Below are positions 1-37,111 of a stretch of 37,111 nucleotides of DNA, piece by piece. Below the pieces are notes generated by a model. It ran no database searches, was not told where the DNA came from, and was given only the letters and a program-made list of their open reading frames with translations. A program made the translations under genes and the position numbers. Within the stretch, counting starts at the first letter, position 1. Every line of letters starts with the position of its first letter. This stretch comes from a virus, in the IMG/VR virus record IMGVR_UViG_3300035692_000011, positions 1 through 37,111 of that record. One strand, 5' to 3'.

Positions 1-127
1 GTTTGTCGCTTATAAGCGACTCTTGTACTATGCTATCCCCATCATCATCGTGTTCTGAAGTAGCTATACCACAGATAGATGCATAGACATATCTCTTTAA
101 GTACGTCATCGCTGATCCAAACTTTTG
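1..127. repeat. Terminal direct repeat, left copy
   Basis: These 127 bases are identical to the last 127 bases of the window. The repeat lies inside one continuous reading frame (ERF-A), which stays in frame across the join. That fits an assembly overlap of a circular or circularly permuted molecule better than a biological terminal repeat with its own function. The length of 127 is a common maximum k-mer in short-read assembly, which supports that reading (inference). Confidence 0.95.
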
Positions 128-409
128 TATATCAGACTTATCTTTTACATAGATACGCACTTTACTCTTAATGATTTCCCCTGAAGAATGCATCAAGAGG
201 GTTATGAGATATTCATGATCATCTTCTGAGTGAAGATATTGGGACACTGATAGTCCTTCTCTAGCCAACGATTCTCGTGAGGCTAATATAAGATCCTCAA
301 AAGTAGAAAAGCTGCTCTTGTAGTGAGGATTATAGCCTCCCTTTTGAGCACTTGCATATGTTGCTTGGGCACGGGCTAGAGCTGCATAGATATTATTAGC
401 TGGTTCCAT
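1..409 (-). CDS. ERF-family single-strand annealing protein A, 5' part (continues across the circular junction)
   Basis: Reading leftward from ATG at 407-409, the frame stays open to base 1 and continues in the same frame at 36984 down to the stop at 36842. The joined product is 183 aa. The N-terminus begins MEPANNIYAALARAQ and continues with a YNPHYKSSF stretch and a DLILASRESLAREGLSV stretch, the pattern of ERF-superfamily annealing proteins. The second half has the usual SAMTYLKRYVYASICGIA segment followed by an acidic DDDGD. ERF proteins anneal complementary single strands in phage recombination and replication. A GGGAG ribosome site lies 5 nt upstream of the ATG. It is the first gene of a leftward operon with ERF-B, whose start lies 2 nt beyond this gene's stop. 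It diverges from the HTH gene at 492. Assignment is by pattern only; the in-frame closure is seen directly. Confidence 0.85.
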   Translation of the reverse strand, partial: MEPANNIYAALARAQATYASAQKGGYNPHYKSSFSTFEDLILASRESLAREGLSVSQYLHSEDDHEYLITLLMHSSGEIIKSKVRIYVKDKSDIQKFGSAMTYLKRYVYASICGIATSEHDDDGDSIVQESLISDK

Positions 410-426
410 GACACTCCCATTGTGTT

Positions 427-455
427 TTGTTGTATAAATTGCTATCTTATATAAT
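427..455 (+). promoter_or_regulatory. Sigma70-like promoter in the divergent early intergenic region
   Basis: TTGTTG (427-432), a 17-bp spacer and a perfect TATAAT (450-455) point rightward to the HTH gene at 492, which has an AGGGG ribosome site. The AT-rich stretch 450-464 is a near-palindrome (TATAATATACTATA) and could hold an operator for the HTH protein. The same 82-bp gap must also contain the leftward promoter of the ERF operon. I see no equally good match for it. Confidence 0.65.
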
Positions 456-491
456 ATACTATATCTGTGTGAAAATAGAAAGGGGAAACTT

Positions 492-719
492 ATGAAAAGT
501 GAACTATCGAATATTGATCTTATAGTAGATCAAGAAGCGGTACGCAAAGAATTAAGAGAATTAATGGAAGAAAAAAGGGTAGGTACCATACAGGCAACGT
601 ATTATATACAGCTATCACAAACATCGTTGTATAACTTTTTGAGTGGGAAAAATCTTTCATCCCAGGCGATCATTAAACTGCTCAATGGCATGGATAAATT
701 AAAAGAAGCTGATTTGTAG
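492..719 (+). CDS. Small helix-turn-helix regulator (Cro/XRE-like)
   Basis: This 75-aa protein has a helix-turn-helix pattern in its second half: TIQATYYIQLSQTSLYNFLSG followed by KNLSSQAIIKLLNGMDKL (residues about 33-70), as in compact Cro/XRE repressors. The first half is helical and charged, and could mediate dimer contacts. The gene has a near-consensus promoter (427-455) and a ribosome site ending 6-7 nt before the ATG, and is followed by a hairpin terminator at 798. It diverges from the ERF operon, the usual position of a phage early switch regulator. I infer that it regulates the two early operons and itself. No integrase is visible, so a lysogeny role is not supported by gene content. 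Confidence 0.7.
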   Translation: MKSELSNIDLIVDQEAVRKELRELMEEKRVGTIQATYYIQLSQTSLYNFLSGKNLSSQAIIKLLNGMDKLKEADL

Positions 720-797
720 TTGTTTTATGGATAGAGATGCTTTATACTTTTGCACGAAATAAATACACCTAAACTGCTGAGAGAATAAAACAAAAAA

Positions 798-838
798 GCT
801 CCAGTTTCTAGCTTGGAGCCTATTGTTTTTATTTTTTT
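798..838. terminator. Intrinsic terminator after the HTH gene
   Basis: Stem GCTCCA (798-803) pairs with TGGAGC (814-819). It is followed rightward by a T-rich run (825-838) and preceded by AAAAAA, so it could act in both directions. It separates the regulator gene from the replication gene at 953. Confidence 0.55.
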
Positions 839-952
839 CGAACACCCTCTCATAGGAATTCTAAAAGACAATGAATTACTCACTTCCGGCAAGTCATCAT
901 TCAAAACATACTATTTCTGGGGCAAACAACCAAACTCAAAAAGGGAGGTACA

Positions 953-1978
953 ATGCGTAGAATCCCGGACATCCTAAACACTTCTCTTCAATCTCTTGTA
1001 AGATCTTGCTCTTCGAAGCAATCTATTTCAAAATCAGTTCATTCACATAGCAATAATAATCCAGATAAATTTGATTGTCAACTATTTGATAAACAAATTA
1101 ATTATTGCAATGAGTTTCTCACCGATGAACTCACTAAATCTGATTTCAAGATATTCAAAGTCATGATGGAGCTTCATCTGCAATATAAAGGTAATCTCTA
1201 CCCTTCTTTAGATCGCATTGCCTCTCTGGCCGGATGTGCTCGTTCTACTGTACAGCTTGCTATCAAGAAGTTTAAAAATTTAAACATCATGAGAACTTCA
1301 TCCCGTGGGCATCGTCAAAGTATGCGCTACCAGATTCATGAGTTTTATATACAAAACAGACATAAGATTGCCTCCTTAGTGAAGAATGTATTCATGATAG
1401 CAACCCTTCTTTTGTCGTGTCCGGCAGGGCTTTCAGAAAATCGGTACCCATTAAAAGAAAAGGATGTTTATTTAAATCAGAGTATAAAATATGGGGAGAA
1501 AAATGTGGCACTCCAATTCACTGACGCACACTATGAAGAGATAAAAAAGCATCCAAAATGGATATTTGAAAGAACAATGGCAATTTTGGGTAAAAAGTTG
1601 GCAGCTGGTGCCGAGATAGGCAATCATGCTGGCTATTTCATGGGGATATTTAGGCAAGAGGCAGCGAAGTCTCATAGTCAAACGTCGACAAACAGTCGAC
1701 AGTTAACTGGTAAAGATCCTAAAACGGGAAGGCAGAAGACATGGGTTCGTCCGAAAGCTGGTCCAAATGCAGAATATGTACCACCACCAAAGCGTGAAAT
1801 AGAGAGTGATTTTGATATGTCTATGAAGTTTGAAATGAGACTGCATACACAACCGAATCAATATTTAAAAGATACGGCCGATAAATATCTGGAAAGACTC
1901 ACATCAGAACAGCAAGATGTTGTCATGAAAACAGTGCATAAAGACTGCAAATGCAGACTAGAATTGGAGATTAAGTGA
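953..1978 (+). CDS. Replication-initiator-like protein with winged-helix (HTH_36-type) domain
   Basis: This is a 341-aa protein. Residues about 58-128 form a helix-turn-helix/winged-helix pattern: LTKSDFKIFKVMMEL, then YPSLDRIASLAGCARSTVQ, then a recognition-helix and wing segment ending in MRYQIHEF. This is the arrangement of HTH_36 domains in phage replisome organisers and plasmid Rep proteins. The C-terminal half is basic and mostly helical, with a Lys/Arg/Pro-rich linker near residues 245-285 and two Cys in a KDCKCR motif near the end. The start is supported by AGGGAGG 4 nt before the ATG. No polymerase, helicase or primase is encoded elsewhere, so I infer that it recruits host replication proteins, perhaps at the phased repeats at 23848-23940. 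A plain transcription factor is the alternative. Confidence 0.6.
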   Translation: MRRIPDILNTSLQSLVRSCSSKQSISKSVHSHSNNNPDKFDCQLFDKQINYCNEFLTDELTKSDFKIFKVMMELHLQYKGNLYPSLDRIASLAGCARSTVQLAIKKFKNLNIMRTSSRGHRQSMRYQIHEFYIQNRHKIASLVKNVFMIATLLLSCPAGLSENRYPLKEKDVYLNQSIKYGEKNVALQFTDAHYEEIKKHPKWIFERTMAILGKKLAAGAEIGNHAGYFMGIFRQEAAKSHSQTSTNSRQLTGKDPKTGRQKTWVRPKAGPNAEYVPPPKREIESDFDMSMKFEMRLHTQPNQYLKDTADKYLERLTSEQQDVVMKTVHKDCKCRLELEIK

Positions 1979-2023
1979 GTCATTTACAGATAATTTGGAA
2001 GCAAATAATATTATGTCAAAACC

Positions 2024-2044
2024 AAATGACAGGTCATTTTTCCC
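2024..2044 (+). terminator. Weak hairpin after the replication gene
   Basis: AAATGA (2024-2029) pairs with TCATTT (2034-2039) around a CAGG loop and runs into a T-rich tract. The stem is short and AT-only apart from one G-C pair, so termination would be weak. A TATACT at 2056-2061 downstream may be a -10, but no matching -35 is seen. Confidence 0.3.
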
Positions 2045-2127
2045 TCTTTATGGTTTATACTAAATGCGTTGTTCGTCGGTGATAATCATGCCTGGCGATG
2101 TGCAAGAGATTATAGATAAGGAGCAGT

Positions 2128-2721
2128 ATGGATCGCAAAAGTCCTTTGCAAAAAAAAATAAGCAAAATAAAAAAACAGTCAGCCCGTGCAGTGATGAATC
2201 AAAAAACTTCTAATTCTATCATAGCTGTCAATAAAGCGCCTAGATCAGATACAAAGCCTAAAGAAACGCTCAAAAGCTACCACCAAGAATACTTTATTGA
2301 TCTCTTTTCAGGAGCTAAGATTCCAGTTACTAATGAATATATAAAGAAATGCGCTGCCGAATGGTTACAGTTAGTGCGTGATGAGGAAATACTCATGATG
2401 AGTACGTATCGTTTAAGGAAAGCGATCCCGCGTCCGACATGGGATAAATGGCTCGAAAGATGCCCTGAGTTGAAAGAAGCGCGCGACCTTGTTCGTGACA
2501 TGATAGCTGAGAGAAGAGAGTGTGGCGGCCTAAAATTTAAGTATAGCGCCCCATTGATAATGAAGATGCAGCACCTATATGATCCTGAATGGAAAGAGAG
2601 CGAAGAGTGGCGTGCTAAATTGGCACCTAAGGCAGAGAATAACGCGCAGCCAATTCAGGTCGTTTTAGAGAGATTCCCCGATTCTCCATTGGTGCCGGTC
2701 AAAAAACAAGCAGAGGAGTAA
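2128..2721 (+). CDS. terS: Terminase small subunit (putative)
   Basis: This 197-aa protein has a basic, disordered N-terminus (residues 1-50). A helical core follows: IKKCAAEWLQLVRDEE, then a helix-turn-helix-like RPTWDKWLERCPELKEAR, then IAERRECGGLKFKYSAPLI. The C-terminal tail contains IQVVLERFPDSPL. This order matches small terminase subunits of podoviruses, where the central helices bind packaging DNA and the conserved tail contacts the portal or large subunit. AAGGAG lies 5 nt before the ATG. The large subunit is 3 kb downstream, separated by an antitoxin-like gene and two exported-protein genes. That is unusual, since the two subunits normally adjoin. The assignment rests on pattern and context. 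Confidence 0.65.
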   Translation: MDRKSPLQKKISKIKKQSARAVMNQKTSNSIIAVNKAPRSDTKPKETLKSYHQEYFIDLFSGAKIPVTNEYIKKCAAEWLQLVRDEEILMMSTYRLRKAIPRPTWDKWLERCPELKEARDLVRDMIAERRECGGLKFKYSAPLIMKMQHLYDPEWKESEEWRAKLAPKAENNAQPIQVVLERFPDSPLVPVKKQAEE

Positions 2722-2727
2722 TGCACC

Positions 2728-2910
2728 ATGGTCAAAAAGAAGGGCATAGATGAAGTTATAGCGGATTTTCTCAACGCTGTTTCACTGGAGCGCCATGAGC
2801 GATGGATACTCGATCCAAAGAATAAAGACTTCGTTGATGAGCTTAGAGCGGATCTCAGAGAAAATGCACATATCAAAATGGATCTCGATGAACCGGAAGA
2901 TGACGAATGA
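2728..2910 (+). CDS. Antitoxin-like 60-aa protein (toxin-binding tail without AbrB domain)
   Basis: Residues about 24-54 (RWILDPKNKDFVDELRADLR, then ENAHIKMDL) closely match the C-terminus of the AbrB-type antitoxin at 24591-24851 (QWLFDPKNKAIVDELKAALK, then EKAHIRIDL). In such antitoxins this region wraps the toxin. Here the AbrB DNA-binding domain is absent and replaced by about 23 residues with no recognised fold. No toxin gene follows. GGAG lies 9 nt before the ATG, and the gene starts 6 nt after the small terminase. I infer a toxin-neutralising decoy or the remnant of a toxin-antitoxin pair. It is followed directly by two identical 15-bp palindromes. Confidence 0.6.
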   Translation: MVKKKGIDEVIADFLNAVSLERHERWILDPKNKDFVDELRADLRENAHIKMDLDEPEDDE

Positions 2911-2913
2911 GTT

Positions 2914-2961
2914 CGTGACGTTCCGTCACACACTCGACGAAACCGTGACGTTCCGTCACAC
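2914..2961. promoter_or_regulatory. Two identical 15-bp palindromes (operator-like pair)
   Basis: The 18-mer cgtgacgttccgtcacac occurs at 2914-2931 and 2944-2961. Each holds a perfect 6-3-6 dyad, GTGACG-TTC-CGTCAC (2915-2929 and 2945-2959). The centre-to-centre distance is 30 bp, close to three helical turns, so both sites face the same side of the helix. They lie just after the antitoxin-like gene and 220 bp before the exported Hint-like gene. That arrangement suggests a dimeric DNA-binding protein acting on the downstream gene. Confidence 0.5.
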
Positions 2962-3182
2962 GTTCAAAGTCTGTGCAACTTTGAGTAGTAATTTTTATAA
3001 TCTCGTTACATCCTGAATGCAGTTTTAGTGATTTTGTTCGTAAACCGATTTTTCGCCGAAAAAAAATCTTTATTTTTATTCAGGGCACGCTAGATTGATT
3101 CCTGGATGTGGACTAAAACTGGGGAGCCTGCGGTAGGAATGGGCGGAGCGAATTAAACCATTCATATATTTCTAGGAGCAAC
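2962..3182 (+). promoter_or_regulatory. Non-coding leader before the Hint-like gene, with two hairpins
   Basis: TCAAAGT (2964-2970) pairs with ACTTTGA (2978-2984). An AT hairpin, TTTTTC (3049-3054) with GAAAAA (3058-3063), is followed by TTTATTTTT and may be a weak terminator. The rest (3080-3170) is G-rich (GGGGAGCC, GGGCGGAGCG) with no clear fold. The ribosome site AGGAG lies 5 nt before the ATG at 3183. I found no convincing promoter here. Confidence 0.35.
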
Positions 3183-4850
3183 ATGAAATATAATTTATTA
3201 AAACTATTCGCAGTATCTACTGCCTTTATGAATCCCGCCTTTGCGGCATTTCATGAAGATTCTACGGTGAGTACTGAGGAAGGACCAGTACAGATATCCA
3301 AGCTCAGGCTTGGCCAAAAAGTACATGCCTACTCACCCATAACAACTGCCATGGGCAAAGCAAATATCATTTACAAAGGGCTTTCGCATAACCTTACGCG
3401 TTCTTGCATAGATATTGATATCGGCACTCGCATCATTAAAGCGATGCCAGATCAACGATTCTATGATCTTAGTAGTAATATGTGGGTCAAAGCGAGAGAT
3501 CTTGAAGCGGAAGATCATGTGCTTATGGGTCAAGATGGATCTCCCATCGATATCCTTGATGTTCAGTTAAGAAAGCGACGTGTTATACGATTCCCCATAG
3601 AGCTCTCGGTTAATAGCCCAGGGCGAGCATTGTTCATTGATGGTGTTTTATGCCATAACATGGACGTAGATACCGTTGAAAAGGGCATAGACTTTCTTGC
3701 AAAAGAAGGCGTAAAGAAATCACTTCCCGTTGAAGTAACTGGTCCAGAATGGGTAGGCATAAGCGCCATGATGGATATGGGTGTGAAAGCATATAAGGGC
3801 GTTCAAGAAAGTAATGCAGCTATAGAGCGTGGTGAACTTATCCCTGTGGATATTAATCCCAGCTGGGGTGAATTGAACGGTTTTGAGAAGCCTGCAGAGT
3901 CACGTCCCGCAGCTGCACCACGATCAGCAGATGAGATTGCTGCGCAGCGTCGTGCGAACCAAGAAAAGCTCGAGCGATTCCGCCAGGCAAATCGAGCGAA
4001 TAAGAAACACGTTACTACGGTAAATCCTGTCGTTTCTGGAAATCAACAAGCACCTGTTCAAATACCGTCCTATGCGCATCCTGAAGAGATTTCATATGCG
4101 AATCATGATTGGGTTAAGGAACCTGTCGTGAAGATGGGTTATTTTGAAATGCGTCAAAAGGGATATGAAACTCCTGCTGAGAAAGCTGCCGCTAAAAGAG
4201 CTGCTGACAAAGAACAGATGGAAGGACGCGCTGCTGCAATCAAAGCAGCTGGTGCAAAAACGGAAGAAGAGCGAAGGGCTGCCATCAAATCATATGATGA
4301 TTGGTCAGCATCATTAGCTGCAGCTCCTGCTCCGGTTCTCCCCAAGGCTACTCCACAAGAAAAAGAAGCTATAAGCAAGGTATTTGATGCGCAAGATCAA
4401 AAAGCAACTGCTCAAGAACCAGCGAACTTAGCACCTGCATTAAATTTTGCTGCGCAATATTCAAAAGTACACGCTCCAGTAGCTGATAATATTCCCGCTC
4501 ATGGATTTAACCGAGCGCCAGAACCTCAGCACATGGAATCCGTGAACAAAGCTATCGCTAATGTCAGGGGATCTATTCTTCCTGATCTTCTTAGGATGCC
4601 TCCTTCTGTAGCCGTTTCTTTCATGGCTCGCGCACAAGGTCGCGCTGATGAATCTCGTCGTAGCCAGATACAAGCGAACTATGAGGAAGAGGTGCGCAGA
4701 ATAGAAGCGCAGGCTCACTATGGGCAGATCAAAAGTGCCGAAAGTTCTCAAAAAAGCGAGAGTGCTGTAAAGAACCGTAGGCAAAGGTTCCAGAACGGAG
4801 AAAGCATCACTGGCTTACGAGAACAACTTCTCGGCAAACTAAAAAAATGA
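3183..4850 (+). CDS. Exported protein with degenerate Hint-like (intein/hedgehog fold) domain
   Basis: This is a 555-aa protein. Residues 1-22 are a Sec signal peptide (basic start, hydrophobic core, AFA at the cleavage site). Residues about 23-160 follow the Hint pattern: a block-A-like FHEDSTVSTEEGPVQISKL, a GQKVHAYS strand, a block-B-like IIKAMPDQRFYD, and a terminal block FIDGVLCHN that keeps the classic His-Asn end. The nucleophilic Cys expected at the start is missing (AF instead of CF) and coincides with the predicted signal cleavage point. The block-B His is also not obvious. Residues 230-555 are Ala/Lys/Glu/Pro-rich and probably coiled. The gene sits between the two terminase genes with the exported gene at 4892, like an accessory insertion. 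Role unknown: it could be a virion, surface or host-interaction protein. Splicing or self-cleavage seems unlikely without the Cys. Confidence 0.6.
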   Translation: MKYNLLKLFAVSTAFMNPAFAAFHEDSTVSTEEGPVQISKLRLGQKVHAYSPITTAMGKANIIYKGLSHNLTRSCIDIDIGTRIIKAMPDQRFYDLSSNMWVKARDLEAEDHVLMGQDGSPIDILDVQLRKRRVIRFPIELSVNSPGRALFIDGVLCHNMDVDTVEKGIDFLAKEGVKKSLPVEVTGPEWVGISAMMDMGVKAYKGVQESNAAIERGELIPVDINPSWGELNGFEKPAESRPAAAPRSADEIAAQRRANQEKLERFRQANRANKKHVTTVNPVVSGNQQAPVQIPSYAHPEEISYANHDWVKEPVVKMGYFEMRQKGYETPAEKAAAKRAADKEQMEGRAAAIKAAGAKTEEERRAAIKSYDDWSASLAAAPAPVLPKATPQEKEAISKVFDAQDQKATAQEPANLAPALNFAAQYSKVHAPVADNIPAHGFNRAPEPQHMESVNKAIANVRGSILPDLLRMPPSVAVSFMARAQGRADESRRSQIQANYEEEVRRIEAQAHYGQIKSAESSQKSESAVKNRRQRFQNGESITGLREQLLGKLKK

Positions 4851-4891
4851 TCCTCTGTCAATTATAAATCAATTTATCAGGAAATTAATTC

Positions 4892-5650
4892 ATGAAGAAT
4901 AGTCACGTCGTTTTATTAAATCTATTATTTATTGGCAATTTTATGTTCGCAGCAAATCCTGCGCCAGACAAGAAGGAAGAGGAGAAAGGAACCTTTGATA
5001 GATGTTTTGATTCTCCAGGTGGCTTTGCTAAATGTGCTGCAGTCGGAACTGTTGCCGTTGGCGCTACTGGATTAGTAGTATGGGCAAGCGGTGGTATTCT
5101 TTCTCCATGGATGGGTAGAATAGGTAGTAGCGTCTCGAGTGTTTTTGAATCCAAACCCGCTCCTAAACATGAGCCTAAACCTGCGGCCGCTCCTAAACCG
5201 GCACCTGCTCCAGCAAAAAAGGAAGAACCAAAGCCAGCGCCAAGTAGTCCAAAGCGTAGTGGTATTACGCGAAAAGAGGTTGCTGTGATTGCATCGGGAT
5301 GTACCGCAGCTGGTTTTGCCTTAGGGGCAGTTATTGAACCTGCTGTTTCTACTGCTGTTAGACTAGGCGCTGAAGATATCTATAAAGAGGCAACTGGTAA
5401 GAGGGCTAAAGAAGATAAGCAGCGCGAAGAACAAGTGGCTATGCAAAAAGAAGCGCTCGATATCCAAAGAAGAGCAGTTGCTGCCCAGGAGGCGGCGATT
5501 AGGCTTCAAGAAAGACAGCATGCAGAGAATGTAGTTATGCATATGCGATCAAGTGAGCAGAATGAAAAAGCGCTTGTGCATGGGAAATCGCTTAAACAAG
5601 ATATAAATAATCTCTCTAAGCAGATGGCTGAATTCGCAGGAGCTGAATAA
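4892..5650 (+). CDS. Exported/membrane protein with Pro-Lys-rich linker and coiled-coil tail
   Basis: This is a 252-aa protein of unrecognised family. Residues 1-20 form a signal peptide or first membrane segment (VVLLNLLFIGNFMFAA). Residues about 47-75 are a hydrophobic, glycine-rich segment (VGTVAVGATGLVVWASGG). Residues 88-126 are a Pro/Ala/Lys linker resembling TonB-type periplasm-spanning linkers. A second hydrophobic segment lies at about 131-158, and residues 165-250 form a charged coiled coil rich in Gln and Glu. AGGAAATT precedes the ATG. It follows the Hint-like gene by 41 nt, probably in one transcript. Spanning the periplasm, membrane-associated lysis or superinfection exclusion are all possible; nothing in the sequence decides between them. 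Confidence 0.55.
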   Translation: MKNSHVVLLNLLFIGNFMFAANPAPDKKEEEKGTFDRCFDSPGGFAKCAAVGTVAVGATGLVVWASGGILSPWMGRIGSSVSSVFESKPAPKHEPKPAAAPKPAPAPAKKEEPKPAPSSPKRSGITRKEVAVIASGCTAAGFALGAVIEPAVSTAVRLGAEDIYKEATGKRAKEDKQREEQVAMQKEALDIQRRAVAAQEAAIRLQERQHAENVVMHMRSSEQNEKALVHGKSLKQDINNLSKQMAEFAGAE

Positions 5651-5656
5651 AAGTAA

Positions 5657-5723
5657 CATCCGACCTCTTATGTTGTATATTGGTATACCGTTGATGAGAG
5701 AAATCTATATAAGAGGTCGGATG
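5657..5723 (+). promoter_or_regulatory. 15-bp perfect inverted repeat covering the large-terminase ribosome site and start codon
   Basis: Arm CATCCGACCTCTTAT (5657-5671) is the exact reverse complement of ATAAGAGGTCGGATG (5709-5723), with two more possible pairs (G-U and U-A) inside. The right arm contains the AAGAGG ribosome site and the ATG at 5721. The 37-nt loop holds the 8-bp palindrome GGTATACC (5682-5689). In mRNA this would hide the terminase start, giving translational control. A DNA site for packaging or a repressor is the alternative. There is no U-tract, so it is not a terminator. Confidence 0.6.
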
Positions 5724-7082
5724 AGCATGATACAGAATGTAGAAACGAAGATACGATTGAACAAATTTGTTCCGAGAGACTATCAACTCCCTATTCTTGA
5801 TGCAATAGAAAATAAAGGTTATAAAAAGGTTCTTGCTATCCTTCCTCGACGAGCTGGCAAGGACATCACTGCTTTTCAATTGTGTATTCGCGCATGCCTT
5901 AAAAAAGTGTGCGTTATATTCTATATCTTTCCTACTTATGCATCGGGAAAGAAGATTTTGTGGGATTCGATCACCAACACTGGCGAACGAATTCTAGATT
6001 ATATTCCTGAGGAGTTGATAGACTCAAAGAATGGACAGGAAATGAAGATCCGCTTTAAAAACGGATCTCTTTTCCAGATTGTTGGATCTGATAATTACGA
6101 CTCGTTGATGGGAACAAATCCTCAAGGAGTCGTCTTTTCAGAATATGCGTTGCAAGACGAACGGGCTTATCAATATATTCGCCCGATTCTCACGGCTAAC
6201 CAGGGATGGGCTCTTTTTATTTCAACACCTCGTGGCAAGAATCATATGTGGCAGTTGTACCAAATAGCACTCCATTCACCTGAATGGTTTGTGTATAAGC
6301 TCACTGTAGAAGACACCAATCATATTCCCCTTGAAGAGATAGAAAAAGAGCGACAAGAAGGGATCATGAGTGACGATCTGATTCAGCAAGAATATTATAC
6401 GAGCTTCACCATGGGAGTGGAGGGTTCTTATTACGCAAAATATTTAGACAGAATGCGCGTCAAGAACCAGATTGGTTTAGTTTCCTGGGAACCAGGATTT
6501 AAAGTACATACTGCCTGGGACTTAGGGGTGCGTGATAGTACCTGCATCATCTTCTTCCAGGTGATTGGTCAAGCCATACGCCTTATTGATGTCTACGAAA
6601 AGAGCAAAGAAGGACTCGAGCATTACGCAAAGATCTTACAGCAAAAGCCTTATACATACGGCAAACATATTGCGCCTCATGATATTAAAGTGCGTGAGTT
6701 TGGTTCAGGCATGACGCGCCTTGAAAAGGCCAAGCAGCTTGGCATAAACTTTGTAATCGCTCCCGATGTTTCAGTAGAAGATGGGATAGAATCAGTCCGA
6801 TCGGCTTTAAGTAAAATATGGATTGATGAGAAGAACTGCGAATCGCTATTAAAAGCGTTAGAGAACTATCGACAAGAGTTTGATGTAAAACGTAAAGTGT
6901 ATAAGAGCTGTCCTCTTCACGATTGGTCATCACATTTTGCTGATGCGATGAGATATCTCTGTATCTCGCTGCCGAAAACAAAAGACGGTACGTCTCCTGA
7001 AGAATTAGAAAGACGTTATCGCGAAGCAATGTACGGATCACAAACTAACTTGCCACCAGTGTTTCAGAATGAAGGATACTGA
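5721..7082 (+). CDS. terL: Terminase large subunit
   Basis: This is a 453-aa protein from ATG 5721, which has GAGG 4 nt upstream; a second ATG at 5727 is also possible. The ATPase domain shows Walker A PRRAGKD (residues 42-48), a Walker B region GVVFSEYA (136-143), with Ser before Glu as in many podovirus terminases, and the coupling motif ISTPRGK (167-173). The RNase H-like nuclease domain shows Asp in TAWDLGVRDS (D267), Asp in APHD (D321) and the C-terminal pair in HDWSSHFADAMRY (D401, D408). It cuts and pumps concatemeric DNA into the prohead through the portal. An upstream in-frame ATG at 5670 lies in the left part of the inverted repeat and lacks a ribosome site, so I reject it. The next gene overlaps by 14 bp. 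Confidence 0.95.
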   Translation: MSMIQNVETKIRLNKFVPRDYQLPILDAIENKGYKKVLAILPRRAGKDITAFQLCIRACLKKVCVIFYIFPTYASGKKILWDSITNTGERILDYIPEELIDSKNGQEMKIRFKNGSLFQIVGSDNYDSLMGTNPQGVVFSEYALQDERAYQYIRPILTANQGWALFISTPRGKNHMWQLYQIALHSPEWFVYKLTVEDTNHIPLEEIEKERQEGIMSDDLIQQEYYTSFTMGVEGSYYAKYLDRMRVKNQIGLVSWEPGFKVHTAWDLGVRDSTCIIFFQVIGQAIRLIDVYEKSKEGLEHYAKILQQKPYTYGKHIAPHDIKVREFGSGMTRLEKAKQLGINFVIAPDVSVEDGIESVRSALSKIWIDEKNCESLLKALENYRQEFDVKRKVYKSCPLHDWSSHFADAMRYLCISLPKTKDGTSPEELERRYREAMYGSQTNLPPVFQNEGY

Positions 7083-7311
7083 TTGCAAAGGGGTTTTTGT
7101 ACCTCAATATCGGAGCTCAAAACACACTCAAAAAAATCCATTTTACTTAGCAGTCAAAGATGCTAGTCTTGCAGGAGTAAATACGACTGATGAATTTATC
7201 ACCACGGAAGTGTACTATGAAGTGGAATCGATTTGTCTAGATTGTAGAAAATCTAACTGTGAGGGAGTAGTCAATGATTCTGGGTCAAAAAAAGAAAATG
7301 GCCTACAATGA
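7069..7311 (+). CDS. Hypothetical 80-aa protein
   Basis: The gene overlaps the end of the large terminase by 14 bp and would be translated by coupling, since no strong ribosome site precedes its ATG. The protein has a basic N-terminal half, a TTDEFITTEVYYEVESICLD stretch and two Cys (CLDCRKSNCEG) that could bind a metal with the one near residue 6. No family is recognised. It is co-directional and tightly packed between terminase and the next small gene, so I keep it as probably real. Confidence 0.5.
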   Translation: MKDTDCKGVFVPQYRSSKHTQKNPFYLAVKDASLAGVNTTDEFITTEVYYEVESICLDCRKSNCEGVVNDSGSKKENGLQ

Positions 7312-7561
7312 TCTCGAAGATCATGTGGTCTCATGGTGCGTAGAACAGCTTTCTGCTATTAGAGATTTAGTCGCTGAAGTAGAAGATAGTCCTGTGGTTG
7401 ATTCCGCAAAAAAAGAATTAATTTTCAGAGATTATGCCAAGACTATAGAATCCCTTATTGATCTTATTTCTCCTTTGCGCCACGAAGAACGATGCCTGCT
7501 TGAATGGGCATTTAATTTTGTTGATGAATATTTTGTTTTTAGTGACTACGATAACGAATGA
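7274..7561 (+). CDS. Hypothetical 95-aa acidic protein
   Basis: GGGAG lies 6 nt before the ATG at 7274, which favours this start over the ATG at 7298. It overlaps the previous gene by 38 bp. The protein is acidic and helical (DLEDHVVSWCVEQLSAIRDL, LIDLISPLRHEERCLLEWAF) and has no recognised domain. It ends just before a hairpin terminator at 7588, so it closes the terminase transcript. Function unknown. Confidence 0.6.
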   Translation: MILGQKKKMAYNDLEDHVVSWCVEQLSAIRDLVAEVEDSPVVDSAKKELIFRDYAKTIESLIDLISPLRHEERCLLEWAFNFVDEYFVFSDYDNE

Positions 7562-7587
7562 ACATTTCCCTCTCTTTTTAATGTTAG

Positions 7588-7636
7588 GTAGTCTCACGAC
7601 CCACCCTCGGGGGACTACTTTAAAATTTTATTTTTC
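7588..7636 (+). terminator. Intrinsic terminator between terminase and portal transcripts
   Basis: GTAGTC (7588-7593) pairs with GACTAC (7613-7618), extended inward by a T-G and a C-G pair, and is followed by TTTAAAATTTTATTTTT. Downstream, TTGATA (7640-7645) could be a -35 element for the portal transcript, but no good -10 follows at the right distance. Confidence 0.55.
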
Positions 7637-7711
7637 TTCTTGATATTCTTGCGGTGTAGTTGTTAGACTAACTGCTGAATCATTCGTGAGTAGATTTAAA
7701 AGGAGAATTAG

Positions 7712-9784
7712 ATGATCTTCCCCCAACTCGGACCTCAATATTATGAAGAGAAAGACAAAGGGATATTATCGCGTATGGAGGCGTTTTACTCGGAATCGAT
7801 TACTATTAATCAGTCGTTTTGGGGAGAAGCTGATACCGACTCCCGGTTTATGGCGGGTGATCAGACTCTTTGGAACGATATATATGGCAATCTTCCTGCT
7901 AACCGTCGTCGTCAGTTTAATTTTAATCGAATCGCTCGTGTCATAAACATGATTGACGGGCATCAACGTAATAACCGTAAGTCTACCGTTGTTGTTGGTG
8001 TAGAAAACGCAGACAATGAAACTGCTGATCAATTTACAAAAATTTTGATGTGGATAAATGGCCAAGAGAATGTTCTTGAGACTATTTCTGATTCGTTCCG
8101 AGGATCACTGGTAACGGGAATGAATCTATTACAAGTGTGGATGGATTATCGGTCTGATCCTGTTAATGGGAATATTAAAGTCGATAATTGTTCGTACAAT
8201 AGCTTTCTTATTGACCCCTACTTTAGGAAAGCTGATCTCTCAGACTGTAATGCGATATGGAAACGCTCGTATCTTACTAAACGCGAATGCATATCGCTAT
8301 TGCCTGAGTCTGCCGAAATCATTTCTGGGCTTCAGCCGTTATATAACAAAGATGCTAAATTCCAATTCCTGCCAGAGTCATATAACTACGGGATGAAAAA
8401 TCTTCTTACGTATGATGAATATTACTACCGTGATTATCGTAATCAAAAGCTGCTTGTTGATGCTCAGACTGGGGAAACGCAAGAATGGCGCTCACAAGAT
8501 GAAGAAAAGCTTAAAGAGTTCCTTCGCGTCTATCCACAAGTAACCGTTATTGAAAGTGAAATACCTACCGTCAAGCTTGCTGTCGTCGTGCAAGGAAAGG
8601 TTATGTATGATGGACCGCAGCCTATGGGAATTGATCAGTATCCGTTTGTTCCCACATTTGCTTATTATTACCCTCAGATTCCTTATTTCCCATGGCGTAT
8701 ACAAGGTGTTGTGCGAGGCCTTCGTGACAGCCAGTATCTGTATAATCGTCGAAAAGCTATTGAATTGGACATTCTCGAATCGCAAATAAACTCCGGATGG
8801 ATCTATAAAGAATCAGCGCTTGTTAACCCGAAAGATGTTTTCTTGTCAGGTCAGGGTCGTGGTCTTGCGCTAAAAGATGATGCGCAGATGAGTGATGTGC
8901 AACAAGTGATTGCACCGCAGATTCCGCCATCAATGATCGAGCTTTCTAAAATACTTGGTGAAGAGATATCACAAATATCAGGAGTGAATGAAGAATTGCT
9001 TGGCAGTGCAACTGATGATAAAGCTGGTATACTATCGATGCTTCGGCAAGGATCTGGACTTACAACCTTACAGATCCTTTTTGATAATCTCGACAGCACT
9101 CAGAAGATGCTTGGTAAGTTGATGATTAATCTTATACAAGCTAATTTCACACCCGGAAAAATAAAAAAGATTCTAGAAGGTAAAGAACCGACTGAACAAT
9201 TTTATAATAAGGCGTTTGGAAAATATGATGCAATGGTTGAAGAAGGTCTTAACACGACCACTCAAAAACAGATGCAATTCGCTCAACTGCTCAATCTCCG
9301 AGAAGCCGGCGTGCCGGTACCAGATGATGTCTTGCTCCAGTCTTCCACAATGCAAAACAAAAAAGAGCTTATCGAATCAATAGAACAATCGAAGCAAGAG
9401 CAGATGCAAATGCAGCGCCAACAAGCTGAACTACAATTGGAAATGCAACAAGCGCAAATCGATCTTACTCGCGCTCGTGCTGTTTCTGATCAGGGATTGG
9501 GCCTCGAACGCGCATCTCGCGTTGAAGAAAACCAAGCGCTTGCTATTGAAAGAAAGGCTCAGGCTGCTCGTGATGAAGATGCGGGATTGCTTGATAAAGT
9601 GAAAGCATTGAAAGAGCTTGAGCAACTTGATATTGCTCATTTAGAGAAGTTAATAAGCTTGGCAAATATGTTGCGTAGTGATATAAGTGAACCAAAAGAA
9701 CAAAAGAATATGGCTGAACAAGCTGCAGCCGATAGAGTATTGCAGAATCCAGCGTTGAATATGCAGCAAGCAGCGCAGCCTTAG
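7712..9784 (+). CDS. Portal protein (podovirus, P22-like family)
   Basis: This is a 690-aa protein. Near residues 65-105 it has RRRQFNFNRIARVINMIDG, then HQRNNRKSTVVV and NADNETADQFTKIL, a signature of P22-type portals. The central region (about 200-430) holds the wing and stem parts, with YPFVPTFAYYYPQIPYFPW and a VRGLRDSQYLYNRRKA helix. Residues 430-470 (EISQISGVNEELLGSATDDK) are also typical. Residues 540-690 are Gln/Glu/Ala-rich coiled coil, matching the barrel region of long portals. AAAGGAG precedes the ATG at 7712. The dodecameric portal forms the DNA entry vertex and docks the terminase and tail. It begins a new transcript after the terminator at 7588. Confidence 0.92.
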   Translation: MIFPQLGPQYYEEKDKGILSRMEAFYSESITINQSFWGEADTDSRFMAGDQTLWNDIYGNLPANRRRQFNFNRIARVINMIDGHQRNNRKSTVVVGVENADNETADQFTKILMWINGQENVLETISDSFRGSLVTGMNLLQVWMDYRSDPVNGNIKVDNCSYNSFLIDPYFRKADLSDCNAIWKRSYLTKRECISLLPESAEIISGLQPLYNKDAKFQFLPESYNYGMKNLLTYDEYYYRDYRNQKLLVDAQTGETQEWRSQDEEKLKEFLRVYPQVTVIESEIPTVKLAVVVQGKVMYDGPQPMGIDQYPFVPTFAYYYPQIPYFPWRIQGVVRGLRDSQYLYNRRKAIELDILESQINSGWIYKESALVNPKDVFLSGQGRGLALKDDAQMSDVQQVIAPQIPPSMIELSKILGEEISQISGVNEELLGSATDDKAGILSMLRQGSGLTTLQILFDNLDSTQKMLGKLMINLIQANFTPGKIKKILEGKEPTEQFYNKAFGKYDAMVEEGLNTTTQKQMQFAQLLNLREAGVPVPDDVLLQSSTMQNKKELIESIEQSKQEQMQMQRQQAELQLEMQQAQIDLTRARAVSDQGLGLERASRVEENQALAIERKAQAARDEDAGLLDKVKALKELEQLDIAHLEKLISLANMLRSDISEPKEQKNMAEQAAADRVLQNPALNMQQAAQP

Positions 9785-9844
9785 AGATTTAATGATCTCA
9801 AGCTGACTAGAATGGTTTTAGTTGGTCGATAGAGGTTATAGCCT

Positions 9845-9866
9845 TGCGACACGAAAGTGGATCGCA
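9845..9866 (+). promoter_or_regulatory. GAAA-tetraloop hairpin before the His-rich gene
   Basis: TGCGA (9845-9849) pairs with TCGCA (9862-9866), and CAC (9850-9852) pairs with GTG (9857-9859), with a 2-nt GA bulge, around a GAAA loop of GNRA type. It ends 8 nt before the GGAGAG ribosome site of the gene at 9885, so it may stabilise or tune that message. Confidence 0.4.
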
Positions 9867-9884
9867 GTTTCGAAGGAGAGCCCA

Positions 9885-10184
9885 ATGGCAAAAAGACATC
9901 ATTCTTCACATCACATGAAAGAAAAACATGCTCCAGTTCATCACAGCTCTGGTCATTACGAAGGACATTCTAGCCGTCGTCACCAAGAGATGGAAGATTC
10001 AGGAATGATCCGTGAAAATCACGCAGCAATTGCTAATATGCCACAAGAAGTCATGATTAAGCCATGGCCTGCTGCAGGAAGCTACTTGCCAGAAGAGCTT
10101 GATGACACAATCCGTGGTGTAAATCGCCAAGAAGCACTTGATGATGGCTTGCGCAGCAAGCATAATGTTCCTAAAAAAGTCTAA
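9885..10184 (+). CDS. His-rich small head-region protein
   Basis: The 99-aa product starts at ATG 9885, which has AAGGAGAG 4-5 nt upstream; an upstream in-frame start at 9822 has no ribosome site. The first 45 residues are rich in His, Lys and Ser (RHHSSHHMKEKHAP). The second half has ENHAAIANMPQEV, then a P-x-x-G-x-YLPE motif that recurs in the next gene (NAMANLPRM, then GGMFLPE). The two may be distant paralogues. The position between portal and scaffold suggests a minor capsid or assembly component. No function is established from the sequence. Confidence 0.6.
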   Translation: MAKRHHSSHHMKEKHAPVHHSSGHYEGHSSRRHQEMEDSGMIRENHAAIANMPQEVMIKPWPAAGSYLPEELDDTIRGVNRQEALDDGLRSKHNVPKKV

Positions 10185-10193
10185 GGAGTTTCT

Positions 10194-10394
10194 ATGTTTG
10201 AACAAGAAATTCGTATGGCCTTTATGAGAGCAGGAAAGATAAAGTCTGAAAATCAAGATCCGCGTCGGAATCAAGAACGAGCAGACTTTAACTTGCTTAG
10301 TGAAGACAAAAACGCCATGGCAAATTTGCCTCGTATGGCACGACATCATGAGTTTCCTAAGCTTGGTGGTATGTTTTTACCGGAGTGGGACTAA
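10194..10394 (+). CDS. Hypothetical 66-aa protein sharing a motif with its neighbour
   Basis: AAGGAG lies about 5 nt before the ATG at 10194, 9 nt after the previous gene. The short basic protein ends in NAMANLPRMARHHEF and GGMFLPEWD, matching the NMP...YLPE pattern of the product of 9885-10184. The stop codon is one base before the ATG of the next gene, so the three small genes are translationally linked. Function unknown; a small structural or assembly role is likely from context. Confidence 0.55.
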   Translation: MFEQEIRMAFMRAGKIKSENQDPRRNQERADFNLLSEDKNAMANLPRMARHHEFPKLGGMFLPEWD

Positions 10395-10395
10395 C

Positions 10396-10542
10396 ATGCC
10401 TGCTATGCCACGATTAAAAGGAAGACCAACGAAGATAGCGTTTGCTATTCTCGGCATTCCTTCTAATATGCTAAAGGATAAAAAGAAAAACAGTTACGTT
10501 GAACAACGTCTTGTTTTTGATGAAATATCTCGCGTTAAATAG
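10396..10542 (+). CDS. Hypothetical 48-aa basic protein
   Basis: This reading frame starts at ATG 10396 (MPAMPRLKGRPTKIAF), one base after the stop of the preceding gene, with GGAG 10 nt upstream. It is basic and ends in VFDEISRVK. A longer frame from 10300 would overlap the previous gene in another phase and is rejected. No family is recognised. The tight junction and shared direction are the main support. Confidence 0.45.
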   Translation: MPAMPRLKGRPTKIAFAILGIPSNMLKDKKKNSYVEQRLVFDEISRVK

Positions 10543-10558
10543 GCTTCATCAAAGCTAA

Positions 10559-10601
10559 TTTGGGGGGAGAGAGAGTGTTGCTCCTCGCCTCTTCTCCCAA
10601 A
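10559..10601 (+). promoter_or_regulatory. Long intergenic hairpin before the DUF6496 gene
   Basis: TTTGGGGGGAGAG (10559-10571) pairs with CTCTTCTCCCAAA (10589-10601) over 13 pairs, two of them G-U, with GAG/CTC nested inside. It is not followed by a T-run, so it is not a typical terminator. It ends just before the AAAAAAGG ribosome site of the gene at 10618 and may affect its translation or mRNA stability. Confidence 0.45.
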
Positions 10602-10617
10602 CAAAAAAGGATTGATC

Positions 10618-10911
10618 ATGTTAAAGAAGAAAAAAGTTGTGGTTAAAAAAGTAGTCGTCGAGAAAAAAGAAAAAAAGCCGGTAAAACATGTAAAGCATGA
10701 GAAGGCTAAGCATAAACCGGTGAAGAAAGCTAAAGAGAAGAAAAAAGTAGAGAAGGTTATGCGGGAATTCAAAGAACATAAGCTCCACAGCGGTTCTAAA
10801 AAAGGCCCTGAAGTAACCAATCCTAAACAAGCTATTGCTATTGCCTTATCTGAAGCTCGAAAAGTGGGCAAAAAAGTAGCTAAAAAGAAGATGCATAAGA
10901 AAAAGAAATAA
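10618..10911 (+). CDS. Lysine-rich DUF6496-type protein
   Basis: This 97-aa protein starts at ATG 10618, 7 nt after AAAAAAGG; a TTG two codons upstream is less likely. The N-terminal half is an extreme Lys/Val repeat (KKKKVVVKKVVVEKKEKK). The C-terminal half has MREFKEHKLHSGSKKGPEV followed by NPKQAIAIALSEARKVGKK, the recognised signature of DUF6496 proteins found in bacteria and phages. It ends in a lysine run. The charge suggests nucleic-acid binding, perhaps DNA condensation or packaging in the head. That is inference; the family has no established function known to me. Confidence 0.75.
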   Translation: MLKKKKVVVKKVVVEKKEKKPVKHVKHEKAKHKPVKKAKEKKKVEKVMREFKEHKLHSGSKKGPEVTNPKQAIAIALSEARKVGKKVAKKKMHKKKK

Positions 10912-10925
10912 TATAATTCTCTTTG

Positions 10926-10953
10926 TGTACAGATCTTATGCTTTTGGTATAAT
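10926..10953 (+). promoter_or_regulatory. Extended -10 promoter with flanking dyad
   Basis: TGTACA (10926-10931), a 16-bp spacer and TGG-TATAAT (10945-10953) give an extended -10 promoter with transcription starting near 10960. The related arms TTTGTGTACAG (10922-10932) and CTGTACAAA (10957-10965) face each other around it. A repressor dimer could bind across the promoter. Confidence 0.65.
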
Positions 10954-10959
10954 TGACTG

Positions 10960-11045
10960 TACAAATTAATAGTATTAAAACGTTGCTCTTCCTAGAAAGA
11001 GAGCACATCCAGAATCCCCATGTTTTACGACGTGGGGATTTTACT
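10960..11045 (+). ncRNA. Candidate small RNA or attenuated leader
   Basis: Starting from the promoter at 10926-10953, the transcript would fold into two hairpins. The first is TGCTCT (10984-10989) with AGAGCA (11000-11005). The second is a strong 10-bp stem, AATCCCCATG (11013-11022) with CGTGGGGATT (11031-11040), including one U-G pair and followed by TTA. The second looks like an intrinsic terminator, although its U-run is short. It would release an RNA of about 85 nt, or attenuate reading into the gene at 11083. Confidence 0.5.
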
Positions 11046-11082
11046 ATATTCTCATGGAGTATTATTACTATTGAGGAGAATT

Positions 11083-11574
11083 ATGGTGCGAGAGACAGTA
11101 GGGAAGATATCTTCCGATCTTATAGTAAAGCCTTTAGAGACTACATCTGCGGTCGAGCAAATGCGAGAACAATTAGCCGACTATGATAAAAATGTATTAG
11201 AGTGTGTTCAGCGATCTAAAAAAGATTTCCCTGATGACTTCTATGTTGTGGTATTAACAAAGCGTGAACGTCTCATGCAAAATGTGATCAGGAACTATTT
11301 CTATGGGCGCTTGTCATGTCCTACTCCTGATTGGGATCAAACCGTTTACAAATATAAGCGAAAAACTGATGACATCATCTTTATGTGGGTTATACCATCA
11401 AAGCAAGTCTGCGAAGAAATGACGATGAACAAGCATCTTATTCCCGTTGAAGAATATAGATTGCTTGAGTACGTCATGGCTTTCAATGATGGAACTCTTC
11501 TGCGACTCGCTAAAGATTTGAATGGTGAAAAAGAGTTAAGTGTGGAATTAGAAGGTTTTACTTTTAAAGGGTGA
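11083..11574 (+). CDS. Conserved-looking hypothetical head-region protein
   Basis: This 163-aa protein starts at ATG 11083, with GAGGAG 5 nt upstream; a longer frame from 11020 would begin inside the hairpin. It contains DFYVVVLTKRERLMQNVIRN, YFYGRLSCPTPDWDQTVYKY and EYRLLEYVMAFNDGTLLRLA. I associate this pattern with uncharacterised proteins encoded beside scaffold and capsid genes in metagenomic podoviruses. It is mixed alpha/beta, soluble, with no catalytic motif visible. It probably shares the transcript of scaffold and the zinc-finger-like protein. Role unknown. Confidence 0.65.
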   Translation: MVRETVGKISSDLIVKPLETTSAVEQMREQLADYDKNVLECVQRSKKDFPDDFYVVVLTKRERLMQNVIRNYFYGRLSCPTPDWDQTVYKYKRKTDDIIFMWVIPSKQVCEEMTMNKHLIPVEEYRLLEYVMAFNDGTLLRLAKDLNGEKELSVELEGFTFKG

Positions 11575-11580
11575 TCTCAT

Positions 11581-11865
11581 ATGGAATCGAAAATGAAAAG
11601 ATGTCGATCATGTAAGCTAGAATTTGATCACACAGGGGCTTCTGAAAATACATGTTGCCTTGTTTGCTTGGCATGGTATAAAATTGGTCATCACAATGAT
11701 CAATATGATTTTGAACGCATTTTTAAACATGAATTATATATAAAAATTGCACATTCCCTGTCTGATGTAAATACAACAATTGATGACACCGGTATAGAAG
11801 TGGAAATTTGTTTAGGTTTATTGGATGAAATTAATGCGTGCAAAGAAGCGAGGAGCAAAGTATGA
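11581..11865 (+). CDS. Small protein with Cys4 zinc-ribbon-like N-terminus
   Basis: This 94-aa protein has CRSCKLEFDH followed by TCCLVCLAW, giving two CxxC pairs (residues about 9-12 and 26-30) that could bind zinc. The remainder is an acidic helical tail. AGGG precedes the ATG by about 8 nt. The last four bases overlap the scaffold start (ATGA), a sign of coupled translation. It could bind nucleic acid or an assembly partner. No family is recognised. Confidence 0.55.
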   Translation: MESKMKRCRSCKLEFDHTGASENTCCLVCLAWYKIGHHNDQYDFERIFKHELYIKIAHSLSDVNTTIDDTGIEVEICLGLLDEINACKEARSKV

Positions 11866-12650
11866 GCTTTGAGATACAATATGATAAAGATGGTGTCGTT
11901 ATTCAAAAACCTGAACCAATCTTTCAAGAAGAAGCTGCCGAACAACCAGTAGCTGCCGCTCCTGAAGTAGAACAAACAATCCAAGAGGAACTGCCGCAAG
12001 AACAACCAGTTCAAGAAGTGCAGCAATCATACAAGCCTGCTCCGCAAGAATCATGGAAAATGCTCCGCGAAAAAGCAGAGCGCGCCGAACGCAGGGCAGA
12101 AGAACTTGAGAGGATGATATTGGAAGCTCAGTCAAAAAAACAACCAGAAACAGAGGAAGATCTTAACGTTTCTGTTGAAGATGATTCTCTTGTTGAAGGT
12201 AAACATCTAAGCAAGGTAAACAAGAAGATCCAGAATTTAGAGCGGCAACTAAAACAATATGAGCAACAATCATCGTTGAGCTCCACTGAGATCAAACTAA
12301 AGACACAATATCCTGATTTTGATAGTGTTGTTTCGGCGGATAACCTTAATAATTTAAGGAGTATGTACCCTGAAATTGCGCATACTATTAATTCCTCTAG
12401 TGATCTTTATAGTAAGGCTGTTGCTGCGTACACCATGATTAAGAAACTTGGCATTTCTCCACAAGAAGACCTGTATAAACAGGAAAAAGAACTCGCTCAA
12501 CGCAATGCAGCTAAGCCAAAATCATTAGCAAGCATTTCTCCTCAACAGGGAGATAGTCCGTTATCTAAAGCAAATGCGTTTGCGAATGGTACTTTGACTG
12601 ATGAATTGAAAGCGCAAATGTGGAAAGAAATGAATCAGTATCGTAAATGA
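11862..12650 (+). CDS. Capsid scaffolding protein (putative)
   Basis: This 262-aa protein starts at ATG 11862 with GAGGAG 6 nt upstream; an earlier in-frame start at 11838 is rejected. Composition and order fit scaffolds: an acidic, Glu/Gln/Pro-rich N-terminus (residues 1-70), a long coiled coil (about 70-145: LREKAERAERRAEELERM, VNKKIQNLERQLKQYEQQ), a YPDFDSVV segment and a helical C-terminus ending in ELKAQMWKEMNQYRK, which would bind the coat protein. It lies directly before the major capsid gene, its usual position. A strong terminator follows at 12694. Confidence 0.8.
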   Translation: MSFEIQYDKDGVVIQKPEPIFQEEAAEQPVAAAPEVEQTIQEELPQEQPVQEVQQSYKPAPQESWKMLREKAERAERRAEELERMILEAQSKKQPETEEDLNVSVEDDSLVEGKHLSKVNKKIQNLERQLKQYEQQSSLSSTEIKLKTQYPDFDSVVSADNLNNLRSMYPEIAHTINSSSDLYSKAVAAYTMIKKLGISPQEDLYKQEKELAQRNAAKPKSLASISPQQGDSPLSKANAFANGTLTDELKAQMWKEMNQYRK

Positions 12651-12693
12651 TAAAAAAAATGACATAATTATATTATTACCATATCAGCTCCGG

Positions 12694-12740
12694 CCCCAAA
12701 TAACTGTAATTCACCTATAGTTATTTGGGGATTCTTTTTA
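12694..12740 (+). terminator. Strong intrinsic terminator after scaffold
   Basis: CCCCAAATAACT (12694-12705) pairs perfectly with AGTTATTTGGGG (12719-12730), a 12-bp stem with two more possible pairs inside, followed by ATTCTTTTTA. It isolates the capsid transcription unit from the portal-scaffold unit. Confidence 0.85.
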
Positions 12741-12743
12741 ATG

Positions 12744-12752
12744 TGGTATAGT
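12744..12752 (+). promoter_or_regulatory. Possible extended -10 promoter between two terminators
   Basis: TGG-TATAGT at 12744-12752 resembles the extended -10 elements at 10945 and 24561. The -35 (TTGGGG, 12725-12730, 16-bp spacer) is poor and lies in the preceding terminator. Any transcript would meet the next terminator within about 35 nt. Confidence 0.3.
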
Positions 12753-12770
12753 ATAAATACCTTTTTTTAG

Positions 12771-12792
12771 TCGGAGTACTCCGATTTTTTTT
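12771..12792 (+). terminator. Second intrinsic terminator before the capsid gene
   Basis: The 14-bp palindrome TCGGAGTACTCCGA (12771-12784) folds with a GTAC loop and is followed by eight T residues. CTTTTTTT lies just before it. Two strong terminators within 100 bp tightly insulate the capsid unit. Confidence 0.8.
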
Positions 12793-12795
12793 AGG

Positions 12796-12827
12796 GGTTG
12801 GTTACGTGTAGGTGGCCAACCTTTCTT
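12796..12827 (+). terminator. Third hairpin in the scaffold-capsid gap
   Basis: GGTTGG (12796-12801) pairs with CCAACC (12816-12821) and is followed by TTTCTTT. It may be a weak back-up terminator just before the capsid promoter. Confidence 0.4.
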
Positions 12828-12838
12828 TATATTTACAC

Positions 12839-12867
12839 TTGCTTATCTTTTTTGTTGATTATATGAT
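12839..12867 (+). promoter_or_regulatory. Sigma70-like promoter of the major capsid gene
   Basis: TTGCTT (12839-12844), a 17-bp spacer and TATGAT (12862-12867) give a good promoter match with a start near 12874. It lies immediately after three terminators and before a structured leader, which fits an independently and highly expressed capsid gene. Confidence 0.65.
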
Positions 12868-12874
12868 GCCTATG

Positions 12875-13030
12875 AACGTAATTTGGAAGTCGTTCTTCCA
12901 ATCTGCAAGGTATTTCGGAGTAGCGATCCGAATCTGTCTGGACGCAATCGGGCATCGTCCACCGAATGACGCAATGTAAGATCTCGTCAGTCTTAAGTAT
13001 AAATATTGGTTTAATACTTAAGGAGCTACT
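12875..13030 (+). promoter_or_regulatory. Structured 5' leader of the capsid mRNA: five consecutive hairpins
   Basis: The leader of about 155 nt decomposes into five perfect stems. (1) TTGGAAG 12883-12889 with CTTCCAA 12895-12901. (2) TTCGGA 12914-12919 with TCCGAA 12927-12932. (3) TGGACG 12939-12944 with CGTCCA 12956-12961. (4) TGACG 12967-12971 with CGTCA 12985-12989. (5) CTTAAGTAT 12992-13000 with ATACTTAAG 13014-13022. Stem 5 overlaps the AAGGAG ribosome site (13020-13025). GACGCAAT is repeated at 12941 and 12968. No known riboswitch is recognised. Confidence 0.6.
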
Positions 13031-13978
13031 ATGTCTATTACGACTACTAGCACGCTGCCTGCACCAGTGCAGCAAAGCTTCTCGTACAAATTACTATCTG
13101 TACCAGTTCCAAATATGATCCATAAAATACCTGCGATGAAGAAGAACATGCCGCGCAATGGTGGTACAACTCTTCGTATGCGTAGATATAATCCGCTTAA
13201 TACAGCGATGGTTCCTCTTGGAAATTCTGGTATTACTCCTCCTGCTCAAAATCTTACTGCGGTAGATATTGATGCGGTGATCTCATTCTATGGAACATAC
13301 GTTCAATTGAACGAACAAGTTACCTTACAAAACCAAGACCCAGTGTTGAACGAATGCGCAGCACGTCTTGGTGTTTCTCTCCGTCAAACCGAAGATCAAT
13401 TGACCCGTGATATGTTAGCAGCAACCGCTGGTTTCATTAACTGTGTTGGTGGTGTTAATGGTGATAACCCAACTGAAATCACCCGTTCAGACGTTGATGC
13501 TGTTGTACGAACATTGCTTAATAACAATGCGTACACCATCATGGATAACATCGAAGGTGAAGATAAGTTCGGTACTGCACCAGTTCGTGATGCATACTTT
13601 GCATTATGTTCAACTCAGTTGACTGGTAACCTTGATGCTGTTGCTGGATTCATCCAAAAGAATCAATATCCTGCTCCGATGAACGCGCTTCGTTCAGAAT
13701 GGGGTGCGATTGGTAACCTACGATTCTTGATTTCGTCCATTGGTAGTTTTGCTGCGAATGCATCTTCAAATGGTGCTAACGTATTCAACATATTCTGTGT
13801 TGGTATGGAAGCATATGCATGCATCGAGCAAGATGGATATTCTGCAAGCTTTATCTATAGACCGCCTATATATGATGGGCCATTAGCGTTGAACGCTTCT
13901 GTTGGTTATAAATTTGCTGAGGTTCCAAGAATTACTAATGATTTGTGGGTAATTAACTTACGCGCGACATTAGCTTAA
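13031..13978 (+). CDS. Major capsid protein, N4-gp56 family
   Basis: This 315-aa protein carries the N4-gp56-type signature near the N-terminus: SFSYKLLSVPVPNMIHKIPA, MPRNGGTTLRMRRYNPLNTA and MVPLGNSGITPP. AVDIDAVISFYGTYVQLNEQ, LQNQDPVLNECAARLGVSL and TRDMLAATAG follow, and it ends with VGYKFAEVPRITNDLWVINL. These features define an HK97-fold coat protein. AAGGAG lies 5 nt before the ATG. The gene has its own promoter and a structured leader behind a triple terminator, which suggests strong and separately tuned expression. Length fits the family. Confidence 0.93.
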   Translation: MSITTTSTLPAPVQQSFSYKLLSVPVPNMIHKIPAMKKNMPRNGGTTLRMRRYNPLNTAMVPLGNSGITPPAQNLTAVDIDAVISFYGTYVQLNEQVTLQNQDPVLNECAARLGVSLRQTEDQLTRDMLAATAGFINCVGGVNGDNPTEITRSDVDAVVRTLLNNNAYTIMDNIEGEDKFGTAPVRDAYFALCSTQLTGNLDAVAGFIQKNQYPAPMNALRSEWGAIGNLRFLISSIGSFAANASSNGANVFNIFCVGMEAYACIEQDGYSASFIYRPPIYDGPLALNASVGYKFAEVPRITNDLWVINLRATLA

Positions 13979-13988
13979 AGGAGATACT

Positions 13989-15110
13989 ATGGACGGAACT
14001 ATTTTAAGTCAGGGTACGTTTAGATTACAACTTGATAGTGCAGGATGGGTTGTACCTGTCCCTTCAGGCATTGACTGGATGTGGGTATGGAACTCATTTA
14101 ATGCTGCGCTTCCTGGTCAGGTTTCTCCTGTTGCCGGGGTAGAATATTACTGGCAACGTGGCATGGAGCCTGGTCAAGCATACGTGAAATTTTATAGTGC
14201 TACCACCGGCGTTCTTAACGGCGATTTCTTATTGTCAGGTGGATTCACCTTATTTGATCCATCAGGACAAGATCCTGATGCATTGCCATTAGTTGGTAAT
14301 ACAATTGCAACTACTGCGACCACAAATGCAGTACGACCTGTTGTTTCTACCGCAAATACTTCTGGAATAGGTGTTGGTAGTGTTGTTCGTTTGAGCAGTA
14401 CTGCACAAACTGATGTCAATGGTATTGATATGGTAGTAAGCGCGGTTACGCCTGGTGTCAGCTTCGAATTGCTTTTTGCATCTAATGCATTAGCAAACGT
14501 TCCTGGTGTTGTTGGTGGTGCTGGTTTCTATCGCGTTATCAATGTAAGCGAGCTATTTTATCCACGTCATCGTTATATCACTGACGTGTCTCAAGCTTTA
14601 TTATCAACTGTTTCTACATCTATTGCTCATGGCATGACGGCGGGACAGCTGATTAGATTCTCTATCCCTAAACTTGCAACTGGGGCTCAGGGAATGGTAC
14701 AGCTTGATGGGTTGACCGCTACTGTTCTTCAGGTTGTTGATGATTATTCATTCATCACTGATCTTAACACATTATCATTCTCTCCTTTTGTATGGCCTAC
14801 TGTTGCGCAACAACCATCATCGTTCCCATTAATGATTCCAGTTGGTGAAAACACCGCTTCGGCTTTGGCTTCTATTGAGCCACAAGTTCCAACTGTTGGT
14901 GGAGTCAGAATTCCAGGAACTCAGTCAGGTATCTTGGCAGATGCTGCGGTTAATACTGGCGTTCTAGGAATGTTCCTCGGTGCTGGTGCTAACGGTACTA
15001 TCAATGGTGCCTTCATTCAAGGTCCTGGAGCTGCTTCTGTTGCTAACAGCGAAATGTTCTGGAGAGTCGGTAAGTCTTCGTATATCGATCAACTACAGAA
15101 TATTGTTTAA
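13989..15110 (+). CDS. Head/decoration protein with two FCCH-like repeats (putative)
   Basis: This 373-aa protein is encoded 10 nt after the capsid gene with an AAAGGAG ribosome site. The central region holds two similar beta-rich units. One (about 115-170) has GIGVGSVVRLSST and FELLFASNALA. The other (about 194-272) has STSIAHGMTAGQLIRFSIP, GMVQLDGLTATV and FSPFVWP. The second is clearly related to the whole 119-aa product of 15635-15994. Phage proteins with this unit are often labelled ubiquitin-activating E1 FCCH-domain proteins. The position after the coat gene suggests a decoration or head-completion protein. No enzymatic role is implied. Confidence 0.65.
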   Translation: MDGTILSQGTFRLQLDSAGWVVPVPSGIDWMWVWNSFNAALPGQVSPVAGVEYYWQRGMEPGQAYVKFYSATTGVLNGDFLLSGGFTLFDPSGQDPDALPLVGNTIATTATTNAVRPVVSTANTSGIGVGSVVRLSSTAQTDVNGIDMVVSAVTPGVSFELLFASNALANVPGVVGGAGFYRVINVSELFYPRHRYITDVSQALLSTVSTSIAHGMTAGQLIRFSIPKLATGAQGMVQLDGLTATVLQVVDDYSFITDLNTLSFSPFVWPTVAQQPSSFPLMIPVGENTASALASIEPQVPTVGGVRIPGTQSGILADAAVNTGVLGMFLGAGANGTINGAFIQGPGAASVANSEMFWRVGKSSYIDQLQNIV

Positions 15111-15146
15111 CCGATTTTACAACGGCCTTTTTAATTAATGTTACAT

Positions 15147-15178
15147 TATAGGGGTAGGCGACGGCCTACCCCGCTATA
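15147..15178 (+). promoter_or_regulatory. GC-rich hairpin before gene 15193
   Basis: GGGGTAGGC (15151-15159) pairs perfectly with GCCTACCCC (15164-15172) around a GACG tetraloop. TATA on each side can extend the stem past a GC bulge. There is no U-run on either strand, so termination is unlikely. A processing or stability element between the capsid and adaptor cistrons is plausible. Confidence 0.5.
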
Positions 15179-15192
15179 GATAAGGGAAAAGT

Positions 15193-15609
15193 ATGTCAGA
15201 TGGAAGAACACAAAATAATTCGGAAACGAAGAATGCGCCAAAAACGAAAAAAGACCTTAAATATATGCGCGACAAAGACCGAGAAATGGTACGCGGCATT
15301 TTTAGATTTTTTGAAGTTCCCGGAGGTACTATGGCATTCTCTTTTAGAAAATATAAAGAAGATGAGATAGAAACATACACATTGAATGATGGCTCTATTT
15401 ATACTATCCCGCGCGGTGTAGCATATCATCTTTCTAATAACTGTTGGTATCCTGAGCATGCATATAAAATGGATGAACAGGGCAAACCAAGTGTTCAAAT
15501 TACCAAGAAGAAACGTCGATGCTCTTTTGAGCCATTAGATTTTATGGATCCAGGAGAGCTTGCTGATCTTACGCCATCAAATATTGAAACTGTTTCATTC
15601 TTGAAATAG
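15193..15609 (+). CDS. Hypothetical head-completion protein
   Basis: This 138-aa protein has a basic N-terminus with KYMRDKDREMVRGIFRFFEV and PGGTMAFSFRKYKED, then YTLNDGSIYTIPRGVAYHLS, NNCWYPEHAY and a basic KKKRRCSFEPLDF segment. I associate this pattern with uncharacterised proteins that follow N4-gp56-type capsids. A TAAGGG ribosome site precedes the ATG. A conserved small beta-protein in the virion is likely from its place in the structural cluster, but no specific role can be shown. Confidence 0.65.
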   Translation: MSDGRTQNNSETKNAPKTKKDLKYMRDKDREMVRGIFRFFEVPGGTMAFSFRKYKEDEIETYTLNDGSIYTIPRGVAYHLSNNCWYPEHAYKMDEQGKPSVQITKKKRRCSFEPLDFMDPGELADLTPSNIETVSFLK

Positions 15610-15634
15610 GATATATCTACAATAGGAGAAAGGA

Positions 15635-15994
15635 ATGGCTTATCAGTGTTACGCATATCGAGATCCCGTATATGGTCCTGCAATGCGGATTATTGCATCA
15701 ATAACGAATAGTCCCTTTGCTTTAGTGACTACCACATTCGCACATGGGTATCCTAATGGAACAATAGTTAGATTCGATATACCACCCGCTTTAGGCATGA
15801 TCCAATTAGATCAGATGACTTCTCCTATTGTAGTGACAAGTCCTACAACTTTTACCATAAATATTGATACAACTAACTTTGCTCCCTTTGTGATCCCTGT
15901 GGGCCTCTCATCAAAAATAAATATATGTGGATTGTCTGTTCCAATTGGTTCAAAAAATGATACGCTTGCTCCAGCTGAGATTAATCTTTTATAA
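15635..15994 (+). CDS. Small single FCCH-like domain structural protein
   Basis: This 119-aa protein is essentially one beta-rich unit: ALVTTTFAHGYPNGTIVRFD, then PALGMIQLDQMTSPIVV, TFTINIDTTNFAPFV and SVPIGSKNDTLAPAEINLL. It aligns by eye with residues about 194-272 of the product of 13989-15110, which share the HG-x-x-x-G-x-x-x-RF and GM-x-QLD motifs. It probably arose by domain duplication within this genome or lineage. AGGAGAAAGG precedes the ATG and the next gene follows after 12 nt. Likely a head-tail joining or decoration component. Confidence 0.65.
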   Translation: MAYQCYAYRDPVYGPAMRIIASITNSPFALVTTTFAHGYPNGTIVRFDIPPALGMIQLDQMTSPIVVTSPTTFTINIDTTNFAPFVIPVGLSSKINICGLSVPIGSKNDTLAPAEINLL

Positions 15995-16006
15995 GGAGAG
16001 ATAGTT

Positions 16007-17149
16007 ATGCCAGTGATACCACCAACGAGTACACTTCAAGCCATACAAAATAAAGTACGGCGACTTACTCGAAGCCCCTCTACCGCTCAGCTAACCGATA
16101 CGGATCTGCAAAATTATATTAATACTTTCGTTGTGTATGATTTTCCAGAGCATTTGCGGACATTTAATTTAAGACAGACATTTTCTTTTTACACTAATCC
16201 ATATCAAGATACCTATCCCACTGACGAGTTATCATTTGGCGATCCAATTACCAATCCGACTATAACAGCAAACCCTTTGTATAACTTTCAGAACAATTAT
16301 ATTTCCGTGCATCCACCAATCTATGTTGCTGGTTATCAAACTCTTTATACGCAATCACGCGAACAATTTTACGGCTACTATCCTAATGTTAACTCAATCG
16401 CTTCTATCGGACCTGCTGGAGACGGCATTACTACCTCGTTTACTGGCGTCATAAACACACAGCAATCGACGCCAGGCAACGTCATACAGAATATTGGTCT
16501 CATACAAGGGCAAGTGCTTTTTGATTCAGCTGATTCTAATTTTAATGGGTTAGCCCTCGTTGATGTGCCGGTCATCAATCCAACTACCGGTAATCCCACA
16601 ACGACTGGGAATTTATATGATCCCGCATCTGCCGCTTATAAGGCTGCTCTATTATCCCCGCCAACGGTAGTTGATCCGACCAATACGGTAAACTACGCGA
16701 CAGGCGTCTTTACCATTACTTTTGGATCTGCTCCTGGACCTGGATTACCTATTAATAGCCAAACTATTCCTTCAGTTCTTGCGCGGCCACAGGCGATGCT
16801 TTATTACGCCAATACCTTTATCGTTCGTCCGGTTCCTGATCAGCCATATAAAATTGATATCGAAGTATATAAGCGACCAACAGCTCTTTTAAGCACGTCT
16901 CAAAGCCCAGAACTTGAAGAATATTGGCAATATATTGCATTCTCTTCTGCTAAAAAGATATTAGAAGATAGAATGGATATGGATAGCGTTCAGCTATTGA
17001 TGCCTGCTTTGAAAGAACAAGAACGATTAATGCAAAGAAGAACAATTGTTCAGTACACTAATGAAAGAACAGCTACCATTTACACAGAACAAACTTCTCC
17101 TACGACTGGAGGATTTGGTGGATGGGGTAGTGGTGGAAGTAACGTTTAA
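16007..17149 (+). CDS. Head-tail adaptor/connector-type protein (putative)
   Basis: This is a 380-aa protein. The N-terminal helix bundle (TLQAIQNKVRRLTRSPSTAQ, LTDTDLQNYINTFVVYDFPE) and the C-terminal helix (LEEYWQYIAFSSAKKILEDR, LLMPALKEQERLMQRRTIVQ) resemble podovirus connector or adaptor proteins that ring the portal. A beta-rich insertion lies between them (about 145-250, with NYATGVFTITF). The tail end is Gly-rich (GGFGGWGSGG). AAGGAG precedes the ATG. It sits between head proteins and tail proteins, as expected for an adaptor. The family assignment is tentative. Confidence 0.6.
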   Translation: MPVIPPTSTLQAIQNKVRRLTRSPSTAQLTDTDLQNYINTFVVYDFPEHLRTFNLRQTFSFYTNPYQDTYPTDELSFGDPITNPTITANPLYNFQNNYISVHPPIYVAGYQTLYTQSREQFYGYYPNVNSIASIGPAGDGITTSFTGVINTQQSTPGNVIQNIGLIQGQVLFDSADSNFNGLALVDVPVINPTTGNPTTTGNLYDPASAAYKAALLSPPTVVDPTNTVNYATGVFTITFGSAPGPGLPINSQTIPSVLARPQAMLYYANTFIVRPVPDQPYKIDIEVYKRPTALLSTSQSPELEEYWQYIAFSSAKKILEDRMDMDSVQLLMPALKEQERLMQRRTIVQYTNERTATIYTEQTSPTTGGFGGWGSGGSNV

Positions 17150-17161
17150 TTAGGAGAGACT

Positions 17162-17749
17162 GTGATAAATTGCGTAGCATTTCAGCCCATGTTAGTATCA
17201 TATCAAAAACATCATTTATTGATTGGAAAAGATATGAAAAAATGCGTTAAATGCGAAACGGAATTTGTAGCAAGGGGCCCTGAAAGATGCTGCTCTCTTA
17301 AGTGTAAAATATTTGATGGACTTCAAAAACAAGAAAATGGTTGTTGGCTTTATAAGAAATCATCATCTGGAATTTATAGTAAGTTGCGCTGGAATCTTAA
17401 ATGGTACTTAGCACATAGGATTTCGTATGAAGCATTTGTAGGAATTATACCTAATAAAAAATTAGTTTGTCATAGTTGTGATACCCCTAAATGCATAAAT
17501 CCGAGTCATCTATTTTTAGGAACACAGGCTGATAATGTGAGAGATGCTTTTGAAAAAAATAGAAAACCCGTAGGAGAAAAGAATCATTTTTCTCGATTTA
17601 CTGACGGCCAAATTGAAGAAATGAGACTGTTAAAATCACAAGGTTTTACATATTTACGATTAGTTAAAATATTTAACTGTAGCATGTCTACAATTGTGGG
17701 CGTAGTAAAAAATCATACTAGAAAGGAAAAAAATGGCCTATCTTCCTAA
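17162..17749 (+). CDS. HNH endonuclease, free-standing homing type
   Basis: This is a protein of up to 195 aa. It has an N-terminal zinc-like CVKCETEFVARGPERCCSLKC, then the HNH core AHRISYEAFVGIIPNKKLVC, HSCDTPKCINPSHLFLGT (catalytic His and the second metal-binding H/N) and NVRDAFEKNRK. A C-terminal helix-turn-helix follows (DGQIEEMRLLKSQGFTYLRL), probably for DNA recognition. GTG at 17162 has a strong AGGAGA site, but the first 24 residues are not typical; ATG at 17234 with a weaker site may be the true start. It is more AT-rich than its neighbours and sits in a tail operon, overlapping the next gene by 17 bp. All this fits a mobile selfish gene. Confidence 0.85.
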   Translation: MINCVAFQPMLVSYQKHHLLIGKDMKKCVKCETEFVARGPERCCSLKCKIFDGLQKQENGCWLYKKSSSGIYSKLRWNLKWYLAHRISYEAFVGIIPNKKLVCHSCDTPKCINPSHLFLGTQADNVRDAFEKNRKPVGEKNHFSRFTDGQIEEMRLLKSQGFTYLRLVKIFNCSMSTIVGVVKNHTRKEKNGLSS

Positions 17750-18362
17750 TATTCCGCAAGCGACCGATAAATTATCCGTATCACAAGGCAATATATTAAA
17801 CAACTTTACAATCCTTGGGGCTATTGCGGGAAATGCAAGCGCATCAAGCGATTCGATTAACAGTACTGCTGGATTTAATTGGATTTTATTAGCGACACAG
17901 GGCGCGACTCCTCCTGCAGGTTCTGCTTTTGCTTCTGGCGTTGTGGGACTTTATTCTGCAAATAATCCTACCACTTCTAAAAATGAGCTTTATATCAATA
18001 AAACAAACCAGGCGACCGTTACCCAGATCCCTGTAACGGCATCAGTGCTCAGTGTTACATCGGCGCCCGCAAGCAATACGGGAGGATGGACGTATCTCCC
18101 TTCTGGATTGCTTATGAAATTTGGTAATGGATCAGCAAATGGTAACACTGCATTTACGTTTGCTGCATTAAATCCAGGGGCTCCTGCATTTACTCAGGTA
18201 TTATCTATGGTTCTATGCACTGCGTATAGTAATGCATCAGATGGAGACGGTTTTGTTCGGCTTTCATCATTTAATAATCTTGGCTTTAATGCATTTGGAT
18301 CAGCTCGTACTACGGTAACGACTAAAGTTGTTCTATTTCAATATTTAGCTATAGGATACTAA
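17733..18362 (+). CDS. Tail protein with gp53-like C-terminal domain
   Basis: This is a 209-aa protein. The N-terminus (MAYLPNIPQATDKLSVSQGN) is a common start of virion-anchored phage tail proteins. Residues about 115-209 begin GGWTYLPSGLLMKFGNG and end in VVLFQYLAIGY, the pattern of the tail-fibre gp53-like C-terminal domain, which often binds receptors or trimerises. AAAGGAAAAAA precedes the ATG, inside the end of the HNH gene. Before the HNH insertion this gene probably followed the adaptor directly. It is the only fibre-like gene outside the cluster at 25-35 kb. Confidence 0.7.
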   Translation: MAYLPNIPQATDKLSVSQGNILNNFTILGAIAGNASASSDSINSTAGFNWILLATQGATPPAGSAFASGVVGLYSANNPTTSKNELYINKTNQATVTQIPVTASVLSVTSAPASNTGGWTYLPSGLLMKFGNGSANGNTAFTFAALNPGAPAFTQVLSMVLCTAYSNASDGDGFVRLSSFNNLGFNAFGSARTTVTTKVVLFQYLAIGY

Positions 18363-18363
18363 T

Positions 18364-20691
18364 ATGGCATTCGATCGCTTTTTAATTGCGCCGATCAACT
18401 CTGGTTTAACAAAGAATCAACCGCCTTGGTTAATACCTGATGAAGCATTTGATTATCTTCAAAATGCGTACGTTTTTCGTAGCCGAATTCTCAAGCGATT
18501 TGGATCAAGCCTTATGGGTACGTCACAATTTAATTCCCGGCTCAGGACATCCTTAATATCAGGAGGTGCTGGCGTCGGAATAACTGATGGAGCGGGAAAT
18601 GCTTCAGGAAATGTTCTTACGATTTTATCTGATGCGGGACTTACTTTGGCGGTGGGTCAAGCGTTTTCTATTGGCACTGAAATGTACACAGTCATTTCGG
18701 CTACGCCAGGCGCGCAGGCTATGCTTGCCACGATGGGATCGGGAACATTTGATATTAGTACTGGCGCATTTACTATTACTGGGGGCCCAGCTACTACAAC
18801 TATATTTTTTTATCCGGCTCTTCCAGTAATGGGTATCGATCAGTATGAAATAAACGCCGTCAATGACCACCCAACTTATGCATTCGACACTCGTTATGCC
18901 TATCTCTTTTCTAGTGGTGCATGGGATAGATCCGGCGCTGCTATTTGGCACGGTACTGATCTTAACTTCTTTTGGGTAGCTAACTGGCAGGGAGTTGCCG
19001 GAACTCAGTTACTTTTTGTAACAAATTTTAACGCTACCATCCCAACACCAGGTGCCAACGACGATCCGATCTGGTATTTTGATGGGACTACATGGACTGC
19101 CGCATCAGGAGCAAATGCTTTTTATTTCAGGCCTGGAGGCGGCGCTATTCATACTGGACCTTATGTCAAAACAGCTCGTATAATAGTGGCATTCAAAAAT
19201 AGATTAGTCCTTTTAAATACGGTTGAAAATGATAACTCAGGTGGCGCAGGTGTTAATACTGCATTCGTTAATCGTGCTCGGTATAGTTTTTATGGTTCTC
19301 CTCTTGCGGTAAACGCATGGTATGAGAAGAACCAAGCAGACAACGTCGTGAATGTTGCTGCAGGAGGTGGCTTTGTCGATGCGGCAACCGAAGAGCAAAT
19401 TATATCTGCTGAGTTTATCAAAGATCGTTTAATCGTTTACTTTGAGAGAAGCACATGGGAATTGGTATATACAAGTAACCAAGTATTCCCTTTTGTGTGG
19501 CAAAAAATTAATACTGAACTTGGATCGCAATCTACGTTTAGTACGGTTCCTTTTGATAAGGACGTTTTAACTATTGGACAAACAGGTGTCCATGCGTGTA
19601 ACGGATCAAACGTTGTTCGTATCGATGACCAAATACCTACCACTGTTTTTGAGTTTGAATTAGAAAATAATGCATTCTTAAGAACAGTGGGTGTTCGAGA
19701 TTATTATAATGAAATGGTCTATTGGACCTATGTAGATGATCTACAAACACCAACGCAAAAATTTCCTAATCAAGTCCTTGTTTATAACTATAAGAATAAT
19801 TCATGGGCTCGAAATGATGATTGTATAACGATGTTTGGATACTTTGAGCAATCATCCGATTTAACGTGGGCGTCTTCTGATCCATTACAGTGGAATGAAG
19901 GCACTCAGACATGGCAAAGCAACGTAACACAAGCGAATCATCGTGTTATTTTGATGGGAACTTCTGAAGGGTTCATGCTTATTCTTAATGAAGAAGAAAC
20001 ACGTAATGCAGCTTCAATGCAAATCACTAACATTGTATTTAATGGTGACAATACACTAACTTTGACGATCATTAATCATAATCTTACCGATATGCCGATA
20101 GAGTTTGATTACGATCAGGATTTTATATTAATAGAAAATGTCGATGGTGACGCACCTACAATGGCAGCTTTAAATGGCAAAATATTTTTAGTGTATGAAG
20201 TAGTCGATGCAAATACCATTGTTATACAAGTGCCGCTCTTGTCAGGAACTTATAATGGTGCGGGAACTGCTGCTCGTGTTTCTAATATCCAGATAAAGAG
20301 TAAGCAATGGAATCCATACGTCGATCAAGCGCGTGACTTTTATCTTCATAAGATAGACTTTGGTGTTATTAAAACTGATAAAGGTGCAATCACTGTTGAT
20401 TACTATCCTTCTTCGACTGAGCTTTCGATGATCGATGAAGGAGAGCAGTCAGGATCAATAATGGGGAATAATGTTTTAGAAACATTCCCGTATGATGAGA
20501 ACTTGTATCCGTTGGAGCAATATCAAGAACTACTCTGGCATCCGATCTATTTCCAAACAACAGGAACATTCATACAGATTGGTATGTCTTTCTCTCTTGA
20601 TCAAATGCTTGATCCGAACATCTCTCTTATTGAATTTGAAATACAAGGTATGGCTTTGTTCACCCAGCCAACATCAATGAGGCTCCAATGA
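18364..20691 (+). CDS. Large tail tube/nozzle-type protein (putative)
   Basis: This is a 775-aa protein. It starts MAFDRFLIAPINSGLTKNQP, then WLIPDEAFDYLQNAYVFRSR and KRFGSSL, a signature I associate with podovirus tail proteins in the position of P22 gp10. Predicted beta-propeller-like repeats with Trp/Tyr motifs (IWHGTDLNFFWVANWQGVAG, WELVYTSNQVFPFVWQKINT) fill the middle. Residues about 555-640 add an FCCH-like unit (DNTLTLTIINHNLTDMPIEF, then YDQDFILIENVDGDAPTMAA). The start is one base after the previous gene. Its stop overlaps the next start (ATGA). Likely the tail nozzle or hub. Confidence 0.7.
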   Translation: MAFDRFLIAPINSGLTKNQPPWLIPDEAFDYLQNAYVFRSRILKRFGSSLMGTSQFNSRLRTSLISGGAGVGITDGAGNASGNVLTILSDAGLTLAVGQAFSIGTEMYTVISATPGAQAMLATMGSGTFDISTGAFTITGGPATTTIFFYPALPVMGIDQYEINAVNDHPTYAFDTRYAYLFSSGAWDRSGAAIWHGTDLNFFWVANWQGVAGTQLLFVTNFNATIPTPGANDDPIWYFDGTTWTAASGANAFYFRPGGGAIHTGPYVKTARIIVAFKNRLVLLNTVENDNSGGAGVNTAFVNRARYSFYGSPLAVNAWYEKNQADNVVNVAAGGGFVDAATEEQIISAEFIKDRLIVYFERSTWELVYTSNQVFPFVWQKINTELGSQSTFSTVPFDKDVLTIGQTGVHACNGSNVVRIDDQIPTTVFEFELENNAFLRTVGVRDYYNEMVYWTYVDDLQTPTQKFPNQVLVYNYKNNSWARNDDCITMFGYFEQSSDLTWASSDPLQWNEGTQTWQSNVTQANHRVILMGTSEGFMLILNEEETRNAASMQITNIVFNGDNTLTLTIINHNLTDMPIEFDYDQDFILIENVDGDAPTMAALNGKIFLVYEVVDANTIVIQVPLLSGTYNGAGTAARVSNIQIKSKQWNPYVDQARDFYLHKIDFGVIKTDKGAITVDYYPSSTELSMIDEGEQSGSIMGNNVLETFPYDENLYPLEQYQELLWHPIYFQTTGTFIQIGMSFSLDQMLDPNISLIEFEIQGMALFTQPTSMRLQ

Positions 20692-20891
20692 TGCCGTTTA
20701 TGTTCATTTATTGCTTTGTTCATCAGCTAATTTACATTCATACGCCTCTATTTAATAAACCATTAGTGATTCAAGATAAGTATGAATTCTTTGCATATCA
20801 AGATAATGAAAAAACTTTAATCTTTTTCCCTAACAGAGTTGAATACTCCAACGGTAAAAAATTTGTAACGATAGTGGAGGTTAAATTTTAA
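20688..20891 (+). CDS. Small membrane-anchored protein
   Basis: This 67-aa protein starts in the stop codon of the preceding gene (ATGA). Residues 1-20 are hydrophobic (MMPFMFIYCFVHQLIYIHTP), followed by a short soluble part (KPLVIQDKYEFFAYQDNE). It has the same layout as the next gene: hydrophobic start, then a Pro-Leu/Ile-Val/Ile-x-Gln motif and a charged tail. No family is recognised. A role at the cell envelope (lysis, DNA entry) is possible but unproven. Confidence 0.5.
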   Translation: MMPFMFIYCFVHQLIYIHTPLFNKPLVIQDKYEFFAYQDNEKTLIFFPNRVEYSNGKKFVTIVEVKF

Positions 20892-20906
20892 AAATAGGAG
20901 GCTTTA

Positions 20907-21134
20907 GTGGTTCTATTTTTAATGTTTATTTACTTTATTATTAAGATGATGACATTTACAGCGAGTGAATCGAGTAAAGAGCCGATTATTTACCAGGAAG
21001 AGAAGGTACAGATTCGATCTCGAAAAATTTATTCTGAGCTCATAGAAAACAGCGATTTCGCGTTTAAGTATGTTGATGGGAAACTTAAAATGGTCAGAGT
21101 AAAAGATAACTCCCTCGTTAAAAGGAAAAAGTAA
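20907..21134 (+). CDS. Small membrane-anchored protein, GTG start
   Basis: This 75-aa protein starts at GTG 20907, where AGGAG lies 6-7 nt upstream. Residues 1-17 are hydrophobic (VLFLMFIYFIIKMMTF). A soluble basic tail follows, with PIIYQEEKVQIRSRKIYSE and a KDNSLVKRKK end. The stop overlaps the next ATG by one base (TAATG). The architecture resembles the preceding gene, so they may be paralogues or partners, for example a spanin-like pair. The sequence does not prove this. Confidence 0.5.
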   Translation: MVLFLMFIYFIIKMMTFTASESSKEPIIYQEEKVQIRSRKIYSELIENSDFAFKYVDGKLKMVRVKDNSLVKRKK

Positions 21135-21679
21135 TGGCGCTCCAAGATGCTGATCAATATGGCTTATTTCTGCAAACGACCCAAGTTTGGGATGTTGCAC
21201 AGCTTCAAGAACTTGATGTAAATAGTCCCGAGTTTAAGGAGCTACTTGTCCGTTTGTATCAGCAGATTAATAACGTAGCGATTGTTTTGAATATGAAAGA
21301 TACAGGCCAGTATCAACTTTCAGAATTCATTAATGGCCAGTTATATTTCAGCGACCCTGCACTAAATTCTTCTACCGCACTCTCGCCTCAGGATAGGCAA
21401 GTCTTTCGTAAGGTGATCAATTTTGGTGCATTACCAAATACAGGAACAACTGCTGTGCCTCATGGTATTACCTGCACGCCAAAAACAACATTCACGCGTA
21501 TTTATGGATGTGCTTCAGATGTTACTGGTAAAAATTATATCCCGCTGCCGTATGCCAGTCCGACTGCCGCTAATAATATTGAGTTGAAAGTTGACGCAAC
21601 TAATGTAACTATTATTACCGGATCAAACAGAACTAATTTTACCATCACCTATGTTATATTAGAATATTTGCAAAGCTAA
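21134..21679 (+). CDS. Structural tail protein, small
   Basis: This is a 181-aa protein. The N-terminal helical part (YGLFLQTTQVWDVAQLQELD, EFKELLVRLYQQINNVAIVL) anchors to the virion in many similar phage proteins. The C-terminal beta part has TGTTAVPHGITCTPKTTFTR and ends with TITYVILEYLQS, a small jelly-roll-like unit. It is translationally coupled to the preceding gene and is followed by the glycine-rich ejection-type genes. It probably belongs to the tail or internal virion; family unknown. Confidence 0.6.
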   Translation: MALQDADQYGLFLQTTQVWDVAQLQELDVNSPEFKELLVRLYQQINNVAIVLNMKDTGQYQLSEFINGQLYFSDPALNSSTALSPQDRQVFRKVINFGALPNTGTTAVPHGITCTPKTTFTRIYGCASDVTGKNYIPLPYASPTAANNIELKVDATNVTIITGSNRTNFTITYVILEYLQS

Positions 21680-21689
21680 AGGAGATAGT

Positions 21690-22445
21690 ATGGCATTCAA
21701 TTGGAAAGGTGGAACAGGAGGAGGACTAGGTGGTGCGGCAACTGGCGCTCAAGCAGGTTCTTTTTTTGGACCTATAGGAACTGCTATTGGTGCTGGCCTC
21801 GGTGGTATTGCTGGATTATTATCTGGGGGGCTGAGCGGAAACGTGAGGAAGAAAAATGTTAATAGGCCTTATGGTTCTGGTGTGCAGAATCAAGATGTTG
21901 AAGGATTCCAACAATCGCCAAATAAATTTAGCCCGGAGCAACAAGCTGCTCTCAATGCGTTATTGGCGCAGGGCCAAACGAACTTAGCGAATCCTACTGC
22001 AGGATTTGAGCCTATTGAAACTGCAGCGCGAAGTAAGTTTCAGCGTGAATCTATCCCGAGTCTTGCTGAGCGATTCACTGCTCTTGGTGGATCGGATACA
22101 CGAGGATCCAGTGACTTTGCCGGAATGCTCGGTGGCGCCCAATCAGAATTTGATCAAGGGCTAGCTGCTTTAAAAGCTCAATATGGCCAACAAGGGCAAC
22201 AAAATGCGCTTAATATGCTTCAGCTAGGGCTCACTCCTCAAAATGAACAAACATTGGGTGGACAAATAGTGGAGACTGGTGGTAACTTACTGAGCCAATA
22301 TTTAGCAGGGGGTGGAAACTTTGGACTAGGCCAAAATAAAAAAGCTCAAGAGCAAGGATCAATTACTTCAAAAACTATTGATCAGGATAAACTTAAATTA
22401 TTAGCACAATTGGTAGCCATGAATAAAATGAAGAAAGGGGTATAA
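21690..22445 (+). CDS. Glycine-rich putative DNA-ejection (internal virion) protein
   Basis: This is a 251-aa protein. Residues 1-50 are dominated by Gly and small residues with GxxxG spacing (GSFFGPIGTAIGAGLGGIAG), able to insert in membranes. The middle is Gln/Ala/Ser-rich and disordered, with PSLAERFTALGGSDTRGSSD and helical segments. The layout resembles short podovirus ejection proteins, which leave the head and help build a channel across the envelope. AAAGGAG precedes the ATG. It is paired with the next gene, which also has a glycine zipper. Confidence 0.6.
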   Translation: MAFNWKGGTGGGLGGAATGAQAGSFFGPIGTAIGAGLGGIAGLLSGGLSGNVRKKNVNRPYGSGVQNQDVEGFQQSPNKFSPEQQAALNALLAQGQTNLANPTAGFEPIETAARSKFQRESIPSLAERFTALGGSDTRGSSDFAGMLGGAQSEFDQGLAALKAQYGQQGQQNALNMLQLGLTPQNEQTLGGQIVETGGNLLSQYLAGGGNFGLGQNKKAQEQGSITSKTIDQDKLKLLAQLVAMNKMKKGV

Positions 22446-22447
22446 AA

Positions 22448-23827
22448 ATGATACAAGTAATCAATGACCCAAACAGAAATCAAAAGCATGCTCCCTATCT
22501 TCGTGGCATTAGTTCTGCTCTTGAAGGATTGATCCATCATAAAACAAATGAACTCGCTCAAAGGAAGCAGCGATCAGATACTGCTTCGGGATTACAGCAA
22601 TTATTCAATATCCCTGCTCAAGAAGCCCATCATATGGCGCAACTAGAGCCGAACGTACTCGACAAAGTACTACGGGATAGATATCAGAAGCAACAACAGT
22701 CTCAATTACAGCAAAAAAGAGCAGGTGGATTAGAAGCTTTATTCGGTCTTTCTCCTCAAGAAGCTGAAGAAGTAGCACCATTACTTGATAATCCAGATGC
22801 GCTCGAATCATTAATCTCACCTGAACTCAAGCCATCTTTTAAGAACCCAGTTGTCCCTGTTCAAAAAAAACAGAAGGCTGCCGCACCAGAACCAGCTGCA
22901 AACCTTTTACAAAAACTACAGCCCCAACAACAAATGCAACCTGAGCAACAGGCTCAGGAAGTTGTTGAGGCAGTCCAGCCACAAGTTATAGAACCAGTGA
23001 AGCCATTAAGCGCCAAAGAAAAAGCTTCTGCAACAAAAGAAGAGAAGAAATTGGCGCATGAACAAAAGAAACTATCGGATAAAGAACAAGCGGAGGCTCA
23101 AAAAGAAACTAAAAAGTATTATGACAAGGTGCTTGAAGTTGAGAAATCTGCCCAAGAAGCTGATAATCGCCTAGATAGAATGTCTAAGCTTATTGAGAAG
23201 GGCGATCTTCCTTTTTCTACATACTATAATTTGCTCAAGAATCTAGAAGAGCATGTATCTACTACAGCTGGTGCTGCTGCAGGAGCAGGAATCGGAACTA
23301 TCATTGGGGGCGCTGCAGGTGCATTACCGACTTATGGAGCAGGAGGGCTGGCAGGAGCTGGTATAGGAGCTGGAGTAGGTAGCGCGATTGGCGGCGCGAT
23401 TGGTGGACTTATTAATCCTGTGATTGGTGTTTTAAGATCAGTGCAAAGATTAACATCGCCTGACACGGAAGAATTTGAAAAACTGAGTAATCAGTTCATA
23501 GGTGGTGCAAAAGCTATTTTTGGTGCGCGGGTAACTGATAATGACCTCAAGGCTTTTATGGCTCAGATACCTACTCTTTCTAATACTGATGCTGGTAAAA
23601 AGAAGATCATTCACAGTATGAAGATAGCGAATGAAGCTGAACATATACGTGCTGATGCCATGAAAGAGATCATCAAGGAGAATGGTGGCAAGAGACCATT
23701 CGATTTGCCATTGCAGGTTGAAGAAAGAGCTAAGCCAGAAATAGAAAAACTTGCTGAAAAGTTCAGAGAAGGCATTCAGCCAGGAGTCCCAAAGAGAACT
23801 GTCGTCACAAGAAAGTTATCTAAGTGA
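22448..23827 (+). CDS. Putative DNA-ejection protein with glycine zipper
   Basis: This is a 459-aa protein. The N-terminal 180 residues are Gln/Ala/Glu/Pro-rich coiled coil. It contains two similar short units, QLFNIPAQEAHHMAQLEP (about 52-69) and ALFGLSPQEAEEVAPLLD (about 97-114). A long charged helix follows (about 190-260). Residues about 276-325 form a glycine zipper (AGAGIGTIIGGAAGALP, then GAGIGAGVGSAIGGAIGGL) able to span a membrane. The C-terminus is helical and basic. It starts two bases after the preceding gene's stop. Together these suggest a second ejection protein. It is the last gene before the non-coding block. Confidence 0.6.
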   Translation: MIQVINDPNRNQKHAPYLRGISSALEGLIHHKTNELAQRKQRSDTASGLQQLFNIPAQEAHHMAQLEPNVLDKVLRDRYQKQQQSQLQQKRAGGLEALFGLSPQEAEEVAPLLDNPDALESLISPELKPSFKNPVVPVQKKQKAAAPEPAANLLQKLQPQQQMQPEQQAQEVVEAVQPQVIEPVKPLSAKEKASATKEEKKLAHEQKKLSDKEQAEAQKETKKYYDKVLEVEKSAQEADNRLDRMSKLIEKGDLPFSTYYNLLKNLEEHVSTTAGAAAGAGIGTIIGGAAGALPTYGAGGLAGAGIGAGVGSAIGGAIGGLINPVIGVLRSVQRLTSPDTEEFEKLSNQFIGGAKAIFGARVTDNDLKAFMAQIPTLSNTDAGKKKIIHSMKIANEAEHIRADAMKEIIKENGGKRPFDLPLQVEERAKPEIEKLAEKFREGIQPGVPKRTVVTRKLSK

Positions 23828-23847
23828 ACCCAGAATTCGAATAAAAT

Positions 23848-23940
23848 TTGTCGTACCTCATGGCAGAAATCACCCAAATTTGTCGTACCTTGTGGCAGGA
23901 TTGTCGTACCTTGTGGCAGGATTGTCGTACCTTGTGGCAG
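23848..23940. repeat. Four phased 19-bp repeats (iteron-like)
   Basis: TTGTCGTACCTTGTGGCAG occurs exactly at 23880-23898, 23901-23919 and 23922-23940. A copy with CA in place of TG lies at 23848-23866 (TTGTCGTACCTCATGGCAG). Start-to-start distances are 32, 21 and 21 bp, about three, two and two helical turns, so all four face the same side of the helix. Such phasing is typical of iterons or stacked operator sites. Adjacent sequence (23941-24000) is A/T-rich. Confidence 0.7.
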
Positions 23941-24004
23941 AAACGTTTTAAAAAAATGATGCAGGATAAACAAAAAAACGACTAAAATAAAATCGGGAGA
24001 TTAT

Positions 24005-24032
24005 ATGAGAATCTTATGAGATTCTCATGAGA
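24005..24032. repeat. Perfect 10-bp dyad made from an 11-bp periodic ATGAGA motif
   Basis: ATGAGAATCT (24005-24014) is the exact reverse complement of AGATTCTCAT (24019-24028), with a 4-bp TATG spacer. The motif ATGAGA also recurs at 24005, 24016 and 24027, exactly 11 bp apart. It lies 65 bp after the iteron-like repeats and could be a second protein-binding element. Confidence 0.6.
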
Positions 24033-24410
24033 TAGGCTTCGCTCTCACCCCTACGCTTACGCTACAGGTTCGGCTCGCCAAAAACTAACCGCCCAGGAAC
24101 GCTGGGCTTGGTTGTAAAGCAAAGCATCACTACAAAGCGGCAGCAATACTGCCCAACACAGCGAAAAGCATTCTTTTAAAAAAAATTGAACATAAAACAT
24201 GCGATAGTTATTGTACATTGGCATCGCCATCATCCCATGGCAGTCCTTCCGAAAAACTCCCATCAATGGGAAGCAGAATGTCATTTCACAAAGAGAACGC
24301 ACAAATTTGATCCGCAAATGAACAAAGAACGCTTGATGGGGAGGAACACTCCAATCTCGCGTTAAGAAGCGCTACCGTCTAAAATTGACCTTCTACCGAA
24401 CAGTAATAGC
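24033..24410. other. Non-coding stretch with several hairpins
   Basis: No convincing gene is visible on either strand. Hairpins are: AACC-GCCCAG (24087-24096) with CTGGGC-tt-GGTT (24102-24113); GGCAG (24139-24143) with CTGCC (24149-24153); TCCCAT (24258-24263) with ATGGGA (24266-24271). The first 130 bases are richer in GC than the surroundings. It ends at a terminator (24415). It could be an untranslated 3' tail of the tail operon, a structured RNA, or part of a replication origin with the repeats at 23848-24032. Confidence 0.4.
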
Positions 24411-24414
24411 CCCA

Positions 24415-24443
24415 CCCTTCCCGTTTAAGGGGTTTTTATTTTT
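24415..24443 (+). terminator. Intrinsic terminator closing the tail/ejection transcript
   Basis: CCCTT (24415-24419) pairs with AAGGG (24427-24431), loop of 7, followed by TTTTTATTTTT. It is the first convincing terminator after the ejection genes, and lies 590 bp beyond their last stop codon. Confidence 0.6.
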
Positions 24444-24540
24444 CTTGTACGAAGAGTTGTTCTTGGTGTACGTATTAGAATCAGATGCTCCAGCGATATT
24501 GCTTTATTTTATGGGTTAAAACTCTTTTTTATCAAAAGGC

Positions 24541-24569
24541 TTTACCCATTTACCCATTTGTGGTATATT
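24541..24569 (+). promoter_or_regulatory. Extended -10 promoter of the AbrB antitoxin
   Basis: TTTACC (24541-24546), a 17-bp spacer and TGG-TATATT (24561-24569) predict a start near 24576, giving a very short leader to ATG 24591. The direct repeat TTTACCCA (24541, 24549) overlaps the -35 region and could be an antitoxin operator. Confidence 0.6.
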
Positions 24570-24590
24570 TGGTGGTAAGAGGTGCTAAAT

Positions 24591-24851
24591 ATGAAAAAAG
24601 AAACAAAGTACGTTAAAATTGATTCTCGTAACCGCATTACCATACCTAAGAACCTATTTCATGGTTTGTCTCATTTGTATATGATATACGAGAAGGATGG
24701 GAAGATTATTCTTGAGCCGGTACAGGAGATACCTAAAGAAGAGCAATGGTTGTTTGATCCAAAAAATAAGGCAATCGTAGATGAGCTTAAGGCGGCTCTC
24801 AAAGAGAAGGCTCATATCAGAATAGATTTAAGCAAATTCGAAGAAGAATAA
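24591..24851 (+). CDS. AbrB/SpoVT-type antitoxin
   Basis: This is an 86-aa protein. Residues about 5-45 (KYVKIDSRNRITIPKNLF, then LYMIYEKDGKIILEPV) form the swapped-hairpin AbrB DNA-binding fold. The C-terminus (QWLFDPKNKAIVDELKAALK, then EKAHIRIDL) is the toxin-binding tail and is nearly repeated in the gene at 2728. ATG 24591 is preferred because AAGAGG ends 8 nt upstream; GTG 24582 lies within that ribosome site. A toxin-like reading frame begins 3 nt after its stop, but is truncated. It probably represses its own promoter at 24541. Antitoxins of this kind neutralise RelE/ParE-family toxins. Confidence 0.8.
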   Translation: MKKETKYVKIDSRNRITIPKNLFHGLSHLYMIYEKDGKIILEPVQEIPKEEQWLFDPKNKAIVDELKAALKEKAHIRIDLSKFEEE

Positions 24852-24854
24852 TTC

Positions 24855-24995
24855 ATGACTTTTGTATTGGAGTATTCAGATACGGCGGCAAGACATTTAA
24901 TGGATCTCAAGGCCGATTCTTCGAAAAACAGAGTATTCAAAGATGTTGTTAAAGCTTTGCGGTACATGGAAAGTAATCTGCGCCTGAGAACATGA
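24855..24995 (+). pseudogene. Truncated RelE/ParE-like toxin
   Basis: This 46-codon frame begins 3 nt after the antitoxin. It reads MTFVLEYSDTAARHLMDLKA, then KNRVFKDVVKALRYMESNLR, the N-terminal strand-helix-helix of RelE/ParE-type toxins, and stops after LRLRT. Family members are usually about 85-100 aa and carry their active or core beta-sheet residues in the missing part. The break lies where the leftward membrane cassette (24949) begins, so the toxin was probably truncated by recombination or insertion. The remaining piece is likely inactive, leaving an orphan antitoxin. Confidence 0.6.
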
Positions 24996-25113
24996 ATGTA
25001 ATGAACATAGGCGCTAGCATAATTATCATCAAGCACATAAACCCTTCTAGTTCAGCGAGCTTTTTTCTAATTTTATCTATTTCTAAATTGCTATATTTTT
25101 CTTCTGGAATCAT
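24949..25113 (-). CDS. Small membrane protein, 54 aa
   Basis: ATG at 25111-25113 is preceded on the minus strand by AGGAAGG, 4-5 nt away, which overlaps the stop of the upstream gene. Residues 1-23 form a charged helix (NLEIDKIRKKLAELEGF) and residues about 24-46 a transmembrane segment (FMCLMIIMLAPMFITFMF). It is the last gene of a three-gene leftward cassette and converges with the truncated toxin, overlapping it by 47 bp. A holin-like, exclusion or toxin role is possible. No family is recognised. Confidence 0.55.
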   Translation of the reverse strand: MIPEEKYSNLEIDKIRKKLAELEGFMCLMIIMLAPMFITFMFSGADYFPCTAKL

Positions 25114-25121
25114 TTTCCTTC

Positions 25122-25340
25122 CTATTGAGTTAAGCCATTGACAAATAATATTAAACAAGCCGTAGTACATACAAAAATAATAGCTATTAGATGTGGAGTA
25201 AAACGGTGCGTCTCCTCTAGCCTTTTAGTCGTTTCTTTCAGTCTTTTAACCATTTCTTTGTTCTGTTGCGCCTGGGATACCATTCTATAGAGAGTTTCTA
25301 CTACTTTTTCTTCCTCCGGCCTGTTCCTGTATCTTCTCAT
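25122..25340 (-). CDS. Coiled-coil protein with C-terminal membrane anchor, 72 aa
   Basis: ATG at 25338-25340 has GAGG 6-7 nt upstream and overlaps the stop of the RHH gene (ATGA). Residues 1-46 are a charged coiled coil (EEEKVVETLYRMVSQAQQNK, then VKRLKETTKRLEETHR). Residues about 50-68 are a single membrane segment (LIAIIFVCTTACLILFV). The next gene repeats this soluble-helix-then-membrane layout. The pair could interact through their coils. Candidate roles are lysis, superinfection exclusion or membrane-linked signalling; none can be chosen from the sequence. Confidence 0.6.
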   Translation of the reverse strand: MRRYRNRPEEEKVVETLYRMVSQAQQNKEMVKRLKETTKRLEETHRFTPHLIAIIFVCTTACLILFVNGLTQ

Positions 25341-25498
25341 TTTATTTCCTCTTGGTTTCGTTTTATTTCATTAGCCATCGCATATATTATCCATGTCCTC
25401 ATGTTCATCCCTCTCTTTTTTGCCTCTTTTTTGATCAGTTCATGGTCGTGTTGCGATATATTAAACACTATTTGTTTTCGTATTTCATGCTCATTCAT
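25337..25498 (-). CDS. Ribbon-helix-helix (Arc/MetJ-type) regulator, 53 aa
   Basis: ATG at 25496-25498 opens a frame reading MNEHEIRKQIVFNISQHDHE, then LIKKEAKKRGMNMRTWIIYA and MANEIKRNQEEIK. One N-terminal strand (KQIVFNIS) and two helices match the ribbon-helix-helix fold, in which dimers insert the strand into the DNA major groove. The ribosome site is weak (AGAAAG). It is the first gene of the leftward cassette and overlaps the next by 4 bp. The perfect dyad ACTATATCATCATATAGT overlaps its own promoter, so autoregulation is likely. Confidence 0.7.
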   Translation of the reverse strand: MNEHEIRKQIVFNISQHDHELIKKEAKKRGMNMRTWIIYAMANEIKRNQEEIK

Positions 25499-25536
25499 AG
25501 TTTTTTCTTTCTATAATGCAGTTGTTTATATAATTA

Positions 25537-25565
25537 ACTATATCATCATATAGTAGATTTTGCAA
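25537..25565 (-). promoter_or_regulatory. Promoter and operator dyad of the RHH cassette
   Basis: On the minus strand TTGCAA (25565-25560), a 17-bp spacer and TATAGT (25542-25537) form a good sigma70 promoter. The perfect inverted repeat ACTATAT-CATC-ATATAGT (25537-25554) covers the -10 and most of the spacer, as expected for an operator of the RHH protein encoded just downstream. Confidence 0.65.
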
Positions 25566-25620
25566 GAAATTTTTATTATGGTGAGTAAAGATTATTTAAA
25601 CCTCTATTAAAGGAGATAGA

Positions 25621-26775
25621 ATGGCACAATTTAGAGCAAAAGTGGCATACGGATTATCGGATGCCCTTATAACAGAAGCGCCATTTCCAGTTCAGGCGCT
25701 TAGACCTCCTACTGCCGCAGACATAGGATATTTAGTTGGAACATTATGGATCGACAAAGTAGGCCAAGGGGCATATATTTTAGTTGGTATCGTTGCTAAC
25801 CAAGCGGTTTGGAATCTTTTAGGAGCTTCAGGAGCGCCTGGTGTCTTCACTACTCTTACGAGTTCTGGCAACACGACTTTGGCTACTGCAGGTGTTACCG
25901 TAAACTCATTCGGAACAACCAATGGTGCCACCAGTGTCACTATTCTTGCCGGAACCGGTGGTCTTGTGCTCGATGGTGCAGGTGCAACGGATATTTCGAT
26001 CGGAGGTTCTATAACTACTGGCAATATTAGTATAGGTGCTCCAGAAATGACTACTGGTACTATCGATATTGGTGGTGGTGCTATGACTGGTTCTATATCA
26101 ATTGGTTCTGCAACAGGCGCTCAAAGTATTTTCATTGGTGGAGCTGGCGACAATACCATTACAATTGGTGATTTACAGGGCGGTGGATCTATTTCACTTG
26201 GTGGTTCAATGACCAGCGGATCAATCAATATTGGTGGAACTGGCGCTATGGTTGGCGGTATTTCTGTAGGAGCGGGTACCGGTGCTCAATCAATAGTAGT
26301 GGGGGGAACCGGCGATAATGTCATCCAGGTTGGAGACTTACAAGCAGGTGGTTCAGTTTCTATTGGTGAAGCAATGGTTGCTGGTTCAATTAATATTGGT
26401 GGAGCAGCTCAAACTGGTGCAATATTCTTGGGATCAGGAACCGCTACTCAAACAATAAGCATTGGTGCTGCTGGTGGAAGTCCTAAAGTTATTCTTATTG
26501 GTACAGGTGCTACCAATAATGCAGTTACCGTAGGATCACTTGATACAACGGCAGGTACAGTGATTCAGGCCGGAACACAAGGTATATTCCTTAATGCTCC
26601 TTTTGTTGAACTCCCTGGCCCGATCTATATGTACACGGGTGCTGGGGCTCCAGGAGCTGGCCTTGCATTGCATGCGGGGGATACTTATATCAATACAACT
26701 CCTACTGGCGCTACAGATCGTATGTTCATCGCGACAGGTGTTGGAACGTGGACTAACGTGACCTGTGCCGCGTAG
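25621..26775 (+). CDS. Repeat-rich tail fibre/spike protein
   Basis: This is a 384-aa protein. The N-terminus (residues 1-75, ending in VGIVANQAVWNLLGASGAPG) is an attachment-like domain. Residues about 100-320 are short beta repeats of the type G-S-I-x-I-G and T-G-x-I-x-I-G, with TGAQSI and GDN-x-I-x-I/V-GDL units recurring (SISIGSATGAQSIFIGGAGD). These suggest a trimeric beta-helix stalk. The end has a compact tip-like domain (GDTYINTTPTGATDRMFIAT). AAAGGAG lies 6 nt before the ATG. A strong terminator follows. It opens the fibre region and probably binds host surface structures. Confidence 0.7.
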   Translation: MAQFRAKVAYGLSDALITEAPFPVQALRPPTAADIGYLVGTLWIDKVGQGAYILVGIVANQAVWNLLGASGAPGVFTTLTSSGNTTLATAGVTVNSFGTTNGATSVTILAGTGGLVLDGAGATDISIGGSITTGNISIGAPEMTTGTIDIGGGAMTGSISIGSATGAQSIFIGGAGDNTITIGDLQGGGSISLGGSMTSGSINIGGTGAMVGGISVGAGTGAQSIVVGGTGDNVIQVGDLQAGGSVSIGEAMVAGSINIGGAAQTGAIFLGSGTATQTISIGAAGGSPKVILIGTGATNNAVTVGSLDTTAGTVIQAGTQGIFLNAPFVELPGPIYMYTGAGAPGAGLALHAGDTYINTTPTGATDRMFIATGVGTWTNVTCAA

Positions 26776-26795
26776 TTAATTTTTTATAGATTTGC

Positions 26796-26829
26796 CTCCC
26801 CTAGTTGTATAGACTGGGGGAGTATTTTT
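26796..26829 (+). terminator. Strong terminator after the first fibre gene
   Basis: CTCCCCTAGT (26796-26805) pairs with ACTGGGGGAG (26813-26822), ten pairs with one T-G wobble, followed by TATTTTTA. Confidence 0.85.
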
Positions 26830-26855
26830 AGATAGTGTTAATATAAAAGGACAAC

Positions 26856-27095
26856 ATGAACCAAATAGTTTTAAGCCACTTCGAGTTAAAAGTTAGTGAA
26901 AAATACTACTTATTTTCATTCCAACCTGGTGTTACTTTTGATGATCTTGATAATGCATTAGCAGCATTCAAATCTGAATTAGATGTATTAAAAGAAAAAG
27001 CATTAGCTGCGCAAGCTGAAGCAAATGCTAACGCAGAACAAGAAGCTTCACAGCCCGTGGAAGAAGCTCCAGTAGAATCTGAAATCGTTTCTTAG
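26856..27095 (+). CDS. Small acidic protein, 79 aa
   Basis: AAAGG precedes the ATG at 26856, just after the terminator. The N-terminal half is beta-like (LSHFELKVSEKYYLFSFQPG), followed by a helix (DLDNALAAFKSELDVLKEKA). The C-terminus is Ala/Glu/Pro-rich and disordered. No family is recognised. As a small protein at the head of the second fibre transcript it may be a fibre-assembly or virion component. Confidence 0.55.
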   Translation: MNQIVLSHFELKVSEKYYLFSFQPGVTFDDLDNALAAFKSELDVLKEKALAAQAEANANAEQEASQPVEEAPVESEIVS

Positions 27096-27120
27096 TATTG
27101 AAATAAAAAAGGAGAGTGTA

Positions 27121-27462
27121 ATGGCAGTAAAAAATATTGTTCTCCCGATACCTCTTAGCTCTATAAATTCAAGCACTTTTAGCGGTTCGTATCAATTGCT
27201 ATCAGGAGCAGCTGGTGTTACTCATGCGTGTATTATTCTTCGTATTATTAACAATTCTACTATGGATGTCACGGTGAGCTATGACGGCACAAATGATCAT
27301 GATTACGTTCCAACCAAAACAACGCGCGATATCCAATTTCAAACAAATGCTCTTCCCCAAACAAGCAATTGTTCTCTCGCCCAGGGAACAAAAATATATG
27401 TAAAAGGGTCCGCGGGATCTGGTCTTGTATACTTGTCCGGTTTCTATCAACCTCAAGCCTAA
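27121..27462 (+). CDS. Small beta-rich structural protein (paralogue 1)
   Basis: This 113-aa protein has IINNSTMDVTVSYDGTNDHD, YVPTKTTRDIQFQTNA and AQGTKIYVKGSAGSGLVYLS. The order (N-x-S/T-x-x-x-V-x-S-x-DG-x-NDH, then AQGT-x-x-YVK, then SG-x-VYLS-x-FY) is shared with the product of 27474-27827, so they are paralogues from duplication. The likely fold is a small beta sandwich. GGAGAG precedes the ATG. It lies within the fibre cluster, probably as a virion surface or fibre-tip protein. Confidence 0.6.
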   Translation: MAVKNIVLPIPLSSINSSTFSGSYQLLSGAAGVTHACIILRIINNSTMDVTVSYDGTNDHDYVPTKTTRDIQFQTNALPQTSNCSLAQGTKIYVKGSAGSGLVYLSGFYQPQA

Positions 27463-27473
27463 AAGGAGTTCTT

Positions 27474-27827
27474 ATGAGTAATCTTGCAGTACGCGTTCTT
27501 CCAGAACCGGTCAGGAGCACCGCTTTTGGATCTATAAGTGGCTCTTATGTCGGCATTGGATCTGCATTTGAAAACCCTGTTCATTGGTTTATGGTTCAGA
27601 ATCTTACTGATCAGCCTATCATGATATCGTGGGACGGCGTTAATGATCATTTTCCTCTCGCTGCTAATGGCTATGTCATTATGGATGTAGCATCCAATAA
27701 AACAATAATGGGGGGTTCTTTCATGATTGCTCAAGGAACTCGATTTTATGTAAAGGCACTTACTGCATTTTTGCCTTCATCTGGCTCTGTTTATCTTTCT
27801 ATATTTTATGGTTTTGTTAATGGATAA
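27474..27827 (+). CDS. Small beta-rich structural protein (paralogue 2)
   Basis: This 117-aa protein starts at ATG 27474, which has AAAAGGAG 6 nt upstream; a longer frame from 27369 overlaps the previous gene and is rejected. It contains VQNLTDQPIMISWDGVNDHF, AQGTRFYVKALTAFLPSSGS and VYLSIFYGF, matching the previous gene over most of its length. Divergence is high, so the duplication is not recent. It shares the likely fibre or virion-surface role of its neighbour. Confidence 0.6.
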   Translation: MSNLAVRVLPEPVRSTAFGSISGSYVGIGSAFENPVHWFMVQNLTDQPIMISWDGVNDHFPLAANGYVIMDVASNKTIMGGSFMIAQGTRFYVKALTAFLPSSGSVYLSIFYGFVNG

Positions 27828-27836
27828 GGAGAGGGC

Positions 27837-29186
27837 ATGAGTCAAATAGGCCAATATATGGCAGGAAATCCTTTTATTACGCCAGTTGGTTTTCTAGAAG
27901 GAAATACGGGAGGCCCAGTAGGGCCTGATGTCACCGATACTATTTTTTTACTAGGTGCAGGAAATATTAATGTTGCCGGTAATCCAGGAACACATACATT
28001 AACAATAACACTTGTTGGGACTACGGATCACGCAGTGCAAGTTGGTAATGCTTCAGGAAGTCTCACTTCGCTAGGAGTTGGAACGGATGGTCAAGTTCTC
28101 ATTGGAGCTACAGGAGCAAATCCTGCTTTCGCTACTATCACAAGTTCAGATAATTCTATTCTTTTCACTCCAGGACCTAATTCGCTTGATATGGTTGCAG
28201 TCGGTGGCCTAACTGCCGTCGAAACTATCACAGGAAATACAGGTGGTCCCATTACTCCAACTGCGGGAAATATAAACATTGTCACGGCAAATTCTAATAT
28301 TATATTTGCTGGTGCTGTTTCAACTGAAACGCTTGATTTTGGATTAACTTCAAATCTGCTCTTAGGGTCTTCTGGGTCGATAACTACTGGTACATCGAAT
28401 ACTGCGCTTGGCAAATTAGCTCTTGCATCAGATTCTTCTGGAGATAGCAATACTGCAATTGGTTATGAATCAATGGTGTCTTCCACCACTGGGATCCAGA
28501 ATGCTGCGCTGGGTGCATGGTCTATGTTTAATGCCGCTGCTGGTGCAAATAATAATACCGCTATTGGGTACTCAGCATTATATAATCTTGCTACTGGAGA
28601 TAGTAATATTGCTCTAGGCGTAAATGCTGGTATCAATTTAACGACCACCGATAGCAATAATATTCTGATAGGTAATGGCGGAGTTGTTGGTGATAATAGC
28701 GCTATTAGAATTGGTACTAATGGTACACATACGACAGCATTTATAGCAGGTATAGATGGTGTCAATGTAGGCTCAGTTGCTAAAGTTGTTACTCTTGCTT
28801 CTGATCAGCTAGGAACTGCTAACATAACAGGCGGTGCCGGAATTGTAGTAACCCCTGGTGCTAATACGATAACTATTTCTTCAAGTGGTGTAACGCCAGC
28901 TAATTATACGAATGTTAACACATCGCCATATATAGTATTGATTACTGATGAATATTTGAGTGTGGATTCATCTGGAGGGCCCATAACTATTATGCTTCCT
29001 AACGCAGCTGCTCTTAGCCAGGTATTTACTATTAAAGATAGAACTGGGTCTGCGGCGACTAATAATATAACAGTCACTACTGTTGGGGGCCTAGTGAATA
29101 TAGATGGCGCAACTTCGTTTGTGATGAATACGGCATACCAAGCAATTAATATTATTGGTAATGGCTCTACATATGAAATTTATTAG
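27837..29186 (+). CDS. Tail fibre with YadA-like repeats and GNTGGP modules
   Basis: This is a 449-aa protein. It has an N-terminal module GNTGGPVGPDVTDTIFL then NINVAGNPGTHTLTITL, and a second near residue 131 (ITGNTGGPITPTAGNINIV). Residues about 180-285 hold left-handed beta-roll repeats of YadA-head type (NTALGKLALASDSSGDSNTA, IGYSALYNLATGDSNIALGV). The C-terminal domain (about 355-449, with TSPYIVLITDEYLSVDSSGG) resembles tip domains of other phage fibres. AAGGAGAG precedes the ATG. It is probably a trimeric adhesin-like fibre. Confidence 0.7.
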   Translation: MSQIGQYMAGNPFITPVGFLEGNTGGPVGPDVTDTIFLLGAGNINVAGNPGTHTLTITLVGTTDHAVQVGNASGSLTSLGVGTDGQVLIGATGANPAFATITSSDNSILFTPGPNSLDMVAVGGLTAVETITGNTGGPITPTAGNINIVTANSNIIFAGAVSTETLDFGLTSNLLLGSSGSITTGTSNTALGKLALASDSSGDSNTAIGYESMVSSTTGIQNAALGAWSMFNAAAGANNNTAIGYSALYNLATGDSNIALGVNAGINLTTTDSNNILIGNGGVVGDNSAIRIGTNGTHTTAFIAGIDGVNVGSVAKVVTLASDQLGTANITGGAGIVVTPGANTITISSSGVTPANYTNVNTSPYIVLITDEYLSVDSSGGPITIMLPNAAALSQVFTIKDRTGSAATNNITVTTVGGLVNIDGATSFVMNTAYQAINIIGNGSTYEIY

Positions 29187-29195
29187 GAGATAGTT

Positions 29196-31973
29196 ATGGC
29201 ATATAAAAGAATTAGTCCCCAACCTGTTGTTGAAGGAGGCACGGGTGATCAAACATTTACTCCTTATGCAGTCATAACTGGTGGTACAACAGGGGCAGGC
29301 GCTTTACAAAATGTTGTGGGTGTCGGCACTTCAGGACAGGTTTTAACATCTGCAGGAGCTGCGGCTTTGCCTGCGTGGCAAACTTTGCCTGGCTCTTCAA
29401 TCACCATCACTGGTGATACTGGTGGTCCCTTAACCAGTGGATCATTTACCTTTACGGGTGGCACTAGTGGATTAACTTTTGTTGGAGCAGGCTCAACAGA
29501 AACGCTTACTATAACAACGGTAAATTTGCCTGATACAACGTCTTCTTCCGTAGGTATTATAAAATGGGGCGGCCTACCAATCATTCATGTTTACGGCGGA
29601 GTATCAGATGGGAATTTCTTTGCTGGACGCTCCTCTGGTAATTTTACTCTTACTCCAGGAGTCTCTATTGAGAATACCGGTGTTGGAACCAGTACATTAC
29701 TGAGATTAACGACTGGCCTTCAAAATACAGCAGTCGGGTATTTATCTTTGAATCATGTTACTACTGGTAATCAAAATACAGCAGTGGGTACATCATCTTT
29801 GACAAATGCTACGACAGGATCTCAAAATATTGCAATAGGTGAGTCGGCCTTATCAAATCTTACTACTGGTTCAACTAATATAGCGATAGGAACTAATGCT
29901 GGATCTGCATATAATAGTTCTGAATCTGGAAATATATCTATTGGAAATAGCGTCGCTGGAACCGGTGGAGAATCAAATGTATTGAGAATAGGAGGCGTAA
30001 CTCTATCATATGTTGCAGGGGTTTACGGCGTAACTGCTACAACTACTACTAGCGGAGTAGTTGTAGTTTCTAGTGACGATCAATTTAGTTATGTTGCTAC
30101 CGGAACTTCCGGAAGAGTTTTAACTTCAAATGGTGCTACCTCATTACCTTCTTTCCAAGCTCTTCCTGCAAGTTCGATCTCAATAACAGGAAATACCGGC
30201 GGAGCTCTTGTTGGTAGTGCATTTACCTTCTCGGGTGGAACGACTGGACTTTCCTTCGGAGGAGCTGGAACCACTGAGACTCTAACCTTTGCGGGGATTA
30301 CTGCTAATGCTGGCGTGGTGAATCTTGGCACTGATGCGACCGATAATACAATTAATATTGGTACTACTGCAAGTGCTGGAAGGACTCTTAATGTTGGTAA
30401 CACTACAGGAACGAGCGGTATAGTTGAACGCGTAGGAACTGGAAATTTTTCTCTCGACGGCGTTGGTGGATCGACCTATACTATCGGTTCAAGTACGACA
30501 ACAGGTACTATAACAATTGGTGGTGCCTCGCAAAGTGGTGCTATTTCTATAGGGCAATCGAATAATACTATATTCTTAAATTCTAGCTCTAATGCTGCTT
30601 CCATACGCATAGGATACAATCAAACTGGAGGTAGTATTTTCCTTGGTCATAATATGACTACAGGGACTATAGAAATTGGAAGCACCGCAGCGCAAACAGG
30701 AACTATTAGCATAGCTCCTGGAACTGGTGCTCAAACTATAAATATAGCTGCTGCAGGAACTGGTGTTAAGACCGTTCATATTGCTGACGGAGCAGTTGCT
30801 AATATAGTTACTATCGGTTCTACAACCGGTGCTGCATCACTCACTCTTAATTCTGGTAGTGCGGGGATCGTAGCAACCGGTGTCGCGAGTGTTGCCGTCG
30901 CTAATAAAAACTATGTAACCATTAATACTTCTACTGGGGCCCTTGGATCCGATGCCGGCCCTGCAAGTAGCATAACTATTACTGGCGATACGGGCGGTGG
31001 CCTGACTGGAAGTTCGTTTACCTTTACTGGCGGCACAACGGGACTTTCTTTTGGTGGTGCTGGCTCAACCGAGACTTTAACTTTTGCAGGTATTACTGCT
31101 AATGGCGGAACGGTTTCATTGGCAACAGATGCGACAACATCGACTATAAATATCGGTACTGGCGCTGGCGTGAAAACTTCTACATTTGGAAGCACAAACT
31201 CTACGTCGGCTACTACTGTTCAATCAGGTTCTGGGGCTCTCAATGTTACTTCAACTAATGGTGCTTTAACCATAAATTCGGGAACTGGAACACTTGCATT
31301 AAGTAATGATGCATCAGCTACCACAGTAAATTTAGGAACTGGTGCTGCAGCGAAGACAGTTACTCTTGGTAGTACTAATACAACATCTACTACAACCCTA
31401 CAAGCAGGAAGTGGTGGTGTTAAATTAGGTGCTGTTGCTGAAGGCGCTTTAGTAACATCGAGCACGAGTGTTATTTCGACGGTTACTGGAACTGCTGGGT
31501 TTGTTTTGACTGCAAATGCAGCTGGTACGGCCCCAAGTTTTCAGGCTGCTTCAGTTGGAGGTATTTTAACTGCTACTGTTACCTTGACATCAGCGCAAAT
31601 TAAAGCACTTCAGACAACACCGATTACATTAGTGGCGTCTCCCGGTGTTGGTAACTGGGTTTGTCCTATTACCATTAGTTCTTCTTTTGCTTACGGTGGA
31701 AGCAATGCATTTACTGCTGGTTCAAGTCAGACTATAAATGCAAACTATGGAGGTACTGTTAATGGTAACTGGGGAGTTTTATTGCCTAACTCCCTTCTTG
31801 TAAATACGATAAACTCAATTGTTGATGCAACGGGTGGTGTAACTACTAACGCTAATAACATTACTAATCTAGCGCTAACTGCCTACAATCCAACCGGTGT
31901 TGCAATAACAGGAAATGCAGCAAATAATAATACCCTTAAAATAAATGTAATGTATCGTATCCTATCATTATAA
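29196..31973 (+). CDS. Giant modular tail fibre (925 aa) with YadA-like repeats
   Basis: The N-terminus (MAYKRISPQPVVEGGTGDQT, then ALQNVVGVGTSGQVLTSAG) is followed by a module SITITGDTGGPLTSGSFTFT. That module recurs near residues 328 (SISITGNTGGALVGSAFTFS) and 588 (SITITGDTGGGLTGSSFTFT). YadA-type repeats lie at about 170-240 (TGLQNTAVGYLSLNHVTTGN). Short beta repeats (G-x-I-x-I-G, TINIG, TVNLGTGA) fill 370-760. The final 130 residues form a distinct tip with LTSAQIKALQTTPITLVASP. AGGAGA precedes the ATG. It is the longest gene of the genome and probably a long trimeric stalk with a receptor-binding end. Confidence 0.75.
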   Translation: MAYKRISPQPVVEGGTGDQTFTPYAVITGGTTGAGALQNVVGVGTSGQVLTSAGAAALPAWQTLPGSSITITGDTGGPLTSGSFTFTGGTSGLTFVGAGSTETLTITTVNLPDTTSSSVGIIKWGGLPIIHVYGGVSDGNFFAGRSSGNFTLTPGVSIENTGVGTSTLLRLTTGLQNTAVGYLSLNHVTTGNQNTAVGTSSLTNATTGSQNIAIGESALSNLTTGSTNIAIGTNAGSAYNSSESGNISIGNSVAGTGGESNVLRIGGVTLSYVAGVYGVTATTTTSGVVVVSSDDQFSYVATGTSGRVLTSNGATSLPSFQALPASSISITGNTGGALVGSAFTFSGGTTGLSFGGAGTTETLTFAGITANAGVVNLGTDATDNTINIGTTASAGRTLNVGNTTGTSGIVERVGTGNFSLDGVGGSTYTIGSSTTTGTITIGGASQSGAISIGQSNNTIFLNSSSNAASIRIGYNQTGGSIFLGHNMTTGTIEIGSTAAQTGTISIAPGTGAQTINIAAAGTGVKTVHIADGAVANIVTIGSTTGAASLTLNSGSAGIVATGVASVAVANKNYVTINTSTGALGSDAGPASSITITGDTGGGLTGSSFTFTGGTTGLSFGGAGSTETLTFAGITANGGTVSLATDATTSTINIGTGAGVKTSTFGSTNSTSATTVQSGSGALNVTSTNGALTINSGTGTLALSNDASATTVNLGTGAAAKTVTLGSTNTTSTTTLQAGSGGVKLGAVAEGALVTSSTSVISTVTGTAGFVLTANAAGTAPSFQAASVGGILTATVTLTSAQIKALQTTPITLVASPGVGNWVCPITISSSFAYGGSNAFTAGSSQTINANYGGTVNGNWGVLLPNSLLVNTINSIVDATGGVTTNANNITNLALTAYNPTGVAITGNAANNNTLKINVMYRILSL

Positions 31974-31982
31974 GGAGATATT

Positions 31983-33179
31983 ATGGCGAAAATTGATCAG
32001 CGATTAAATGGCCTTAATCCACTCTCCTATTTAGGATTTGATGCAGCGCAGCCTTCTGAAATTATTATACGCAACCGTGATCCGTTAACGAGTGACTATC
32101 GTAACGTCTACCTAGGGAATTGGTGGCTTAATACAGCCACCAACGACCTATTCTATTTAGCATCACTTCGTAATAGCATGGCTTCATGGATTAATATTTC
32201 ATCAGGAGGAAGCGGTATTTTAACGCTTACTGCTAATTCTGGTGGCCCCGTAAGTCCTACGGCTGGTAATATTAATATTGTGGGTGATGGGGCGACGATC
32301 CGAGTCGATGGATTTCCAGGTACTTCTTCACTCATCGTTTCTGCTTTAGGAACCGGGATGATCAGTTCATTAACGGGAAACACAGGAGGCCCAGTATTTC
32401 CTACTGCAGGGAATATTAACTTAGTTGGGAGCGGCCCTATTTCGGTTGCTGGTAATCCAGGGACTTCGACGCTCACTATCAGCCAATCCGGAACAGTTGC
32501 CGATTCATTTCCTACCGATGCGGGTACTGCAGTTCCTGCCGCTGGTATCTTAAATGTGATTGGATCAAACGGATTGAGTACCACAGGATCCAGTAATACG
32601 GTAACTATCGTTGGTGGCGGTAGTTTAGCTAAAAGCTTTATAACAAGCCCACCTACCGGAACAGCTGTACCTGCCGCCGGAGTTTTAACCTTTGCAGCAG
32701 GGGCGGCAACCACTATCACAGCTGCCGGAAGTACCATCAGTGTGGGAAGCAGCGCTGGTGGCGTAGTCCCTTCATATAGTACTGGCACCTTTGTTCCTGC
32801 TTTATCAGTTGCTGGGAATAGAACTGGGTTCACGTATTCAAAGCAACTCGGCGTATATACGCAGATCGGTTCTTTGGTGTATGTGCAGATGGATATCGAA
32901 TTGACCGCCATTCCTGCAGGCGTGGGTAATATTTTTGTCGAAGATCTACCATTCACCGTCAAGAATGGGTTGTCTACTCATCAGGATAGTACAAAGCTTA
33001 ATATCCTCACGACGGTTAATGTGGCAAGTGGTATATTTCTCTATGTACGATTTGTTCCTGCAACGACGACAGGGCAATTCATTTATGGATCTATGCAAAC
33101 TACATCGGGTGGTAATATAATAACGACTAACCTCAAGAGTACTACGGCTTTCACGGTGTGTGGCAGCTATTTTAAGTAA
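31983..33179 (+). CDS. Tail fibre paralogue 1 of 3
   Basis: This is a 398-aa protein. Its head (about residues 5-75: DQRLNGLNPLSYLGFDAAQP, RDPLTSDYRNVYLGNWWLNT, then SWINISSG) is shared with the two following genes. A stalk of repeated modules follows: SGGPVSPTAGNINIVGDGAT, TGGPVFPTAGNINLVGSGPI, then GTAVPAAGILNVIGSNGLST. The last 130 residues (STGTFVPALSVAGNRTGFTY, GVYTQIGSLVYVQMDIELTA) form a divergent tip related to beta-rich fibre ends. AAGGAGA precedes the ATG. The three tandem paralogues probably attach to one virion site and differ in ligand. Confidence 0.75.
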   Translation: MAKIDQRLNGLNPLSYLGFDAAQPSEIIIRNRDPLTSDYRNVYLGNWWLNTATNDLFYLASLRNSMASWINISSGGSGILTLTANSGGPVSPTAGNINIVGDGATIRVDGFPGTSSLIVSALGTGMISSLTGNTGGPVFPTAGNINLVGSGPISVAGNPGTSTLTISQSGTVADSFPTDAGTAVPAAGILNVIGSNGLSTTGSSNTVTIVGGGSLAKSFITSPPTGTAVPAAGVLTFAAGAATTITAAGSTISVGSSAGGVVPSYSTGTFVPALSVAGNRTGFTYSKQLGVYTQIGSLVYVQMDIELTAIPAGVGNIFVEDLPFTVKNGLSTHQDSTKLNILTTVNVASGIFLYVRFVPATTTGQFIYGSMQTTSGGNIITTNLKSTTAFTVCGSYFK

Positions 33180-33196
33180 AATAAGGAGAAGTTCGT

Positions 33197-34390
33197 ATGT
33201 CTCGAGTTAATCAGCGATTAAATGGTCTGACCCCGTTATCATATCTGGGTGTTAATGCATATGAACCAAACGATTTTATTGTAGATCGTAGGGATCCTCT
33301 TACGAGCGATTTTAATAACTTTTATCTGGGAACCTGGTGGCTTAATTCTTCTACAAGCAGTCTATTTTATCTCGCTGCTCTTGCTGATGGATCAGCTACA
33401 TGGATCAACATCTCATCATCAAGCGGTGCGGTACAGACATTAACTGCTGATACTGGTGGCCCAGTAAGTCCTACGGCAGGCAATATCAATGTGGTGGGTG
33501 ATGGTACTACCATAGATATTGTTGGGACGCCTGGCACGAGTACTTTAACGATATCAGCGATAAACTTAACGCCGACTGAGACATTAACAGGAAACAGTGG
33601 AGGACCTGTCTCTCCCACTGCAGGTAATATTAATATCGTAGGAGCTGGACCACTTACCGTTACCGGTAATCCAGGGACTTCTACATTAACCATCAATCAA
33701 TCAGGCTCAGTTTCAACATCATTTGTTACTCAGTCAGGAACGGCAGTTCCTTCAGCAGGCGCGTTAACCATTCATGGAACCAATGGCATAACTACCAGTG
33801 GAGCTGGATCGACCGTCACTATTAGTGCGGCAAGCACGGTTGCTGAACATTTTGTAACAAGCCCCGCTACCGGTACCGCGACACCAGCTGCCGGTGTTTT
33901 AACATTAGCCGCTGGGAGTGGCGCTACCATCGTAGCTGGGGGCAGCACCGTGACTATTACTATGGCTGGTGGAGGTACGAGTTATTCTGAAGGGACATGG
34001 GTTCCAACATTAACATTCGGTGGTTCTCCTGCAACTCTTAGCCGTGCTTTTGGGTATTATGTTCAAATTGGTAACATTGTATATATCCAATTTGATGTAG
34101 CGGTGTCTTCGGTGCCAGTTAGTGCAAGTGGTGCAGCACTGTCATTACCATTTGCTCATGCTGCGATGCCTGCTGGATTTTTTATGGGTACTGCTCAAAT
34201 GACATTTTCTTCACCATTTTCTAACGTATATCCCGTTGATTATCGTCCCTGTTGGTCTGTTATGACATCTGCTAGTTCAAGCTCTTCTCTCTTAATTGCA
34301 TATGAACCAGGCCAAAATCATATATTCCCTATACCATCAAGTTTCACGGCAACAACAGCGTTCACTGGATGTGCGGTTTATTTTATTTGA
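33197..34390 (+). CDS. Tail fibre paralogue 2 of 3
   Basis: This is a 397-aa protein. The head (NQRLNGLTPLSYLGVNAYEP, RRDPLTSDFNNFYLGTWWLN, ATWINISSS) and stalk (TGGPVSPTAGNINVVGDGTT, SGGPVSPTAGNINIVGAGPL, GTAVPSAGALTIHGTNGITT) match the neighbouring paralogues. The tip (SEGTWVPTLTFGGSPATLSR, FGYYVQIGNIVYIQFDVAVS) diverges strongly after the conserved WVPTL start. AAGGAGAAG precedes the ATG. The shared head and variable end fit tandem duplication followed by diversification of receptor binding (inference). Confidence 0.75.
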   Translation: MSRVNQRLNGLTPLSYLGVNAYEPNDFIVDRRDPLTSDFNNFYLGTWWLNSSTSSLFYLAALADGSATWINISSSSGAVQTLTADTGGPVSPTAGNINVVGDGTTIDIVGTPGTSTLTISAINLTPTETLTGNSGGPVSPTAGNINIVGAGPLTVTGNPGTSTLTINQSGSVSTSFVTQSGTAVPSAGALTIHGTNGITTSGAGSTVTISAASTVAEHFVTSPATGTATPAAGVLTLAAGSGATIVAGGSTVTITMAGGGTSYSEGTWVPTLTFGGSPATLSRAFGYYVQIGNIVYIQFDVAVSSVPVSASGAALSLPFAHAAMPAGFFMGTAQMTFSSPFSNVYPVDYRPCWSVMTSASSSSSLLIAYEPGQNHIFPIPSSFTATTAFTGCAVYFI

Positions 34391-34399
34391 GGAACTATT

Positions 34400-35626
34400 A
34401 TGACTATCAAGAATCAAAATCAGCGACTTAATGGATTCACTCCCTTATCATACATTGGAAGCAATCCAGTTCAGCCCCCGAATTTCACCATGGATGATGT
34501 CTCTCCTACAGTTGATGACTCTCGAGGATTTAATCTCGGCGATTGGTGGCTTAACACTTCTGATAATTCAATCTGGTATCTCGCTGCCTCTAACGGGTTA
34601 ACTGCCACCTGGATACAAGTAACGGGATCAGGAACTGGCCTTACTCAATTAACTGGTGATACGGGAGGTCCTGTATTCCCATTGGGGGGGAACATTAACA
34701 TCTTAGGTGACGGAATGCTCATCTCTATTGCAGGAAATCCAGGCACTTCTACATTGACCGTAAGCTCAGCACAAGGCGGTTTTAACCTTTCACTTACCGG
34801 TAATAGCGGTGGTGCCGTAGGTCCTACCGCAGGAAACATAAATGTTGTCGGTTCGGGCAATATCTCTGTCACTGATAATCCAGGTACTTCTACTCTTACC
34901 ATAAACGAATCGGGCTCTGTTGCCATTCAATATAACACTCAAGTAGGAAACGCCGTTCCTATCGCTGGTGTATTGAATGTTGTCGGATCTAATCAAGTAT
35001 CTACGAGTGGTGCAGGATCTACAGTCACTGTGACTGGTGGATCAGCTCTTGCTCAAAGCTTTATAACTTCTCCGCCTACCGGTACTGCAGTTCCTTCTGC
35101 TAATACGATTACCTTTGCAGGTATTAATGGTACCACTATATCTGCTGGTGGTAGCACAGTGACCTTTACGAGCAGTGGTGCATTGCCTGTCTTTTCTACG
35201 GGTAGCTTTACTCCTTTTATGGCTTTTGGCGGATCTACTGCGGGCATAGGATATGCAGCACGTGGAGGAAAATACACGCGTATGGGTAATTTAGTTTCTT
35301 TTCAGATATGGATTGGTCTTAATACTGCAGTACCAGCTGGTACTGCTTCAATTGGAGGGCTTCCCTTTACCGTGTCGAATGCATATGGTTCCTTCTTTAT
35401 GGAGACATCTGTATTTGGCGCTTTCGATTATGCTCCTACTACCGTTAATAATCCTTATTATTTATGGGGAAGATTTAATCCTGGTACTACGACCATGACG
35501 ATATATAAGCAGAATCTCAATCTCTCTTCATCAAATGCAACGACTGCTGCTCAGGTGGATTTTAATGCATCGATTGTCCCTCAGTTCTGTCCCTTTTTTA
35601 ACGTACAAGGATTTTACTTCGTTTAA
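34400..35626 (+). CDS. Tail fibre paralogue 3 of 3
   Basis: This is a 408-aa protein. The head is shared (NQRLNGFTPLSYIGSNPVQP, NLGDWWLNTSDNSIWYLAAS) but more diverged than in the other two. Stalk modules are TGGPVFPLGGNINILGDGML, SGGAVGPTAGNINVVGSGNI and GNAVPIAGVLNVVGSNQVST. The tip (STGSFTPFMAFGGSTAGIGY, GKYTRMGNLVSFQIWIGLNT) has the same start but its own ending. The ribosome site is GAGGAAC. It is the last fibre gene before a tiny membrane protein and the convergent early operon. Confidence 0.75.
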   Translation: MTIKNQNQRLNGFTPLSYIGSNPVQPPNFTMDDVSPTVDDSRGFNLGDWWLNTSDNSIWYLAASNGLTATWIQVTGSGTGLTQLTGDTGGPVFPLGGNINILGDGMLISIAGNPGTSTLTVSSAQGGFNLSLTGNSGGAVGPTAGNINVVGSGNISVTDNPGTSTLTINESGSVAIQYNTQVGNAVPIAGVLNVVGSNQVSTSGAGSTVTVTGGSALAQSFITSPPTGTAVPSANTITFAGINGTTISAGGSTVTFTSSGALPVFSTGSFTPFMAFGGSTAGIGYAARGGKYTRMGNLVSFQIWIGLNTAVPAGTASIGGLPFTVSNAYGSFFMETSVFGAFDYAPTTVNNPYYLWGRFNPGTTTMTIYKQNLNLSSSNATTAAQVDFNASIVPQFCPFFNVQGFYFV

Positions 35627-35639
35627 CACTGGAGGAACT

Positions 35640-35765
35640 ATGAATAATTGGCCAGTAATTTTTGCAGTATGGCTCTTTATGGCAGGGATTTCTTTAGGAG
35701 GATTATTCTTTAAAGTGCATCGTAACATCACAGGAAACAGAATCTTAACGCATTCAAGATATTAA
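35640..35765 (+). CDS. Tiny single-span membrane protein, 41 aa
   Basis: ATG 35640 has an excellent GGAGG site 5 nt upstream, 13 nt after the last fibre gene. Residues 4-24 (WPVIFAVWLFMAGISLGGLF) are a membrane segment, followed by a short basic tail (KVHRNITGNRILTHSRY). A longer frame from 35535 in another phase of the fibre gene is rejected. It could be a holin-like or envelope protein at the end of the late transcript. No family is recognised. Confidence 0.6.
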   Translation: MNNWPVIFAVWLFMAGISLGGLFFKVHRNITGNRILTHSRY

Positions 35766-35794
35766 AAATGCCCATGGATATTAGTTCATGGGCA
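35764..35794 (-). terminator. Intrinsic terminator of the leftward ERF operon
   Basis: TGCCCATG (35769-35776) pairs with CATGGGCA (35787-35794). Reading leftward the stem is followed by TTTTT (35768-35764). It therefore ends transcription from the ERF operon and lies just after the last rightward gene. Confidence 0.75.
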
Positions 35795-35799
35795 CCTGC

Positions 35800-35862
35800 A
35801 GTGTATAGACCATTAGCTTCATAAAAGACTAATTAACCATACACTACTATTATGCCATAATA
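35800..35862. repeat. Nested palindromes at the convergent junction
   Basis: AGTGTAT (35800-35806) pairs with ATACACT (35839-35845), and inside it ATTAG (35812-35816) pairs with CTAAT (35829-35833). The separate palindrome TATTATG-C-CATAATA follows at 35848-35862. They lie between the converging late and early transcripts and may help stop rightward transcription. The remaining bases to 35898 are AT-rich with no feature seen. Confidence 0.45.
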
Positions 35863-35898
35863 ATACTGTTTAATCAATAATGTAATATTAAATATTTA

Positions 35899-36132
35899 TT
35901 AATCTTTCTTATTGTAAACACCTATAATGCTGAGCCATCCAGGAGGGAATTCTCCTTTGATGAAATAGTGTTCTATGATATCACCAGCGCGTACCCAATG
36001 TGGCTTGCTTTCATCCTTGCTGGTTTGTATCCAAACCTGAGTGCCTTTATCCTTTTCTGCTATCCATACCGTGGCATATTCCTCGCATGATGAAAGATTA
36101 GTCGGAGTCGTATACTTATGGATCGTTTTCAT
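35899..36132 (-). CDS. Hypothetical 77-aa protein at the end of the ERF operon
   Basis: The start at 36130-36132 is preferred because AAAGGA lies 6 nt upstream; the ATG at 36136-36138 directly abuts that site. It overlaps the ERF-B stop by one base (TAATG), so translation is coupled. The protein is small and mixed alpha/beta (ATVWIAEKDKGTQVWIQTSK, then HWVRAGDIIEHYFIKGEFPP) and has no recognised family. The position after two annealing proteins suggests a DNA-metabolism accessory, which remains inference. Confidence 0.6.
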   Translation of the reverse strand: MKTIHKYTTPTNLSSCEEYATVWIAEKDKGTQVWIQTSKDESKPHWVRAGDIIEHYFIKGEFPPGWLSIIGVYNKKD

Positions 36133-36839
36133 TACCATTCCTTTCTTGGAGAGTTCATCAGGGCTAATTTCTGCTTTCTTATATTCTGCATTTGGGAAGC
36201 ATACTTTGCTTTTGGCATATCGGAAAGATTTTGTATCTCTAATGCCTTCTTTAAGCTCTCGGTCATGATAGGATAATCTTGTAGCTCATAGTGTAGCTCA
36301 TCCAGTTGTTCTCGTGTTATCTTTTCAGTAAATACTCCTTGATCAATATGTGCCGGTTTGGGATCACCTGCCAACGAGCGACGGGACTCGTTATTGTATT
36401 GAGTTTCAGAAGCATCAGCATCATCATTGTCTTCAGGATCGTTATTGGCTACCACACCAAGCATGCATTGCGCTACCTGTCTTTTTAAGTACGCAAGCGA
36501 TTCACCAAACCGTTGGTTATCTGACTTAGCACCAGTATAACCAGGCACAATGAGTCTACTTTTGCAGATTATCTCCTGGCCACTGGCATGCCCTAATGTG
36601 GAATAGAGGAACGTGGTCCCATCCTCATCGCGAGGTTCTTGGATGAAGACGAGACCATTGTTTGCCAAAGCTTTATTAGTCGCCTTTTGTATCAAATCCA
36701 AATCAGCATATACCTGCTTATTAAAGGAATTTACTCGATTGAAAGTTACATTACGATACTCAAGTTTTGCCTTAGCGAGTGCTCCATATAACTTATCTCT
36801 CTTCCCCGATGCTTCTTCTGACTTATCTCGTTCTTCCAT
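36132..36839 (-). CDS. ERF-family single-strand annealing protein B
   Basis: This is a 235-aa protein. Core ERF pattern: LYGALAKAKLEYRNVTFNRV, VYADLDLIQKATNKALANNG, GTTFLYSTLGHASGQEIICK and SDNQRFGESLAYLKRQVAQC followed by MLGVVANNDPEDNDDAD. Such proteins anneal single strands in phage recombination, often with an exonuclease or SSB, neither of which is seen here. It starts 2 nt after the stop of ERF-A, a second ERF protein with the same order of motifs (GSAMTYLKRY, then an acidic DDDGD run). The C-terminal third is unique, basic and helical. AGAACGAGA rather than a strong ribosome site precedes the ATG, so coupling to ERF-A is likely. Confidence 0.85.
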   Translation of the reverse strand: MEERDKSEEASGKRDKLYGALAKAKLEYRNVTFNRVNSFNKQVYADLDLIQKATNKALANNGLVFIQEPRDEDGTTFLYSTLGHASGQEIICKSRLIVPGYTGAKSDNQRFGESLAYLKRQVAQCMLGVVANNDPEDNDDADASETQYNNESRRSLAGDPKPAHIDQGVFTEKITREQLDELHYELQDYPIMTESLKKALEIQNLSDMPKAKYASQMQNIRKQKLALMNSPRKEW

Positions 36840-36841
36840 AG

Positions 36842-37111
36842 TTATTCTTTCGCCTTTAATTTATCTACTATCTGATTCACATACTTTGCAGGCATATCTT
36901 TTAGGTTATTTACCCCATAATGTTTGCAGATCTTATCTTCAAGTTCCACATCACCTTTAATATATGATCGCACAAGCCACACCTGTTTGTCGCTTATAAG
37001 CGACTCTTGTACTATGCTATCCCCATCATCATCGTGTTCTGAAGTAGCTATACCACAGATAGATGCATAGACATATCTCTTTAAGTACGTCATCGCTGAT
37101 CCAAACTTTTG
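36842..37111 (-). CDS. ERF-A, 3' part (window end cuts its start)
   Basis: This is the C-terminal part of the gene described at 1-409; bases 36985-37111 repeat 1-127. From GSAMTYLKRYVYASICGIAT through an acidic HDDDGD segment it ends with NNLKDMPAKYVNQIVDKLKA and the stop at 36842-36844. An internal ATG at 37091-37093 gives a shorter 83-aa frame, which is not the real start because the frame stays open into the repeated sequence. The C-terminal DMPAKYVNQI resembles the LSDMPKAKYASQM stretch near the end of ERF-B, a further sign of common origin. Confidence 0.85.
   Translation of the reverse strand, partial: QKFGSAMTYLKRYVYASICGIATSEHDDDGDSIVQESLISDKQVWLVRSYIKGDVELEDKICKHYGVNNLKDMPAKYVNQIVDKLKAKE
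36985..37111. repeat. Terminal direct repeat, right copy
   Basis: These bases are identical to bases 1-127. Removing one copy closes a circle of 36,984 bp and restores the ERF-A reading frame without any change. Confidence 0.95.

Follow-up and report, generated by a model that had tools for sequence, protein, structure and literature searches.

Structured leaders in phage and bacterial mRNAs

How a single gene of a dsDNA phage yields such large amounts of capsid protein within a short time is poorly understood. In the gene 32 mRNAs of T4, T2 and RB69, a pseudoknot lies in the phage mRNA leader, 5' of the start of an abundant protein. It is present as a single copy with longer loops, is followed by an A+U-rich tract, and its binder, gp32, is known. 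In 2010, this T4 pseudoknot was described as possibly the only viral case of a pseudoknot in translational autoregulation (PMC3014915). The ompA, papA and aprE mRNAs, which are heavily translated, carry simple hairpins at the 5' end or adjacent to it, and are cited as cases of 5'-terminal structure stabilising bacterial mRNA (PMC3997798). The exoribonuclease-resistant RNAs of flaviviruses and plant viruses, which form a three-way junction or another fold in the 3' UTR of RNA viruses, are small and often tandem pseudoknotted folds. They can stop 5'-3' nucleases including RNase J1, a bacterial enzyme that can be blocked by a viral RNA fold (PMC5760640).

The preQ1 and SAM-II riboswitches are compact H-type pseudoknots able to control a ribosome site. 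The put RNAs of phage HK022 are structured RNAs just 3' of phage promoters in early operons, and consist of two hairpins of conserved sequence that act alone. Phages escape type III toxin-antitoxin systems by ToxI mimicry. The antitoxin RNAs ToxI, CptI and TenpI are tandem H-type pseudoknots located 5' of an ORF (PMC5086642).

The window analysed here, a viral DNA stretch of 37,111 nt, contains a capsid mRNA leader that resembles each of these systems in part. As in gene 32, pseudoknots are located in the leader of the gene that would be regulated, but there are two to five of them, the first at the predicted +1, and the gene encodes a capsid protein. Where ompA, papA and aprE have simple hairpins, the phage leader has covarying tandem pseudoknots. 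It differs from the type III antitoxins in that S1 and S2 vary among the copies of one leader instead of forming near-identical repeats, and in that no terminator and endoribonuclease toxin gene follow; the capsid gene comes directly after the array. A conserved ligand pocket and metabolic genes, as in preQ1 and SAM-II, are absent, as is the two-hairpin architecture of put. No sequence relation to the exoribonuclease-resistant RNAs is apparent, and their covariance models in Rfam do not match the leader.

A search of Rfam 15 with the window and 20 relatives gave no match at the gathering threshold and weak chance matches only below it. A known Rfam family was thus rejected as the identity of the element, and an earlier note on this DNA was right to see no known riboswitch in it. 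No such element was found in the literature either, which is weak evidence of absence as the search covered open-licence papers and no preprints. The leader therefore apparently represents an undescribed, strongly covarying RNA family.

The capsid locus and its promoter

The features of the locus are listed in Table 1. In relatives, the TTG of the -35 element (84/88/77%) and a TATAMT -10 element are conserved; the window promoter is not among the sites listed by a simple promoter scan of the window. A -10 hexamer, defined as a match to TATAAT in at least 5/6 positions, ends 6-7 nt 5' of the first pseudoknot copy in 41 of 92 leaders, compared with 1 of 141 for later copies. Since the -10 element is phased to copy 1, transcription is expected to start with the first base of pseudoknot 1, at about position 12874 in the window. 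Going by this predicted start, structure lies within a few nucleotides of the 5' end, as in ompA.

Two more tandem terminator-like hairpins (12769-12786 and 12793-12824) are located between the main terminator and the capsid promoter. The next clear + strand terminator-like hairpins after the array are found at 24414 and 26796, and the unit runs for ~10 kb. The genome is encoded on the + strand, apart from two ORFs on the - strand at the right end of the window (36132-36839 and 36842-37093).

Table 1. Features at the capsid locus of the window. S, stem; L, loop; a and b, the two strands of a stem.
Feature	Position	Strand	Basis or details
Scaffold-like gene, upstream of capsid gene	11838-12650	+	Similar C-termini and position compared with the L117 homologue
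Intrinsic-terminator-like hairpin, strong	12694-12737	+	3' of the scaffold-like gene; sets this gene apart from the capsid transcript
Putative sigma70-type promoter, TTGCTT-17-TATGAT	12839-12867	+	Sequence and conservation in relatives; TTGCTT 12839-12844, 17 nt, TATGAT 12862-12867, 6 nt, then GAACG at 12874
Pseudoknot copy 1, predicted 5'-terminal	12874-12901	+	Fits relatives' consensus; S1a (G)AACG 12874-12878, L1 TAAT 12879-12882, S2a TTGGAAG 12883-12889, L2 T, S1b CGTT 12891-12894, S2b CTTCCAA 12895-12901
Inverted repeat 1	12883-12889/12895-12901		7 bp; S2 of copy 1
Degenerate copy 2	12914-12932	+	S2-like hairpin TTCGGA-GTAGCGA-TCCGAA, 7-nt loop
Inverted repeat 2	12914-12919/12927-12932		6 bp; the degenerate copy
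Pseudoknot copy 3	12939-12965	+	S1a TGGACG 12939-12944, L1 CAA, S2a TCGG 12948-12951, L2 GCAT, S1b CGTCCA 12956-12961, S2b CCGA 12962-12965
Inverted repeat 3	12939-12944/12956-12961		6 bp; S1 of copy 3
Pseudoknot copy 4 (last)	12967-12995	+	S1a TGACG 12967-12971, L1 CAATG, S2a TAAGA 12977-12981, L2 TCT, S1b CGTCA 12985-12989, L3 G, S2b TCTTA 12991-12995
Inverted repeat 4	12967-12971/12985-12989		5 bp; S1 of copy 4
Ribosome-site hairpin (inverted repeat 5)	12991-13023	+	10 bp plus 4 bp past a bulge; 5' arm reuses S2b of copy 4; pairs AAGG of the Shine-Dalgarno sequence
Shine-Dalgarno AAGGAG	13020-13025		
Major capsid protein gene	13031-13978	+	PHROG 1357 major head protein; weak Phage_capsid_4

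Anatomy of the pseudoknot array

The earlier note had described the leader (12875-13030) as five consecutive perfect hairpins. All five inverted repeats are present, although the fifth is longer than the 9 bp assigned to it. The simple-hairpin model did not hold, as most of the repeats are halves of pseudoknots. The repeat GACGCAAT, said to be shared by two stems, has exactly two occurrences in the whole window (12941 and 12968) and comprises S1a and loop 1 of copies 3 and 4. In copy 1, the innermost S2 pair is shared with the fifth S1 pair. Copy 2 has no clear S1 partner upstream and is listed among the copies without an S1 match. A motif scan of the window identified the capsid leader as its only tandem-knot cluster.

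Sequence comparison indicates that the leader is almost certainly built of compact H-type pseudoknots in tandem, whose structure is conserved more than their sequence. The comparison of folding energy with shuffled sequences, proposed earlier as a check, is marginal for the 159-nt leader alone (z = -1.93, with 9/200 shuffles equally good), because nested folding cannot show pseudoknots.

Consensus unit and covariation in relatives

A capsid protein search of viral contigs yielded 592 relatives, the best 80 of which (85-97% identical) were read. The order of the unit is S1a-L1-S2a-L2-S1b-L3-S2b, as in GACG-UAU-UAAGC-CU-CGUC-A-GCUUG, with the consensus S1a (NNCG)–UA–S2a–(N)U–S1b (CGNN)–A–S2b. 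About six positions per 26-nt unit are invariant, while the stems are very variable. The near-invariant bases are the CG of S1, the U before S1b (95-100%) and the A at position 2 of loop 1 (83-93%); the latter two could form an extra A-U pair on S1 across a bulged pyrimidine. S1 occurs with the CG core as GACG/CGUC, GGCG/CGCC, AGCG/CGCU, AACG/CGUU and UGCG/CGCA, and outside this core as GACC/GGUC and AGCA/UGCU. A variant unit with a one-base bulge in S1 (GGC-N-G...CGCC) is found in leaders L020, L029, L044, L052 and L068.

Compensatory changes, which the earlier note had asked for, were found in both helices across 97 nonredundant leaders. When copies are anchored on S1 and S2 is scored blind, 127 of 173 copies have an S2 of 4 bp or more, compared with 41.6 when tails are swapped among copies (maximum 59 in 1000 permutations); anchoring on one helix avoids circularity. 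Conversely, with S2 as the anchor, 79 copies show 4/4 S1 pairs, against 14.2 expected (maximum 25). In 57 ungapped copies, 106 double changes were counted versus 32.8 after shuffling, with S1 cells being paired by construction and S2 cells not. Sliding the partner collapses the pairing.

A descriptor without any sequence demand retrieves 94 units in 60 leaders, against 8.7 in dinucleotide shuffles; requiring the CG core changes these numbers to 60 and 0.3. The same descriptors match 27 and 17 units on the reverse complement of the leaders, as expected because the structure is partly symmetric. On the strength of the descriptor counts and double changes, chance structure was rejected. The simple-hairpin reading was likewise discarded, as two interleaved helices are conserved in relatives. 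The initial view that the leaders are unalignable was also dropped: leader identity is ~57%, by a crude estimate, where the capsid gene exceeds 75%.

The register of the helices is fixed, with L2-L3=1 at any S2 length, which is expected if both stems form together as one fold. Such a fold is expected to present a ~7-base loop, N-U-CGNN-A, in which CGNN pairs with an upstream strand. Common descent of the copies could also play a part in the fixed register. Loop 3 spans only 0-2 nt over a 4-bp S1; for a coaxial H-type knot of the classical kind, this is very short.

The ribosome-site hairpin

The overlap of the last hairpin with the ribosome site, as claimed in the earlier note, is borne out, and the hairpin is coupled to the last pseudoknot in the window's clade only. 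TCTTA (12991-12995) serves both as S2b of copy 4 and as the anti-Shine-Dalgarno strand, so that the knot and the ribosome-site hairpin are mutually exclusive. Within this clade, S2b of the last copy pairs with its own ribosome site at -4.62 kcal/mol, compared with -3.15 kcal/mol when permuted among leaders (sd 0.20), and pairing with the ribosome site is stronger for the last copy than for earlier ones (p about 1e-4). No specific signal for pairing between S2b and the ribosome site was found in the second clade. Thus, the coupling is considered a clade-specific addition, and was rejected as a universal feature.

Occurrence of the arrays

Across 1.6 Mb of partly overlapping loci, 304 strict copies of the unit were found, and 303 of them lead this capsid gene. 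Most (292) are located within 320 nt 5' of the capsid start, and a further 11, counted by hand, lie 5' of capsid genes split by an insert after codon 11-14. Exon 1 was located for 10 of these 11 copies; the insert in L141 was deduced from a match that begins at residue 13. On the opposite strand of the same loci, there are no strict copies (0/304). Motif-only DNA patterns applied to all viral contigs, blind to the capsid gene, placed 28 of 30 loci 5' of this gene, and all 14 loci of a third pattern carry it. A genome-wide spread of the element was rejected, as both the window and the 1.6 Mb of loci carry it in the capsid leader only. A second, more distant capsid clade (~63% identical) possesses arrays of the same kind.

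Using the strict detector, two to five copies were found in 80 of the 97 nonredundant leaders, one in 12 and none in five. The 17 leaders with low counts contain degenerate units recognisable by eye or are clipped by the contig end. In the cultured phages with distant N4-gp56 capsids (Y3, StenR_269 and poppyseed), the capsid gene abuts the preceding gene and the leader is absent.

The one remaining strict copy belongs to L117 (4949-5723), where a single pseudoknot precedes the scaffold gene, a homologue of the scaffold-like gene of the window, and the capsid gene downstream has no leader of its own. Judging from this natural relocation, being located where a transcript starts is more important than the capsid codons.

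Two further peculiarities of these loci were observed. Intron-like inserts of roughly 0.2-1.2 kb interrupt the capsid gene in many relatives, often right after codon 11-14 (TLPAP), namely in L012, L039, L057, L062, L063, L080, L141, L149, L153 and L161, and also in L089, L105, L107, L115 and L116. An Rfam search of these inserts returned no family at the gathering score. In leaders of the P0002 clade, such as L118, L125 and L128, TATGTACGTTTGTACTTTAGGAGTGTGTGT is nearly invariant before the start codon, and CATAG/CTATG pairing leads from this region back to S2b of the last knot.

Proposed role and alternative explanations

The earlier suggestion of a selected, ordered regulatory RNA in this leader gains strong support from covariation, gene specificity, promoter phasing and the lack of an Rfam match. 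Its start site, fold and stability are all predictions. In the preferred reading, the main role is protection of the 5' end, which comes close to an even chance, and ribosome-site switching as an added layer in the window's clade is put forward slightly more tentatively. The most far-reaching reading, given a probability of roughly 0.4, is a new class of phage RNA in hundreds of uncultured phages represented by environmental contigs alone, in which a 5'-terminal tandem-pseudoknot cap would shield the capsid mRNA from host nucleases while the last unit meters capsid synthesis.

A 5'-terminal knot would leave no free single-stranded 5' end, so that neither pyrophosphohydrolase plus RNase E nor 5'-to-3' RNase J would be able to load. 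Further knots may serve as back-up roadblocks, with the leader kept free of cleavage sites. As a result, the mRNA of the most abundant virion protein would be long-lived and heavily translated. An additional role as a translational switch is proposed for the last knot in the window's clade: the ribosome site would be open when S2b closes the knot, and closed when S2b pairs with the Shine-Dalgarno region. Because transcription reaches the knot first, a fresh message would be "open" by default. The presence of a separate terminator upstream of the capsid promoter favours the shield.

Several observations speak against parts of this proposal. Copies 2 to 5 would be expected to decay if the 5' end were all that counts, but they retain the conserved U, CGUA and A. 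A general stabiliser would not be expected to be nearly absent from other highly expressed genes. Shield and switch together are also at odds with the missing ribosome-site signal in the second clade, the degenerate copy 2 of the window and the very short loop 3.

The strongest rival is autogenous control. Here, the knots would be bound co-operatively by free capsid protein or by a scaffold-capsid oligomer, which would repress capsid translation while no shells are being assembled. The near-absolute link to one gene family across two clades ~63% identical fits this explanation, and so do the unpaired or unvarying bases in every copy, the suitability of tandem copies for a multivalent shell protein and the coupling of the last copy to the ribosome site in the window's clade. 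T4 gp32, acting at its leader pseudoknot, provides a precedent (PMC3014915). Nevertheless, the copy phased to the promoter is copy 1 and not the ribosome-proximal one, stem sequences differ widely among the copies of one leader, the L117 knot precedes the scaffold instead of the capsid gene, and no RNA-binding feature was seen in the capsid protein. Autogenous control is therefore regarded as unlikely, at about half the weight of the preferred reading.

Alternatively, nascent knots could influence RNA polymerase where the late operon begins and prevent pausing or termination, in the manner of HK022 put. This idea, which is clearly less probable than autogenous control, draws on the array being at +1 of a ~10 kb unit before the next clear + strand terminator-like hairpin, and on the L117 element also being at a transcript start. 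However, no strong terminator that would need read-through lies close downstream, late genes of other families do without the element, and put relies on hairpins of conserved sequence.

A tandem metabolite riboswitch, with each knot being an aptamer like preQ1 or SAM-II, is very unlikely. Compact pseudoknots with invariant unpaired bases and an alternative pairing with the ribosome site would suit an aptamer, but so few invariant positions, variable stems, two to five copies, a structural instead of a metabolic gene downstream and the empty Rfam search do not.

A DNA-level element, such as a binding, packaging or recombination site, is marginally less credible still. Interleaved inverted repeats could bind a protein. 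The excess of G-U over A-C inside S2 (9 vs 3) was counted on the side of DNA as a small one, with too few cells to weigh as proof of strand. The fixed-register interleaved pairing, the +1 phasing and the strand restriction fit RNA instead, and a DNA site need not track the capsid start.

The least plausible candidate is a decoy or antitoxin mimic (pseudo-ToxI, mentioned in PMC5086642) on the most abundant message, directed against a host type III toxin-antitoxin system: tandem pseudoknots 5' of a gene are a ToxI hallmark and ToxI mimicry is a phage escape route, but the copies differ in both stems, neither a toxin gene nor a terminator between array and gene is present, Rfam offers no match, and the absolute link to the capsid gene would be left unexplained.

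Implications

If the shield reading is true, a short, portable and modular fold at the +1 of the capsid transcript, maintained by compensatory change, would be the bacterial-virus counterpart of the nuclease-resistant RNA elements. Such a fold may find use as a compact stabiliser for bacterial mRNAs. If autogenous control is true instead, the leader would be the first case in tailed phages of a pseudoknot array that mediates capsid feedback.
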